NCBI GenBank assembly: GCA_030539615.1
Contig: JAUNXU010000006.1
Location: 1 to 47,482 of the forward strand
Source: Methanobacteriaceae archaeon
GTDB taxonomy: Archaea; Methanobacteriota; Methanobacteria; Methanobacteriales; Methanobacteriaceae
DNA: 47,482 nucleotides
Reading direction: 5' to 3'
Shown: positions 1-47,482 of the stretch, one piece after another
Layout of the letters: every line of letters starts with the position of its first letter
Position numbering within the stretch: position 1 is the first letter of the stretch
Program-made: the position numbers and the translations under genes
Notes under the pieces: generated by a model
Database searches by the model: none
The model's input: the letters and a program-made list of their open reading frames with translations, nothing else
What the model was told of the DNA's origin: nothing

Positions 1-98
1 TAAAATATTTAAGTAATAGTTAGTTATAATATATATAGAAATATAGTTATATTAATAAAAATACATATTATTTTATAAAACAATTGGGGAAGATCTAA

Positions 99-578
99 AT
101 GAAAATTAATGATATTATCGGAAGAAAAATAATAGATAAAAATGCAAATGATATTGGAAAAATATCTGAATTATTATTAAATACAGAAACTTTTGAAATT
201 ACTTCATTTATTGCATCTATAGGAAATCCTTTAAGTAAAAAATACTATTCAATAAAAACAGCAGATATTAATGCTTTAGGAGATTACATTCAATTAAAAA
301 TCGATAAAAATGATTTAGAAGAAAGTAAAGACACTAAAATTAATACTCCTGACGAATGTAAAGTAAATGAACTTATAGGTAAAACAGTTTTAGATAAATC
401 TGGAGTAACTATTGGAAAAATATCTGATATTGAATTTGAAGAATATAATATAACAACCTTACAAATATCTACTTCATCCATAATTAAAAAAGAATTAGAT
501 ACCATAACAAAAGAAGACATATCAGGTATTGGAGATTATATAATCTTAAAAAAAACATTTAAAAGTGTTGAAGAATAA
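99..578 (+). CDS. Tandem PRC-barrel domain protein
   Basis: This 159-residue soluble protein consists of two copies of a PRC-barrel-like beta domain, about residues 1-75 and 85-155. The repeats share an I-G-K/R-x-(I/V)-(I/L)-D-K opening followed by a D/T-I-G-K-I-S turn. PRC-barrels occur in RimM and photosynthetic reaction centre H subunits and, as stand-alone proteins, widely in methanogens, where their role is unknown. No signal peptide or membrane segment is visible. A purine-rich GGGGAAGA lies 6 bases before the ATG. It converges with the next gene, whose stop lies 10 bases downstream. The fold is fairly sure; the function is not. Confidence 0.8.
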   Translation: MKINDIIGRKIIDKNANDIGKISELLLNTETFEITSFIASIGNPLSKKYYSIKTADINALGDYIQLKIDKNDLEESKDTKINTPDECKVNELIGKTVLDKSGVTIGKISDIEFEEYNITTLQISTSSIIKKELDTITKEDISGIGDYIILKKTFKSVEE

Positions 579-588
579 ATAATTTTAT

Positions 589-930
589 TTATTCTCTACT
601 TTCTATTATTTTTTTTATTTCAAGCATATTTTTTTTAATAAATTCTTCTGAACTAGGATCAGCTAGTATTTGATAATGTTTTTTTCCAGAAATATCATAT
701 GCTTCTTTCATTAATGCTTGTAATTCTTCTGTAGACATTTTTAATACTATATCAATTTTTTGATTATAATTTTCAGGTAATTTTTCTATTTTTGAAATTA
801 TTAATGGCTTAAATTCATTAACTAAGTTTGCATTAACTTTGACCATTCCTTTTAGTATAACTGCTGGTACTTTACTAAATGCTCCTTCAAATTGTTTAAA
901 ATCTTCATAGGTTATCTTTTCATTTTCCAT
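589..930 (-). CDS. Conserved hypothetical protein, 113 aa
   Basis: I do not recognise a family. The 113-residue product is hydrophilic and probably helical, with no cysteine cluster, signal peptide or membrane segment. The ATG at 930 follows a GGAG 8 bases upstream, which supports the start. It lies 27 bases downstream of the metallo-beta-lactamase-fold gene on the same strand and may be co-transcribed with it. Codon use matches the neighbours, so it looks like a real gene. Confidence 0.6.
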   Translation of the reverse strand: MENEKITYEDFKQFEGAFSKVPAVILKGMVKVNANLVNEFKPLIISKIEKLPENYNQKIDIVLKMSTEELQALMKEAYDISGKKHYQILADPSSEEFIKKNMLEIKKIIESRE

Positions 931-957
931 TTATTAAACTCCATTTTATTTATTTTT

Positions 958-1800
958 TTATATATCATGACCAGGAATTATTTTTGTTAATTTATATTTA
1001 TCATTGAATTTTAATAGTTTTTCTAATGATTTTTGAGCTTTTGAAATATTCCACATATAATCAGATGGTGCTATTTTTAATTTTATATTATCATATATAT
1101 AACATGCATCTCCTGTTAATAGTATTGTTTCTTCTTTACTATTTACTAAATAAGATAAATGTCCTGATGTATGTCCTGGTGTATCTATTGCCCAAAATGA
1201 ATTATCATTAAAAATATTTATACATTTTCCTAATATTGGTGTTTCTACTGTATTATCTATATTAAGAATATTTATTGTACTGATATCTTTAAAATATTGT
1301 GCATAATAATATGGTTTTATATCCATACTTTTTTCTTTATTACTAAAATATACTGGAATATCGTCTAAATCTCTTATTGCAGATATATGATCCATATGTA
1401 AATGAGTTAAAAATATACCACTTAAATTAATATCATGTTTTTTGATATAATATTCAGTATCTTGATTCAACTTTTGCTTAAATTCTGAACCATACTTTTG
1501 TAATAATGAACCTTTGAATAATCCATATTTATTTTTATAATATGATTTATCAAGTCCAGCATCAATTAAAAAATCACCATACTTTTCATGTGATAAAATA
1601 TGTGCAAGAACAGGTGCATAAAAATAATCATCAGATAATAAACCTGCAAAAGGATGATTAGGATTAATAGCTCCCTTAAAATTTAATAAAACACTACCTG
1701 TGACAATACTCTTAAGAGTTACATTAACATCACAATTATTAAGAATATCATACCAAGATTTAAAAGATTTTGTTTTATTATTAAATGGTACTATTCTCAT
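958..1800 (-). CDS. Metallo-beta-lactamase-fold hydrolase (lactonase-like)
   Basis: The 280-residue protein carries the MBL metal ligands in order: HLHMDH at residues 133-138, His210 in PGHTSGH, Asp231 in TGDAC, and His278 in the C-terminal PGHDI. This pattern is that of di-zinc MBL hydrolases of the AHL-lactonase-like branch, which hydrolyse esters, lactones or thioesters. The substrate cannot be told from sequence. No signal peptide is visible, so it is probably cytoplasmic. The ATG has a GGAGT about 10 bases upstream. The 203 bases between it and the divergent paaK gene hold the promoters of both. Confidence 0.8.
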   Translation of the reverse strand: MRIVPFNNKTKSFKSWYDILNNCDVNVTLKSIVTGSVLLNFKGAINPNHPFAGLLSDDYFYAPVLAHILSHEKYGDFLIDAGLDKSYYKNKYGLFKGSLLQKYGSEFKQKLNQDTEYYIKKHDINLSGIFLTHLHMDHISAIRDLDDIPVYFSNKEKSMDIKPYYYAQYFKDISTINILNIDNTVETPILGKCINIFNDNSFWAIDTPGHTSGHLSYLVNSKEETILLTGDACYIYDNIKLKIAPSDYMWNISKAQKSLEKLLKFNDKYKLTKIIPGHDI

Positions 1801-2003
1801 ATTTCTTAATACTCCTAATTAAGAATTAATAATAATTTATGAATATCACCATATTTAATAATATCCTCAAAATGACAATATCTATATAAATCTTATAAAT
1901 CTATGAAAAAAATAAAAGATAATAATAATTATCAAAGATATAACTATTATTAAAATTAGATCATCTTATCTATAAAAAGTCAATAAGTAGGAGTAAAAAA
2001 ATA

Positions 2004-3317
2004 ATGATATGGGATAAAGAAAAAGAATGTATGGCAATAGACGATATGAAAGAATTACAATTGGATCGTTTACAATATATTGTAAAATATGCCTATGAAA
2101 AAGTACCATACTACCATGAAAAATATACTGAAATGGAAATATATCCTGAAGATATAGAAACTTTAGAAGATATTAATAAATTACCATTTACTACAAAAAC
2201 TGAAATGAGAGCTGCTTATCCATTTGGATTATTTGCAGTTCCTCAAAAAGAAATAATTGAATTACACACATCAAGTGGAACAACAGGTAAACCAACAGTG
2301 TCAGGATATACTAAAGAAGATTTAGATCTTTGGTCAGAAGTAATGGCTAGAGGTTTAACAATGGCAAATGTGGATGAAAATGATATTATACAAAATACTC
2401 ATGGATATGGATTATTTACTGGTGGATTTGGAGTTCATTATGGTGGACAAAAAATAGGAGCTAGTGTTATACCTATTTCAACAGGTCAAACTTTAAGACA
2501 AATTGAGATAATGAAAGATTTTAAAACATCTGTTCTTATATTTACTCCTTCTTATGGATTACATATAGCTGAAGAATTAGAAAGATTAGGAATTACTTCT
2601 GAAGATTTAAATTTGAAATCAATAGGTTTTGGATCTGAAGCATGGACTGATGAAATGAGAAATGAACTGGAAAAAAGTTTTAAAGTTCCTGCATATAATA
2701 TCTATGGATTAACTGAAGTAATGGGTCCTGGTATTGCTATGGAATGTGGGGTGCAAAATGGATTACATATATTTGAAGATCATTTTTATCCTGAAATTAT
2801 AAATCCTAAAACATTAGATGTATTACCTGAAGGTGAAACAGGTGAATTAGTTTTAACAACACTTACACGTGTGGGAATGCCTCTTATAAGATTCCGTACT
2901 CGTGATGTAACTAGTATCCATCATGAAATTTGTGATTGTGGAAGAACTCTTATGAAAATGAGTAAAATAACTGGAAGAACTGATGATATGCTTAAGATTA
3001 GAGGTGTTAGTGTATTCCCTTCACAGATTGAAAAAGTATTATTAAATATTGAAGGTGTTAAACCTCATTATCAAATTATTATAACTCGTCCTGGAATTTT
3101 TGATGAAATTGAAATAAAAGTAGAAGCTTCACCTGAAATATTTTTTGATAATGTTAAACAATTAGTTAATATGAAAAATAAGATTGCTAAATCTATACAT
3201 GATGAAATTGGTTTAAGAGTTAATGTTACACTTGTTGAACCTATGACTATTAAAAGGGTTGAATCTGGAAAAGCTGTACGTGTTATTGATAAAAGAGAAT
3301 CAAAAGATAAAAAATAA
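2004..3317 (+). CDS. paaK: Phenylacetate-CoA ligase family (aryl-acid:CoA ligase)
   Basis: This 437-residue ANL-superfamily enzyme would activate an aryl acid such as phenylacetate or indoleacetate to its CoA thioester using ATP. The adenylation P-loop SSGTTGKPT is at residues 90-98, the YGLTE motif at 234-238, and the hinge/C-domain region [12 protein letters not shown] at 323-334. Length is usual for PaaK. GTAGGAG precedes the ATG. The tandem-ACT gene starts 18 bases after its stop, and the convergent iorBA genes follow. In methanogens this grouping fits aryl-acid reassimilation: the acid is activated here, then IorAB carboxylates the aryl-CoA reductively to an arylpyruvate for aromatic amino acid synthesis. 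The exact substrate is inferred. Confidence 0.9.
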
Positions 3318-3335
3318 GTGGAGGATAAGATTTTT

Positions 3336-3767
3336 ATGAAAGTAAAACAATTATCAATATTTTTAGAAAATAAAAAAGGTCGAATGTTACATGCATTAAG
3401 TATTTTAGAAAAATTAGGTATTAATATACGTGCTTTATCTATTGCTGATACTTCTGAATTTGGAATTTTAAGATTAATTGTTTCTGATCCTGATAAGATT
3501 AAATTAGAACTTGAAAAAGAACAATTTATTGTTAAAATTACTGAAGTAATTGCTGTATCTATTGATGATACACCTGGTGGATTAAATAAAGTTCTTAGAT
3601 TACTTGATGAAAATGAGATAAATCTTGAATATTTATATGCTTTTGTAGAACAAATTAAAAATCGTGCAATTGTAATATTAAAATTAGAAGATATGGAAGA
3701 AGGTATAAAAATATTAAAAGAAAATAATACTAGTATACTTTCTACTGATGAATTATATAATATATAA
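3336..3767 (+). CDS. Tandem ACT-domain protein
   Basis: The 143-residue product is two ACT domains back to back, about residues 1-70 and 71-143, with the beta-alpha-beta pattern V-K-Q-L-S-I-F-L-E-N-K-K-G-R at the start. ACT domains bind small ligands, usually amino acids. The reading frame is open to a GTG at 3318, but that codon sits inside the SD stretch GTGGAGG, so the ATG at 3336 is the likely start. Its place just after paaK and beside iorBA suggests that it senses an aromatic amino acid or aryl acid for this pathway, which is an inference. Confidence 0.8.
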   Translation: MKVKQLSIFLENKKGRMLHALSILEKLGINIRALSIADTSEFGILRLIVSDPDKIKLELEKEQFIVKITEVIAVSIDDTPGGLNKVLRLLDENEINLEYLYAFVEQIKNRAIVILKLEDMEEGIKILKENNTSILSTDELYNI

Positions 3768-3787
3768 TTCAATAATATACTTTTTTT

Positions 3788-4390
3788 TTATTGTAATTTT
3801 TTACAGGATTCATATCCATTATTAAATGATGCCATATTAATTGGTATTGTTTTTTCTGATAGATTATTTTTCATAGATTCTATTATTAATTCTTTGTTTA
3901 CTGGAAAATCTTTTATTGCACTTGTTGCTCCTAGTAACGCCATGTTAATTGATAATAAATGACCAGCTTCTAATGCTATATTATAAGCATCTATTGGATA
4001 TACTTTAGCTACTTTATTTTCTAATTCTTGTATTATAACTTCTAATTTAGGGTATGCTTTTTCATCATTACTTATTGTTGCAGGTATTATTGGATGAGTA
4101 TTTAATATTATTACAGTATCTTTATTTGTTTTTTCTAATGTTCTTAATGCTTCCACAGGTTCAAATGCTATTATGATATCTGCTTCGCCTTCTTCTATAA
4201 TAGGACTTTTTGCATCTCCTATTTTTAGTTCTGTTGATACTACTCCTCCACGTTGTGACATTCCATGTATTTCACTCATAACAACATTTTCATTATTATT
4301 TAATGTAGCTTCTCCTAAAATTAATGATGTTTTTATTATTCCTTGTCCTCCAACACCACATACACAAATTTTATATATTTTATTTTTCAT
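3788..4390 (-). CDS. iorB: Indolepyruvate:ferredoxin oxidoreductase, beta subunit
   Basis: The 200-residue product matches the gamma-type domain of 2-oxoacid:ferredoxin oxidoreductases. It opens with the GVGGQGI motif (about residues 12-18) and has the MSQRGG segment near residue 45. With IorA it interconverts aryl pyruvates (indolepyruvate, phenylpyruvate) and aryl-acetyl-CoA plus CO2 and reduced ferredoxin. The start has a perfect GGAGGG upstream. It begins 20 bases after the iorA stop, so both are on one transcript. It ends convergently with the ACT gene, with a run of T between the stops. Confidence 0.93.
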   Translation of the reverse strand: MKNKIYKICVCGVGGQGIIKTSLILGEATLNNNENVVMSEIHGMSQRGGVVSTELKIGDAKSPIIEEGEADIIIAFEPVEALRTLEKTNKDTVIILNTHPIIPATISNDEKAYPKLEVIIQELENKVAKVYPIDAYNIALEAGHLLSINMALLGATSAIKDFPVNKELIIESMKNNLSEKTIPINMASFNNGYESCKKLQ

Positions 4391-4410
4391 TATTTTTTAT
4401 CCCTCCTTAA

Positions 4411-6270
4411 TTAATCTTCTCTTTTTATTGTATCTGTTGGGCATACTTGTATACATACTCCACATTTAGTACAAGAGTTATCTATTTCTATTTTATTATC
4501 ATGTAAACTCATACTAGGACATGCTAATTCATTAAGACATTTTTGACATAAAATACATTTATCTTCTTCAATAAAAATTTTATTCTTATCTTTTATAGCT
4601 TTTTTATTTATTAAATTACATGGATATTTAGATATTATCACTGATACTCCTTCATAATCTAATGCTTTTTTAAATATATCAATCATATCAAGAACATTTA
4701 ATGGATTTATAGTTTCTATAAATTTTATATCTAATGCTTTTAATATTTTTTCTATTGATATAGCTGGAGCTTCTTGACCCATACCATCAATAGGAATTCC
4801 AGGATTTGTTTGTCCACCAGTCATTGCAGTTATTCTATTATCTAATATAACTAATGTAAAATTTGCTTGACTATGAACTGCATTTATAAGAGGTGGTATT
4901 CCTCCATGGAAAAATGTTGAATCCCCAATAAAACTTATAATTTCCTGATCTGTTGATTTTGAAAATCCACAACTTGTTCCTATACTAGACCCCATTGCTA
5001 ATAAATAATTTGCTGCTTCATAAGGAGGAGCTATTCCTAAAGTATAACATCCAATATCTGTTGGATATATTGTATCTTTTTCTGGATTTAATTTTTTTAT
5101 AGCTGTTGTTGCTGCATAGTATGCTGCTCTATGAGGACATCCGGAACATAATGTTGCTGGTCTTGTTGGTAATTGTATTTCTGTTGGTGTATTTTTTATA
5201 GGTTTATTTATTGTGAGATTATCAAATAGTTTTTTTATTCCATCTAATACTATATCTGGAGTATATTCTAGTATTAATGGTAATGTATTATCTTTTTTAC
5301 CATGAATATTAGTATTTATATAATATTTTCCTGCTATTGCAAGTACTTCATATTCCATTATTGGATCAACTTCTTCTATTACAAGAATTTCTTTGTTTTC
5401 TTCTAAAAATTTTCTTGTTAGATCTTCTGGAAATGGATGTGATAATCCTATTTTTAGAATATTTGCTTTTATATTATTTTCTTTTATTACATCTGCAACA
5501 TAGTTATATGCTCCACCACTTGTTATTACTCCAATTTCACCATTATTATTTATTATTTGATTTATTGAACTATTATTTGATTCTTCTCTGATTTCTTCGA
5601 TTTTTTCTACTAGTTTCTTATGCATTTTTCTTGCTGCTTCTGGAACTGGTACATGTTTCATTGGTTCGTGTTTAAATAATCCTTTTGAAGTTGTGTTTTT
5701 TGTGTATTCATCTATTGTTACTATACCTCGCATATGTGATACTCTTGTAGTTGTTCTGATAATAATTGGTGTATTATATTTTGTTGATAATTCATATGCA
5801 TATTTAATCATATCTTTTATTTCTTGAGGATTTGATGGTTCTATTAATGGTATATTAGATTGTCTTGCAAAGTGCCGTGTATCTTGTTCATTTTGTGAAG
5901 AAAATGTTGATGGATCATCAGCTACTAATATTACTAAACCACCTTCTACCCCATTATAAGCTGTTGTCATAACAGAATCAGATGCAACATTAAGTCCTAC
6001 ATGCTTCATAAAAGTAAATGTTTTTAAACCTGTACTTGCAGCTGATGCTGCTACTTCTACTGCTACTTTTTCATTTGTTGAAAATTCAAAGTAGATATTA
6101 CTTTCTTTTGCTATTTTTGATAAGATATCTCCAATTTCTGATGAGGGAGTACCAGGATATGTTGCAGCTAAAGATATTCCTGATTCTAGTACTCCTCGTA
6201 CTGCAGCTTCATTACCTAACATGAATAGTTTTTTATTTTTTTCTTCTATTAATAAATCATTTATATTCAT
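4411..6270 (-). CDS. iorA: Indolepyruvate:ferredoxin oxidoreductase, alpha subunit
   Basis: This 619-residue catalytic subunit has the N-terminal pyrimidine-binding domain with the TYPGTPSSE motif near residue 35, a TPP-binding domain with a GDSTFFH segment and a conserved LDN, a SGCPHR loop before it, and a C-terminal double [4Fe-4S] ferredoxin module (CILCQKC...CP and CTKCGVCIQVC). It oxidises aryl pyruvates or runs in reverse. The frame extends to a TTG at 6288, but this TTG begins the SD stretch GGAAGG, so the ATG at 6270 is preferred. It is the first gene of an iorAB operon, with 432 bases of AT-rich sequence upstream. Confidence 0.95.
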   Translation of the reverse strand: MNINDLLIEEKNKKLFMLGNEAAVRGVLESGISLAATYPGTPSSEIGDILSKIAKESNIYFEFSTNEKVAVEVAASAASTGLKTFTFMKHVGLNVASDSVMTTAYNGVEGGLVILVADDPSTFSSQNEQDTRHFARQSNIPLIEPSNPQEIKDMIKYAYELSTKYNTPIIIRTTTRVSHMRGIVTIDEYTKNTTSKGLFKHEPMKHVPVPEAARKMHKKLVEKIEEIREESNNSSINQIINNNGEIGVITSGGAYNYVADVIKENNIKANILKIGLSHPFPEDLTRKFLEENKEILVIEEVDPIMEYEVLAIAGKYYINTNIHGKKDNTLPLILEYTPDIVLDGIKKLFDNLTINKPIKNTPTEIQLPTRPATLCSGCPHRAAYYAATTAIKKLNPEKDTIYPTDIGCYTLGIAPPYEAANYLLAMGSSIGTSCGFSKSTDQEIISFIGDSTFFHGGIPPLINAVHSQANFTLVILDNRITAMTGGQTNPGIPIDGMGQEAPAISIEKILKALDIKFIETINPLNVLDMIDIFKKALDYEGVSVIISKYPCNLINKKAIKDKNKIFIEEDKCILCQKCLNELACPSMSLHDNKIEIDNSCTKCGVCIQVCPTDTIKRED

Positions 6271-6702
6271 TATTTTATTTCCTTCCAATATTTTTTTTTA
6301 TTTTAATATGAAATTACATGTCTTGTATAATAATTCATAATAAGAATATTAATTTTTTTTTAGGAGAATATAATTTTTATATTTAATCTAATTAAAATTA
6401 TTAATCATTAAGAATTAATTATATTTATAATAGTATTAGTTATTTTTCTTTATACTTAAATTATAAATCTAAATAATTAATTAAAATATTTTATGATGCT
6501 AAGATAATGTATTAATTAATAAAAACATATATTAATATAATATAAAAATTTAAACTAAAAATACAAATTTTCATATTAATAAATACTTTGTTTAAATAAA
6601 TTTTATGATTATACTAAAATAGAATTTTAGTTTTATAAAGTTTCTTAATTTAATTATATTTATAAATTTCATACTAAATTTAAAAAAATAAGGGGTGTAT
6701 AA
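6271..6702. other. AT-rich divergent intergenic region between iorA and tfrB
   Basis: No gene is visible on either strand. The stretch should carry both divergent promoters. It holds a perfect inverted repeat at 6613-6631 and a TATA-like ATTTATAAATT at about 6657-6667, with the tfrB SD GGGGTG about 10 bases before the start. An AGGAGA at 6361 leads only to a 12-codon frame and is taken as chance. Confidence 0.5.
6613..6631. promoter_or_regulatory. Inverted repeat, possible operator upstream of tfrB
   Basis: ACTAAAAT, a 3-base spacer AGA, and ATTTTAGT form a perfect 8-bp dyad. It lies about 26 bp upstream of the likely TATA box of tfrB. Position and symmetry would suit a dimeric regulator. 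In such AT-rich DNA chance dyads are common, so this is tentative. Confidence 0.3.
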
Positions 6703-8196
6703 ATGATTAATGTTAAAGTAAAACGTTATAATCCAAAAAATGATGAAACATATATTGAATCATATGATGTTAAAAAAGAAAATAAAATGAAAATATTAGA
6801 TGCTTTACAATATATTAATTCTAATTATGATGCTGATATTGCATATAGATATTCTTGTAGAGCAGGACAATGTGGATCTTGTGCAATAAAAGTTAATGAT
6901 GAAATTAAACTTGCTTGTAAAGCTGAAATCCAAGATAATGATCTTTTAGAACCTTTAGATTTTAAAGTTATTAAAGATTTAATTATTGATAGATCAAAAT
7001 TAGATAGTAAGATTAGTGAATTAAATTTATTTTTAGAAACTGAAGATGATGAAGAAGAAATTCCATCAGAACCTGAAATTATACAACCAAAAGATTATGC
7101 TAAATCACGAAAGATAAGAAGTTGTATTGAATGTTTTAGTTGTTTATCAGCATGTCCAGTTATAAATAAAACCGATGAATTTGTTGGACCTTATTTTATG
7201 CGTAGTTTTTCTGATCTTGCTTTTGATCCTAGAAATGATAATGCTAGAACAGAAGAAAGTAAAGAAGCAGGATTATATTGTTGTACTTCTTGTGGAAAAT
7301 GTGGTAAAGTTTGTCCAAAAGAAATTAATATTTTTGGTAATGCTATTGAAAAATTAAGAGATCAAGCTTGTAAAGATAAAATTGGACCATTACCTGAACA
7401 TAAAGCTATGAAGAAAAATATTGATGAAACTGGAAGAAGTGTTAAACCTAATTTAGAATCTGAATATCCAAATGGATTTATTAAATCATTACCTGAATCT
7501 GATAAAAAAGGAAAAATTGCTTTTTTCACAGGTTGTATGATTGATAATAAATTACCTGAAATTGGTCAAGGTTTAATTAATATTCTTGAAAAACTTGGAT
7601 ATACTGTAGATATTCCTAAACAACAAGTATGTTGTGGATCTCCATTGATTCGTACAGGTCAATTAGATAGTATTTCTAATCTTGTAAAACAGAATTATGA
7701 AACTTTTAAAGATTATGATATTGTTTTAACAGTTTGTGCTGGTTGTGGAGCTACATTAAAAAATGATTATCCAAATTATGATGCTAAATTAAATGTTATG
7801 GATATTAGTGAGTTTCTTGTTGATAAATTAGATATTGATAAAATGAAAGAATTAGATCTTAAAGTTACTTATCATGATCCATGTCATTTAGCACGAAGTC
7901 AAGGTATACGTGAAGAACCACGTAAAATATTAGAAAATATTAAAGGTGTTGAATTTATTGAAATGGAACATCCGGATACTTGTTGTGGTGCTGGTGGAGG
8001 AGTTAAATCTGGAAAACCAGATATTGCTATGGGTCTTGCAAAAGATCGTGCTGAAGATATAAAAAAATTAGATGTGGATTATGTTGTTACAATATGTCCT
8101 TTCTGCGAATATAATATTCAAGATGCATTAAATGAAGAAAAAATAGATGTACCTGTTATTAATATTATTAAATTATTAGAAAAAGCTTATAGTTAA
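6703..8196 (+). CDS. tfrB: Thiol:fumarate reductase (CoM/CoB) subunit B
   Basis: This 497-residue protein has an N-terminal [2Fe-2S] ferredoxin domain (Cys52, Cys57, Cys60, Cys72), two 4Fe-4S motifs (CIECFSCLSACP and CTSCGKCGKVCP, about residues 145-205), and two C-terminal CCG domains like those of HdrB (a VCCGSPL motif and a DTCCGAGGG motif). This is the architecture of methanogen TfrB, which oxidises CoM-SH and CoB-SH to the heterodisulfide and passes electrons to the flavoprotein TfrA that reduces fumarate to succinate. TfrA is not in this window; separate tfrA and tfrB loci are normal in Methanobacteriales. GGGGTG precedes the ATG. Confidence 0.95.
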   Translation: MINVKVKRYNPKNDETYIESYDVKKENKMKILDALQYINSNYDADIAYRYSCRAGQCGSCAIKVNDEIKLACKAEIQDNDLLEPLDFKVIKDLIIDRSKLDSKISELNLFLETEDDEEEIPSEPEIIQPKDYAKSRKIRSCIECFSCLSACPVINKTDEFVGPYFMRSFSDLAFDPRNDNARTEESKEAGLYCCTSCGKCGKVCPKEINIFGNAIEKLRDQACKDKIGPLPEHKAMKKNIDETGRSVKPNLESEYPNGFIKSLPESDKKGKIAFFTGCMIDNKLPEIGQGLINILEKLGYTVDIPKQQVCCGSPLIRTGQLDSISNLVKQNYETFKDYDIVLTVCAGCGATLKNDYPNYDAKLNVMDISEFLVDKLDIDKMKELDLKVTYHDPCHLARSQGIREEPRKILENIKGVEFIEMEHPDTCCGAGGGVKSGKPDIAMGLAKDRAEDIKKLDVDYVVTICPFCEYNIQDALNEEKIDVPVINIIKLLEKAYS

Positions 8197-8218
8197 ATTT
8201 TTTTTTAAGTGAGAAAAT

Positions 8219-8923
8219 ATGACAGTATACATTGTATTTATAGAACCTGAAACTCCAGGAAATATAGGATTTTTAGCTCGAACAATGAAAAATTTTGGAA
8301 TGAAAGAATTAGTATTAATAAATCCATGTGAACTTGAAGATAGTGCTTATTATCAAGCAATGCATGCAAAAGAATTAGTGCAAAATGCTCAAATTTATAA
8401 TGATATAAATCAATTTTTATCTGAAAATAAGATTACTCAAATTATAGGAACTAGTGGTATTTCTGGTGGAAGTTATAATGTACCACGTATTGCTATTACC
8501 CCTCATGAATTAGGAAATAATATTCAAGTGAATGAAAATATTGCTATATTATTTGGAAGAGAAGGTGATGGTTTAACAAATGAAGAAATTAGTTTATGTG
8601 ATGTATTAGTTAGTATACCTACAAATAAAGAATATCCTATAATGAATATAACACATGCTGCAGCAGTAATTCTTTATGAAATATATGTTAATAATCAAGA
8701 AGAAGATATTAATAGAGCTGAAATAGAAGAAGCAACATATATTCAAAAACAAGAAATTAAAGAAGATCTTAATAAATTAGTTGGACAATTAGAATACCCA
8801 CCACATAAAGAAAAACTTGCCCATACTGTAACACAAAGAATTTTAGGTCGTGCTTTTATATCTGGAAGAGAAGCTCATATTATTCGTGGAACAATAAAAC
8901 GTACTTTAAAAAGAATAAAATAA
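8219..8923 (+). CDS. trmJ: TrmJ-like SPOUT RNA 2'-O-methyltransferase
   Basis: The 234-residue product shows the three SpoU/TrmH motifs: EPETPGNIGFLART with an NFG (residues about 9-27), LFGREGDGLTNEE (about 115-127), and IPTNKEYPIMNITHA (about 137-151). These form the SAM-binding trefoil knot. The closest described group is TrmJ, which methylates the 2'-hydroxyl of residue 32 in tRNA; archaeal TrmJ prefers cytidine. The assignment to TrmJ rather than another SpoU member is an inference from length and motif wording. It lies 22 bases after tfrB and 22 bases before dcd. Confidence 0.8.
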   Translation: MTVYIVFIEPETPGNIGFLARTMKNFGMKELVLINPCELEDSAYYQAMHAKELVQNAQIYNDINQFLSENKITQIIGTSGISGGSYNVPRIAITPHELGNNIQVNENIAILFGREGDGLTNEEISLCDVLVSIPTNKEYPIMNITHAAAVILYEIYVNNQEEDINRAEIEEATYIQKQEIKEDLNKLVGQLEYPPHKEKLAHTVTQRILGRAFISGREAHIIRGTIKRTLKRIK

Positions 8924-8945
8924 TATAAATAATTGGAGAATATTT

Positions 8946-9530
8946 ATGGCAATATTAAGTGATCAAGATATTAAAAAATATTTAAAAGAAGAAAAAATAA
9001 TTATAGATCCTTTATCTGATGAAAAACAAATACAACCTTCATCAGTAGATCTTAGAATCGGTGATGAATTTAAAGAATTTAAAATAATATCTAAACCATA
9101 CATCGATCCATTAGATAATATAGATATGGATACCTATATGACTTCATTTCATATTAAAAAAGGAGAACCATTTATAATTCATCCTGGAGAATTTACTCTT
9201 GCAACAACTTATGAACGAATAAAGTTACCTGATGATATAGTAGCAAGAGTTGAAGGTAGATCATCAATGGGGAGATTAGGAGTAACAATGCATGTAACAG
9301 CAGGTTTTATTGATCCGGGTTTTGATGGAAAGATCACATTAGAAATATCAAATATTGGTAAAATGCCTGTTGCATTATATCCGGGTCAAAGAGTTTGTCA
9401 AATAGTATTTGAAACTATGACAACACCTTCTTTAAAACCATATGGACATGAAGATAGAGATAGTAAATATATGGGTCAAACTGGTCCTGAAAGTAGTAAA
9501 ATTAAATTAGATTATGATATTCAAAAATAA
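8946..9530 (+). CDS. dcd: dCTP deaminase
   Basis: The 194-residue trimeric deaminase has the family signature GRSSMGRLG (about residues 101-109) and an ITLEI segment carrying the catalytic glutamate after a GFIDPGFDG loop. It converts dCTP to dUTP, or directly to dUMP in the bifunctional DCD-DUT form known from methanogens; which of the two cannot be told with certainty. TTGGAG lies 8 bases before the ATG. It forms a close run with trmJ upstream and glyS downstream. Confidence 0.93.
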   Translation: MAILSDQDIKKYLKEEKIIIDPLSDEKQIQPSSVDLRIGDEFKEFKIISKPYIDPLDNIDMDTYMTSFHIKKGEPFIIHPGEFTLATTYERIKLPDDIVARVEGRSSMGRLGVTMHVTAGFIDPGFDGKITLEISNIGKMPVALYPGQRVCQIVFETMTTPSLKPYGHEDRDSKYMGQTGPESSKIKLDYDIQK

Positions 9531-9556
9531 TAAAAAAAAATAGGAGATGAATAAAT

Positions 9557-11299
9557 TTGACAAATAATAAAATGATAAGTATAGCAAAAAAAAGAGGATA
9601 TTTATACCCATCATTTGAAATATATTCTGGAGTAGCCGGATTTTATGATTATGGACCATTAGGAAGTATGTTAAAAAATAACATATTAAACTTATGGAGA
9701 CAATATTACACAGTACAAGAAGGTTACTATGAAATAGAATCGCCTACCGTAATGCCTAAAGAAGCATTAAAAGCATCAGGTCACGTTGATAACTTTACAG
9801 ATCCTATGACACAATGTCATGATTGTCAACAAGTATATAGGGCAGATCATATAATAGGTGAAGCAATAAATAAAGAAGTAGAAGGATTACCTGATAGTAA
9901 ATTAACTGAAATTATAGCAGAAAATAATATAACATGTACAGAATGTGGTGGAAAACTAGAAGATGTATATAGTTATAATCTTATGTTTAAAACTAAAATA
10001 GGCGCTAATGGTAAAAAAATAGGATACATGAGACCAGAAACAGCTCAAGGAATATTCATAGCATTTAAACGATTAGCAAGATTCTATAAAGATAAACTAC
10101 CATTTGGAGTAGTTCAAATAGGAAAAGCATACCGAAATGAATTATCACCAAGACAAGGAATGATAAGACTTCGAGAATTTACACTTGCTGAAACAGAAAT
10201 ATTTGTAGATCCAACAGACAAAACAACACCTAAATTTGACAGCATAAAAAATGAAAAAATAAAATTATTTAGTCAACAATTACAAGAAGAAAACAAAGAA
10301 GCAGAATATTTTACTGTTAAAGAAGCATTAGAACAAAATATTGTACCAAGTGAAATATTAGCATATCAAATATATTTAGCTAAAACATTCTTAACAGAAA
10401 TAGGTTTACCTGAAAATAAATTCAGATTTAGACAAAATTTACCTGATGAAAGAGCCCATTATGCACTTGATTGTTGGGATGGAGAAGTTGAAACAGATGA
10501 ATATGGATGGATTGAAATACTAGGAATAGCTGATAGAACAGATTATGATCTTTCATCACATATAAAAGATAGTAAAGAAGATTTAACCATATTTAAAGAG
10601 TATGATACAGTAAAAACAGTTACAAAAACAGTACCAATAATCAATAATAAAAACTTTGGAAGAACACTAAAAAAAGATTCAACAGAAGCTAAAGAAATTA
10701 TTGAAAATACAAATCCTGAAACTATTATTAACAGTATCAAAGAAAATGGATCATACATCATAACCATTGGAAATAACAATTATGACATTGATGAAACATT
10801 AATAACCTTTGAAACTAAAAAAATAGAAGAAAAAGGTGAAAAAGTTGTTCCTCATGTTATAGAACCATCATTTGGAGTAGATAGAATAGTATACTCATTA
10901 CTATTACATTCATATACTGAAGATGAAAATGAAGACAAAGAAACAAGAAAATATCTTAGAATAACACCTCAAATTGCACCTGTAAAAGCTGTAATATTAC
11001 CATTAGTAAACAAAGAAGAATTAACAACAATAGCAAAAGATATAGAATTTGAAACTCGAAAAAATAATCTAATAACTATGTACGATGTTAGTGGAACTAT
11101 TGGAAGAAGATATGCAAGATCTGATGAAATAGGAGTACCATATGCAATAACAATTGATTATGATAGTTTAGAAGATAAAAAAGTAACAATAAGATCTCGT
11201 GATACACTTAAACAAAAAAGAATATTTATAACTGAAATATCAAAAGTATTAACCGATTTATTAAATAATAATATTAAATTTGAAGAAATAACAGAATAA
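9557..11299 (+). CDS. glyS: Glycyl-tRNA synthetase, archaeal/eukaryotic type
   Basis: This 580-residue class II synthetase has the SGVAGFYDYGPLG segment near residue 23, a zinc-like pair of CxxC motifs in the insertion (CHDC and CTEC, about residues 92-136), motif 2 with GKAYRNELSPRQGMIRLREF (about 194-213), and a C-terminal anticodon-binding domain from about residue 475. The preferred start is the TTG at 9557, which has AGGAG 10 bases upstream; the next ATG at 9572 is too far from the SD. Codons here are mostly A-ending, in contrast to tfrB upstream. Confidence 0.95.
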   Translation: MTNNKMISIAKKRGYLYPSFEIYSGVAGFYDYGPLGSMLKNNILNLWRQYYTVQEGYYEIESPTVMPKEALKASGHVDNFTDPMTQCHDCQQVYRADHIIGEAINKEVEGLPDSKLTEIIAENNITCTECGGKLEDVYSYNLMFKTKIGANGKKIGYMRPETAQGIFIAFKRLARFYKDKLPFGVVQIGKAYRNELSPRQGMIRLREFTLAETEIFVDPTDKTTPKFDSIKNEKIKLFSQQLQEENKEAEYFTVKEALEQNIVPSEILAYQIYLAKTFLTEIGLPENKFRFRQNLPDERAHYALDCWDGEVETDEYGWIEILGIADRTDYDLSSHIKDSKEDLTIFKEYDTVKTVTKTVPIINNKNFGRTLKKDSTEAKEIIENTNPETIINSIKENGSYIITIGNNNYDIDETLITFETKKIEEKGEKVVPHVIEPSFGVDRIVYSLLLHSYTEDENEDKETRKYLRITPQIAPVKAVILPLVNKEELTTIAKDIEFETRKNNLITMYDVSGTIGRRYARSDEIGVPYAITIDYDSLEDKKVTIRSRDTLKQKRIFITEISKVLTDLLNNNIKFEEITE

Positions 11300-11319
11300 A
11301 TATTAATGGAGATAATAGT

Positions 11320-12084
11320 ATGATAATTGATGCACACTTACATGCAGATACACGACCATATGAAGATTTTCAAAAAATGAGAATGGGAAATGTAATAGGT
11401 GCTATAACCTGTGCTCATGATCCTCTTAAAATGGAAAAATCAAATGTTACATTAGAACATCTTCATAGAATAATCTATGATGAACCTAAACGTGCTATTA
11501 AAAATGATTTTAAATTATTTACAGCTGTTGGTATACATCCTAGAGCCATACCTCAAGATTACGAAGTAGTTTTAGAAAAACTAAAAGAATTCATATTTTT
11601 AGATAATGTTATTGCAATAGGAGAAATCGGTTTAGAAACAACATCACAACTTGAACAAGAAGTATTTATAAAACAATTAAAACTAGCTGATGAATTAAAA
11701 TCAAATATTATTGTACATACACCTAGAACAAATAAAGCTGAAGTAACTAATACAACAATTAAATTAATTAATGAATATATTGATCCAAAACTTGTTCAAT
11801 TAGATCATATTGATTATTCTATAATTAATAAAGTTATTGATTCAGAATATAATCTTGCAATAACTGTTCAACCACTTAAAATGAGTGTTAATGATACTGT
11901 AAAAATGTTAGATAAATATGGATGTGACAAGTTTGTAGTTGATAGTGATCTTAGTTCAGCACCATCAGATCCATTATCATTACCAAAATTATTACATAGT
12001 TTAAGATTAAATAATTTTAAACAAAAAGATATAGATAAAATTACACATAAAAATATTATGAAATTTCATAATATTAATTTATGA
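11320..12084 (+). CDS. TatD-family metal-dependent hydrolase
   Basis: The 254-residue TIM-barrel hydrolase has DAHLHAD at residues 4-10, a VGIHPR motif, IGEIGLE, IVHTPR, and DSDLSSAPSD near the C terminus. These are the metal-site strands of TatD-like enzymes, which include DNases and amidohydrolases. The archaeal branch has no assigned substrate that I know of. It starts 20 bases after glyS with TGGAGAT before the ATG, so it is probably the last gene of the tfrB/trmJ-dcd-glyS run. A hairpin follows 19 bases after its stop. Confidence 0.82.
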   Translation: MIIDAHLHADTRPYEDFQKMRMGNVIGAITCAHDPLKMEKSNVTLEHLHRIIYDEPKRAIKNDFKLFTAVGIHPRAIPQDYEVVLEKLKEFIFLDNVIAIGEIGLETTSQLEQEVFIKQLKLADELKSNIIVHTPRTNKAEVTNTTIKLINEYIDPKLVQLDHIDYSIINKVIDSEYNLAITVQPLKMSVNDTVKMLDKYGCDKFVVDSDLSSAPSDPLSLPKLLHSLRLNNFKQKDIDKITHKNIMKFHNINL

Positions 12085-12508
12085 ATTATTTCAAAAAAAA
12101 GTTGATAAGTAACTTTTATTACTTATCTTTATATTTGAATTTTGATTTTATTTTTAAAAGAGAAAAAGATTATAATAGAAAATTTTGATTTTAATACACT
12201 TACTATTATATATATATATATTTAAATCATCTTATGTATCAAATATCAAAGTACTGATAGTTTCATCAGGATTATCCATTATTATTGTACTGTTTATTCT
12301 TGATAAGTTGTATTTAATATTTTATAAAACAAATATAAGGAATTAGAAAAAGAAATATTAAAAAATTTTTCATAAAATCAAAAAAAATTATTAAAAAAGG
12401 ATATAAAGCACATATAATAAAAGTTTAGTAATGGAATCTATATCTAAAAAAATAGTAAATAATAAAAGTTTAGTTATAATAACTAATCTTCTTCATTTAA
12501 TGATTTAT
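12085..12508. other. Intergenic region with terminator and traces of coding sequence
   Basis: The region begins with a hairpin terminator. A (TA)n tract lies at about 12205-12222. On the minus strand, about 12235-12324, a 29-codon open frame without a convincing start ends in TDNPDETIS-like sequence read up to FDT-stop; it looks more like a decayed gene end than random AT sequence, but I cannot name it. On the plus strand an ATG at 12431 opens 28 codons without an SD. No intact gene is supported. Confidence 0.3.
12104..12130 (+). terminator. Hairpin terminator after the TatD-like gene
   Basis: GATAAGTAA (12104-12112) and TTACTTATC (12119-12127) form a perfect 9-bp stem with a 6-base loop, followed by TTT. 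It lies just after the last gene of the run. Confidence 0.6.
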
Positions 12509-13033
12509 TTATTTACGTAATAAATTTACATTAGGTGGTGTTATAACAAGAACTGATTTAGCACTACCTAATAATACTATTTCACCTTTACCATCTTTTT
12601 TATATTCTTTTACTACGTGTTTTAGTTGTTTAAAGTCTCCAGGACGTCTTTCACCCATATATTTAACATCAATGATAGCTGGAGTACAAGTTTTTGTCAC
12701 TGTTTCAAGTTCGGTTTTAAATTCATTAATATTTCTTACTTTAACAAGAGATAAACTAAAATATCCATTATGATCAGGAGTTATAATTTCTTCAATATCT
12801 GGAGTTATACTTTCTGGATCTTCACCAGAACTTTTATCTTCATTATCTCCAATATCATCTTCTGGATCTTGATCAACTATTATTTCATCTAGTTCATCAT
12901 CATTAATAGCTGTAAATAATCTTTCATCAATTTCTCTTTTTTCATCAAATTCTTGGAAATAATATGGTTCATCATATTCTCCATCAATTGATTTTTTCAT
13001 ATTAAATGTTAAATCTTTTAAGGTATTCATCAT
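12509..13033 (-). CDS. sepF: SepF, archaeal cell-division FtsZ anchor
   Basis: The 174-residue product ends in a SepF (DUF552) core of about 85 residues, with the VKYMGERRPGDF segment, an EIVLLGSAK segment and a final ITPPNVNLLRK. Archaeal SepF dimers anchor FtsZ to the membrane, shown in Methanobrevibacter and Haloferax. An N-terminal stretch of about 25 residues, which could be the membrane-targeting helix, is joined to the core by a strongly acidic linker (about residues 40-85). The ATGATG at 13033 overlaps the DUF1611 stop by one base, with AGGGGAT upstream. The frame extends further up, but only inside the preceding gene. Confidence 0.88.
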   Translation of the reverse strand: MMNTLKDLTFNMKKSIDGEYDEPYYFQEFDEKREIDERLFTAINDDELDEIIVDQDPEDDIGDNEDKSSGEDPESITPDIEEIITPDHNGYFSLSLVKVRNINEFKTELETVTKTCTPAIIDVKYMGERRPGDFKQLKHVVKEYKKDGKGEIVLLGSAKSVLVITPPNVNLLRK

Positions 13034-14094
13034 TATTCTAAATCCCCTACATAATCTAGTATACAATTGAGTAAACGTATAATACCACCATTTGAATTTG
13101 TATAAATATCCACTGCTGGAAGATTAAATTCTTCTTCAATATTTTCTAATGATTCTTCAGGAGCATTTCGCCTATTTATAGATAATCCAATAACTTTTGT
13201 AGGTTCAACTGCTTCTATTGCATTTAATTCATATTTTATTCCTATAGGTTCTCTAAATGGATGATTAGGTCTATGACATAATATTACTGCATCTGGCATT
13301 GCTCCAAATAATATTGCTGCAGACAATCCTTTTGGATGAGGATTTCCTGTTTCTGTTAAACTAGATTGTCCTTCTATGAATATTATGTCAGGATCTTTAT
13401 TTTCTTCCATATATTTTACAGTTCCCATTACTGATGATGGAACATCCATTACAGATAAACTTCCAGCACGATAATTTATATCTGTAGGTTCTTCTATTCC
13501 CATTTCATCAGTAGAAATTATAATAGCATTTAATCCCATTTTTTTTGCGGTTTCTCCAAGAGTTTTTGTTGTTGTTCTTTTACCACATTCTTGTGAGGTT
13601 CCTCCAACAAAAATTACAGGTACTTTATGGGAGTATGTTAATTTAGGTAATATTTCTGTACATTTTTCAGGAGCAATTCCCATTACTTTTTTTACATTAT
13701 CAAAACGAGATGAAATTTCTTTTATTGATACATTATTTTGATCTGCAAATTTTATTAAAGAAGAATTATTTTCTAAAGATAATGATCTAAATGATGTTAC
13801 TACATTTTGTCCAAGATCTATTGCTTGAACAGCATATTTTAGTGCTGCTCCTTCTGCTCCAATTGGCAGCATTATTGCTACAGCACGGGAATTAGTTTTT
13901 TTTATTAATGTTTTTAAATCTGATCCAACAATATGTCCACAAAATTCTGTACCTTGTTTTTCAGATGCATCATCTAAGAAACCTGCTGTTTTGACTCCTG
14001 TAAAATTAGAAAATTTTTCACCTCCTCCACCAGCTCCTATTATTATATAAGGTCCTAATTCTGCTAAGTCTTTTACAGAAGTTATTGAATACAA
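13033..14094 (-). CDS. DUF1611 family P-loop protein
   Basis: The 353-residue protein has a Rossmann-like N-terminal half opening with IIIGAGGGG, and a C-terminal P-loop-like half starting at [11 protein letters not shown] (about residues 165-175). This is the DUF1611 (COG3367) layout. Bacterial members such as DgcN modify D-glutamate with its neighbour DgcA; the archaeal role is not established. The start is a TTG with GGAGTG 6 bases upstream; no nearer ATG fits. It overlaps sepF by one base and follows the SIS gene by 39 bases, so the three are one operon. A cell-envelope or cell-division link is inferred from this. Confidence 0.75.
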
Positions 14095-14133
14095 AAAATC
14101 ACTCCATTATTTTTTTTAAACTTTTTTTTATTA

Positions 14134-15135
14134 TTAATATCTTATTTTTCCAATATGTCTTGTACTTCCAGGATCTTCCCCATTTAAATCTGCAAGATAA
14201 TATATGAACCATTCTAATGGTATAACTAATATAAAGGGAGCTAGTAATGGATCTATATCAGCATAATCTTCAAGATCAAAAACTATTGAATTTACTTTAA
14301 GTCCATCACATATTTTCATTGCTTCATTAGTTATATTATTAGATGAAGATTTTAAAAATAATACTGTTACATTTTCTTCTACTCTTTCTATAAGACCGTG
14401 TCTAAATTCACCAGAGTATAAAGGACATGCATGTTTAAGTGCTCCTTCCATGAACATAGTCATTGCTAATTTATAAGATAGTCCAAAATTTACTCCACTA
14501 CCCATACAATAAAATATATCCACATCTTTATTTTCTTTAGCTAATTTTAAAGCTTTATCTTGTGTATTTTCTATTAAATTAGCCAGTAAATCTGGAAGAT
14601 TTTCAAGTTCACCTAATATTTTTTCAGCACGTGATCCACCAACTATTGAAAAAAGTAACCAGTACAGTGATAATAATTGAGTTATATATGTTTTTGTTCC
14701 TAAAATTGCTTCTTCTTTTTCACATCTAGTAAATATAGAATCATCTGCTTCTTTTCTTAATGTACTTTCTTCTTCATTTACAATAGATACTGTATATATA
14801 TTATATTTTTTAGCTTTTCTTAATGCTGCTACAGTATCTGATGTTTCACCTGATTGAGATGTTACTATTAATCCCACATTAGAATTTTTTTCAAGATACT
14901 GATTATGAGAAAATTCATATCCTGTTTGAACATTAATAGGTAATGTTGAAATGGTTTTAATTGCATCTCGTATACTGTAACATGTAGATATTGAACTTCC
15001 ACATCCTACAATATATATCATATCAAATTGTTTTAGTTTATCTGCTATCAGGATCATGTTTTCTTTTTCATATTTCAAAGTATTAGTTATAGATTCTGGT
15101 TGTTCCAATATTTCCTGATACATTCCGTATTGCAT
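14134..15135 (-). CDS. SIS-domain sugar-phosphate isomerase (GlmS isomerase-like)
   Basis: This 333-residue protein has two SIS domains and no glutaminase domain. The first includes GCGSSISTC and TSQSGETSDT, the second GSGVNFGLSYKLA and a GEFRHG segment. An MYQEILEQP stretch near the start resembles the linker of GlmS. It probably isomerises or deaminates an amino-sugar phosphate. Archaea that make pseudomurein need UDP-GlcNAc, so a role there is possible but unproved. The frame opens at a GTG (15141), but GAGGT is then only 2 bases away; the ATG at 15135 has proper spacing. It heads the operon with DUF1611 and sepF. Confidence 0.8.
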   Translation of the reverse strand: MQYGMYQEILEQPESITNTLKYEKENMILIADKLKQFDMIYIVGCGSSISTCYSIRDAIKTISTLPINVQTGYEFSHNQYLEKNSNVGLIVTSQSGETSDTVAALRKAKKYNIYTVSIVNEEESTLRKEADDSIFTRCEKEEAILGTKTYITQLLSLYWLLFSIVGGSRAEKILGELENLPDLLANLIENTQDKALKLAKENKDVDIFYCMGSGVNFGLSYKLAMTMFMEGALKHACPLYSGEFRHGLIERVEENVTVLFLKSSSNNITNEAMKICDGLKVNSIVFDLEDYADIDPLLAPFILVIPLEWFIYYLADLNGEDPGSTRHIGKIRY

Positions 15136-15310
15136 TTTCACTTACCTCAAGTATATTATTTGTGACAAAAAATTAAAAAGATAATCATCCAAGTTAATAT
15201 TCATAAAAATTTTTGCATAATTTTCTTATATGTATAATATATATTGATATAAATATATTTATAATTATTATTTTACAAAATTCAAATCATAATAATTATA
15301 TTAAATTAAA

Positions 15311-15811
15311 TTATTTTTTTGTATTAATTTTTTGATTATATTTAATAGTTTCTTTGTATACATCATATAGTTGATAAATTGCAATTATAATCCAAATATA
15401 AATAAAATTAATATAGTATGTCATGATTATTCCAGCTATTAAAGCCATTATGAAGAATATAATTCCTTTTTTATATGATTTTATATAAAAATAACCTAAA
15501 CTAGTTATAACCATACAAAGTAATACTGCTAACCATGGTTTTTTTGTATTATTCATTATAATATCATCTGAACCTTTATAATAAACATTATAATAAGTAC
15601 CAGAATAATTATTATCAGGATTATGTATATCTTCTTTTAAATTAACTTGTGAATCTTCTTGTTTTTTAGTATTGGCTTTCTGTATTACTAAATTTATTTT
15701 ATTATTTTCATTATACGAATTAATTTCTGGTTTAGGTAGTTTTTCATGACAATTTATACAATAATCTGTTCCATGTGGATTTTTATAGTTACAATTTTTA
15801 CATATTACCAA
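15311..15811 (-). CDS. Zinc-ribbon membrane protein
   Basis: The 166-residue product begins with a short zinc ribbon (CKNC and CINC, residues about 4-22), followed by a polar linker of about 75 residues and a hydrophobic C-terminal third with three likely membrane segments. The overall form resembles zinc-ribbon proteins with TM2-like membrane domains, common in Methanobacteriales. The frame is open to an ATG at 15838, but TTGGAG overlaps those codons; the TTG at 15811 stands at normal distance from that SD and gives a start two residues before the first zinc-ligand cysteine. It is divergent from the barnase-like gene 148 bases away. Function unknown. Confidence 0.65.
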   Translation of the reverse strand: MVICKNCNYKNPHGTDYCINCHEKLPKPEINSYNENNKINLVIQKANTKKQEDSQVNLKEDIHNPDNNYSGTYYNVYYKGSDDIIMNNTKKPWLAVLLCMVITSLGYFYIKSYKKGIIFFIMALIAGIIMTYYINFIYIWIIIAIYQLYDVYKETIKYNQKINTKK

Positions 15812-15959
15812 TATTAACATTCTCCAAAATTTTTTCATGATTTAATTTTTTTCTTCTATGTTAAATTTTATTTTTATATTTTAAGATTTAATTATAGAAA
15901 CATTATATATTATTATATAGTTTAATTTAATACTAAAATTATTATAATGGAGGGAGAAT

Positions 15960-16427
15960 ATTTTTTTAAATAAAAAATTTATTTCAATTATAGCAGTTAT
16001 TATTGTTATTCTTATTACATTATTAAGTCATAATAATATATTTGATTTAACTAATCATAATACAACAGAAAATATTAATAATAATACTATTAATGTTGTT
16101 GAAAATGGTCAATATTATTCAAAAGAAGAAGTTTCTGCATACATAACTAAATTTAATAAATTACCTAACAATTACATCACTAAAAAAGAAGCTAGATCTT
16201 TAGGATGGACAGGTGGTTCGTTAGAACCATATGCTCCAGGTAAAAGTATTGGTGGTGATATTTTTACTAATCGTGAAAAAGTTCTTCCAAGTGCAAGTAA
16301 ATATATTGAATGTGATATTGATACAAATGGTTCAGATAGTAGAGGAGCAAAAAGAATTGTTTATTCAGAAGATAAGAAAATTTATTACACTAATGATCAC
16401 TATAAAACTTTTAAACAAATAAATTAA
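15960..16427 (+). CDS. Secreted barnase-type ribonuclease, ATT start
   Basis: This 155-residue frame matches barnase (microbial ribonuclease N1/T1 superfamily) over residues 52-155. Conserved stretches include KLPNNYITKKEA (67-78), APGKSIGGDIFTNRE (92-106), and TNDHYKTF (144-151). The catalytic set aligns completely: Lys75 (barnase Lys27), Glu117 (Glu73), Arg128 (Arg83), Arg132 (Arg87) and His147 (His102). Residues 1-23 are a signal peptide or membrane anchor (two Lys, then a hydrophobic run), followed by an Asn/Thr-rich linker. There is no ATG, GTG or TTG in frame. The best start is ATT at 15960, 6 bases after GGAGG. The upstream in-frame stop is at 15945. The barstar-like gene follows by 19 bases. 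Confidence 0.85.
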   Translation: MFLNKKFISIIAVIIVILITLLSHNNIFDLTNHNTTENINNNTINVVENGQYYSKEEVSAYITKFNKLPNNYITKKEARSLGWTGGSLEPYAPGKSIGGDIFTNREKVLPSASKYIECDIDTNGSDSRGAKRIVYSEDKKIYYTNDHYKTFKQIN

Positions 16428-16446
16428 AAAAAGGAATTATATTATT

Positions 16447-16692
16447 ATGAACCAAATATTATTAGATGGTAAAAAGATGAAAAAAAATCCACATAAATAC
16501 TTGAAAAAAATATTAAATTTTCCAGATTATTATGGTAATAATTTAGATGCATTATATGATTGTTTAGGTGATATTAATATTAAAACATGTGTCAAATTAA
16601 TTAATAGTGATTATATTAATCAAGATATTATTGATACATTCAAAGATGCATCCTATGAAAATCCAAATTTAAAATTTAATATAATAAATTAA
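16447..16692 (+). CDS. Barstar-family ribonuclease inhibitor
   Basis: This 81-residue cytoplasmic protein matches barstar. The interface helix reads FPDYYGNNLDALYDCL (residues 25-40); barstar's Tyr29, Asp35 and Asp39 correspond to Tyr28, Asp34 and Asp38 here, and the barstar Trp38 is a Tyr. Barstar blocks the barnase active site with these residues. The gene starts 19 bases after the barnase-like gene, with GGAA upstream, in the same order toxin-inhibitor. It should protect the producing cell from ribonuclease that fails to be exported. Length is close to the 89-90 residues of barstar. Confidence 0.9.
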   Translation: MNQILLDGKKMKKNPHKYLKKILNFPDYYGNNLDALYDCLGDINIKTCVKLINSDYINQDIIDTFKDASYENPNLKFNIIN

Positions 16693-16706
16693 AAAGGTGA
16701 TAAAAA

Positions 16707-17219
16707 ATGGATGTTTTTGAAGCTATTAAAAATAGATGTAGTGTTAGAAGTTATAAAAATAAAGAGATTGAAGAAGAAAAACTTAACAAAATATTAGAAG
16801 CAGGTCGACTTGCACCTTCTGCTAAAAATAAACAAAATTGGAAATTTATTATTGTAAAAAATCAAAAAATTAAGGATAAATTAACAAAAGCAAGTTCTGA
16901 TCAAAAATTTATATCTGAAGCTCCAGTAATTATTGTAGCTTGTGGAACAAATACTGATTATACAATGGCTTGTGGTCAAAAAAGTTATAATATTGATGTT
17001 TCTATTGCTGTTAGTTTCATGATGCTTGAATGTTTTGAACAAGGTTTAGGATCTTGTTGGTTAGGTAGATTTAATGAAAAAGAATATCATGATATTCTTA
17101 ATATTCCTGAAGAAGCTTGTGTTGTAGCAACATTAGTTGTAGGGTATGGTAAAGAAAATCCTAATAAAACTAGTAGAAAAAGTATTGAAGAAATTATTTC
17201 TTATGATAAATATCAATAA
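16707..17219 (+). CDS. Nitroreductase-family flavoprotein
   Basis: The 170-residue protein has the FMN-binding opening IKNRCSVRSY (residues 7-16), RLAPSAKNKQNW (35-46), a GSCWLGRF segment (about 116-123) and an ATLVVGYG motif near the end. These are typical of compact NAD(P)H-dependent nitroreductases. The natural substrate is unknown. GGTGAT lies 6 bases before the ATG. It begins 14 bases after the barstar-like gene and ends 13 bases before sfsA, so all four genes may be one transcript. Confidence 0.85.
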   Translation: MDVFEAIKNRCSVRSYKNKEIEEEKLNKILEAGRLAPSAKNKQNWKFIIVKNQKIKDKLTKASSDQKFISEAPVIIVACGTNTDYTMACGQKSYNIDVSIAVSFMMLECFEQGLGSCWLGRFNEKEYHDILNIPEEACVVATLVVGYGKENPNKTSRKSIEEIISYDKYQ

Positions 17220-17232
17220 GTTTTGATTTATT

Positions 17233-17946
17233 ATGTATTTTAATGGTTTAATTAAAGGTTTTTTTAAAAGTAGACCTAATAGATTTGTTGTTGAATTTAG
17301 TGATGAAAAAGGTTTAGTTGATATTGCTCATCTTCATGATCCTGGTCGTTTAACTGAATTATTAATTGAAGATAAAGAATTATTATTAGAATATGTGCCA
17401 AATTATAAGGAAACTAATCGTAAAACAAAATATAATGTTATTGCAGTATTTTATAATAATTCCTGGGTTATTATTAACTCTTCTTTTCATAATGATCTTG
17501 TTGAAGAATTAATTAATAATAAATGTATTAAACCTCTTAAAGAGTTTTATGTTAAAAAACGAGAATATACTCATGGTAATAGTAGATTAGATTTTCTTTT
17601 AAGTTCTTCTAATGATGAATTAATGTTTATGGAAGTTAAAGGTTGTACTCTTGTAAAAAATAGTGTTGCTATGTTTCCAGATGCTCCCACTATTCGTGGT
17701 TCTAAACATGTGCAAGAGTTAATAAAAATTAAAAAAGATGGTTTTTTAAGTTGTGTTCTTATTTTAGTTTTACAAAATAATGCTAAAAGTTTCACACCTA
17801 ATAAAGAAACAGACCCTGTTTTTTATGAAACTCTTAAAGAAGCTTACAATAAAGATGTTATAATATTACCATTTAAAATAAAAACTGAATATATTGGCAA
17901 TTGTCTTAAATTAATTCCTACAGAATTAATACCTTTAAAATTTTAA
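17233..17946 (+). CDS. sfsA: SfsA family protein (putative nuclease)
   Basis: The 237-residue product shows the SfsA pattern: VDIAHLHDPGRLTELL (about residues 30-45), a RLDFLL segment near 118, then EVKGCTLV and FPDAPTIRG (about 136-158). The D...ExK arrangement is that of the PD-(D/E)xK nuclease fold, and the N-terminal domain is OB-like. E. coli SfsA was named for sugar fermentation stimulation and binds DNA; its exact task in archaea is unknown. The SD is poor, as expected for a gene 13 bases after its neighbour. Confidence 0.9.
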   Translation: MYFNGLIKGFFKSRPNRFVVEFSDEKGLVDIAHLHDPGRLTELLIEDKELLLEYVPNYKETNRKTKYNVIAVFYNNSWVIINSSFHNDLVEELINNKCIKPLKEFYVKKREYTHGNSRLDFLLSSSNDELMFMEVKGCTLVKNSVAMFPDAPTIRGSKHVQELIKIKKDGFLSCVLILVLQNNAKSFTPNKETDPVFYETLKEAYNKDVIILPFKIKTEYIGNCLKLIPTELIPLKF

Positions 17947-18000
17947 AATAAATATTAAATTTACAATAATGAAGATTTAAAAACAGGAGGATTAATTTTA

Positions 18001-19401
18001 ATGTTATCTAATAAAAAAACTAATAAAAAATTTGAAAAAGAAATAAATAATATTAAAAATGAATTAGAAAATCCTTTTGGTAATAGACAATTTAGAAAAA
18101 ATATTCCTAAATATGAATTACCTGAAGAAAGTTTACCATCAGATTATGTTTATGAATTAATTCATAATGAATTAAGTTTAGATGGTAATCCATTATTAAA
18201 TTTAGCAAGCTTTGTTACTACTTGGATGGAACCTGAAGCAAATAAATTAATAAATGAGAATATGGGAAAAAATTTCATAGATGTTGATGAATATCCTCAA
18301 ACATTTAGATTACAAGAACGTTGTATTAATATCTTAGCAAATTTATTTAATTCATCTGAAAAAGAAGAAACAACAGGAACTGCAACAATTGGTTCATCAG
18401 AAGCAATAATGTTAGGATTATTAGCCCATAAATGGACATGGCAAAAAAGAAGAGAATCAGAAAACAAAAGCACAGATAAACCTAATATTGTTATGGGTGG
18501 AGATGTACATACAGTCTGGAAGAAATTTGCATTATATTTTGATGTTGAATTAAAATTAATTCCATTAACAGAAAATAAATACACTATAACTCCTGAAGAA
18601 GTTAAACAAGAAGTTGATGAAAATACTATATGTGTAGGTGCAGTTGTTGGTACTACATTTACTGGTGAATCAGATTCTGTTGAAAAAATTAATGATGTAT
18701 TATTAGAAATCAAAGAAGAAAAAGGATGGAATATACCAATACATGTTGATGCTGCAAGTGGAGGTTTTATTTTACCATTTTCAGAACCTGAAATAAAATG
18801 GGATTTTAGATTAGAACAAGTTCGTTCTATTAATGTTTCTGGACATAAATATGGTTTAGTATATCCAGGTATTGGATGGTTACTATTTAAAAATAAAGAT
18901 GACATACCTGAAGAATTAATATTTAATATAAATTATCTTGGAAATGAAATGTCAAATTATTCACTTAATTTTTCTAAGGGAAGTAGTATGATTATAGCAC
19001 AGTATTATAATTTTTTAAGATTAGGTAAGAAAGGTTATACAGATATTGTTAATAATATGTTATCTAATTCTAAATATTTAATAGAACGTATTGAACAATC
19101 CAATAAATTTAATATAATAAATAAAAATGCTGTTTTACCAGTTATTGTCTTATCATTAAAGAATGAAGATAAAAATCTTAATGTTTATAGAATTTCAGAA
19201 AGTTTAAGAAGTAAAGGATGGATTGTACCTGCTTATAGTCTTCCCCCAAATGCTGAAAATGTTAAAGTTTTACGAATAGTTCTTAAAGAAACTATGGGTA
19301 GAAATATGATTGATTACTTTTTAAAAGATTTATTTGAAGTTTATGATAAACTAATTAATTCATTGAAATATGAAAAAAAAGAACATAGTTTATTATATTA
19401 A
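18001..19401 (+). CDS. gadB: Glutamate decarboxylase, bacterial GadB type
   Basis: This 466-residue PLP enzyme has the HVDAASGGF segment (His248, Asp250) and the PLP lysine Lys283 in SGHKYG. It decarboxylates glutamate to GABA, using a proton. Its length equals that of E. coli GadB and is well above the roughly 380 residues of MfnA, the tyrosine/aspartate decarboxylase of methanogens, so it is the bacterial-type GAD. No GadC-like antiporter gene lies nearby, so an acid-resistance role would need an exporter elsewhere. ACAGGAGG precedes the ATG. Transfer from gut bacteria is plausible but untested. A long T run follows the stop. Confidence 0.9.
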
Positions 19402-19705
19402 ATAATTCATTATCTTTTTTTTAATTAATAAATATTTTTCTTAATATTCATATATAAGAAATTTATAAATAATATCTTTTAACATATATAAATATTAATA
19501 TATAATTATGAATTTAAAGTTTATTATTAAATTATAAATTAAAATTATAAAGTTAAAGTGTGAATATAAATAAATTAAATCCCTATGATTCTAAAAATAT
19601 TTATTAAATAATTTGTTTTATCTTTTTTTATGGAAAGGGAATATTAATTTTTTAATCTTTGAATTAATATTTATTTATTATTTTTATGAGAGTAAATTAG
19701 ATATT
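19402..19705. other. Intergenic region with a 10-bp inverted repeat
   Basis: No gene is seen. A T-rich tract after gadB probably ends its transcript. At 19640-19671 AATATTAATT and AATTAATATT form a perfect 10-bp dyad with a 12-base loop, just upstream of the SWIM gene. A frame running into the SWIM gene is open from an ATG at 19613, but the added 31 residues are compositionally AT-driven and poorly supported. Confidence 0.35.
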
Positions 19706-19969
19706 ATGGTAAATAGAATAGAACAAGGTTATGAAATATATGATAATAATTGTGTTACTGTAACTCATTATGAAGATGATCATATAATATTTACAGTAAA
19801 CAGTATTAAAACAGAAACTGTTTATACTGTATCAATGTTATATGGTTACTGGAATTGTGATTGTGCAGATTATCAATATCGTAATCAAAAAAATCCAGGT
19901 AGTTTCTACTGTAAACATTTACAAGCAGCACAATTTAAATTATATGATATCATTAAAAGATCACACTAA
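19706..19969 (+). CDS. SWIM zinc-finger protein
   Basis: The 87-residue product carries a SWIM motif: CDC (about residues 51-53) followed by CKH (about 71-73), the CxCx(n)CxH arrangement that binds zinc and often contacts DNA or protein. Little else is in the chain. I chose the ATG at 19706 because the family resemblance starts there and the upstream extension is hydrophobic, low-complexity sequence; the SD is weak for either start. The zinc-ribbon, ferredoxin and geranylgeranyl reductase genes follow. Function unknown. Confidence 0.65.
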   Translation: MVNRIEQGYEIYDNNCVTVTHYEDDHIIFTVNSIKTETVYTVSMLYGYWNCDCADYQYRNQKNPGSFYCKHLQAAQFKLYDIIKRSH

Positions 19970-20026
19970 AAGAATATTTTTTTAGTTTATATTAATTATT
20001 ATAAAAATTAGGAGTATTGTACTAAA

Positions 20027-20221
20027 ATGAAAATGGAAGAATTAATGGCACCATGTCCTAAATGTGGATCTAAAAATAAAACTCAACATAGAGATTTTGA
20101 TAAAGAATTTAGAGCATATGCTGCAAGTGGAGAACTCAAATGTAGTGATTGTGGACATATTTTTAAAACAAGAGATGAAATGATTGATGAACGTAGAAAA
20201 GAAGAAAAGGAGAATGAATAA
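20027..20221 (+). CDS. Small zinc-ribbon protein, 64 aa
   Basis: The product has two CxxC knuckles, Cys10/Cys13 and Cys39/Cys42, spaced as in a TFIIS-like or ribosomal-type zinc ribbon, and ends in a charged Lys/Glu tail. GGAG lies 12 bases before the ATG. Its stop overlaps the ferredoxin start by one base, so the two are translationally coupled. It could help assemble or deliver the ferredoxin or act with the reductase downstream, which is only inferred from position. Confidence 0.7.
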   Translation: MKMEELMAPCPKCGSKNKTQHRDFDKEFRAYAASGELKCSDCGHIFKTRDEMIDERRKEEKENE

Positions 20222-20388
20222 TGATTATAAAAGATTGGTGTCTATATTGTGGTGAATGTGCTGGAGTATGTGCATTTGAAGCTATAACAGTTCATGAAGT
20301 TAAAATCGAAATTGATGATGAAAAATGTACTAACTGTGGAGTATGTATTAAAGCTTGTCCAGTAAATGCATTAGAATCAGAAGATTAA
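20221..20388 (+). CDS. 2[4Fe-4S] ferredoxin, 55 aa
   Basis: This short gene is easily missed. Its 55 residues carry two cluster motifs: Cys7, Cys10, Cys13 and Cys17, then Cys36, Cys39, Cys42 and Cys46 followed by Pro47. The first motif has Ala instead of the usual Pro after the last cysteine. It overlaps the zinc-ribbon stop (TAATG) and lies 18 bases before geranylgeranyl reductase. In Methanosarcina acetivorans a ferredoxin gene beside the reductase is needed for full lipid saturation, so it is probably the electron donor of the next enzyme. Confidence 0.93.
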   Translation: MIIKDWCLYCGECAGVCAFEAITVHEVKIEIDDEKCTNCGVCIKACPVNALESED

Positions 20389-20406
20389 GATAAAGGAGAG
20401 TAATAT

Positions 20407-21591
20407 ATGACAATAAAAACTGATATTTTAGTTGTAGGAGCAGGACCTGCTGGATCTTCAGCAGCAAAACATGCTGCAAAACATGGCGTAGAAGTTGTAA
20501 TGATAGATAGAAAATCTGAAATAGGATCTCCAAAAAGATGTGCTGAAGGAGCTTCTAAAGAAAGTCTTGAAGAATTAGGTATTAAACCTAATCCTAGATG
20601 GATTGCTAGAGAATTATCTGGAGTTAGATTAGTTGCACCTGACCAAACAAGTGTATGGTTAGATGAAAATACTATAAAACTTCCTGAAGCAGGTTATGTT
20701 TTAGAAAGAAAAGTATTTGATAAACACATGGCAATGGATGCTGCTAGAGTTGGAACAAAAATAATGATTAGAACTGAAGCAGTTTCACTAAAAAGAACTG
20801 ATGATGGATTTTCTGTTGAAATAGAAACTATGGGTAAAAAAGATACTATTGAAACAAAAATGATTATTGCTGCTGATGGTCCAGAATCTCGTATTGGAAG
20901 AATGGCTGGATTAAAATGTAATACTCCTTTAGAAAATATGGAATCTGGAATTCAATATGAAATGGCTGGTTTAGAAATGGAAAATAATAATTGTATTCAA
21001 TTCTATTTTGGAAGTGTTGCTCCTGGAGGATATGCTTGGATTTTCCCTAAAGGTGATGATATAGCTAATGTTGGTTTAGGAATACTTACAGACAAAGCAG
21101 ATAAAACAGCAAAAGAGTATTTAGATGATTTTGTTAAAAATTGTCCTGAAACAAAAAATGCTCAAGCAGTTGAAATGAATGTTGGTGGAGTACCTGTTGG
21201 TGGAGTTGTTGAAGAATCTGTTGGTGATAATATAATTGTGGTTGGAGATGCTGCTGGACATACTAACCCATTTACAGGAGGAGGAATAAATTCTTCACTT
21301 GAATCTGGAGTTTATGCAGGGACTATTGCAGCTGGTGCTATTCAAGAAGGTGATTGTAGTAAATTCAACCTTAAAGATTTTGAAAAACTTGTGAATGAAG
21401 GACCAGCTAGTCAATTTGAAGCTTATATTAAAGCTAAAGATTATTTATTAACATTAGATGATGATGAATTTAATAAAATTGCTGAAGAATTTGCTAAAGC
21501 TGATCTTGATAGAATTAGTCCAAAAACATTGATTAAATTATTAATTAAAGTTTCACCTAAAGCATTATTAAAACTAGGAAAATTATTCTAA
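20407..21591 (+). CDS. Digeranylgeranylglycerophospholipid reductase
   Basis: This 394-residue flavoprotein saturates the isoprenoid chains of archaeal membrane lipids. It has an N-terminal FAD site VVGAGPAGSSAAKHA (about residues 8-22), the PKRCAEG segment near residue 43, and the second FAD motif GDAAGHTNPFTGGG (about 280-293). Length is usual for the family. AAAGGAGAG precedes the ATG. It is coupled by position to the ferredoxin upstream. A short dyad at 21602-21621 follows the stop. Confidence 0.94.
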   Translation: MTIKTDILVVGAGPAGSSAAKHAAKHGVEVVMIDRKSEIGSPKRCAEGASKESLEELGIKPNPRWIARELSGVRLVAPDQTSVWLDENTIKLPEAGYVLERKVFDKHMAMDAARVGTKIMIRTEAVSLKRTDDGFSVEIETMGKKDTIETKMIIAADGPESRIGRMAGLKCNTPLENMESGIQYEMAGLEMENNNCIQFYFGSVAPGGYAWIFPKGDDIANVGLGILTDKADKTAKEYLDDFVKNCPETKNAQAVEMNVGGVPVGGVVEESVGDNIIVVGDAAGHTNPFTGGGINSSLESGVYAGTIAAGAIQEGDCSKFNLKDFEKLVNEGPASQFEAYIKAKDYLLTLDDDEFNKIAEEFAKADLDRISPKTLIKLLIKVSPKALLKLGKLF

Positions 21592-21601
21592 TTTAATGAA
21601 A

Positions 21602-21621
21602 ATAAACTTTTTATAGTTTAT
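21602..21621 (+). terminator. Possible terminator after geranylgeranyl reductase
   Basis: ATAAAC and GTTTAT form a 6-bp stem with an 8-base T-rich loop, 10 bases after the stop; a CTTTTTA run follows. Weak alone but well placed. Confidence 0.35.
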
Positions 21622-21679
21622 ATTCACTTTTTATTAGAGAAATTAATTTATAAAAATTAAAAGGAATGACCAAAAGATA

Positions 21680-22600
21680 ATGAATATGATTAAAATACCT
21701 TGCATAACTGAACAATCATTATATCGTGTTGAAGTTCAAAGATGGCAAAAAAGAATGAAATTATTAGAACCATATACTGATACAATAGTCGTGTTACCTT
21801 GTAGTATGAAAAAACCATACTCTCAATCAAAATCACATAGTCTATTTATGAAGTATTCAAAAGGATTACAAGAAGTAATATTAACATCACCTTTTGGAAT
21901 ATGTCCTAGAGAACTGGAAAAAACTTATCCTATACAATCTTATGATGCTTCTACTACTGGTGATTGGTCTTATGAAGAAATGGATATTGCTGGAAAATGT
22001 CTTAAAGAGTATGTTAAAGATAAAAAAGTAATAGCACATGTATCTGGAGGATATAAAAAAGCATGTGAAATGCATTTAGATAATGTAGTATTCACGTGTG
22101 AAGATGATAATTGTAGATCTAAAGAATCATTAGAAAATTTAAAACAAGAAGTTAAAAAAGCTGATAAAATTTCAAAAAAAGCTCATAGAATACATGATCT
22201 TAGATCAATTGCAAGATATCAATTTAATACTAAAAAAGCAGATGTTCTTATACCAGATGATACTAAAACTTATGGTAAATTTAATATTAGAATAATGTCA
22301 GAAAAAACTCAAATAGCAACTTTACATTTTGAAACAGGTCTTTATACACTTAATCTTCCAGGTGGAGAATTATTAAATCAAGAAAAAATAAATAGGGTTT
22401 TTATTGATTTTGACCTTCAATCAAATACATTATTTGCTCCAGGTATTAATGATGCTGATAGTAGTATTATACCTCAAGATGAAGTAGTTATAATTAAAGA
22501 TAATCAAGTTGTTGGTGTTGGAAAAGCTATGATGGCTGGAGATGAAATGAAAAATTCTAATATGGGTATTGGTGTTAAAGTTAGACATAGGATTAAATAA
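21680..22600 (+). CDS. ArcS-like protein with PUA domain (archaeosine synthase-related)
   Basis: The 306-residue product contains the archaeosine-synthase motif LPCSMKKPYSQSKSHS (residues 39-54, with Cys41 and the KPYSxSxSH block) and ends in a PUA-like RNA-binding domain (about residues 225-305). ArcS converts preQ0 at position 15 of tRNA to an archaeosine intermediate. Full-length ArcS is about twice as long, with an N-terminal TGT-like part that is absent here, so this is the short form or a subunit. AAGGAATGA lies about 14 bases upstream of the ATG. It may be co-transcribed with the reductase upstream, although a possible terminator lies between. Confidence 0.75.
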   Translation: MNMIKIPCITEQSLYRVEVQRWQKRMKLLEPYTDTIVVLPCSMKKPYSQSKSHSLFMKYSKGLQEVILTSPFGICPRELEKTYPIQSYDASTTGDWSYEEMDIAGKCLKEYVKDKKVIAHVSGGYKKACEMHLDNVVFTCEDDNCRSKESLENLKQEVKKADKISKKAHRIHDLRSIARYQFNTKKADVLIPDDTKTYGKFNIRIMSEKTQIATLHFETGLYTLNLPGGELLNQEKINRVFIDFDLQSNTLFAPGINDADSSIIPQDEVVIIKDNQVVGVGKAMMAGDEMKNSNMGIGVKVRHRIK

Positions 22601-22740
22601 TATAAAAAGTGAATTAATGAATATATACAAATAAGTTATATATTTATAGGTATAAATATAAAATACACAGTATTAAGTTTTATTATTGTTTATATAATAT
22701 ATCTATTTTTACTAAGAAAATTAAAGGAGTTCATGATAAT

Positions 22741-23028
22741 ATGGTAGATTTAAAAGAAGAAATTAATAATAAATTACGAGGAATAGCTGACCCACATATG
22801 GGAATAAGTATAGTAGATATGGGACTTATTAAAAATATCACAGTTAATGAAGCTGAAAAAACAGCAGATATCACAATAACACCAACAAATCCAGGATGTA
22901 TGAGTGTTGCAAACATTGCAACTAGTGCAAAAATTGAAGCTGAAAAAGTTGATGGTATTGATAAGGCTATTGTTACAGTTGAAGGCCATATGATGGCTGA
23001 TGCTATAAATGAAATGGTTAATAAATAA
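22741..23028 (+). CDS. MIP18/SufT-like (DUF59) Fe-S assembly protein
   Basis: The 95-residue protein is a stand-alone DUF59 domain. It has the DPHMGISIVDMGLIKNI stretch (about residues 19-35), TPTNPGCMS (about 55-63) and a VEGHMMAD segment. Relatives (SufT, MIP18/CIA2, PaaD) help mature or target Fe-S clusters. Cys60 sits in the conserved PGC loop. AAAGGAG lies upstream of the ATG. It is the last gene before tRNA-Ile. Confidence 0.87.
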   Translation: MVDLKEEINNKLRGIADPHMGISIVDMGLIKNITVNEAEKTADITITPTNPGCMSVANIATSAKIEAEKVDGIDKAIVTVEGHMMADAINEMVNK

Positions 23029-23067
23029 TTTTATTAATCATTATTTTTTAAAATGAAAACCTAAAAG

Positions 23068-23077
23068 TATATATAAT
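23068..23077 (+). promoter_or_regulatory. TATA box, probable tRNA-Ile promoter
   Basis: An A-rich CTAAAAG followed by TATATATAAT forms a good archaeal BRE/TATA element. Transcription would begin near 23100, giving a leader of about 50 bases before the tRNA. No better TATA element lies closer. Confidence 0.45.
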
Positions 23078-23149
23078 AGAAGAGTACATAAATAACTATT
23101 AGATACTGTTACTCTTGTTTTAATTGTATCATTTAAATATTTAAAAATA

Positions 23150-23224
<75 letters not shown>

Positions 23225-23583
23225 CTTAATAAATTTCTATTTTTAGTATTATATCATATTATTTTTATAAAAATTCAACAAAATATTATTAATTTTTTAA
23301 AGTCTTAAATTAATATATGTTCTTTTTTTAAGTAATGATCTTATTAATTAATAGCTTAAAATTAACCATATTTCTATATATTTTTTTTCATAATAACAAT
23401 AAAATAAAACATGATTATATCCATTTAAATCAGCAAATAAGTGTTTAAAATCAATATTTTAATTTTTTTTAAAAACATTTATATGTAATAATATGGATAT
23501 ATATTACTTGGAGCAATGGTAAAAATTTAGGTATGAACATTTCATCCTATTATATTTACCTTTTAATTTATAAACTATTTTTT
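23225..23583. other. Intergenic region with a possible small RNA
   Basis: AT-rich spacer between tRNA-Ile and the convergent radical SAM gene. Its right end holds a strong promoter-like element and a hairpin, listed separately. No open frame longer than about 22 codons follows that promoter. The rest shows nothing recognisable. Confidence 0.4.
23478..23575 (+). ncRNA. Candidate small RNA with own promoter
   Basis: AAAAACA followed by TTTATATG (23478-23485) is a good BRE/TATA match, close in wording to the cdc48 promoter. Predicted transcription begins near 23506. The product would contain an imperfect stem: GGTAAA (23518-23523) pairs with TTTACC (23555-23560), and inner TAGG pairs with CCTA, followed by T-rich sequence. 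An SD-like GGAG-ATG opens only four codons. It runs toward the radical SAM gene on the other strand. Entirely a prediction. Confidence 0.3.
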
Positions 23584-24474
23584 TTAAAAATTATTTAAAG
23601 TACTTTGTTTATACTCAATTTTATTAACTATTTTATAATCCGATATAATATCTTTCATTTTATAAGATAAATTATATTTTTCACAATTACTAATAAATAA
23701 CTTACATAGTTCTTTGTAATTTTCTGCAGGACATGAATAATTATTATGGTATTTATTAATATACTTCTGTTTTAAATTAAGGAAATTTTTATCTAACTGA
23801 TTGAAATAATAATCTCTTTCTCTTAAAGTCATTCCCATATATGAACTTATAAATTTTGCATTATTTTGAAAAGATTCCTTAATAACAGTTAAAATATTAT
23901 CTTCAGAACTTGTAATATAAGGTAAAACTGGTTGTAAAAGAACTCCTGTATAAATACCAGCATTACTTACTTTTTTCATAGCTTTTAATCTTTTACTAGG
24001 TGATGGTGCTCCAGGTTCTATTATTGACGCTAATTTATCATCAGTTGTAGTTATGCTAAACTTAATAATAACATTATTGTCATGATTTATATCTTTTAAT
24101 AAATCAATATCACGTGTTATTAGATTACTTTTTGTTTCAATAGATAATCCACAATCATAATTTGATAAAATATTTAAAGCTTTTCGTGTAATTTCATATT
24201 TTTCTTCCATTGGATTATATGTATCAGACATTGCACCAAAACCAATAATATTCCTAGACCCTATTTTTTTAATTTCTTTCCTAAATAATTGATGTACATT
24301 TTCCTTAGATTTTACTATATCAAAATTTTTAATTTGATAACAACTACTTCTACTATCACAATAAATACATCCATGACTACAACCTCTGTATAAATTAAGA
24401 TTATAATCTACACCAAACCATTTTTCAGGAAATTTATTTTTTGAAATTAAAGTTTTTGCTGGTAAAAATTCCAT
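23584..24474 (-). CDS. SPL-family radical SAM protein
   Basis: The 296-residue protein has a CxxxCxxC cluster site, Cys32, Cys36 and Cys39, in LYRGCSHGCIYCD. This spacing and the surrounding wording match the spore-photoproduct-lyase-like radical SAM group (COG1533) common in methanogens and clostridia, whose function is unassigned. The start ATG has no SD; a TATA-like ATATATATTT about 30 bases upstream (24501-24510) would put transcription within a few bases of the ATG, so the mRNA may be leaderless or nearly so. Confidence 0.83.
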   Translation of the reverse strand: MEFLPAKTLISKNKFPEKWFGVDYNLNLYRGCSHGCIYCDSRSSCYQIKNFDIVKSKENVHQLFRKEIKKIGSRNIIGFGAMSDTYNPMEEKYEITRKALNILSNYDCGLSIETKSNLITRDIDLLKDINHDNNVIIKFSITTTDDKLASIIEPGAPSPSKRLKAMKKVSNAGIYTGVLLQPVLPYITSSEDNILTVIKESFQNNAKFISSYMGMTLRERDYYFNQLDKNFLNLKQKYINKYHNNYSCPAENYKELCKLFISNCEKYNLSYKMKDIISDYKIVNKIEYKQSTLNNF

Positions 24475-24717
24475 ATTGTTCTATTTCTAATTAGTTACCA
24501 ATATATATTTTTAAATAAAATGTGTGATGATTATTTTTATTTAATAATCTTGAGATTGTTACACATTACTAATTTTTCTAATTCTCCTGTTTAAAATTGT
24601 GTATATTTAAATATAGTTAATTATAACTAGATTGTAGAGATTATAATTAATTTATTGATGATGTTTTATGACCCTATTTTATCAAATATATTCTTCTTGT
24701 AATTACAAAATTAATAA

Positions 24718-24903
24718 CAAAAAATTATAGAACAAAATTTAAATTATTTAACACCATTAAAAAACAAAACCAGTAGAAAATAAATCAAAGATGAAATAGT
24801 TGATAAGTTAAAATTCAATTCAAAAATGATATTAAAACAAACACAAGATAAATTAGAAAACAGGCCTAAAATACTAACTAAATTAGATAAATATCAAAAA
24901 TAA
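24718..24903 (+). pseudogene. Possible gene remnant with one internal stop
   Basis: The frame runs 61 codons from an upstream stop to TAA at 24901, broken by a single TAA at 24781. The residues before and after (NYLTPLKNKTSRK, then IKDEIVDKLKF and QTQDKLENRPKILTKLDKY) have the mixed charge of a real, partly coiled-coil protein. No start codon or SD is present. I cannot name the ancestor. It could also be chance. Confidence 0.22.
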
Positions 24904-25113
24904 TTAATTAAATGGTAAAAATAGATTCAAAGTTAATATATTACAACCCTGTATTTTTAAATAAAAATTATAAAAAATAAAGTAAATTTAAAAAATTTAA
25001 TAAATTCTTACTATAATTTTAAAAATTTTCAATAAAATTAAATATTATCTTTAAAAATTAAAGTAAATTTAATAAAATATTATATATACTTTAAAAATTA
25101 AACTAAAAAATAA

Positions 25114-25185
25114 GAAAAACAGGAGGCTACTGATAAAAAAGTTAAAAAACTACCCACAGACCACTATTTCAATTTTAAATTTTGA
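25114..25185 (+). pseudogene. Possible C-terminal coding remnant
   Basis: A 23-codon frame without a start codon encodes EATDKKVKKLPTDHYFNFKF and then stops. It might be the tail of the same lost gene as the fragment at 24718-24903. An alternative reading uses the GGAGG at 25122 with a CTG or ATA start for about 20 codons in another frame. Evidence is slight. Confidence 0.15.
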
Positions 25186-25194
25186 CATATAAAC

Positions 25195-25210
25195 TGTCTG
25201 ATAAAAGACA
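25195..25210 (+). promoter_or_regulatory. Small hairpin with T-run upstream of thiC
   Basis: TGTCT and AGACA pair around a GATAAA loop and are followed by TTTTTC. It lies about 45 bases upstream of the likely thiC TATA box, so it is outside the thiC mRNA. It may end transcription from upstream or be chance. Confidence 0.25.
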
Positions 25211-25253
25211 TTTTTCAAGTTTTTTTTATTAAAAATTTGAATTTTTATCACAC

Positions 25254-25261
25254 ATATAAAT
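25254..25261 (+). promoter_or_regulatory. TATA box of thiC
   Basis: ATATAAAT stands 44 bases before the thiC ATG. This predicts a start site near 25285 and a short leader holding the AAGGAG SD. Confidence 0.45.
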
Positions 25262-25304
25262 AAAGAAAATATTTTTCTAAATAAATAAAAAGGAGAATTT
25301 TATT

Positions 25305-26606
25305 ATGACCCAAATGCAAGAAGCAAAAAAAGGAAATATTACTGAAGCTATGAAAGAAGTTGCAAAAAAAGAAAATGTAACTGAAGAATTCATAAGAAAA
25401 AGTGTTGAAAAAGGATATATTGCAATACCAGATAATAATCAAAGAAAAACAACACATGTAGGTATTGGGGATGGACTCAGAACAAAAGTAAATGCAACAG
25501 TAGGAACATCAACAGACATAAATGATTTAGATATGGAACTTGAAAAAGTAAAAATTGCCCAAGAAAACAAAACTGATACACTTATGGAATTAAGTATTGG
25601 TGGTGACCTTGATCATATTAGACAAACTGTACTAAAAAGTACTAATTTACCTGTTGGAAGTGTACCCATATATCAAACAGCAGTAGAATCCATAGAAAAA
25701 AATGGTTCAGTAGTTACAATGGATGCAGATGAAATGCTTAAAAATATTGAAAAACAAGCAAAAGATGGAATAGACTTTATGGCAATTCATTGTTCAGTAA
25801 ATAGACAAACATTAAACAGACTTAAAAAACAAAAAAGAGAAGCAGGATTAGTAAGTAGAGGTGGAGCATTTATATCCTCTTGGATGGTTCATAATGATGC
25901 TGAAAATCCTTTATTTGAAAATTTTGATCAAATATTAGATATTGTTGAAGAATATGATGTATGTTTAAGTATGGCAAATGCAATGAGAGCTGGTGCTATT
26001 GCTGATTCAACAGATAGGGCACAAATTCAAGAATTAATAATTCTCGGTGAGTTAATTGATAAAGCAAGAAAACGAGGAGTACAAACAATTGTAGAAGGAC
26101 CGGGTCATATTCCAATTAATGAAATTAAAACAAATGTAGATATACAAAAGAAATTATGTAGAAATGCACCATTTTATATGTTAGGACCTATTGTAACAGA
26201 TATTGCACCAGCATATGATCATATAGTATCAGCAATAGGTGCAGCACAATCAGCCCAAGCAGGAGCTAATTTCATATGTTATGTAACTCCAGCAGAACAT
26301 CTTGCATTACCTGGAGTAGAAGATGTTAAACAAGGAGTAATAGCAACAAGAATTGGTGCCCATGCAGGAGATATTGCAAAAGGTGTAGATGATGCTTCAG
26401 AAGATCTTAAAATGGCAAGAGCTAGGAAAAAATTAAATTGGGAAGAACAATATAAAATTGCAATGTGTCCAGAAGATGCTAGAGCAATACGTGATAAAAG
26501 ACCTCCTGAAGAATCAGACACTTGTACAATGTGTGGTAATTATTGTGCAGTAAAAATTGTTAATCAATGGTTAGATACAGCATCGGCCGATGCATTTGAG
26601 GATTAA
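25305..26606 (+). CDS. thiC: Phosphomethylpyrimidine synthase ThiC
   Basis: This 433-residue radical SAM enzyme makes HMP-P, the pyrimidine of thiamine, from aminoimidazole ribotide. Recognisable segments are VGIGDG and NATVGTS near the N terminus, EGPGHIP (about residues 264-270), and the C-terminal cysteine motif. The three cysteines are Cys407, Cys410 and Cys414, spacing CX2CX3C, whereas ThiC of bacteria and plants has CX2CX4C; short methanogen-type proteins may differ here. AAGGAG lies 9 bases before the ATG. Other thiamine genes are not adjacent. Codons are mainly A-ending. Confidence 0.93.
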
Positions 26607-26644
26607 TAAATAATCTTCATTTATTTTTTTTTATTTTTTAAGAT

Positions 26645-26680
26645 GGTGCAAATAAAATTCAAATTTTAAAATATAGCACC
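26645..26680. terminator. Composite stem-loop between convergent thiC and yhgE-like genes
   Basis: GGTGC (26645-26649) and GCACC (26676-26680) form an outer stem. Inside, TAAAATT and AATTTTA (26653-26659 and 26662-26668) form a second dyad. The paired G/C bases stand out in this AT-rich DNA. Its place between two convergent genes suggests a two-way terminator. Confidence 0.4.
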
Positions 26681-26775
26681 TATACTTGTTATTGATTTAT
26701 AAAATTAATTAAAAAAATTTAAAAAATAGTAAAAATAAGAAGTTATAAGTTATTTATATATTAAATAACTTGTTT

Positions 26776-28053
26776 TTATGCAAAAAGACCTGATTCTTCT
26801 AGTTTTTCTTCTGCATATTTAGATTTTTTATCTAGTTTTTCTTTAATTATACATGTTAATATTAGTGTTACTATTGGATATATTAAGAATATTCCTATAT
26901 TGGTTAGGTAATTTGCCCATATTATTCCACCTAATGGTTCTCTTAATGCTGATATTGCATATGTATATGGTAAATATGGATTTATTGTTTGGAAAAATGT
27001 TCCTACTACTTCTATTGGATATAATCCTCCAGTTCCTGTAATTTGTACTACTAATATTATTACTGCTATTGCTTTTCCAACGTTTCCAAATGTTGAAACT
27101 AATGAGTATACTATTAACATTGTCGATAATCCTATTATAAACATTGTTATAATAAATAGTAATGGATCGGCTATATCAACTGATAACATGAATGTTCCAA
27201 TTGTTATTACTAATGTTTGACAAATACTTACAATTAAAAATATTCCCATTTTTCCGAAATAAGTTTCTATAGATGATACTTTTTCTTTTATTTTTGTTTT
27301 ATCTATTTTTACACTTAGTAATGCTGCTGTTATTATTGCTCCTACCCATTGAGATAATGTTAAGTAAAATGCTGCTATTCCAGATCCAAAGTTATCTAAG
27401 TCATAGTAACTGTAACTTGTTGTTTTTATTGGTGAATAGAAATAATTTTCTACATTTTGAGTGTTTTGTTCTTGTGATTGATTTGTTGTTTGATTTTGAG
27501 GTTGTGCTTGTCCATTTATTGCTTTTATTTGGAAGTATGTTTTTGTATCTAGTTCTTTTATTATTTGATTATTTATTTCTTTTTCTATTTTGTCTACTGC
27601 TGTTTCTGTGATTCTTGGTGCTATTGGATTTATTTTTTCATTGTTTATGTATTCTATTTCACCTTGTTGTGGTTGGGCTGTGTTTATTGATAATATGTTT
27701 GATGTAAAGTCTGAGGGTATTATTATTGCCGCATAATAATCTCCATTTTTGATTCCATTTCGGGCTTCATCTTCACTTTTAACCACCCAATTAAAATTTG
27801 TATCGTTATCTAAAGCATTAACTACTTCTTGACCATAGCTATAAGTTGTTCCGTTTATTGTTTGTGAAATATCATTATTTACAATTATAAAATCCATATC
27901 ATCTGTTCTGTTATATGGATCCCAACATGCATCTATATTACATAATGAGTATAATGAAGGGATTATTATAACAGCTAAAATTACTATGAGTGCTATTGGA
28001 TTTGTTAATAATGATTCCATATCTTTTTTCATTATTTTTAGTATATTGTTAAT
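26776..28053 (-). CDS. YhgE/Pip-like ABC-2 type membrane protein, short form, ATT start
   Basis: This 425-residue protein has an N-terminal membrane segment after a MKKDMESLLTNP stretch, an extracytoplasmic domain of about 190 residues opening with the family's ACWDPYNRT and IVNND wording, and about five C-terminal membrane segments from residue 225 on. It matches YhgE/Pip (phage-infection protein) but is about half the usual length. An ATG exists at 28032, but its SD would be 27 bases away. GGAGTG lies exactly 6 bases before an in-frame ATT at 28053, which adds seven residues that match the usual family opening (NNILKI before the basic stretch). I prefer the ATT. Transport role and substrate are unknown. 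Confidence 0.78.
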   Translation of the reverse strand: MNNILKIMKKDMESLLTNPIALIVILAVIIIPSLYSLCNIDACWDPYNRTDDMDFIIVNNDISQTINGTTYSYGQEVVNALDNDTNFNWVVKSEDEARNGIKNGDYYAAIIIPSDFTSNILSINTAQPQQGEIEYINNEKINPIAPRITETAVDKIEKEINNQIIKELDTKTYFQIKAINGQAQPQNQTTNQSQEQNTQNVENYFYSPIKTTSYSYYDLDNFGSGIAAFYLTLSQWVGAIITAALLSVKIDKTKIKEKVSSIETYFGKMGIFLIVSICQTLVITIGTFMLSVDIADPLLFIITMFIIGLSTMLIVYSLVSTFGNVGKAIAVIILVVQITGTGGLYPIEVVGTFFQTINPYLPYTYAISALREPLGGIIWANYLTNIGIFLIYPIVTLILTCIIKEKLDKKSKYAEEKLEESGLFA

Positions 28054-28288
28054 TTATATCACTCCATATACTGTTTTTTTAATTTAATATATATTATATT
28101 ACATATATAAATTTTATATATATCTTTTATTATATATATGCTTTTCTTAAATATCTTTTTGAAATATTAAATGGATAACTAAGATACTATTTAAATGATA
28201 AAAAAAATAGATATTAACATAATAAAGTTTAAAAAATAAATATTAAATTTATAAAATTATATTATCAAATTAGGGAGATGATTTTAAA

Positions 28289-28516
28289 ATGTGTATAGCT
28301 GCACCTGCAAAAATAGTTGAAGTAAATAGTAATAACATAGCAATTTGTGACTTTGGTGGTGTAAAACAAGAAGCTAAACTTGATCTTGTTGATGCGGATA
28401 TTGGTAATTACGTTCTTATTCATTCTGGTTATGCTATTGAAGTTTTAACTGAAGAAGATGCTAAAGAATCTTTAAAAGCTTGGGATCAACTTATTGAGAC
28501 TCTTGAAGATGAATAA
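28289..28516 (+). CDS. hypC: Hydrogenase maturation chaperone HypC/HybG
   Basis: The 75-residue protein begins MCIAAPAKIVEV, with the essential Cys2 that binds the iron being fitted with CN and CO ligands and docks to the large subunit of [NiFe] hydrogenase. The ADIGNYVLIHSGYAIE segment completes the HypC OB-like fold. AGGGAGATG precedes the ATG by 8 bases. No hydrogenase gene lies beside it; hyp genes are scattered in many methanogens. Confidence 0.95.
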   Translation: MCIAAPAKIVEVNSNNIAICDFGGVKQEAKLDLVDADIGNYVLIHSGYAIEVLTEEDAKESLKAWDQLIETLEDE

Positions 28517-28546
28517 TTAACTATTACTTCTTTTTAACTTATTTTT

Positions 28547-29074
28547 TTATGTTATTATAACTTTTGTTATACCTTTTATTTCTAAGAATTTATTTAATAA
28601 ATCACCTTTAATTGGTTTATCTGTGATTATTATTAAATTAGGATTTTCATTTAAATCAGGAATTTTTGCATAGGCTTGTCTTATACTAATATTTTCATTT
28701 GTTAGTAATTTTGTTATTTCATATAATATTCCTGGACTTTCAGCATTTCCTTCTATTTCTATAACACCTAATTTTAGTTCTTTATGTATGTTTGTTAGTA
28801 ATGGCCCTGCTGGTTGTAAGTTATGAAATATTTTTGTTAATTCTTCATCATTATTTATTGTATTTATTGTTGATGTTATTACTCTTCTATCTACATTTAT
28901 TGATTTTGCTAATGATACTGTGTTTATTTCTACATCACCAATATATAGTTTCTTTTCATCTATTCTTAGTCCTAATTCTAACATTTTTTTTATTACATTT
29001 AGTTGTGCTGGATATTTGTTAAATTTTTTTAATATATGTTTCCACATAGTTTTTATTTTTGAGTTTGTTTCCAT
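28547..29074 (-). CDS. ACT-domain regulator of amino acid metabolism
   Basis: The 175-residue protein has an N-terminal helical region that looks like a winged-helix or HTH (about residues 15-85, with a VSLAKSINVDRRVITSTI recognition-like stretch) and a C-terminal ACT domain (about 100-175). It fits COG2150, predicted regulators of amino acid metabolism. It is divergent from trpE across 127 bases holding a TGTACA element, the arrangement known for TrpY of Methanothermobacter. I do not claim it is TrpY. No SD precedes the ATG at 29074; an internal start at Met10 is possible. Confidence 0.75.
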   Translation of the reverse strand: METNSKIKTMWKHILKKFNKYPAQLNVIKKMLELGLRIDEKKLYIGDVEINTVSLAKSINVDRRVITSTINTINNDEELTKIFHNLQPAGPLLTNIHKELKLGVIEIEGNAESPGILYEITKLLTNENISIRQAYAKIPDLNENPNLIIITDKPIKGDLLNKFLEIKGITKVIIT

Positions 29075-29107
29075 TTATGTTTAATGTTGTATTAATTAAA
29101 GTTATAA

Positions 29108-29153
29108 TGTACAAATTTATACACTAAAGCTTTATATATAACATTGATGTATA
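29108..29153. promoter_or_regulatory. TRP-box-like operator region between ACT regulator and trpE
   Basis: TGTACA at 29108-29113 is the exact consensus of the TRP box bound by TrpY in Methanothermobacter. It is half of a TGTA-8 nt-TACA dyad (29108-29123), which on the minus strand reads as the likely TATA box of the regulator. On the plus strand TTTATATA (29131-29138) is the likely trpE TATA box. A near copy TGTATA (29148-29153) overlaps a small dyad ACATTGATGT (29141-29150). Binding here could switch both genes. Confidence 0.5.
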
Positions 29154-29201
29154 ATTAATAATAGGAAATGAAAAAAACGATGTGATAAAAAATGAAAAGA
29201 A

Positions 29202-30581
29202 GTGAATGTTTTTGGCGATATCAAAAAACATATTACCAAACTAAAAACAATAAAAACAGATTTTAAAGATCCATTTAAATTATTTAAAAATTTATACTAC
29301 AATTACTCCAATACATTCTTATTAGAATCCATGGAAAAAGATAATAAATTATCCAGATATTCAATAGTTGGATTTGATCCAATAGCAAAAATAGAAGCTA
29401 AAGATCATATATTAAAAATAAAAACTGATGAAAAAATACAAGAATACATAAAAGAAAATCCATTAAATGAATTAAAAACAATAACCAATATTAAAAATAA
29501 TATGAAAGGATTTAGAGGAGGATTATTAGGATACATATCTTACGAATCAATAAAATACTTTGAAAAAGTTCCCACTCATAAAAGTGAATATCCTGATTTT
29601 GAATTTGGATTATATTTAGATTGCATAGTATACGATAGAATAAATAACACATGCAAATATACAACAGTATCAGAAAATAGATTAGACTTAATAAAACAAA
29701 TAGAAAAAGAAGAACATTCAACAGGAACATTACAATATAAACAATTAAATAAAAATTATCCTAAAGAAACCTACAAAAAAATGGTACAAAATACAAAAGA
29801 AAAAATCAAAAATGGAGAAATATTTCAATCAGTAATATCAAATTCTCAAAATTATATAATAAAAGGAAGTAAATTACCATTATATCAACATCTTAGACAA
29901 ATAAATCCATCACCATACATGTACCATATAAAACACGAAGATAGAGAAATTATAGGATCAAGTCCAGAAATGCTTCTAAGACTTGAAAATGATAAAATAG
30001 AAACATACCCAATAGCAGGTACAAGACCTAGAGGAAAAACCAAAGAAGAAGATTTAAAACTAGAAAAATCATTATTAAATGATGAAAAAGAATTAGCAGA
30101 ACATTTAATGCTAGTAGATTTAGCTAGAAATGATGTAGGGAAAATTAGTGAAATTAATTCAGTAAAAGTTCCTAAGTTTATGGAAATAAAGAAATTTTCA
30201 CATGTACAACACATTGTATCAAATGTAACTGGAAAATTAGATAAAAACAAAGATAGTATAGATTCATTTATGTCACTATTTCCAGCAGGAACTCTTAGTG
30301 GTGCTCCAAAAATAAGGGCAATGGAAATAATAAATAAGGAAGAAAATCAACCTCGAGGACCATATGGTGGTGCAGTAGGATATTTTTCATTAAATGGAAA
30401 TGCAGATTTTGCAATAACAATAAGAACATTAACAACCAATAAAGATAAAGCAAAAATACAAGCTGGAGCCGGAATAGTATATGATTCTAATCCTGAATCT
30501 GAATTTATTGAATGTGAAAATAAAACTCAAGCTCTTGAACAAGCTCTTAAAGAAGCAGGAATACAGATGTGTGTACAATGA
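29202..30581 (+). CDS. trpE: Anthranilate synthase component I
   Basis: The 459-residue protein converts chorismate and ammonia to anthranilate. The LLES tryptophan-feedback motif lies at about residues 40-43, and the chorismate-binding domain includes GSSPEMLLR, IAGTRPRG, DLARNDVG and the late segment AGTLSGAPK. The only usable start in frame is the GTG at 29202, just after a stop; the SD (GTGAT at 29182) is weak and far. It is the first gene of trpEGCFBAD. Codons are mostly A-ending. Confidence 0.96.
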   Translation: MNVFGDIKKHITKLKTIKTDFKDPFKLFKNLYYNYSNTFLLESMEKDNKLSRYSIVGFDPIAKIEAKDHILKIKTDEKIQEYIKENPLNELKTITNIKNNMKGFRGGLLGYISYESIKYFEKVPTHKSEYPDFEFGLYLDCIVYDRINNTCKYTTVSENRLDLIKQIEKEEHSTGTLQYKQLNKNYPKETYKKMVQNTKEKIKNGEIFQSVISNSQNYIIKGSKLPLYQHLRQINPSPYMYHIKHEDREIIGSSPEMLLRLENDKIETYPIAGTRPRGKTKEEDLKLEKSLLNDEKELAEHLMLVDLARNDVGKISEINSVKVPKFMEIKKFSHVQHIVSNVTGKLDKNKDSIDSFMSLFPAGTLSGAPKIRAMEIINKEENQPRGPYGGAVGYFSLNGNADFAITIRTLTTNKDKAKIQAGAGIVYDSNPESEFIECENKTQALEQALKEAGIQMCVQ

Positions 30582-31150
30582 TTTTAATGATAGATAATTA
30601 TGATTCATTCACATATAATTTATATCAATTAATAGGTAAGTATCAACCTGATATCGAAGTAGTAAGAAACGATTGCATAGAACTATATGAAATAAATGAA
30701 CTTAATCCATCACAAATTATAATATCACCAGGACCTGGAAATCCCAATAATGATAAAGACTTTGGTGTATGTAAAACAATTATTTCAAATATGAAAAATA
30801 CTCCTATACTTGGAATATGTCTTGGACATCAAGGAATATATTCATCATTTAATGGTAAAATAAAAAAGACAAAACCATTACATGGAAAATATGACACCAT
30901 AGTTCATAAAGAAAATGAATTATTTAAAGATATACCTAAAAAATTTACAGCTGTAAGATATCATTCATTAATATGTGATGAAACAAAAATTCCGGAAGAT
31001 ATTGAAATTACTGCAACAACAGAAAGTAATGAAATAATGGCAATCAAACATAAAAAATATCCTATATATGGAATTCAATTTCATCCTGAATCTATAGGAA
31101 CTAAATATTCAGATAAACTTATACAAAATTTCTTGGAAGTAAAAGTATGA
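30578..31150 (+). CDS. trpG: Anthranilate synthase component II (glutamine amidotransferase)
   Basis: The 190-residue class I amidotransferase supplies ammonia to TrpE. It has the opening MIDNYDSFTYNL, the oxyanion PGPGNP segment, the nucleophile Cys81 in GICLGHQ, and the His/Glu pair in FHPES. The frame is open nine bases further up, but the ATG at 30578 overlaps the trpE stop as ATGA and gives the normal N terminus. It overlaps trpC by four bases in the same manner. Confidence 0.96.
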   Translation: MILMIDNYDSFTYNLYQLIGKYQPDIEVVRNDCIELYEINELNPSQIIISPGPGNPNNDKDFGVCKTIISNMKNTPILGICLGHQGIYSSFNGKIKKTKPLHGKYDTIVHKENELFKDIPKKFTAVRYHSLICDETKIPEDIEITATTESNEIMAIKHKKYPIYGIQFHPESIGTKYSDKLIQNFLEVKV

Positions 31151-31941
31151 ATGTTATAGATAATATTGTACAAAATAAATTTGAACAATTAATAATAAAA
31201 AAAGAGGAAAAATCTTTAGAAACTATTAAAAAAGAAGCTATGGATAAAGTTTCAACTAAAAAATCACATGTTTTTTATGATAAATTAAAAAAAGGAAATA
31301 ATACAAAATTAATTGCTGAATATAAACCTGCATCCCCATCTCAAGGAAAAATTAATGATACTGATGTAAAAACAGTAATTAATAATTATGCTAATGAAGA
31401 AGTTGATCTTATTTCTGTATTAACAGAAGAAACTTACTTTAATAGTTGTCTTGAAAATTTAGTTAAAGCAAAGCAGATAACTTCTATTCCAATATTACGT
31501 AAGGATTTTTTAATTGATGAATATATGATTTATGAATCAGCGTTATATGGTGCTGATTGTATTTTATTAATTAATAATGTATATCCTGATATCAAAAAAG
31601 GTTTAGAAATTTGTAATAATTTAGGTATAGATGCAATTGTTGAATGTCATACATTAGATGATTTATTATTTATAAAAGATTTTGGTGCTAAAATTATTGG
31701 AATTAATAATAGAAATTTAGAAAATTTTAGTGTTAATTTAGAAACAACAAAAAAACTACATGAATTTATACCAGATGATGTATATTGTGTATCTGAAAGT
31801 GGAGTTAAAAATAGTACTGATGCATATACATTAAAAGAATATGGTGCTAATGCACTATTAATTGGAACAACTTTATTAAAAAAGAAAGAAACATCTGAAC
31901 AAAGTAAGTTTATTCAAGAATTAAAAAGAATTCTAAAATAA
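31147..31941 (+). CDS. trpC: Indole-3-glycerol-phosphate synthase
   Basis: The 264-residue TIM barrel closes the indole ring from CdRP. Catalytic-strand motifs are EYKPASPSQG (about residue 58), RKDFLID (about 118), GINNRNLENF (about 182) and VSESGV (about 218). It starts inside the trpG stop (ATGA) and ends 23 bases before trpF. Confidence 0.96.
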   Translation: MNVIDNIVQNKFEQLIIKKEEKSLETIKKEAMDKVSTKKSHVFYDKLKKGNNTKLIAEYKPASPSQGKINDTDVKTVINNYANEEVDLISVLTEETYFNSCLENLVKAKQITSIPILRKDFLIDEYMIYESALYGADCILLINNVYPDIKKGLEICNNLGIDAIVECHTLDDLLFIKDFGAKIIGINNRNLENFSVNLETTKKLHEFIPDDVYCVSESGVKNSTDAYTLKEYGANALLIGTTLLKKKETSEQSKFIQELKRILK

Positions 31942-31964
31942 CTGATAAAGGAGGAGTAATTATT

Positions 31965-32648
31965 ATGCAACTTAAAATTAAAACATGTGGCATTACAAAA
32001 GAAAACGATATTAAAAAACTAGACGATTTAAAAATAAACAATATTGGTTTTATAAACATAAAAAGATCTAAAAGATACATAACTGAAAAACAAATAAAAA
32101 AATACAATAATAAAACAAGCACTGATAGTATATTAGTTCTTGAACCTAATTCTCCTGGTGAAGTTCTAGAATTAATGGCTAAAACTAGAATATACCATAT
32201 TCAATTACATTCTCTTACATGTTATGAAATAAAATATATTAAATGGATGAATAAATACAATCACGATTATAAAAGTAATAAATTACATATTACAAGAGCT
32301 ATAGGAATTCAAGATGAAATAACTAAAGAAAAAGAAAAAGAAATTATTGAATTTAGTAAAGTATGTGATAGACTACTATTTGATAGTCAAACAGATGGTT
32401 TAACTGGTGGAACTGGAAAAACAATAAAAATTGATAATGTAATTAAAGCTCAAGAAATTGCAAGAAAAACAAAAAAATCAATAGAAATATTTCTTGCAGG
32501 TGGATTAAACTTAGAATATTTAACTAAAATAAAAGAAGACTTACATTATTTTGATGGAATAGATTTAAACTCTAAAGTAGAAAAACAACCTGGAATAAAA
32601 GATATTAACCAAATAAATAACATAAAACAATTAATAACAGCTATTTAA
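31965..32648 (+). CDS. trpF: Phosphoribosylanthranilate isomerase
   Basis: The 227-residue TIM barrel isomerises PRA to CdRP. It has [11 protein letters not shown] at the start with the catalytic Cys, an IQLH strand, [14 protein letters not shown] with the catalytic Asp, and FLAGGLN. It is somewhat longer than the usual 205 residues because of insertions around residues 85-110. GGAGGAG precedes the ATG. It is fifth in pathway order but fourth in this operon. Confidence 0.94.
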
Positions 32649-32667
32649 AAAAAGGAAGGTAATTACT

Positions 32668-33849
32668 ATGATAAATAAAGGAAAATATGGGAAATATGGT
32701 GGAGTATACATACCAGAATTATTGATCCCAGCTATAGAAGAATTAGAAGAAGCATTTTATAAATGTAAAAAAGATGAAAAATTCAACAAAGAACTTGAGG
32801 AATATTATAAAGAATTTGCAGGAAGACCTACAAATTTATATTATGCTAAAAACTTATCAAAAAAAGTAGGTTGTAAAATATATCTTAAACGAGAAGACAT
32901 GTTACATACAGGTGCTCATAAAATTAATAATACTATAGGACAAGGATTATTAGCTAAATATATGGGAAAAACAAGACTTATAGCTGAAACTGGAGCTGGT
33001 CAACATGGAATTGCAACTGCTGTTATTGGAGCCAAATTAGGATTAGATGTTGATGTATATATGGGATCTAAAGATGTAGAAAGACAAAAATTAAATGTTT
33101 TTAGAATGAAATTATCCGGAGCAGGTGTAATACCAGTAGATGTTGGATCAAAAACATTAAAAGATTCTATTAATGAAGCATTTAGAAATTGGATGTCAAC
33201 AGTAGATAATACACATTATCTAATTGGAACTACAATGGGTCCTCATCCTTATCCTGAAATGGTAAAATACTTTCAAAGTGTTATAGGTAAAGAAGCAAGA
33301 AAACAAATACTTGAAAAAGAAGGTAAATTACCAGATACTATTATTGCTTGTGTTGGTGGTGGAAGTAATAGTATGGGTATTTTTTCAGGATTTTTAGATG
33401 ATATTGATGTAGAATTAATTGGTGTTGAAGGTGGAGGTGAAGGTGTAGAAACTGAAAAAACAGGTGCAACCATATCTAAAGGAACTGATGGTATACTACA
33501 TGGATCTTTATCTAAAGTATTACAATCAGATGAAGGACAAATTTCAGAAGCAAGTAGTGTATCAGCAGGACTAGATTATCCAAGTGTAGGACCAGAACAT
33601 GCTTATTTAGATAGTATTAATAGGGCAAAATATGTTCCAATTAACAATGATGAAGCATTAGAAGCATTTCAAGAGTTATGTAAAACAGAAGGAATCATAC
33701 CAGCTTTAGAAAGTTCTCATGCTGTTGCTTATGCAATAAAATATGCTAAAAAAGCAGAAAATAAAGGAAAAACTATCATTGTAAATCTCTCTGGTCGTGG
33801 AGATAAAGACATGCACATAGTATCAAAAGAATTAAAGGTGAAAACATGA
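32668..33849 (+). CDS. trpB: Tryptophan synthase beta chain
   Basis: The 393-residue PLP enzyme joins indole and serine. It is the TrpB1 type, with [14 protein letters not shown] carrying the PLP lysine (about residue 86), a GGGSNSMG phosphate-binding loop (about 230), and the conserved ETGAGQHG segment. AAAGGAAGG precedes the ATG. It overlaps trpA by four bases, consistent with a TrpAB complex. Confidence 0.97.
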
Positions 33850-34655
33850 GTAATAAAATATCATATAATGAATTATTTAATAAAAAGAAAATTAATAATG
33901 AAGGAGTTTTCATACCATTTATAGTAGCAGGAGATCCTGATTATGATACTTCACTTGAAATTGTTAAAACACTAGTTAATAATGGTGTTGATGCTTTAGA
34001 AATTGGTTTTCCATTTTCTGACCCTGTAGCTGATGGTAAAACCGTACAAGATGCTAATTTTAGAGCATTAAATGGTAATATGAATATTAAAAAATCAATG
34101 AAATTTCTTGAAGATATACGAAAATTTACTGACATTCCTATAGGATTATTACTTTATTATAATCTTGTTTATAAATATGGAATTGATGAATTTTACAAAA
34201 AATTATCATCTATTGGAGTAAATGGTGTATTAATAGCTGATCTTCCACCTGAAGAATCAGATCTTGTTATTGAATCTTCTAAAGAATATGATATTAATCA
34301 AATATTTATTGCAGCTCAAAGTACAACTAATGAAAGATTAAAAAAACTTACAAAGATTGCTTCAGGATTTATTTATGTAGTATCTGTTATGGGTGTTACA
34401 GGTGCTCGTAGAAATGTGGAAAATAATACTACTACTATGATAGAACGATTACATAATCATACAGATACATCATTATGTGTTGGATTTGGTATATCAAAAC
34501 CTGATCATGTAAAAGAAGTATTAGAAGCTGGAGCAAATGGTACAATTGTTGGAAGTGCAATAATAAATATTATAAAAGATAATTTAGATGATAAAAATAA
34601 GATGTTAGATTCCATTGGAACATATGTTAAACAATTAAAAAAAGCAACAATATAA
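33846..34655 (+). CDS. trpA: Tryptophan synthase alpha chain
   Basis: The 269-residue TIM barrel cleaves indole-3-glycerol phosphate to indole. The catalytic Glu and Asp lie in [13 protein letters not shown] (about residues 53-65), and the [10 protein letters not shown] and VGFGISKP strands follow. It starts in the trpB stop (ATGA) and ends 18 bases before trpD. Confidence 0.97.
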
Positions 34656-34673
34656 AAGGAGGTATTAATTAAA

Positions 34674-35714
34674 ATGATCCAAGATGTGCTTGACAAAGTA
34701 ATAAATGGCGAAAATTTAACACAAGATGAAGCATACAATTGCATGAATGAAATGATGGAAGGAAAATCAAATGAAGTATTGATTTCTTCATTTTTAACAG
34801 CTTTAAGAATAAAAAATGAAACAATAGATGAAATTACAGGTTTTGCAAATTCCATGAGAAAATACAGTATTAAAGTAGATTATACTCCAAAAACTTATTT
34901 ATTAGATACTTGTGGTACAGGAGGAGATACTTTAAAAACATTTAATATTAGTACTATTGCTTCAATAATTGCAGCAACAGGTGGAGTAAAAATTGCAAAA
35001 CATGGAAATCGTAGTATAACAAGTAAATGTGGTGGAGCTGATGCTCTTGAAAGATTAGGGGTAAATATTAATAATAATTCTAAAGAAGTTGAAAAATCAA
35101 TAGAAAAATCAGGTTTTGGATTTATTTATGCCCCACAATATCATCCTGCATTAAAAAATATAATGCCAATTAGAAAGATGCTCAATACTAGAACGGTTTT
35201 TAATATACTTGGACCATTAACTTGTCCTGCCCCATGTAATGCACAAGTAATGGGTATATTTGATCCTGATTATGTAGAACCAATTGCAAATGTACTATCA
35301 AATCTTGGAACTAAACGTGCAATGGTTTTTCATGGATTTGATAATAATGATAATCCCGCAATGGATGAAATATCCATTATTGGTAAAACAAAAGTTTCAT
35401 TTTTAAATGAAGGTATAGTTGATACTAAATATATTAGACCAAAAGATTTTGGATATGATATTGTTGATAAAAAAGATATAATGGCATATGATAATATTAA
35501 TGATAATATACAAGTAATAAAAGATATAGTTAGTAATAATATAAAAACCAAGGCAGATTTAAGTAAAAAACAGTTATGTGTTATGAATGCTTCAGCTATA
35601 TTTTATACATCAGAGATTGTTGATTCATTAAAAGAAGGAGTTAATTTATCAGAGAAATTATTAGAAACAGGGCAAGTATATCAAAAATTAGAAGAAATAA
35701 AAGAATGTAGTTAA
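34674..35714 (+). CDS. trpD: Anthranilate phosphoribosyltransferase
   Basis: The 346-residue enzyme transfers phosphoribose from PRPP to anthranilate. It shows DTCGTGGD (about residues 79-86) for PRPP binding and KHGNRSITSKCGGADALE (about 107-124) for anthranilate and pyrophosphate. AAAAGGAGG precedes the ATG. It is last in the operon. Its stop is one base from the stop of the convergent Fe-S gene, and both stops sit in one 13-base palindrome. Confidence 0.96.
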   Translation: MIQDVLDKVINGENLTQDEAYNCMNEMMEGKSNEVLISSFLTALRIKNETIDEITGFANSMRKYSIKVDYTPKTYLLDTCGTGGDTLKTFNISTIASIIAATGGVKIAKHGNRSITSKCGGADALERLGVNINNNSKEVEKSIEKSGFGFIYAPQYHPALKNIMPIRKMLNTRTVFNILGPLTCPAPCNAQVMGIFDPDYVEPIANVLSNLGTKRAMVFHGFDNNDNPAMDEISIIGKTKVSFLNEGIVDTKYIRPKDFGYDIVDKKDIMAYDNINDNIQVIKDIVSNNIKTKADLSKKQLCVMNASAIFYTSEIVDSLKEGVNLSEKLLETGQVYQKLEEIKECS

Positions 35715-35721
35715 TTTAACT
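35709..35721. repeat. 13-base palindrome spanning both convergent stop codons
   Basis: AGTTAA-T-TTAACT is a perfect 6-bp dyad around one base. It contains the trpD TAA on the plus strand and the TAA of the QueG-like gene on the minus strand. It is probably a by-product of two abutting stop codons, but it leaves no room for a separate terminator. Confidence 0.5.
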
Positions 35722-36429
35722 CATAAACTTTTCTTTAACTTTTTGATAACCAATTTTATCAAAAGGACATGAACTTATACATTCTGTACAACCAAGACTT
35801 CCAGCAATACATTTATCTTTATCTTTTAAGAATATTGCATCATTTACGCAATGATTTAAACAATTATTACAAGTATCACAAAATTCTTTAATCCATTCAT
35901 GTTCATTTACTTTATTAAATGGTAAATTAGATGCACTAACAAAAATTACACCTATTTTTTGTCTTGGACCATGAGCTGAAGTTAATAATAATCCACTTTT
36001 ACCAATATATCCCAATCCTGATTCTTGACCAACTTTTGTAATACTTATTCGTGCATCAAATGGATGAACAGGATCCGTACCATAACCTTTTTTTCTTATA
36101 AAATCTGATAATAAGAAAACAACACAATCTGCTTCTTTATAAACATTAGCATTTATTCTTAAAGCTTCATCCCCAAGTTCAGATTCTATTGCTTCTTTTC
36201 TCATTTCAAAACTAAATACTATTGTATTTCTATACAATGGTTCTTCCCCATTTAAAAAACGCATATCAAATCGAGTGTATTTAAATTCTGAAATTCCTAA
36301 ATAATATCCATATTCTTCAATTTCTATTAAATCTTGTTTATTAATTTCAATTTTAGGATTTTTTGGATTTTCTATTTTTGATTCATTTTCTATACTTAAA
36401 TAATCAGCTAATGTATGTAATTTATCCAT
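35716..36429 (-). CDS. QueG-like double-[4Fe-4S] protein
   Basis: The 237-residue product ends in two 4Fe-4S motifs: CDTCNNCLNHC, then a CIAGSLGCTECISSCP stretch (about residues 190-230). Its overall wording resembles epoxyqueuosine reductase QueG, but it is much shorter than the usual 370 or so residues. Archaea make archaeosine rather than queuosine, so another reductive task is likely. The frame opens at a GTG (36441) inside the SD GGTAGGTG; the ATG at 36429 is better. It converges directly with trpD. Confidence 0.72.
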   Translation of the reverse strand: MDKLHTLADYLSIENESKIENPKNPKIEINKQDLIEIEEYGYYLGISEFKYTRFDMRFLNGEEPLYRNTIVFSFEMRKEAIESELGDEALRINANVYKEADCVVFLLSDFIRKKGYGTDPVHPFDARISITKVGQESGLGYIGKSGLLLTSAHGPRQKIGVIFVSASNLPFNKVNEHEWIKEFCDTCNNCLNHCVNDAIFLKDKDKCIAGSLGCTECISSCPFDKIGYQKVKEKFMS

Positions 36430-36783
36430 TATTTTTTTCACCTACCTTTAATAATTTTTTATATTCAAGAGATATTTTTTATCCATATCATCTTTTTGAA
36501 CATTAAAACTTTCTAAATCTTTTCATTCATTATAACAACCTAGACAACTATGAATATTTATTAATATTATTATGTTCTTATCTATGTTTTTAACTTTATT
36601 ATATTTTTAAATAAATATTGATTTTTTTATAAGAAATATGGATACTGGTTAAATAATATGTTAATAAAAAGATATAATATTTTAGGAAAATATTTTCTAT
36701 GAAAAAATAATAATAATAATAATATACCTTTATTTTCATAACATTATATTAAGTTAAAAAAAAATAATAAGGAATTGATAAAT
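36430..36783. other. Divergent intergenic region with a palindrome and AAT repeats
   Basis: Besides the possible gene remnant, this region has a perfect 12-base palindrome GAAAATATTTTC at 36686-36697 and an AAT trinucleotide run at about 36707-36721, both upstream of the oxidoreductase gene. It must contain the promoters of both divergent genes. No intact gene is visible. Confidence 0.4.
36448..36609 (-). pseudogene. Possible decayed cysteine-containing ORF upstream of the QueG-like gene
   Basis: A minus-strand frame with no start codon runs through about 50 codons to a TAA at 36448, directly before the SD of the QueG-like gene. It is broken once by TGA at 36525-36523. The residues around the break read HSCLGCYNE, stop, KDLESFNVQKDDMDKKY, which look like real protein with a CxxC. 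It may be the end of a lost operon partner. It could be chance. Confidence 0.25.
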
Positions 36784-38088
36784 TTGAATATAGTTATTAT
36801 AGGAGCAGGTCCTGCTGGCCGATTTGCTGCAATGAAAGCTGCTGAAAATGGCGAAAATGTTACATTAATTGAAAAACGATTTATTGGAGGTAAATGTTTA
36901 AACCAAAGCTGTATGGTTGTATGTTCTTTAAGTGATATTGCAAAACATATGCTTGAAGCTAATAGATTTAATGATCTTGAACTTCTTGATTATCAACCAG
37001 TTGTTAAATATGATAATATAACAAAGAAAGTTAAGGAAACTCAAAAAATTATAAGAAAAATTATTACAAGTGAAACTGAAGAAACTGGTGTAGACTTTAT
37101 TCAAGGTGAAGCAAGTATTGATGCAGAAAATAAGATAGTTACTGTTAATGATGAAGATTATGAATATGATAAACTATTAATTTGTACTGGTTCTACACCA
37201 TTTATTCCCCCTATTACAGGTGTTGAAAATGCTTATAATTATACAGATCTTTTAAAGCTTAAAGAAGTTCCAAATGATCTTATTATTATTGGTGGTGAAA
37301 CTTCTGCTGCTGAATTTGCTAGTATTTATTCTTCATTAGGAAGTAATGTAAATATTTTATGTAGAAATAGTTTTCTTAAGAATATTAATGATTCTGAAGT
37401 TGAAGAATATATTGTTACTAAGTTATTAAAGAATACTGTTGTTCATGAAAATGTAGATATTAAACAAATTACTGCTGATGGTGTTGAAACTAGTAATGGT
37501 TTTATTAATGGTACTGTGTTACTTGCCACAGGTGTAAAACCCAATAGTGATCTTGTTAAAGATATTGTAAAATTAGATAGTAAAGGTAATATTATTACTG
37601 ATGAACATATGCTTACTAGTAATGAAGATATTTATGCTGCTGGAGATGTTGTTGGTGGTATTCTTGCAACACCAGTTAGTCGTATGGAAGGTATGGTTGC
37701 AATACATAATATTTGTGGAAAAGTTGATACTCCAGATTATAGTATTATCCCCCTTAATATAACATTACCATATGATCTTGTATATCTTACAGGTACTAAT
37801 GTATCTTCTAATGGGGCTGAAGGAATGTTACCTGGAGCAGCAGGTCCTGGATCTTTTTGGCATGTACTTGATGGATCTACTGGTTTAACTAAAGTTCGTA
37901 TTGATGTTAGTACAGGAAAAGTTAATAATATCATTTCACTTTCACCTAATGCTAATCTAGCATTACCCTATATTGCTAAAGCTATGAAAGAAAATGTTAC
38001 TTCATCTGATTTTGATAATTTTACTGAAATTCATCCTACAACAGATGGTATTTTTAAATTAATTGAATTTTTTAAAAGATTCAATTAA
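36784..38088 (+). CDS. FAD-dependent pyridine nucleotide-disulfide oxidoreductase
   Basis: The 434-residue protein matches the dihydrolipoamide dehydrogenase/glutathione reductase class. It has the FAD site VIIGAGPAGRFAA (about residues 4-16), the redox disulfide CLNQSC in GGKCLNQSCM (Cys pair spaced CX4C, about residue 40), a second nucleotide motif near residue 165, and an AAGDVVGG segment near 290. It lacks the usual C-terminal His-Glu wording of true Lpd, so the substrate is uncertain. The likely start is the TTG at 36784, 10 bases after AAGGA; a TTG at 36775 is too close to it. Confidence 0.82.
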   Translation: MNIVIIGAGPAGRFAAMKAAENGENVTLIEKRFIGGKCLNQSCMVVCSLSDIAKHMLEANRFNDLELLDYQPVVKYDNITKKVKETQKIIRKIITSETEETGVDFIQGEASIDAENKIVTVNDEDYEYDKLLICTGSTPFIPPITGVENAYNYTDLLKLKEVPNDLIIIGGETSAAEFASIYSSLGSNVNILCRNSFLKNINDSEVEEYIVTKLLKNTVVHENVDIKQITADGVETSNGFINGTVLLATGVKPNSDLVKDIVKLDSKGNIITDEHMLTSNEDIYAAGDVVGGILATPVSRMEGMVAIHNICGKVDTPDYSIIPLNITLPYDLVYLTGTNVSSNGAEGMLPGAAGPGSFWHVLDGSTGLTKVRIDVSTGKVNNIISLSPNANLALPYIAKAMKENVTSSDFDNFTEIHPTTDGIFKLIEFFKRFN

Positions 38089-38096
38089 AAACTTTT

Positions 38097-39155
38097 TTAT
38101 TTTTTAGTTTTATTAATGATTATTTTCCCTATTTTATCTGGTGAATCTAATACTTCTTTTGAATACTTACCTACATTTAATTTAATAGTTTCAATATTTT
38201 CTAATGCTTCATTTATTGTTTTTGTTATATTTTCTACTTTTGTTTCTAACATTGCTCCTTTAAATACTGATGATAAATTATGATATCTTCCATATTTTAC
38301 TCCAATTACTATTACTACTGGTATTTTACAGGAAATTAATTCATGTAATGTTAATCCATCATCAGTTGTTACTGTTAAATCTACGATTTTATACAAATCA
38401 TTTATCCAATCAACATAACCTAAATTTATTATATTAGGATGATCTATATATTCTTCACATTGTTTATTTAATGGGTAACCTATTACTATTATATTAGTTT
38501 CAGGATTTGTTTCAGCATATATTCTTACTGATTGTGCCATTTTATCAAATAGTGTTGATCCAGAAGTAAAAAGTATTGTTGGTTTAGTAGGATCATAATT
38601 TGATGGCATTTTTTCTTTTGCTATTTTTTCATCACCATTTATTATTCTAGTATTTATTGGTATATATGCTCGATGTACTTTATTTTTTGTTGAATTATTT
38701 GGAGTATCTGTAAATTGTGTTGCTTCAGGTAACATTATTATTTCAGTTATTTTAGAACAAACTTTTGTATCTGTTGGTGTTGATACAATTCCTATTGAAG
38801 GTTTATGAGCTAATTTTGCACCTACACAACCAATTACTGCCCCACCACCAATTACACCTATCACAATATCAGGATTTTCTTTTCGTATTAAATTTGCTGC
38901 TTTTATTCCTGCTGTTATTGTACTTATCCCTGCTTTTGCTAATTTTGTTTTTGAAGCAGCATGTCCTCCAGCAGCTGGTATTGGTGTTGTTAACCAATTC
39001 ATGTCATGTTTTTTAAATAATAATCCTTGTGCTGAATTATCAAGAACTACTTTTGAAGTCATATTATATTTTTCTTCTAATGATTTAAGGATATTATATG
39101 CAATTCCTGCATCCCCACCAATTCCACGTCCTGTTATAAACATTAATGCTTTCAT
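38097..39155 (-). CDS. MurG-like family 28 glycosyltransferase
   Basis: The 352-residue protein is GT-B in form. The N-terminal half opens with MFITGRGIGGDAG and includes an IGVIGGGAVIG segment; the C-terminal half has FTSGSTLFDK and the nucleotide-sugar binding stretch TTDDGLTLHELISCKIPVVI. It is related to MurG and similar UDP-sugar transferases. Beside an MraY-like gene, a role in pseudomurein precursor synthesis (adding a second sugar to a lipid-linked precursor) is the likely reading, inferred from context. GAGGAAA precedes the ATG. Confidence 0.7.
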   Translation of the reverse strand: MKALMFITGRGIGGDAGIAYNILKSLEEKYNMTSKVVLDNSAQGLLFKKHDMNWLTTPIPAAGGHAASKTKLAKAGISTITAGIKAANLIRKENPDIVIGVIGGGAVIGCVGAKLAHKPSIGIVSTPTDTKVCSKITEIIMLPEATQFTDTPNNSTKNKVHRAYIPINTRIINGDEKIAKEKMPSNYDPTKPTILFTSGSTLFDKMAQSVRIYAETNPETNIIVIGYPLNKQCEEYIDHPNIINLGYVDWINDLYKIVDLTVTTDDGLTLHELISCKIPVVIVIGVKYGRYHNLSSVFKGAMLETKVENITKTINEALENIETIKLNVGKYSKEVLDSPDKIGKIIINKTKK

Positions 39156-39367
39156 TGTTATTTCCTCTTTTTATTTTTTTTTGAATAAAATATTAATTAT
39201 TAGTTTAGTAAGTAAAATGATACTGATTTTTATTTTATATTCTATGATATAGTATATATTAATAAATTTATTATATTTTAAAAAATTGAAGTTTTAGACT
39301 AAAGTTAATAGTTTTAAGTTTGTTTTAATTTCTAAAAAAATAGGAAAAAAAGTAAAAGGAGGTTAAT

Positions 39368-40318
39368 TTATAATTTATGTTGTGTAAATACTTTATGTTC
39401 TTGATATTGTTGTGCAAAAGGATTGAATAAGAATCTTCTTGCCCCTAATAATATTAATATATCATTATTTGTGCGGTATTGTTTATTTTGGAATATAATT
39501 TTTCTAAATAGATCCCCTAATCCACCACCAGTTAATACATCCATTACATAATCCCCGAATACAGGATTTTGTATATTTAAATATTGTTCTAAGTAGTTTT
39601 TTAGTGTTCTTTTTCTTAAATATGCTATTATTATCGTAGTTATTAAGAATAAAATTATCATTACTATAAATTCTACTGGGTAAAACATTGTTGTTGTTAT
39701 GCCTTTTGTTATTACTGCTGATACAATTGCTAATATTATACCTAATGCTATACCAAATGAATGATTTCCTACTTCCCCCATCATTATGTATCCAGAATAA
39801 TCTTGTGATGCATATCCTAAGCATATGAAGATTAATAATATTGGTAAATAATATAATGGAGATCCTAATAAAGTTAGTATTGCAAATGATATTATTGACA
39901 TTATAAATACTGTTGTACATACTGTTCCAGGTTGCATATCTGCTATATTCATTATTTGTACCATTAATGCTACTAATATTGCTATTGGTCCCATACAATA
40001 GTATCCAAGTACCATTACTGCGATTATTCCTATTCCCCTAAGAAGTTGTCCTACATCAATTGGTAATGAACCTATCTTTTTTCTACCTAATAAATCATCA
40101 ATAAATGCAAGTATACCCATAAGTCCTATCAGGTATGAAAATGGTTTTGGAAAAAAGATAACCATTGCTATAAATGGTGCTATTCCAATTGCTCTTGGTA
40201 TTCCTCCACGAACATCTTCAAATAAGTTTCCTTTAATCTTAGTAAATAATACTGTGAAAAATATTGTTAGGATCAATGTAAGTATTAATGCTAATATCCA
40301 TGTTACATATATTTCCAT
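39368..40318 (-). CDS. MraY-like glycosyl-phosphoprenyl transferase
   Basis: This 316-residue membrane protein has about nine hydrophobic segments. It keeps the family-4 landmarks: an LAFIDDLLGRKK aspartate pair (about residues 71-82), an MNIADMQPGT loop in place of the NLTDGLDG motif, and a DYSGYIMMGEVGNHSFG loop in place of the MGDxGS motif. MraY joins the phospho-sugar-peptide to a polyprenyl phosphate; a divergent relative takes this role in pseudomurein-forming methanogens. The adjacent MurG-like gene supports that. AAAAGGTGAG precedes the ATG. Confidence 0.78.
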   Translation of the reverse strand: MEIYVTWILALILTLILTIFFTVLFTKIKGNLFEDVRGGIPRAIGIAPFIAMVIFFPKPFSYLIGLMGILAFIDDLLGRKKIGSLPIDVGQLLRGIGIIAVMVLGYYCMGPIAILVALMVQIMNIADMQPGTVCTTVFIMSIISFAILTLLGSPLYYLPILLIFICLGYASQDYSGYIMMGEVGNHSFGIALGIILAIVSAVITKGITTTMFYPVEFIVMIILFLITTIIIAYLRKRTLKNYLEQYLNIQNPVFGDYVMDVLTGGGLGDLFRKIIFQNKQYRTNNDILILLGARRFLFNPFAQQYQEHKVFTQHKL

Positions 40319-40579
40319 TTTCTCACCTTTTACTATTTTATTTATATAATTATTTTCTAAAACTAATAATTTAGTATTGTTTTATAAATAAGCATATATT
40401 AATAGTAATTTTTTTTATTATATAATAATATTATTTAATCTATCATATTTATACTATTATTTTTTCTACAATACTATCAACTATCATGATTATTGTTGTA
40501 TTTTATTTTTTTGAGAAATTAAGTATTTGATGGTGATTTAAGTCTTAAGTTGTTATGGGTGGTTTTTTTCTATTGTTAT

Positions 40580-41638
40580 TTAATTTATTGGATATCTTAA
40601 AAAGGCTGCCATACTACCTAGTGCTTTTAATTGTTGTCCACCATCATGATCATTGCTTATTATTGTTACTTTTCCTCCCATATTTTCTACTGTGTTCATT
40701 AGTTCTGTTATTTCTCTGTTTCTTAATAGTTTGTCTAGTACTAATAGTTTTTCTACTGCTCCCATGTTTATTGCTTTTTTTGTTTCTTTTTGAGAATATG
40801 CTATAAGATTTGATGATTTTCCAATTAGGGCTAATAAATCATTTACTTCTTTTATTTCTTTTGCTATTCTTGCTTCTTTTGTTAATTCTTTTATTATTCC
40901 TGTTTTTAGGATTTCTTGTATTCCGGTGTGTCCTCCAGATCCTGTGTTTTCTATGATGGATTTTTTTGCAAGATCTTGATGTTTGTTTTGTAAGTATTCA
41001 TAATAGCTATTTTTTGTAAATCCTGGCCCTATTATTATTAATTTGTTTATTTTTTTGTATTTTTGTATTACATTTGTGATTTCTGTGAAGTATTCTATTT
41101 GTTTTTCTTTTCTGTTTTTTTGTATTTCTTGTTTTCCTGATAGTTCTCCTTGTATTGGTCCTATGTAGTCTATCCCATATTGTCTGATTATTCCTATATC
41201 TGTTGTGTTATCTTCTAGTGCGATTATTATTTGTGTTGGTTTTTTTGTTGCATTTATTGCTTCTTCTAGTCTTTTTAAGCTCCATTTATCCCATGTTTTT
41301 TGTATTCTTATTGTGTTATTTTCTTGTATGTTTAACGTGTGGTGTGCTCCAAGTGGTATTATGTCTTCTGGTCCTGATTCTATTATTCCTGTTAGTCTTA
41401 GCATTCCTGTGTATTTGTGGTATTTTATTTCTTTTACTCTTAGTCCTAAGAAGAATGTTTTTTTTATTCCTCGATCACTTCTTATTTTATCTCCTGTTGG
41501 GTCTTGTATTCTTCTTGTTGTTAGTGATGATACGTAGTTATTTTTTTGGATTATGTGTGAAAGGTGCCATAGGTCATCTTGTGATTCAGGTATTAATTCT
41601 ATTAGTCCTTTTTTTTTGTCTTGTTTTTTTATATGCAT
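40580..41638 (-). CDS. pelA: Pelota (Dom34) ribosome-rescue factor
   Basis: The 352-residue protein has the three Pelota domains: an N-terminal Sm-like domain opening with HIKKQDKKKGLIELIPES and DDLWHLS, a central eRF1-like domain (about 130-265) with an IIIGPGFTK segment, and a C-terminal domain (265-352). It lacks the GGQ of release factor aRF1, as expected. With aABCE1 and aEF1A it releases stalled ribosomes. The SD is weak. It is divergent from the next gene. Confidence 0.96.
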   Translation of the reverse strand: MHIKKQDKKKGLIELIPESQDDLWHLSHIIQKNNYVSSLTTRRIQDPTGDKIRSDRGIKKTFFLGLRVKEIKYHKYTGMLRLTGIIESGPEDIIPLGAHHTLNIQENNTIRIQKTWDKWSLKRLEEAINATKKPTQIIIALEDNTTDIGIIRQYGIDYIGPIQGELSGKQEIQKNRKEKQIEYFTEITNVIQKYKKINKLIIIGPGFTKNSYYEYLQNKHQDLAKKSIIENTGSGGHTGIQEILKTGIIKELTKEARIAKEIKEVNDLLALIGKSSNLIAYSQKETKKAINMGAVEKLLVLDKLLRNREITELMNTVENMGGKVTIISNDHDGGQQLKALGSMAAFLRYPIN

Positions 41639-41757
41639 TCTTTTTTTCTCTTGTTATTTTTATTATTGTTTTATTTTTTGTGTTTTATTGTTTATTAGTA
41701 TTTAGTTAATAATTTTTATTATTTTTTATTAAAATAGTAATACTTTTATATTACTTA

Positions 41758-41789
41758 TTATATAATTAGTATTACCAACATAATTGGTA
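41758..41789 (+). promoter_or_regulatory. TATA box and operator-like dyad before the tyrA pair
   Basis: TTATATAA (41758-41765) is followed 8 bases later by TACCAA-CATAA-TTGGTA (41773-41789), a perfect 6-bp dyad with a 5-base spacer. It falls between the TATA box and the predicted start site near 41790, where a bound repressor would block transcription. The CC/GG steps make chance less likely here than for pure AT dyads. Confidence 0.4.
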
Positions 41790-41827
41790 GGTGAAATAAA
41801 CAAAATTAAATAATTAAAAAATAAATT

Positions 41828-42136
41828 ATGAATCAAGAACAAAAACATGCATTAGTAGAAACAGTAGAAAATACAAGCCCATGGGAAAGAATATCAACTA
41901 CAGAAGATGGAATATTCTTAATAAAAACTCCCGAAAACAATGGTAACGTAACAGTATTTGTAGAAATAAATCCTTCAGTAAAAGGACAACCTCTAAAAAA
42001 AAGAGGTGTATTTATAAAAAATAAAGAGGAATATGAAATAATAAAAGAATTACTATCAAATCATAAAATAAAAGAATTATTAGAAACAATAAATGAATTT
42101 TATTGTAAACAAGAAATACCGAAAATAGAAATATAA
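41828..42136 (+). CDS. Conserved hypothetical protein, 102 aa
   Basis: I do not recognise a named family. The 102-residue product is soluble, with a beta-rich first half (a FLIKTPENNGNVTVFVEI stretch) and a helical second half. No cysteine cluster is present except one Cys near the end. There is no SD within 25 bases of the ATG. It lies 53 bases before tyrA on the same strand and is probably co-transcribed with it. A link to aromatic amino acid synthesis is possible only by position. Confidence 0.6.
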   Translation: MNQEQKHALVETVENTSPWERISTTEDGIFLIKTPENNGNVTVFVEINPSVKGQPLKKRGVFIKNKEEYEIIKELLSNHKIKELLETINEFYCKQEIPKIEI

Positions 42137-42189
42137 AAAAAGCTATACAAAAATAATAGTATATATTTATTAAATTATTAGGTGTATTA

Positions 42190-43506
42190 ATGACAAAAAG
42201 AAATATAACAATAATTGGTGCAACAAGAGGACTAGGAAAATGGATTGCTAAATATTTAAATAATTTTGAGCATAACATTACAATAACTAGTAGAAATTCT
42301 AAAGAAGGAAAAATAGTTGCTAATAAACTTAAAGTAAATTATTCAAACAATAATATCAAAGCTATTCAAAATGCAGATATAATAATATTTGCTGTTCCTT
42401 TAGATAAAATGGAAGAAACTATAAAAGAAATTGCACCTTATGCTCCTCCTAACTCTGTATTAATTGATATTGCATCTATTAAAATAAATTCAGCAAATGC
42501 TTTAAAAAAGTATGCACCTGAAAATACAGAGATATTACCAACACATCCTATGTTTGGACCAAGATTACCAAGTCTTGAAGGACAGATTGTTATATTAACT
42601 CCAACAGATATTAATGGATCATGGTTTAAAATAATTAAAAAATTTCTCATACAAGAAAATACTCATATAATCATAAGTTCTCCTGAAGAGCATGATAAAA
42701 TGATGAGTATAGTACAGGGATTAACTCATTTCACATATATAACTCTTGCTTCAACAATTAAAAAACTTAATATTTCTATGAAAGAATCTAGAAATTTTGC
42801 AAGTCCTATTTATAATATGATGCTTGATATGATAAGTCGTATTGTTGCTCAAAATCCATATATGTATTATGCAATTCAAAAACAAAATCCTGAAACTAGA
42901 AAATCAAGGAATTGTTTAATAAATGAAATTAATTATATGAATAATCTTATTGAAAAAGGTGATGAAAAAACATTTGTATCTATTATGAGTAATTCTGCAA
43001 AGCATTTTGATGATTTTGAAGAATCTCTTGGACGATCAGATAAAGCTATTAATGCTTTGAATACTGAATTAGTATATCTTAAAAATAATATTGGTATGGA
43101 AGTTGGATTAAAACATAGATATAATGGTAATATTCATGTAGGTATTATTAGTGAAGTTAATAATGAAGTTGTTATCATTAATAAATCTAATAAACAGCTG
43201 AAAATTAAAATATCTAATATTGATATTTTATCTAAAGAAGAGTTATTAGATTGGAAAAAGAATAATTTAAATAGATATTATTATGATTTGTCAGTTATTT
43301 TTAGTAAATCATGTGATGAGGGTATTTTAGCTGATATATTTAGAAAGATTGATCAGGTTATTGATGTAGATATTATTGATGAATATTATGGTAATCAAAT
43401 ATCATATGATCAGATGAGTATTACATTTCATTATAGTGTTTTTGATAAGGAAGATCGATTTGTTGTTGAAGATTATATTCAAGGTATGGGAGGTATCATA
43501 CGGTAA
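42190..43506 (+). CDS. tyrA: Prephenate dehydrogenase with extra C-terminal domains
   Basis: The 438-residue protein converts prephenate to 4-hydroxyphenylpyruvate. It has the NAD motif ITIIGATRGLGKW (about residues 6-18), a THPMFGP segment near residue 118, and a helical dimer domain to about 295. Two additions follow: a small beta domain (about 303-355), and residues 363-438 that resemble the ferredoxin-fold anticodon-binding (FDX-ACB) domain of PheT, including a DEYYGNQIS stretch. I recall such a part described as a predicted regulatory domain of prephenate dehydrogenase. It may bind a product amino acid. AGGTG lies 6 bases before the ATG. Confidence 0.88.
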   Translation: MTKRNITIIGATRGLGKWIAKYLNNFEHNITITSRNSKEGKIVANKLKVNYSNNNIKAIQNADIIIFAVPLDKMEETIKEIAPYAPPNSVLIDIASIKINSANALKKYAPENTEILPTHPMFGPRLPSLEGQIVILTPTDINGSWFKIIKKFLIQENTHIIISSPEEHDKMMSIVQGLTHFTYITLASTIKKLNISMKESRNFASPIYNMMLDMISRIVAQNPYMYYAIQKQNPETRKSRNCLINEINYMNNLIEKGDEKTFVSIMSNSAKHFDDFEESLGRSDKAINALNTELVYLKNNIGMEVGLKHRYNGNIHVGIISEVNNEVVIINKSNKQLKIKISNIDILSKEELLDWKKNNLNRYYYDLSVIFSKSCDEGILADIFRKIDQVIDVDIIDEYYGNQISYDQMSITFHYSVFDKEDRFVVEDYIQGMGGIIR

Positions 43507-43747
43507 TTATTTAACAACATATTGATTTTTTTTTATTTTTTTAAAAATTTACTCTTTTTATTACTTTTTTTAATTAATAGTTTTAAGTGTTTAATTTTAT
43601 TTTAATTAGTTAATATTAACTTAATTAGTATAAAAAATATTATAAAAATTATTTAAATTATTTAAAACTTAATTTGATCTTAATTTAATAATACTAGATG
43701 ATATATTAAGAATTATAATTAAATTTTTTATTAAAAAAACCAAAACA

Positions 43748-43757
43748 TTTATATATA
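43748..43757 (+). promoter_or_regulatory. TATA box of cdc48
   Basis: CAAAACA followed by TTTATATATA is a strong archaeal BRE/TATA match. It predicts transcription from about 43778, leaving a 5' leader of about 95 bases before the ATG. Confidence 0.6.
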
Positions 43758-43781
43758 ACTTATTATAAACTTATAATTACA

Positions 43782-43812
43782 AAAGGTTAATAAAATAAAT
43801 ATAATAACCTTT
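43782..43812 (+). promoter_or_regulatory. Leader dyad upstream of cdc48
   Basis: AAAGGTTA (43782-43789) and TAACCTTT (43805-43812) are perfectly complementary around a 15-base loop. The dyad begins within a few bases of the predicted start site. It can act as an operator for a dimeric regulator or as a leader hairpin. A direct repeat of GTTAATAAAATA follows each arm region. Confidence 0.4.
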
Positions 43813-43871
43813 AGTTAATAAAATATAATACTTATCAATTCACAAATTAATCACAAAGGAGATGAATTATC

Positions 43872-46052
43872 ATGCAAGAAGAATTAAAATTAAAAGTAGC
43901 AGAAGCATTTTCACAATCAGACATTGGACGATCAATAGCAAGAATAGACCCCAGTTGCATGGGAAAAATGAATCTTAAAGACGGTGACATAATAGAAATA
44001 GAAGGAAATAAAATCACAACAGCAACAGTAGTAGCATCACAATCAGATGTAAGTTTAGGAATACTAAGAATAGATGGATACTTACGAAAAAATGCAGGAA
44101 CATCAATTGGAGAAGAAGTAACAATAAGAAAAGCAGAAATCAAAGAAGCTAAAAAAGTTGTTTTAGCACCAACAGACCAAGAAATTGCAGTACAAGGAAA
44201 TGTCAACTCAGTATTCAAAGGAAGAATAGTAAACAAAGGAGACATAATCATATCAGGAATACGAAGACAACAAACACATATGTTTAATGACATATTCAAT
44301 GAATTCATGACCGATGTAGCACCAATTGGAGAAGTAAAACTTGCAGTAATAAACACAAAACCATTAGGATCAGTACAAATAACAGATGCAACCAATATTG
44401 AAATAGAAACAAAACCAGTAGATCCTAGCAAACTAGAAGGAATAGACAAAATCATTGATGTATCCTATGAAGACATTGGTGGACTTAAAAAAGAAGTTAA
44501 AAAAGTAAGAGAAATGGTAGAAATACCAATGAAACGACCAGAACTATTTGAACGACTTGGAATATCAGCTCCAAAAGGAGTATTAATGCATGGACCACCA
44601 GGAACAGGAAAAACATTACTTGCAAAAGCAGTAGCAAATGAAACAGATGCACATTTCATAGTAATAAATGGTCCAGAAATCATGAGCAAATATGTAGGAG
44701 GATCAGAAGAACAATTAAGAGAACTATTTGAAGAAGCAGAAGAAAACAGCCCATCAATCATATTTATAGATGAATTAGATGCAATAGCACCAAAAAGAGA
44801 AGAAGTACAAGGAGATGTAGAACGAAGAACAGTAGCACAATTATTAACATTAATGGATGGTCTAAAAAGCAGAGGACAAGTAGTAGTAATCGGTGCAACA
44901 AATAGACCAGATGCAATAGATTCTGCTCTTAGAAGACCAGGACGATTTGATCGAGAAATAGAAATAGGTGTTCCAGATACAGAAGAAAGAAAAGAAGTAT
45001 TAGAAATCCATACAAGAGGAATGCCACTATCAGAAGATGTAAATCTAGATGACATAGCACAAATAACACATGGATTTGTAGGAGCAGACCTAGAAGCATT
45101 ATGTAAAGAAGCAGCAATGATTGTATTAAGACGAGTAATACCAGATATACAAACAGATAAACAAATTCCACAAGAAAAACTAAAAGAAATGGTACTACAA
45201 AAATCAGACTTCAAAGAAGCACTAAAAGAAATACAACCATCAGCACTACGAGAAGTATTAGTACAAATACCAAATATATCATATAAAGACATAGGTGGAT
45301 TAACTGATGCAAAACAAGAATTACAAGAAGCAGTAGAATGGCCAATAAAAAACCCTGAAAAATTCAAAAAATTCTCAATAACACCACCAAAAGGAGTAAT
45401 ACTTAATGGACCACCAGGAACTGGAAAAACACTTCTAGCAAAAGCAGTAGCAAATGAAAGTGAAGCAAACTTTATATCAATTAAAGGACCAGAACTCTTA
45501 TCCAAATGGGTGGGAGATTCAGAAAAAGGAATACGAGAAGTATTTAGAAAAGCAAGACAAACAGCCCCAACAGTAATATTCTTTGATGAACTAGATGCAA
45601 TAGCATCAACAAGAGGAAACAGTAGTGATTCAGGAGTAACACAAAGAGTAGTAAATCAACTTTTAACAGAAATGGATGGAATGGAAGAACTACAAGACAT
45701 ATCAGTAATAGCAGCAACCAACAGAAAAGATATAATTGACCCAGCATTACTTAGAGCAGGAAGATTTGACAGACATGTAGAAGTAGGCGAACCAGATCTA
45801 GAATCAAGAATAGCAATATTTAAAGTACATACAAAAGACATGCCCATAGAAGATAATGTAGACATAGAAAAACTAGCCAAAGAAACAGAAGGATATGTTG
45901 GTTCAGACATAGAAAGTGTATGCAGAGAAGCAGTAATGTTAACATTAAGAGAAAATATGGAAGCAGAAAAAATATCACTAAAATCATTTAAAGAAGCTAT
46001 GAAAAAAGTAAAACCAAAAGAAAAAACAGACGACTTAATCTCATACAACTAA
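43872..46052 (+). CDS. cdc48: Cdc48/VCP-like AAA+ ATPase
   Basis: The 726-residue protein has the N domain (about residues 1-190) and two AAA modules. D1 has Walker A GPPGTGKT at 241-248 and Walker [10 protein letters not shown] near 297; D2 has Walker A at 513-520 and Walker [10 protein letters not shown] near 570. It unfolds proteins and feeds the proteasome. The last residues are ISYN, close to but not matching the hydrophobic-Tyr-X tail used to open the 20S gate. GGAGATGA precedes the ATG. Codons are strongly A- and C-ending, the extreme case in this window. Confidence 0.97.
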
Positions 46053-46077
46053 ATTCATAAATTAAACATGTAATAAT

Positions 46078-46120
46078 GAAAATGGATAATCACCTAATCC
46101 ATTTTCCACTCACCTTTTTT
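46078..46120. terminator. Hairpin terminator after cdc48
   Basis: GAAAATGGAT (46078-46087) and ATCCATTTTC (46097-46106) form a perfect 10-bp stem with a 9-base loop. A T6 run follows at 46115-46120. It lies 25 bases after the cdc48 stop, between convergent genes. Confidence 0.65.
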
Positions 46121-46169
46121 AAATAATTTAAACCATACATTACCAATTCTTAATTTTTAATATAACTTA

Positions 46170-47456
46170 TTATCTTAAACATCCAATAGGTAATATTTTA
46201 ATTCCATCATTTCTTGTATAAGCAAATTCATCACCAGTAACAATAGCAAGAAATGTTGGTTCTTTTATATTTGTTTTACCTTCAGATATACTTTTTTTTA
46301 TTAATTTATCTAATTTTAATAAATTTTTAGCACCTTTTTCAATTTCAGAACTACTTAATTTAAATTCAATTAATGCATATCTTCCATCATCTAAATGTAA
46401 AACACAATCAGCTTCTAAACCATAACGATCACAATAATACGATAAAGTACCCCCTATTGAACTTGAATAAACATTTAAATCTCGAATACATAAATTTTCA
46501 AATATAAATCCAAATGTATTTAAATCATATAATAATATTTCAGGTGTTAAACCAAGACTAGCAACAGCTATTGAAGGATCAATAAATTCTTTTTTATTTA
46601 TAGATCTTATTTTTGTAGCAGATCGAATATTAGGATTCCAAGAAGGTATATCCTCAATTACAAATATTCTTTTTAATGCATCAATATATGAATAATATGT
46701 TGGTTCAGATATATCTCCAAAATTTATTTTAATATCTTTCATTATTGTATTATTTGAAGCCAATGTTGAAATATTTCTAGCATAAGATTGTAATATACTT
46801 TTAACTCGTTTAGGATCTCTTTTAATTCCATCTATAGCTGATACATCACTTTGACAAATATTTTCTATATAATTCTTTACAACAAATAATTGAGCTTTTT
46901 TAGATTTTTTATGGATAGTACTAGGCCAACCTCCACGACAAGCAACAAATATTAAATCTTCAATCATTAAATCAGATTTAATTCCATCAATATCTAATTT
47001 TGAATCATTAAACAGATCTTCAATTGAAATTTTACCATTTGAATCTTTACTTTCAAATAAACTCATAGGCCTCATAAGTAATCTATGTATACGACCTGTA
47101 CCAGTATGCATTATTTTACTTTCATCAACTGTTGTAGATCCAGTTAATATGTATAACCCATCTTCACCTATTTCATCAACACTATTTCTAACTGCATCCC
47201 ATAATTTTGGGAGTAATTGCCATTCATCTATTAATCTAGGCGTTTCACCTTTAAGAAGTATTGATGAATTAAAATCTGTTAATTTTAAATATGACTCAAT
47301 TTTTGAACTATCTAATTTTAAAATACTTTTCGCATGTTGTTTTGCTGTGGTTGTTTTCCCACACCATTTTGGACCAATAATAAGAATTGCTCTTATATAA
47401 CCCATTCGTTCTTTTAAAATATCATCTATAATACGTTTATAATATTTTTTATTCAT
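46170..47456 (-). CDS. DUF4143-type ATPase with nuclease-like C-terminal domain
   Basis: The 428-residue protein has an AAA-like ATPase domain with Walker A GPKWCGKTT (residues 28-36), Walker B LIDEWQ (75-80) and an LTGST sensor segment (about 104-108). The C-terminal half has the DUF4143 wording, including an EADCVLHLDDGRYALIEFKLS stretch that fits a PD-(D/E)xK nuclease-like fold. Such proteins are numerous in gut methanogens and bacteria, and their role is unknown. The ATG follows a GATGAT SD-like stretch. The gene seems complete, ending its upstream side 26 bases from the window edge. Confidence 0.85.
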   Translation of the reverse strand: MNKKYYKRIIDDILKERMGYIRAILIIGPKWCGKTTTAKQHAKSILKLDSSKIESYLKLTDFNSSILLKGETPRLIDEWQLLPKLWDAVRNSVDEIGEDGLYILTGSTTVDESKIMHTGTGRIHRLLMRPMSLFESKDSNGKISIEDLFNDSKLDIDGIKSDLMIEDLIFVACRGGWPSTIHKKSKKAQLFVVKNYIENICQSDVSAIDGIKRDPKRVKSILQSYARNISTLASNNTIMKDIKINFGDISEPTYYSYIDALKRIFVIEDIPSWNPNIRSATKIRSINKKEFIDPSIAVASLGLTPEILLYDLNTFGFIFENLCIRDLNVYSSSIGGTLSYYCDRYGLEADCVLHLDDGRYALIEFKLSSSEIEKGAKNLLKLDKLIKKSISEGKTNIKEPTFLAIVTGDEFAYTRNDGIKILPIGCLR

Positions 47457-47482
47457 ATAATCATCGTTTATTATTTTTTTTA

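Follow-up and report, generated by a model that had tools for sequence, protein, structure and literature searches.

In E. coli, the genes infC and pcnB have an AUU codon behind a Shine-Dalgarno sequence (SD) as their start, at which the ordinary initiator tRNA initiates inefficiently; such starts are monitored by IF3. The pcnB case is cited in PMC13009471. AUU starts are in general regarded as rarities, and a single AUG-to-AUU switch was reconstructed among 61,358 ancestral AUG starts (PMC5622118). In S. aureus, cvfC1 (AUU) and ccpN (AUA) also start behind an SD, in their case strong and conserved between species, and in poor medium the expression from non-canonical starts is about 10% of that from AUG (PMC13009471). 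All the AUU-start cases that we found in the literature are bacterial. As for archaea, the aIF1 of Sulfolobus reportedly helps to discriminate against starts other than the canonical ones (PMC6237735), so the use of AUU in Methanosphaera would interest that field.

The stretch of DNA analysed here (the window, 47,482 nucleotides) is contig 57 of a genome of the genus Methanosphaera, a gut methanogen. Since the host is an archaeon, initiation takes place with aIF1/aIF2 and not in the bacterial manner. The window's genome (G000) comprises 1.8 Mb in 139 contigs, with about 24% G+C, and it was compared with a closed genome of the same genus (G015), a single contig of 1,767,403 bases. The locus under study is the 5' end of a YhgE/Pip gene, with the following features:

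26776-28053, minus strand: open reading frame of a YhgE/Pip-family membrane protein, counted from ATT, 425 codons plus stop
28060-28065, minus strand: Shine-Dalgarno sequence GGAGTG, running on as GTGAT, which aligns with the GTGAT of the relatives
28054-28056, minus strand: in-frame TAA adjoining ATT, at the site of the relatives' ATG, the TG of which is missing in the window
28051-28053, minus strand: candidate AUU start codon, equivalent to codon 2 (Ile) of the relatives
28030-28032, minus strand: earliest canonical start, an ATG, at codon 8 and 27 nt after GGAGTG

The minus strand around the start, read directly, is ...cagtatatGGAGTGatataaATTAACAATATACTAAAAATAATGAAA..., in the order GGAGTG-ATATAA-ATT-AAC-AAT-ATA-CTA-AAA-ATA-ATG, and the spacer between GGAGTG and ATT covers 6 nt (28059-28054, minus strand). 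The sequence-only reading had described this layout, with GGAGTG 6 bases ahead of ATT 28053 and with ATG 28032 further on, and all its coordinates and spacings are correct. From ATT, the frame runs for 425 codons without an internal stop. The assignment to YhgE/Pip is given by two NCBIfam models, the N-terminal TIGR03061 (144.3 bits, cut-off 96.15) and the C-terminal TIGR03062 (152.2 bits, cut-off 102.2), both above the curated cut-off. The gene is flanked by hypC (PF01455, 28289-28516, divergent, about 235 bases from ATT) and thiC (PF01964, 25305-26606).

As the TAA stands in frame right before ATT, a longer N terminus is not available and the start has to lie between ATT and ATG 28032; with the TAA upstream and the first ATG only at codon 8, there is no usable canonical start at the N terminus of the family. 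Initiation at ATT would add seven residues, I/M-N-N-I-L-K-I, which had been proposed to fit the usual N terminus of the family. This holds in so far as the relatives have residues ahead of the position of ATG 28032; TIGR03061, on the other hand, stops short of these residues, so the family model alone cannot decide between ATT and ATG 28032.

More was learned from the nearest homologues (51-57% identity), all six of which present GTGAT-N3-ATG-ATT/ATA (Ile) followed by the same N terminus. In the alignment, the window reads GTGATATAA--ATTAACAATATA and the relative at locus L002 reads GTGATATAATGATTGAAAATGTA; the 2-base gap falls exactly within the ATG, while the SD and the coding sequence otherwise align. 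Judged from this alignment, the window gene is without the TG of the inherited ATG, the ancestral start is gone and ATT is the old codon 2. The ATT was inherited and not chosen as a start, a derived and species-specific case: an AUU start is not conserved among the YhgE orthologues, the nearest relatives having ATG one codon upstream. It follows that this ATT is not independent evidence of selection and cannot by itself prove AUU initiation. The earlier proposal of ATT as the YhgE start thus needs to be reworded, since it remains the likeliest start and yet is not a purpose-built one, being codon 2 of the relatives next to a retained SD. A search of the genome contigs with the YhgE protein as query found no relatives.

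The spacing of the SD was calibrated on 226 homology-supported ATG starts, in which GGAG lies mostly 7-14 nt and GTGAT mostly 3-6 nt before the start codon. At the YhgE ATT these distances are 8 nt and 4 nt, respectively, a normal spacing for this genome. It should be noted that an equally strong SD precedes about 7% of internal ATT codons; at this chance rate a single SD-led ATT is weak evidence, and the case rests on the comparative and genome-wide data. Taking these together, AUU is probably the start codon of this gene, presumably at reduced efficiency. The foremost alternative is a start at ATG 28032, used either at a low level with the help of the distant SD or on a leaderless transcript that begins at or close to this ATG; the product would then lack eight residues in comparison with the relatives. 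No canonical start codon precedes this ATG in the frame, a protein begun at this point would still span the TIGR03061/TIGR03062 region, and GATATAAATT, about 20-30 bases upstream, could pass by eye as a TATA box. Nevertheless, no normally spaced SD precedes it, GGAG standing 29 nt ahead where the training starts mostly show 7-14 nt; in addition, GTGATATAA aligns with the ribosome-binding site of the relatives and not with a promoter, and the residues upstream of the Met at 28032 are retained in all homologues with a readable start. We therefore regard a start at this ATG as unlikely.

Two unrelated genes of the window had been credited with the same layout, and the second one is most likely the barnase-like gene:

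15960-16427, plus strand: barnase-like ribonuclease (PF00545), ATT start at 15960-15962, in a frame without ATG, GTG or TTG

The open reading frame (15948-16427) begins with GGAGGGAG-AAT-ATT, the SD GGAGGGAG being located at 15949-15956. Its orthologue in G015 reads GAGGTGATTTT-ATT, with an ATG four codons further on. A separate observation is that a methanogenic archaeon has a barnase-like protein, its N terminus being hydrophobic, and downstream of the nuclease gene a barstar-like one (PF01337, 16447-16692).

The genome-wide scan covered about 2.4 Mb and 218 non-shadow open reading frames without a canonical SD-led start in their first 40 codons, and 60 shuffled motifs free of SD 4-mers served as controls. 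A reversed-SD control was discarded because GGAGG is common to it and to the motif. Strong-SD ATT codons numbered 26, against 9.9 +/- 4.1 for the shuffles (maximum 18), and none of the 60 shuffles reached 26; the excess over shuffled controls that had been suggested as a check of AUU use is thus present. Expressed as a ratio to all codons, the enrichment was 2.2, a value reached by 3 of the 60 shuffles. ATT was the only significantly enriched codon (p 1.2e-4), with no significant enrichment of ATA or ATC in the same scan; ATA, ATC and CTG, not enriched genome-wide, were rejected as general start codons. The SD-led ATT sites cluster in the first seven codons, and they include surface proteins with a hydrophobic signal-like segment right after ATT, one of them with pseudomurein-binding repeats. 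Large secreted or cell-wall-like proteins with such a segment directly after an SD-led ATT are found at L032:11215, at L038:7327 and at positions 1183825 and 50229 of G015. As adjacent ATTs were counted separately and some sites are internal, the 26 sites correspond to fewer genes, and we estimate 10-15 AUU-start genes, about 0.5-1% of the genes scanned. The SD of YhgE narrowly missed the score threshold, and this gene is therefore not represented in the 26 sites.

In addition, open reading frames were compared between parts of the two genomes, 0.95 Mb in G000 and 1.2 Mb in G015. A first list of those without a canonical start consisted mostly of antisense shadows and was filtered. Among 465 homology-supported frames in G000, a canonical start is accompanied by an SD in 388 and by a weak SD in 45, and is absent near the homologous N terminus in 32; the corresponding figures in G015 are 477, 29 and 24 (530 frames). 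The class without a canonical start is made up mostly of fragments, fusions or alignments into non-coding sequence, and a clean subset is left. Three genes, located as follows, lack ATG, GTG and TTG at the family start in both G000 and the closed G015:

L057:3697-4635 and G015 472854: rnz (RNase Z)
L078:13694-15055 and G015 near 102754: cca (archaeal CCA-adding enzyme)
L104:6922-7683, G015 198085-197333 and the nucS match in L171-L182: nucS, start ATT (ATA in L176) behind an SD

The start of rnz is AGGAGGGGAATA-ATT-ATT-ATT in G000 and GAGGTTATTAAT-ATT in G015, with ATT behind an SD in both, and nucS has TAA-ATT in both. For cca the start is ATC in G000 and ATA in G015; in G000, position 2 of TIGR03671 aligns to the residue after ATC, which places ATC at the Met position of the family. 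Furthermore, methanogenesis marker 2 has ATT in G000 where G015 has TTG, and a pilin-like gene of G015 (named by eye) has ATT where G000 has GTG. A ThiM-like gene of G015 (also named by eye) belongs to the clean subset, and an FMN-reductase-like gene starts with ATT or CTG; this gene and cca look like good single cases. The genes with non-canonical starts encode nucleases, the CCA-adding enzyme, surface proteins and others, YhgE being a membrane protein. RNase Z and the CCA-adding enzyme are two tRNA 3'-end maturation enzymes, both with weak start codons.

The conservation of the start across the genus was followed in nucS. A NucS query gave 12 further Methanosphaera loci (L171-L182), which together with G000 and G015 represent 14 species. 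The start column holds ATT in 12 of the 14 and ATA in one, while G000 presents ATT-ATT directly upstream of the genus start column. This column is preceded by an SD, and in most copies no further ATG comes until codon 26. No ATG, GTG or TTG occurs before codon 26 in G015, L176, L177 and L181, before codon 16 in L175, or nearby in G000. In five copies the SD includes a GTG that is in frame, and L178 has a TTG, so these six copies are ambiguous if taken singly. Since 40% of the internal Ile codons of the nucS genes are ATT, its presence in 12 of 13 at the start column has a binomial p of 1.4e-4, ignoring relatedness.

Given the scan together with the N termini conserved across species, the earlier suggestion that this organism really makes use of AUU initiation is supported, and these sequence comparisons make us highly confident that AUU initiation is real in the genus Methanosphaera. 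We did not adopt a change in the initiator tRNA or in aIF1 as the explanation, as aIF1 is present and ordinary and the only Met tRNA found in the part of the genome scanned is an ordinary one with anticodon CAU. We infer initiation at AUU, with Met as the first residue and at lower efficiency, and the simplest mechanism would be that Met-tRNAi decodes AUU as a near-cognate codon, with the SD as a stabilising element and at a reduced yield. In a few Methanosphaera genes, AUU would then be accepted by the ribosome as a start where an SD keeps it in the P site. With its anticodon CAU, Met-tRNAi would pair with AUU at the first two positions, so that Met is expected as the first residue of the protein. 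The YhgE/Pip gene of the window's species has lost two bases of its ATG, with the SD and the frame kept; ATT, the codon that follows, thereby came to lie at a suitable distance from this SD and would take over as the start. The product would be one residue shorter than the relatives' protein and probably of lower yield.

A possible objection is that TG dropped out through an error of sequencing or assembly and that the true gene has ATG-ATT as in the relatives. The window comes from a draft of 139 contigs, in which a 2-base error is possible, with at least one assembly artefact (a palindromic contig), and the change with respect to the relatives is exactly a 2-base gap. This artefact concerns contigs 77 and 78 (L108 and L109), which are identical, 2039 bases long and each its own reverse complement. 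Against an error, the bases flanking the gap differ from the relatives too, in the manner of ordinary divergence, and short reads do not usually suffer 2-base deletions. Moreover, an error at YhgE would leave the other ATT genes unexplained, several of them in the closed G015 genome, which makes this explanation quite improbable. Early decay of a YhgE gene that lost its start and is untranslated or translated only at trace level, in line with ATG loss as a typical first lesion, with the ATG retained in the relatives and with the rarity of AUG-to-AUU switches (one in 61,358; PMC5622118), is very improbable in view of the 425 codons without stop or frameshift, the two family models well above cut-off, the retained SD and the AUU starts that apparently work in other genes of the genus.

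Returning to AUU initiation and to the systems described at the beginning, YhgE shares with infC and pcnB an AUU codon behind an SD; those genes are bacterial and monitored by IF3, whereas Methanosphaera is an archaeon with aIF1/aIF2 and several genes are involved. In infC-type autoregulation the gene encodes the reader of its own start; YhgE encodes a membrane protein, and there was no sign of an initiation-factor gene among the AUU-type genes found. The resemblance to cvfC1 and ccpN lies in the AUU/AUA codon with an SD (PMC13009471). Those cases are bacterial and were shown experimentally, whereas the SD of YhgE is moderate and ATT is not a conserved start in its relatives. With respect to ordinary archaeal SD-led initiation at AUG, GUG and UUG, the SD motif and spacing are normal for the genome and aIF1 is ordinary, the difference being the proposed AUU start codon of YhgE.

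AUU initiation was already known in bacteria; what is new, as far as the literature searched shows, is that an archaeal genus makes use of it repeatedly and in part with conservation. No description of AUU starts in Methanosphaera was found in that literature, and an earlier mention in the M. stadtmanae genome paper is possible. Gene callers restricted to ATG, GTG and TTG would miss or shorten such genes, as in the barnase-like frame, which has no canonical start codon at all. A genus-wide AUU on an archaeal repair nuclease, together with further genes, is a natural system in which to ask how archaeal aIF1/aIF2 cope with AUU and whether the amount of a protein is governed by the weakness of its start. 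Still tentatively, the sequences may reflect a relaxed start-codon discrimination in Methanosphaera, in which roughly 0.5-1% of genes, including those for RNase Z, the CCA-adding enzyme and NucS as core enzymes of RNA and DNA, would start at AUU (or AUA/AUC), genus-wide in the case of nucS, and in which a gene like YhgE could lose its ATG and yet stay expressed. If this is true, weak starts may act as a dial at the level of translation, for example on tRNA 3'-end maturation.
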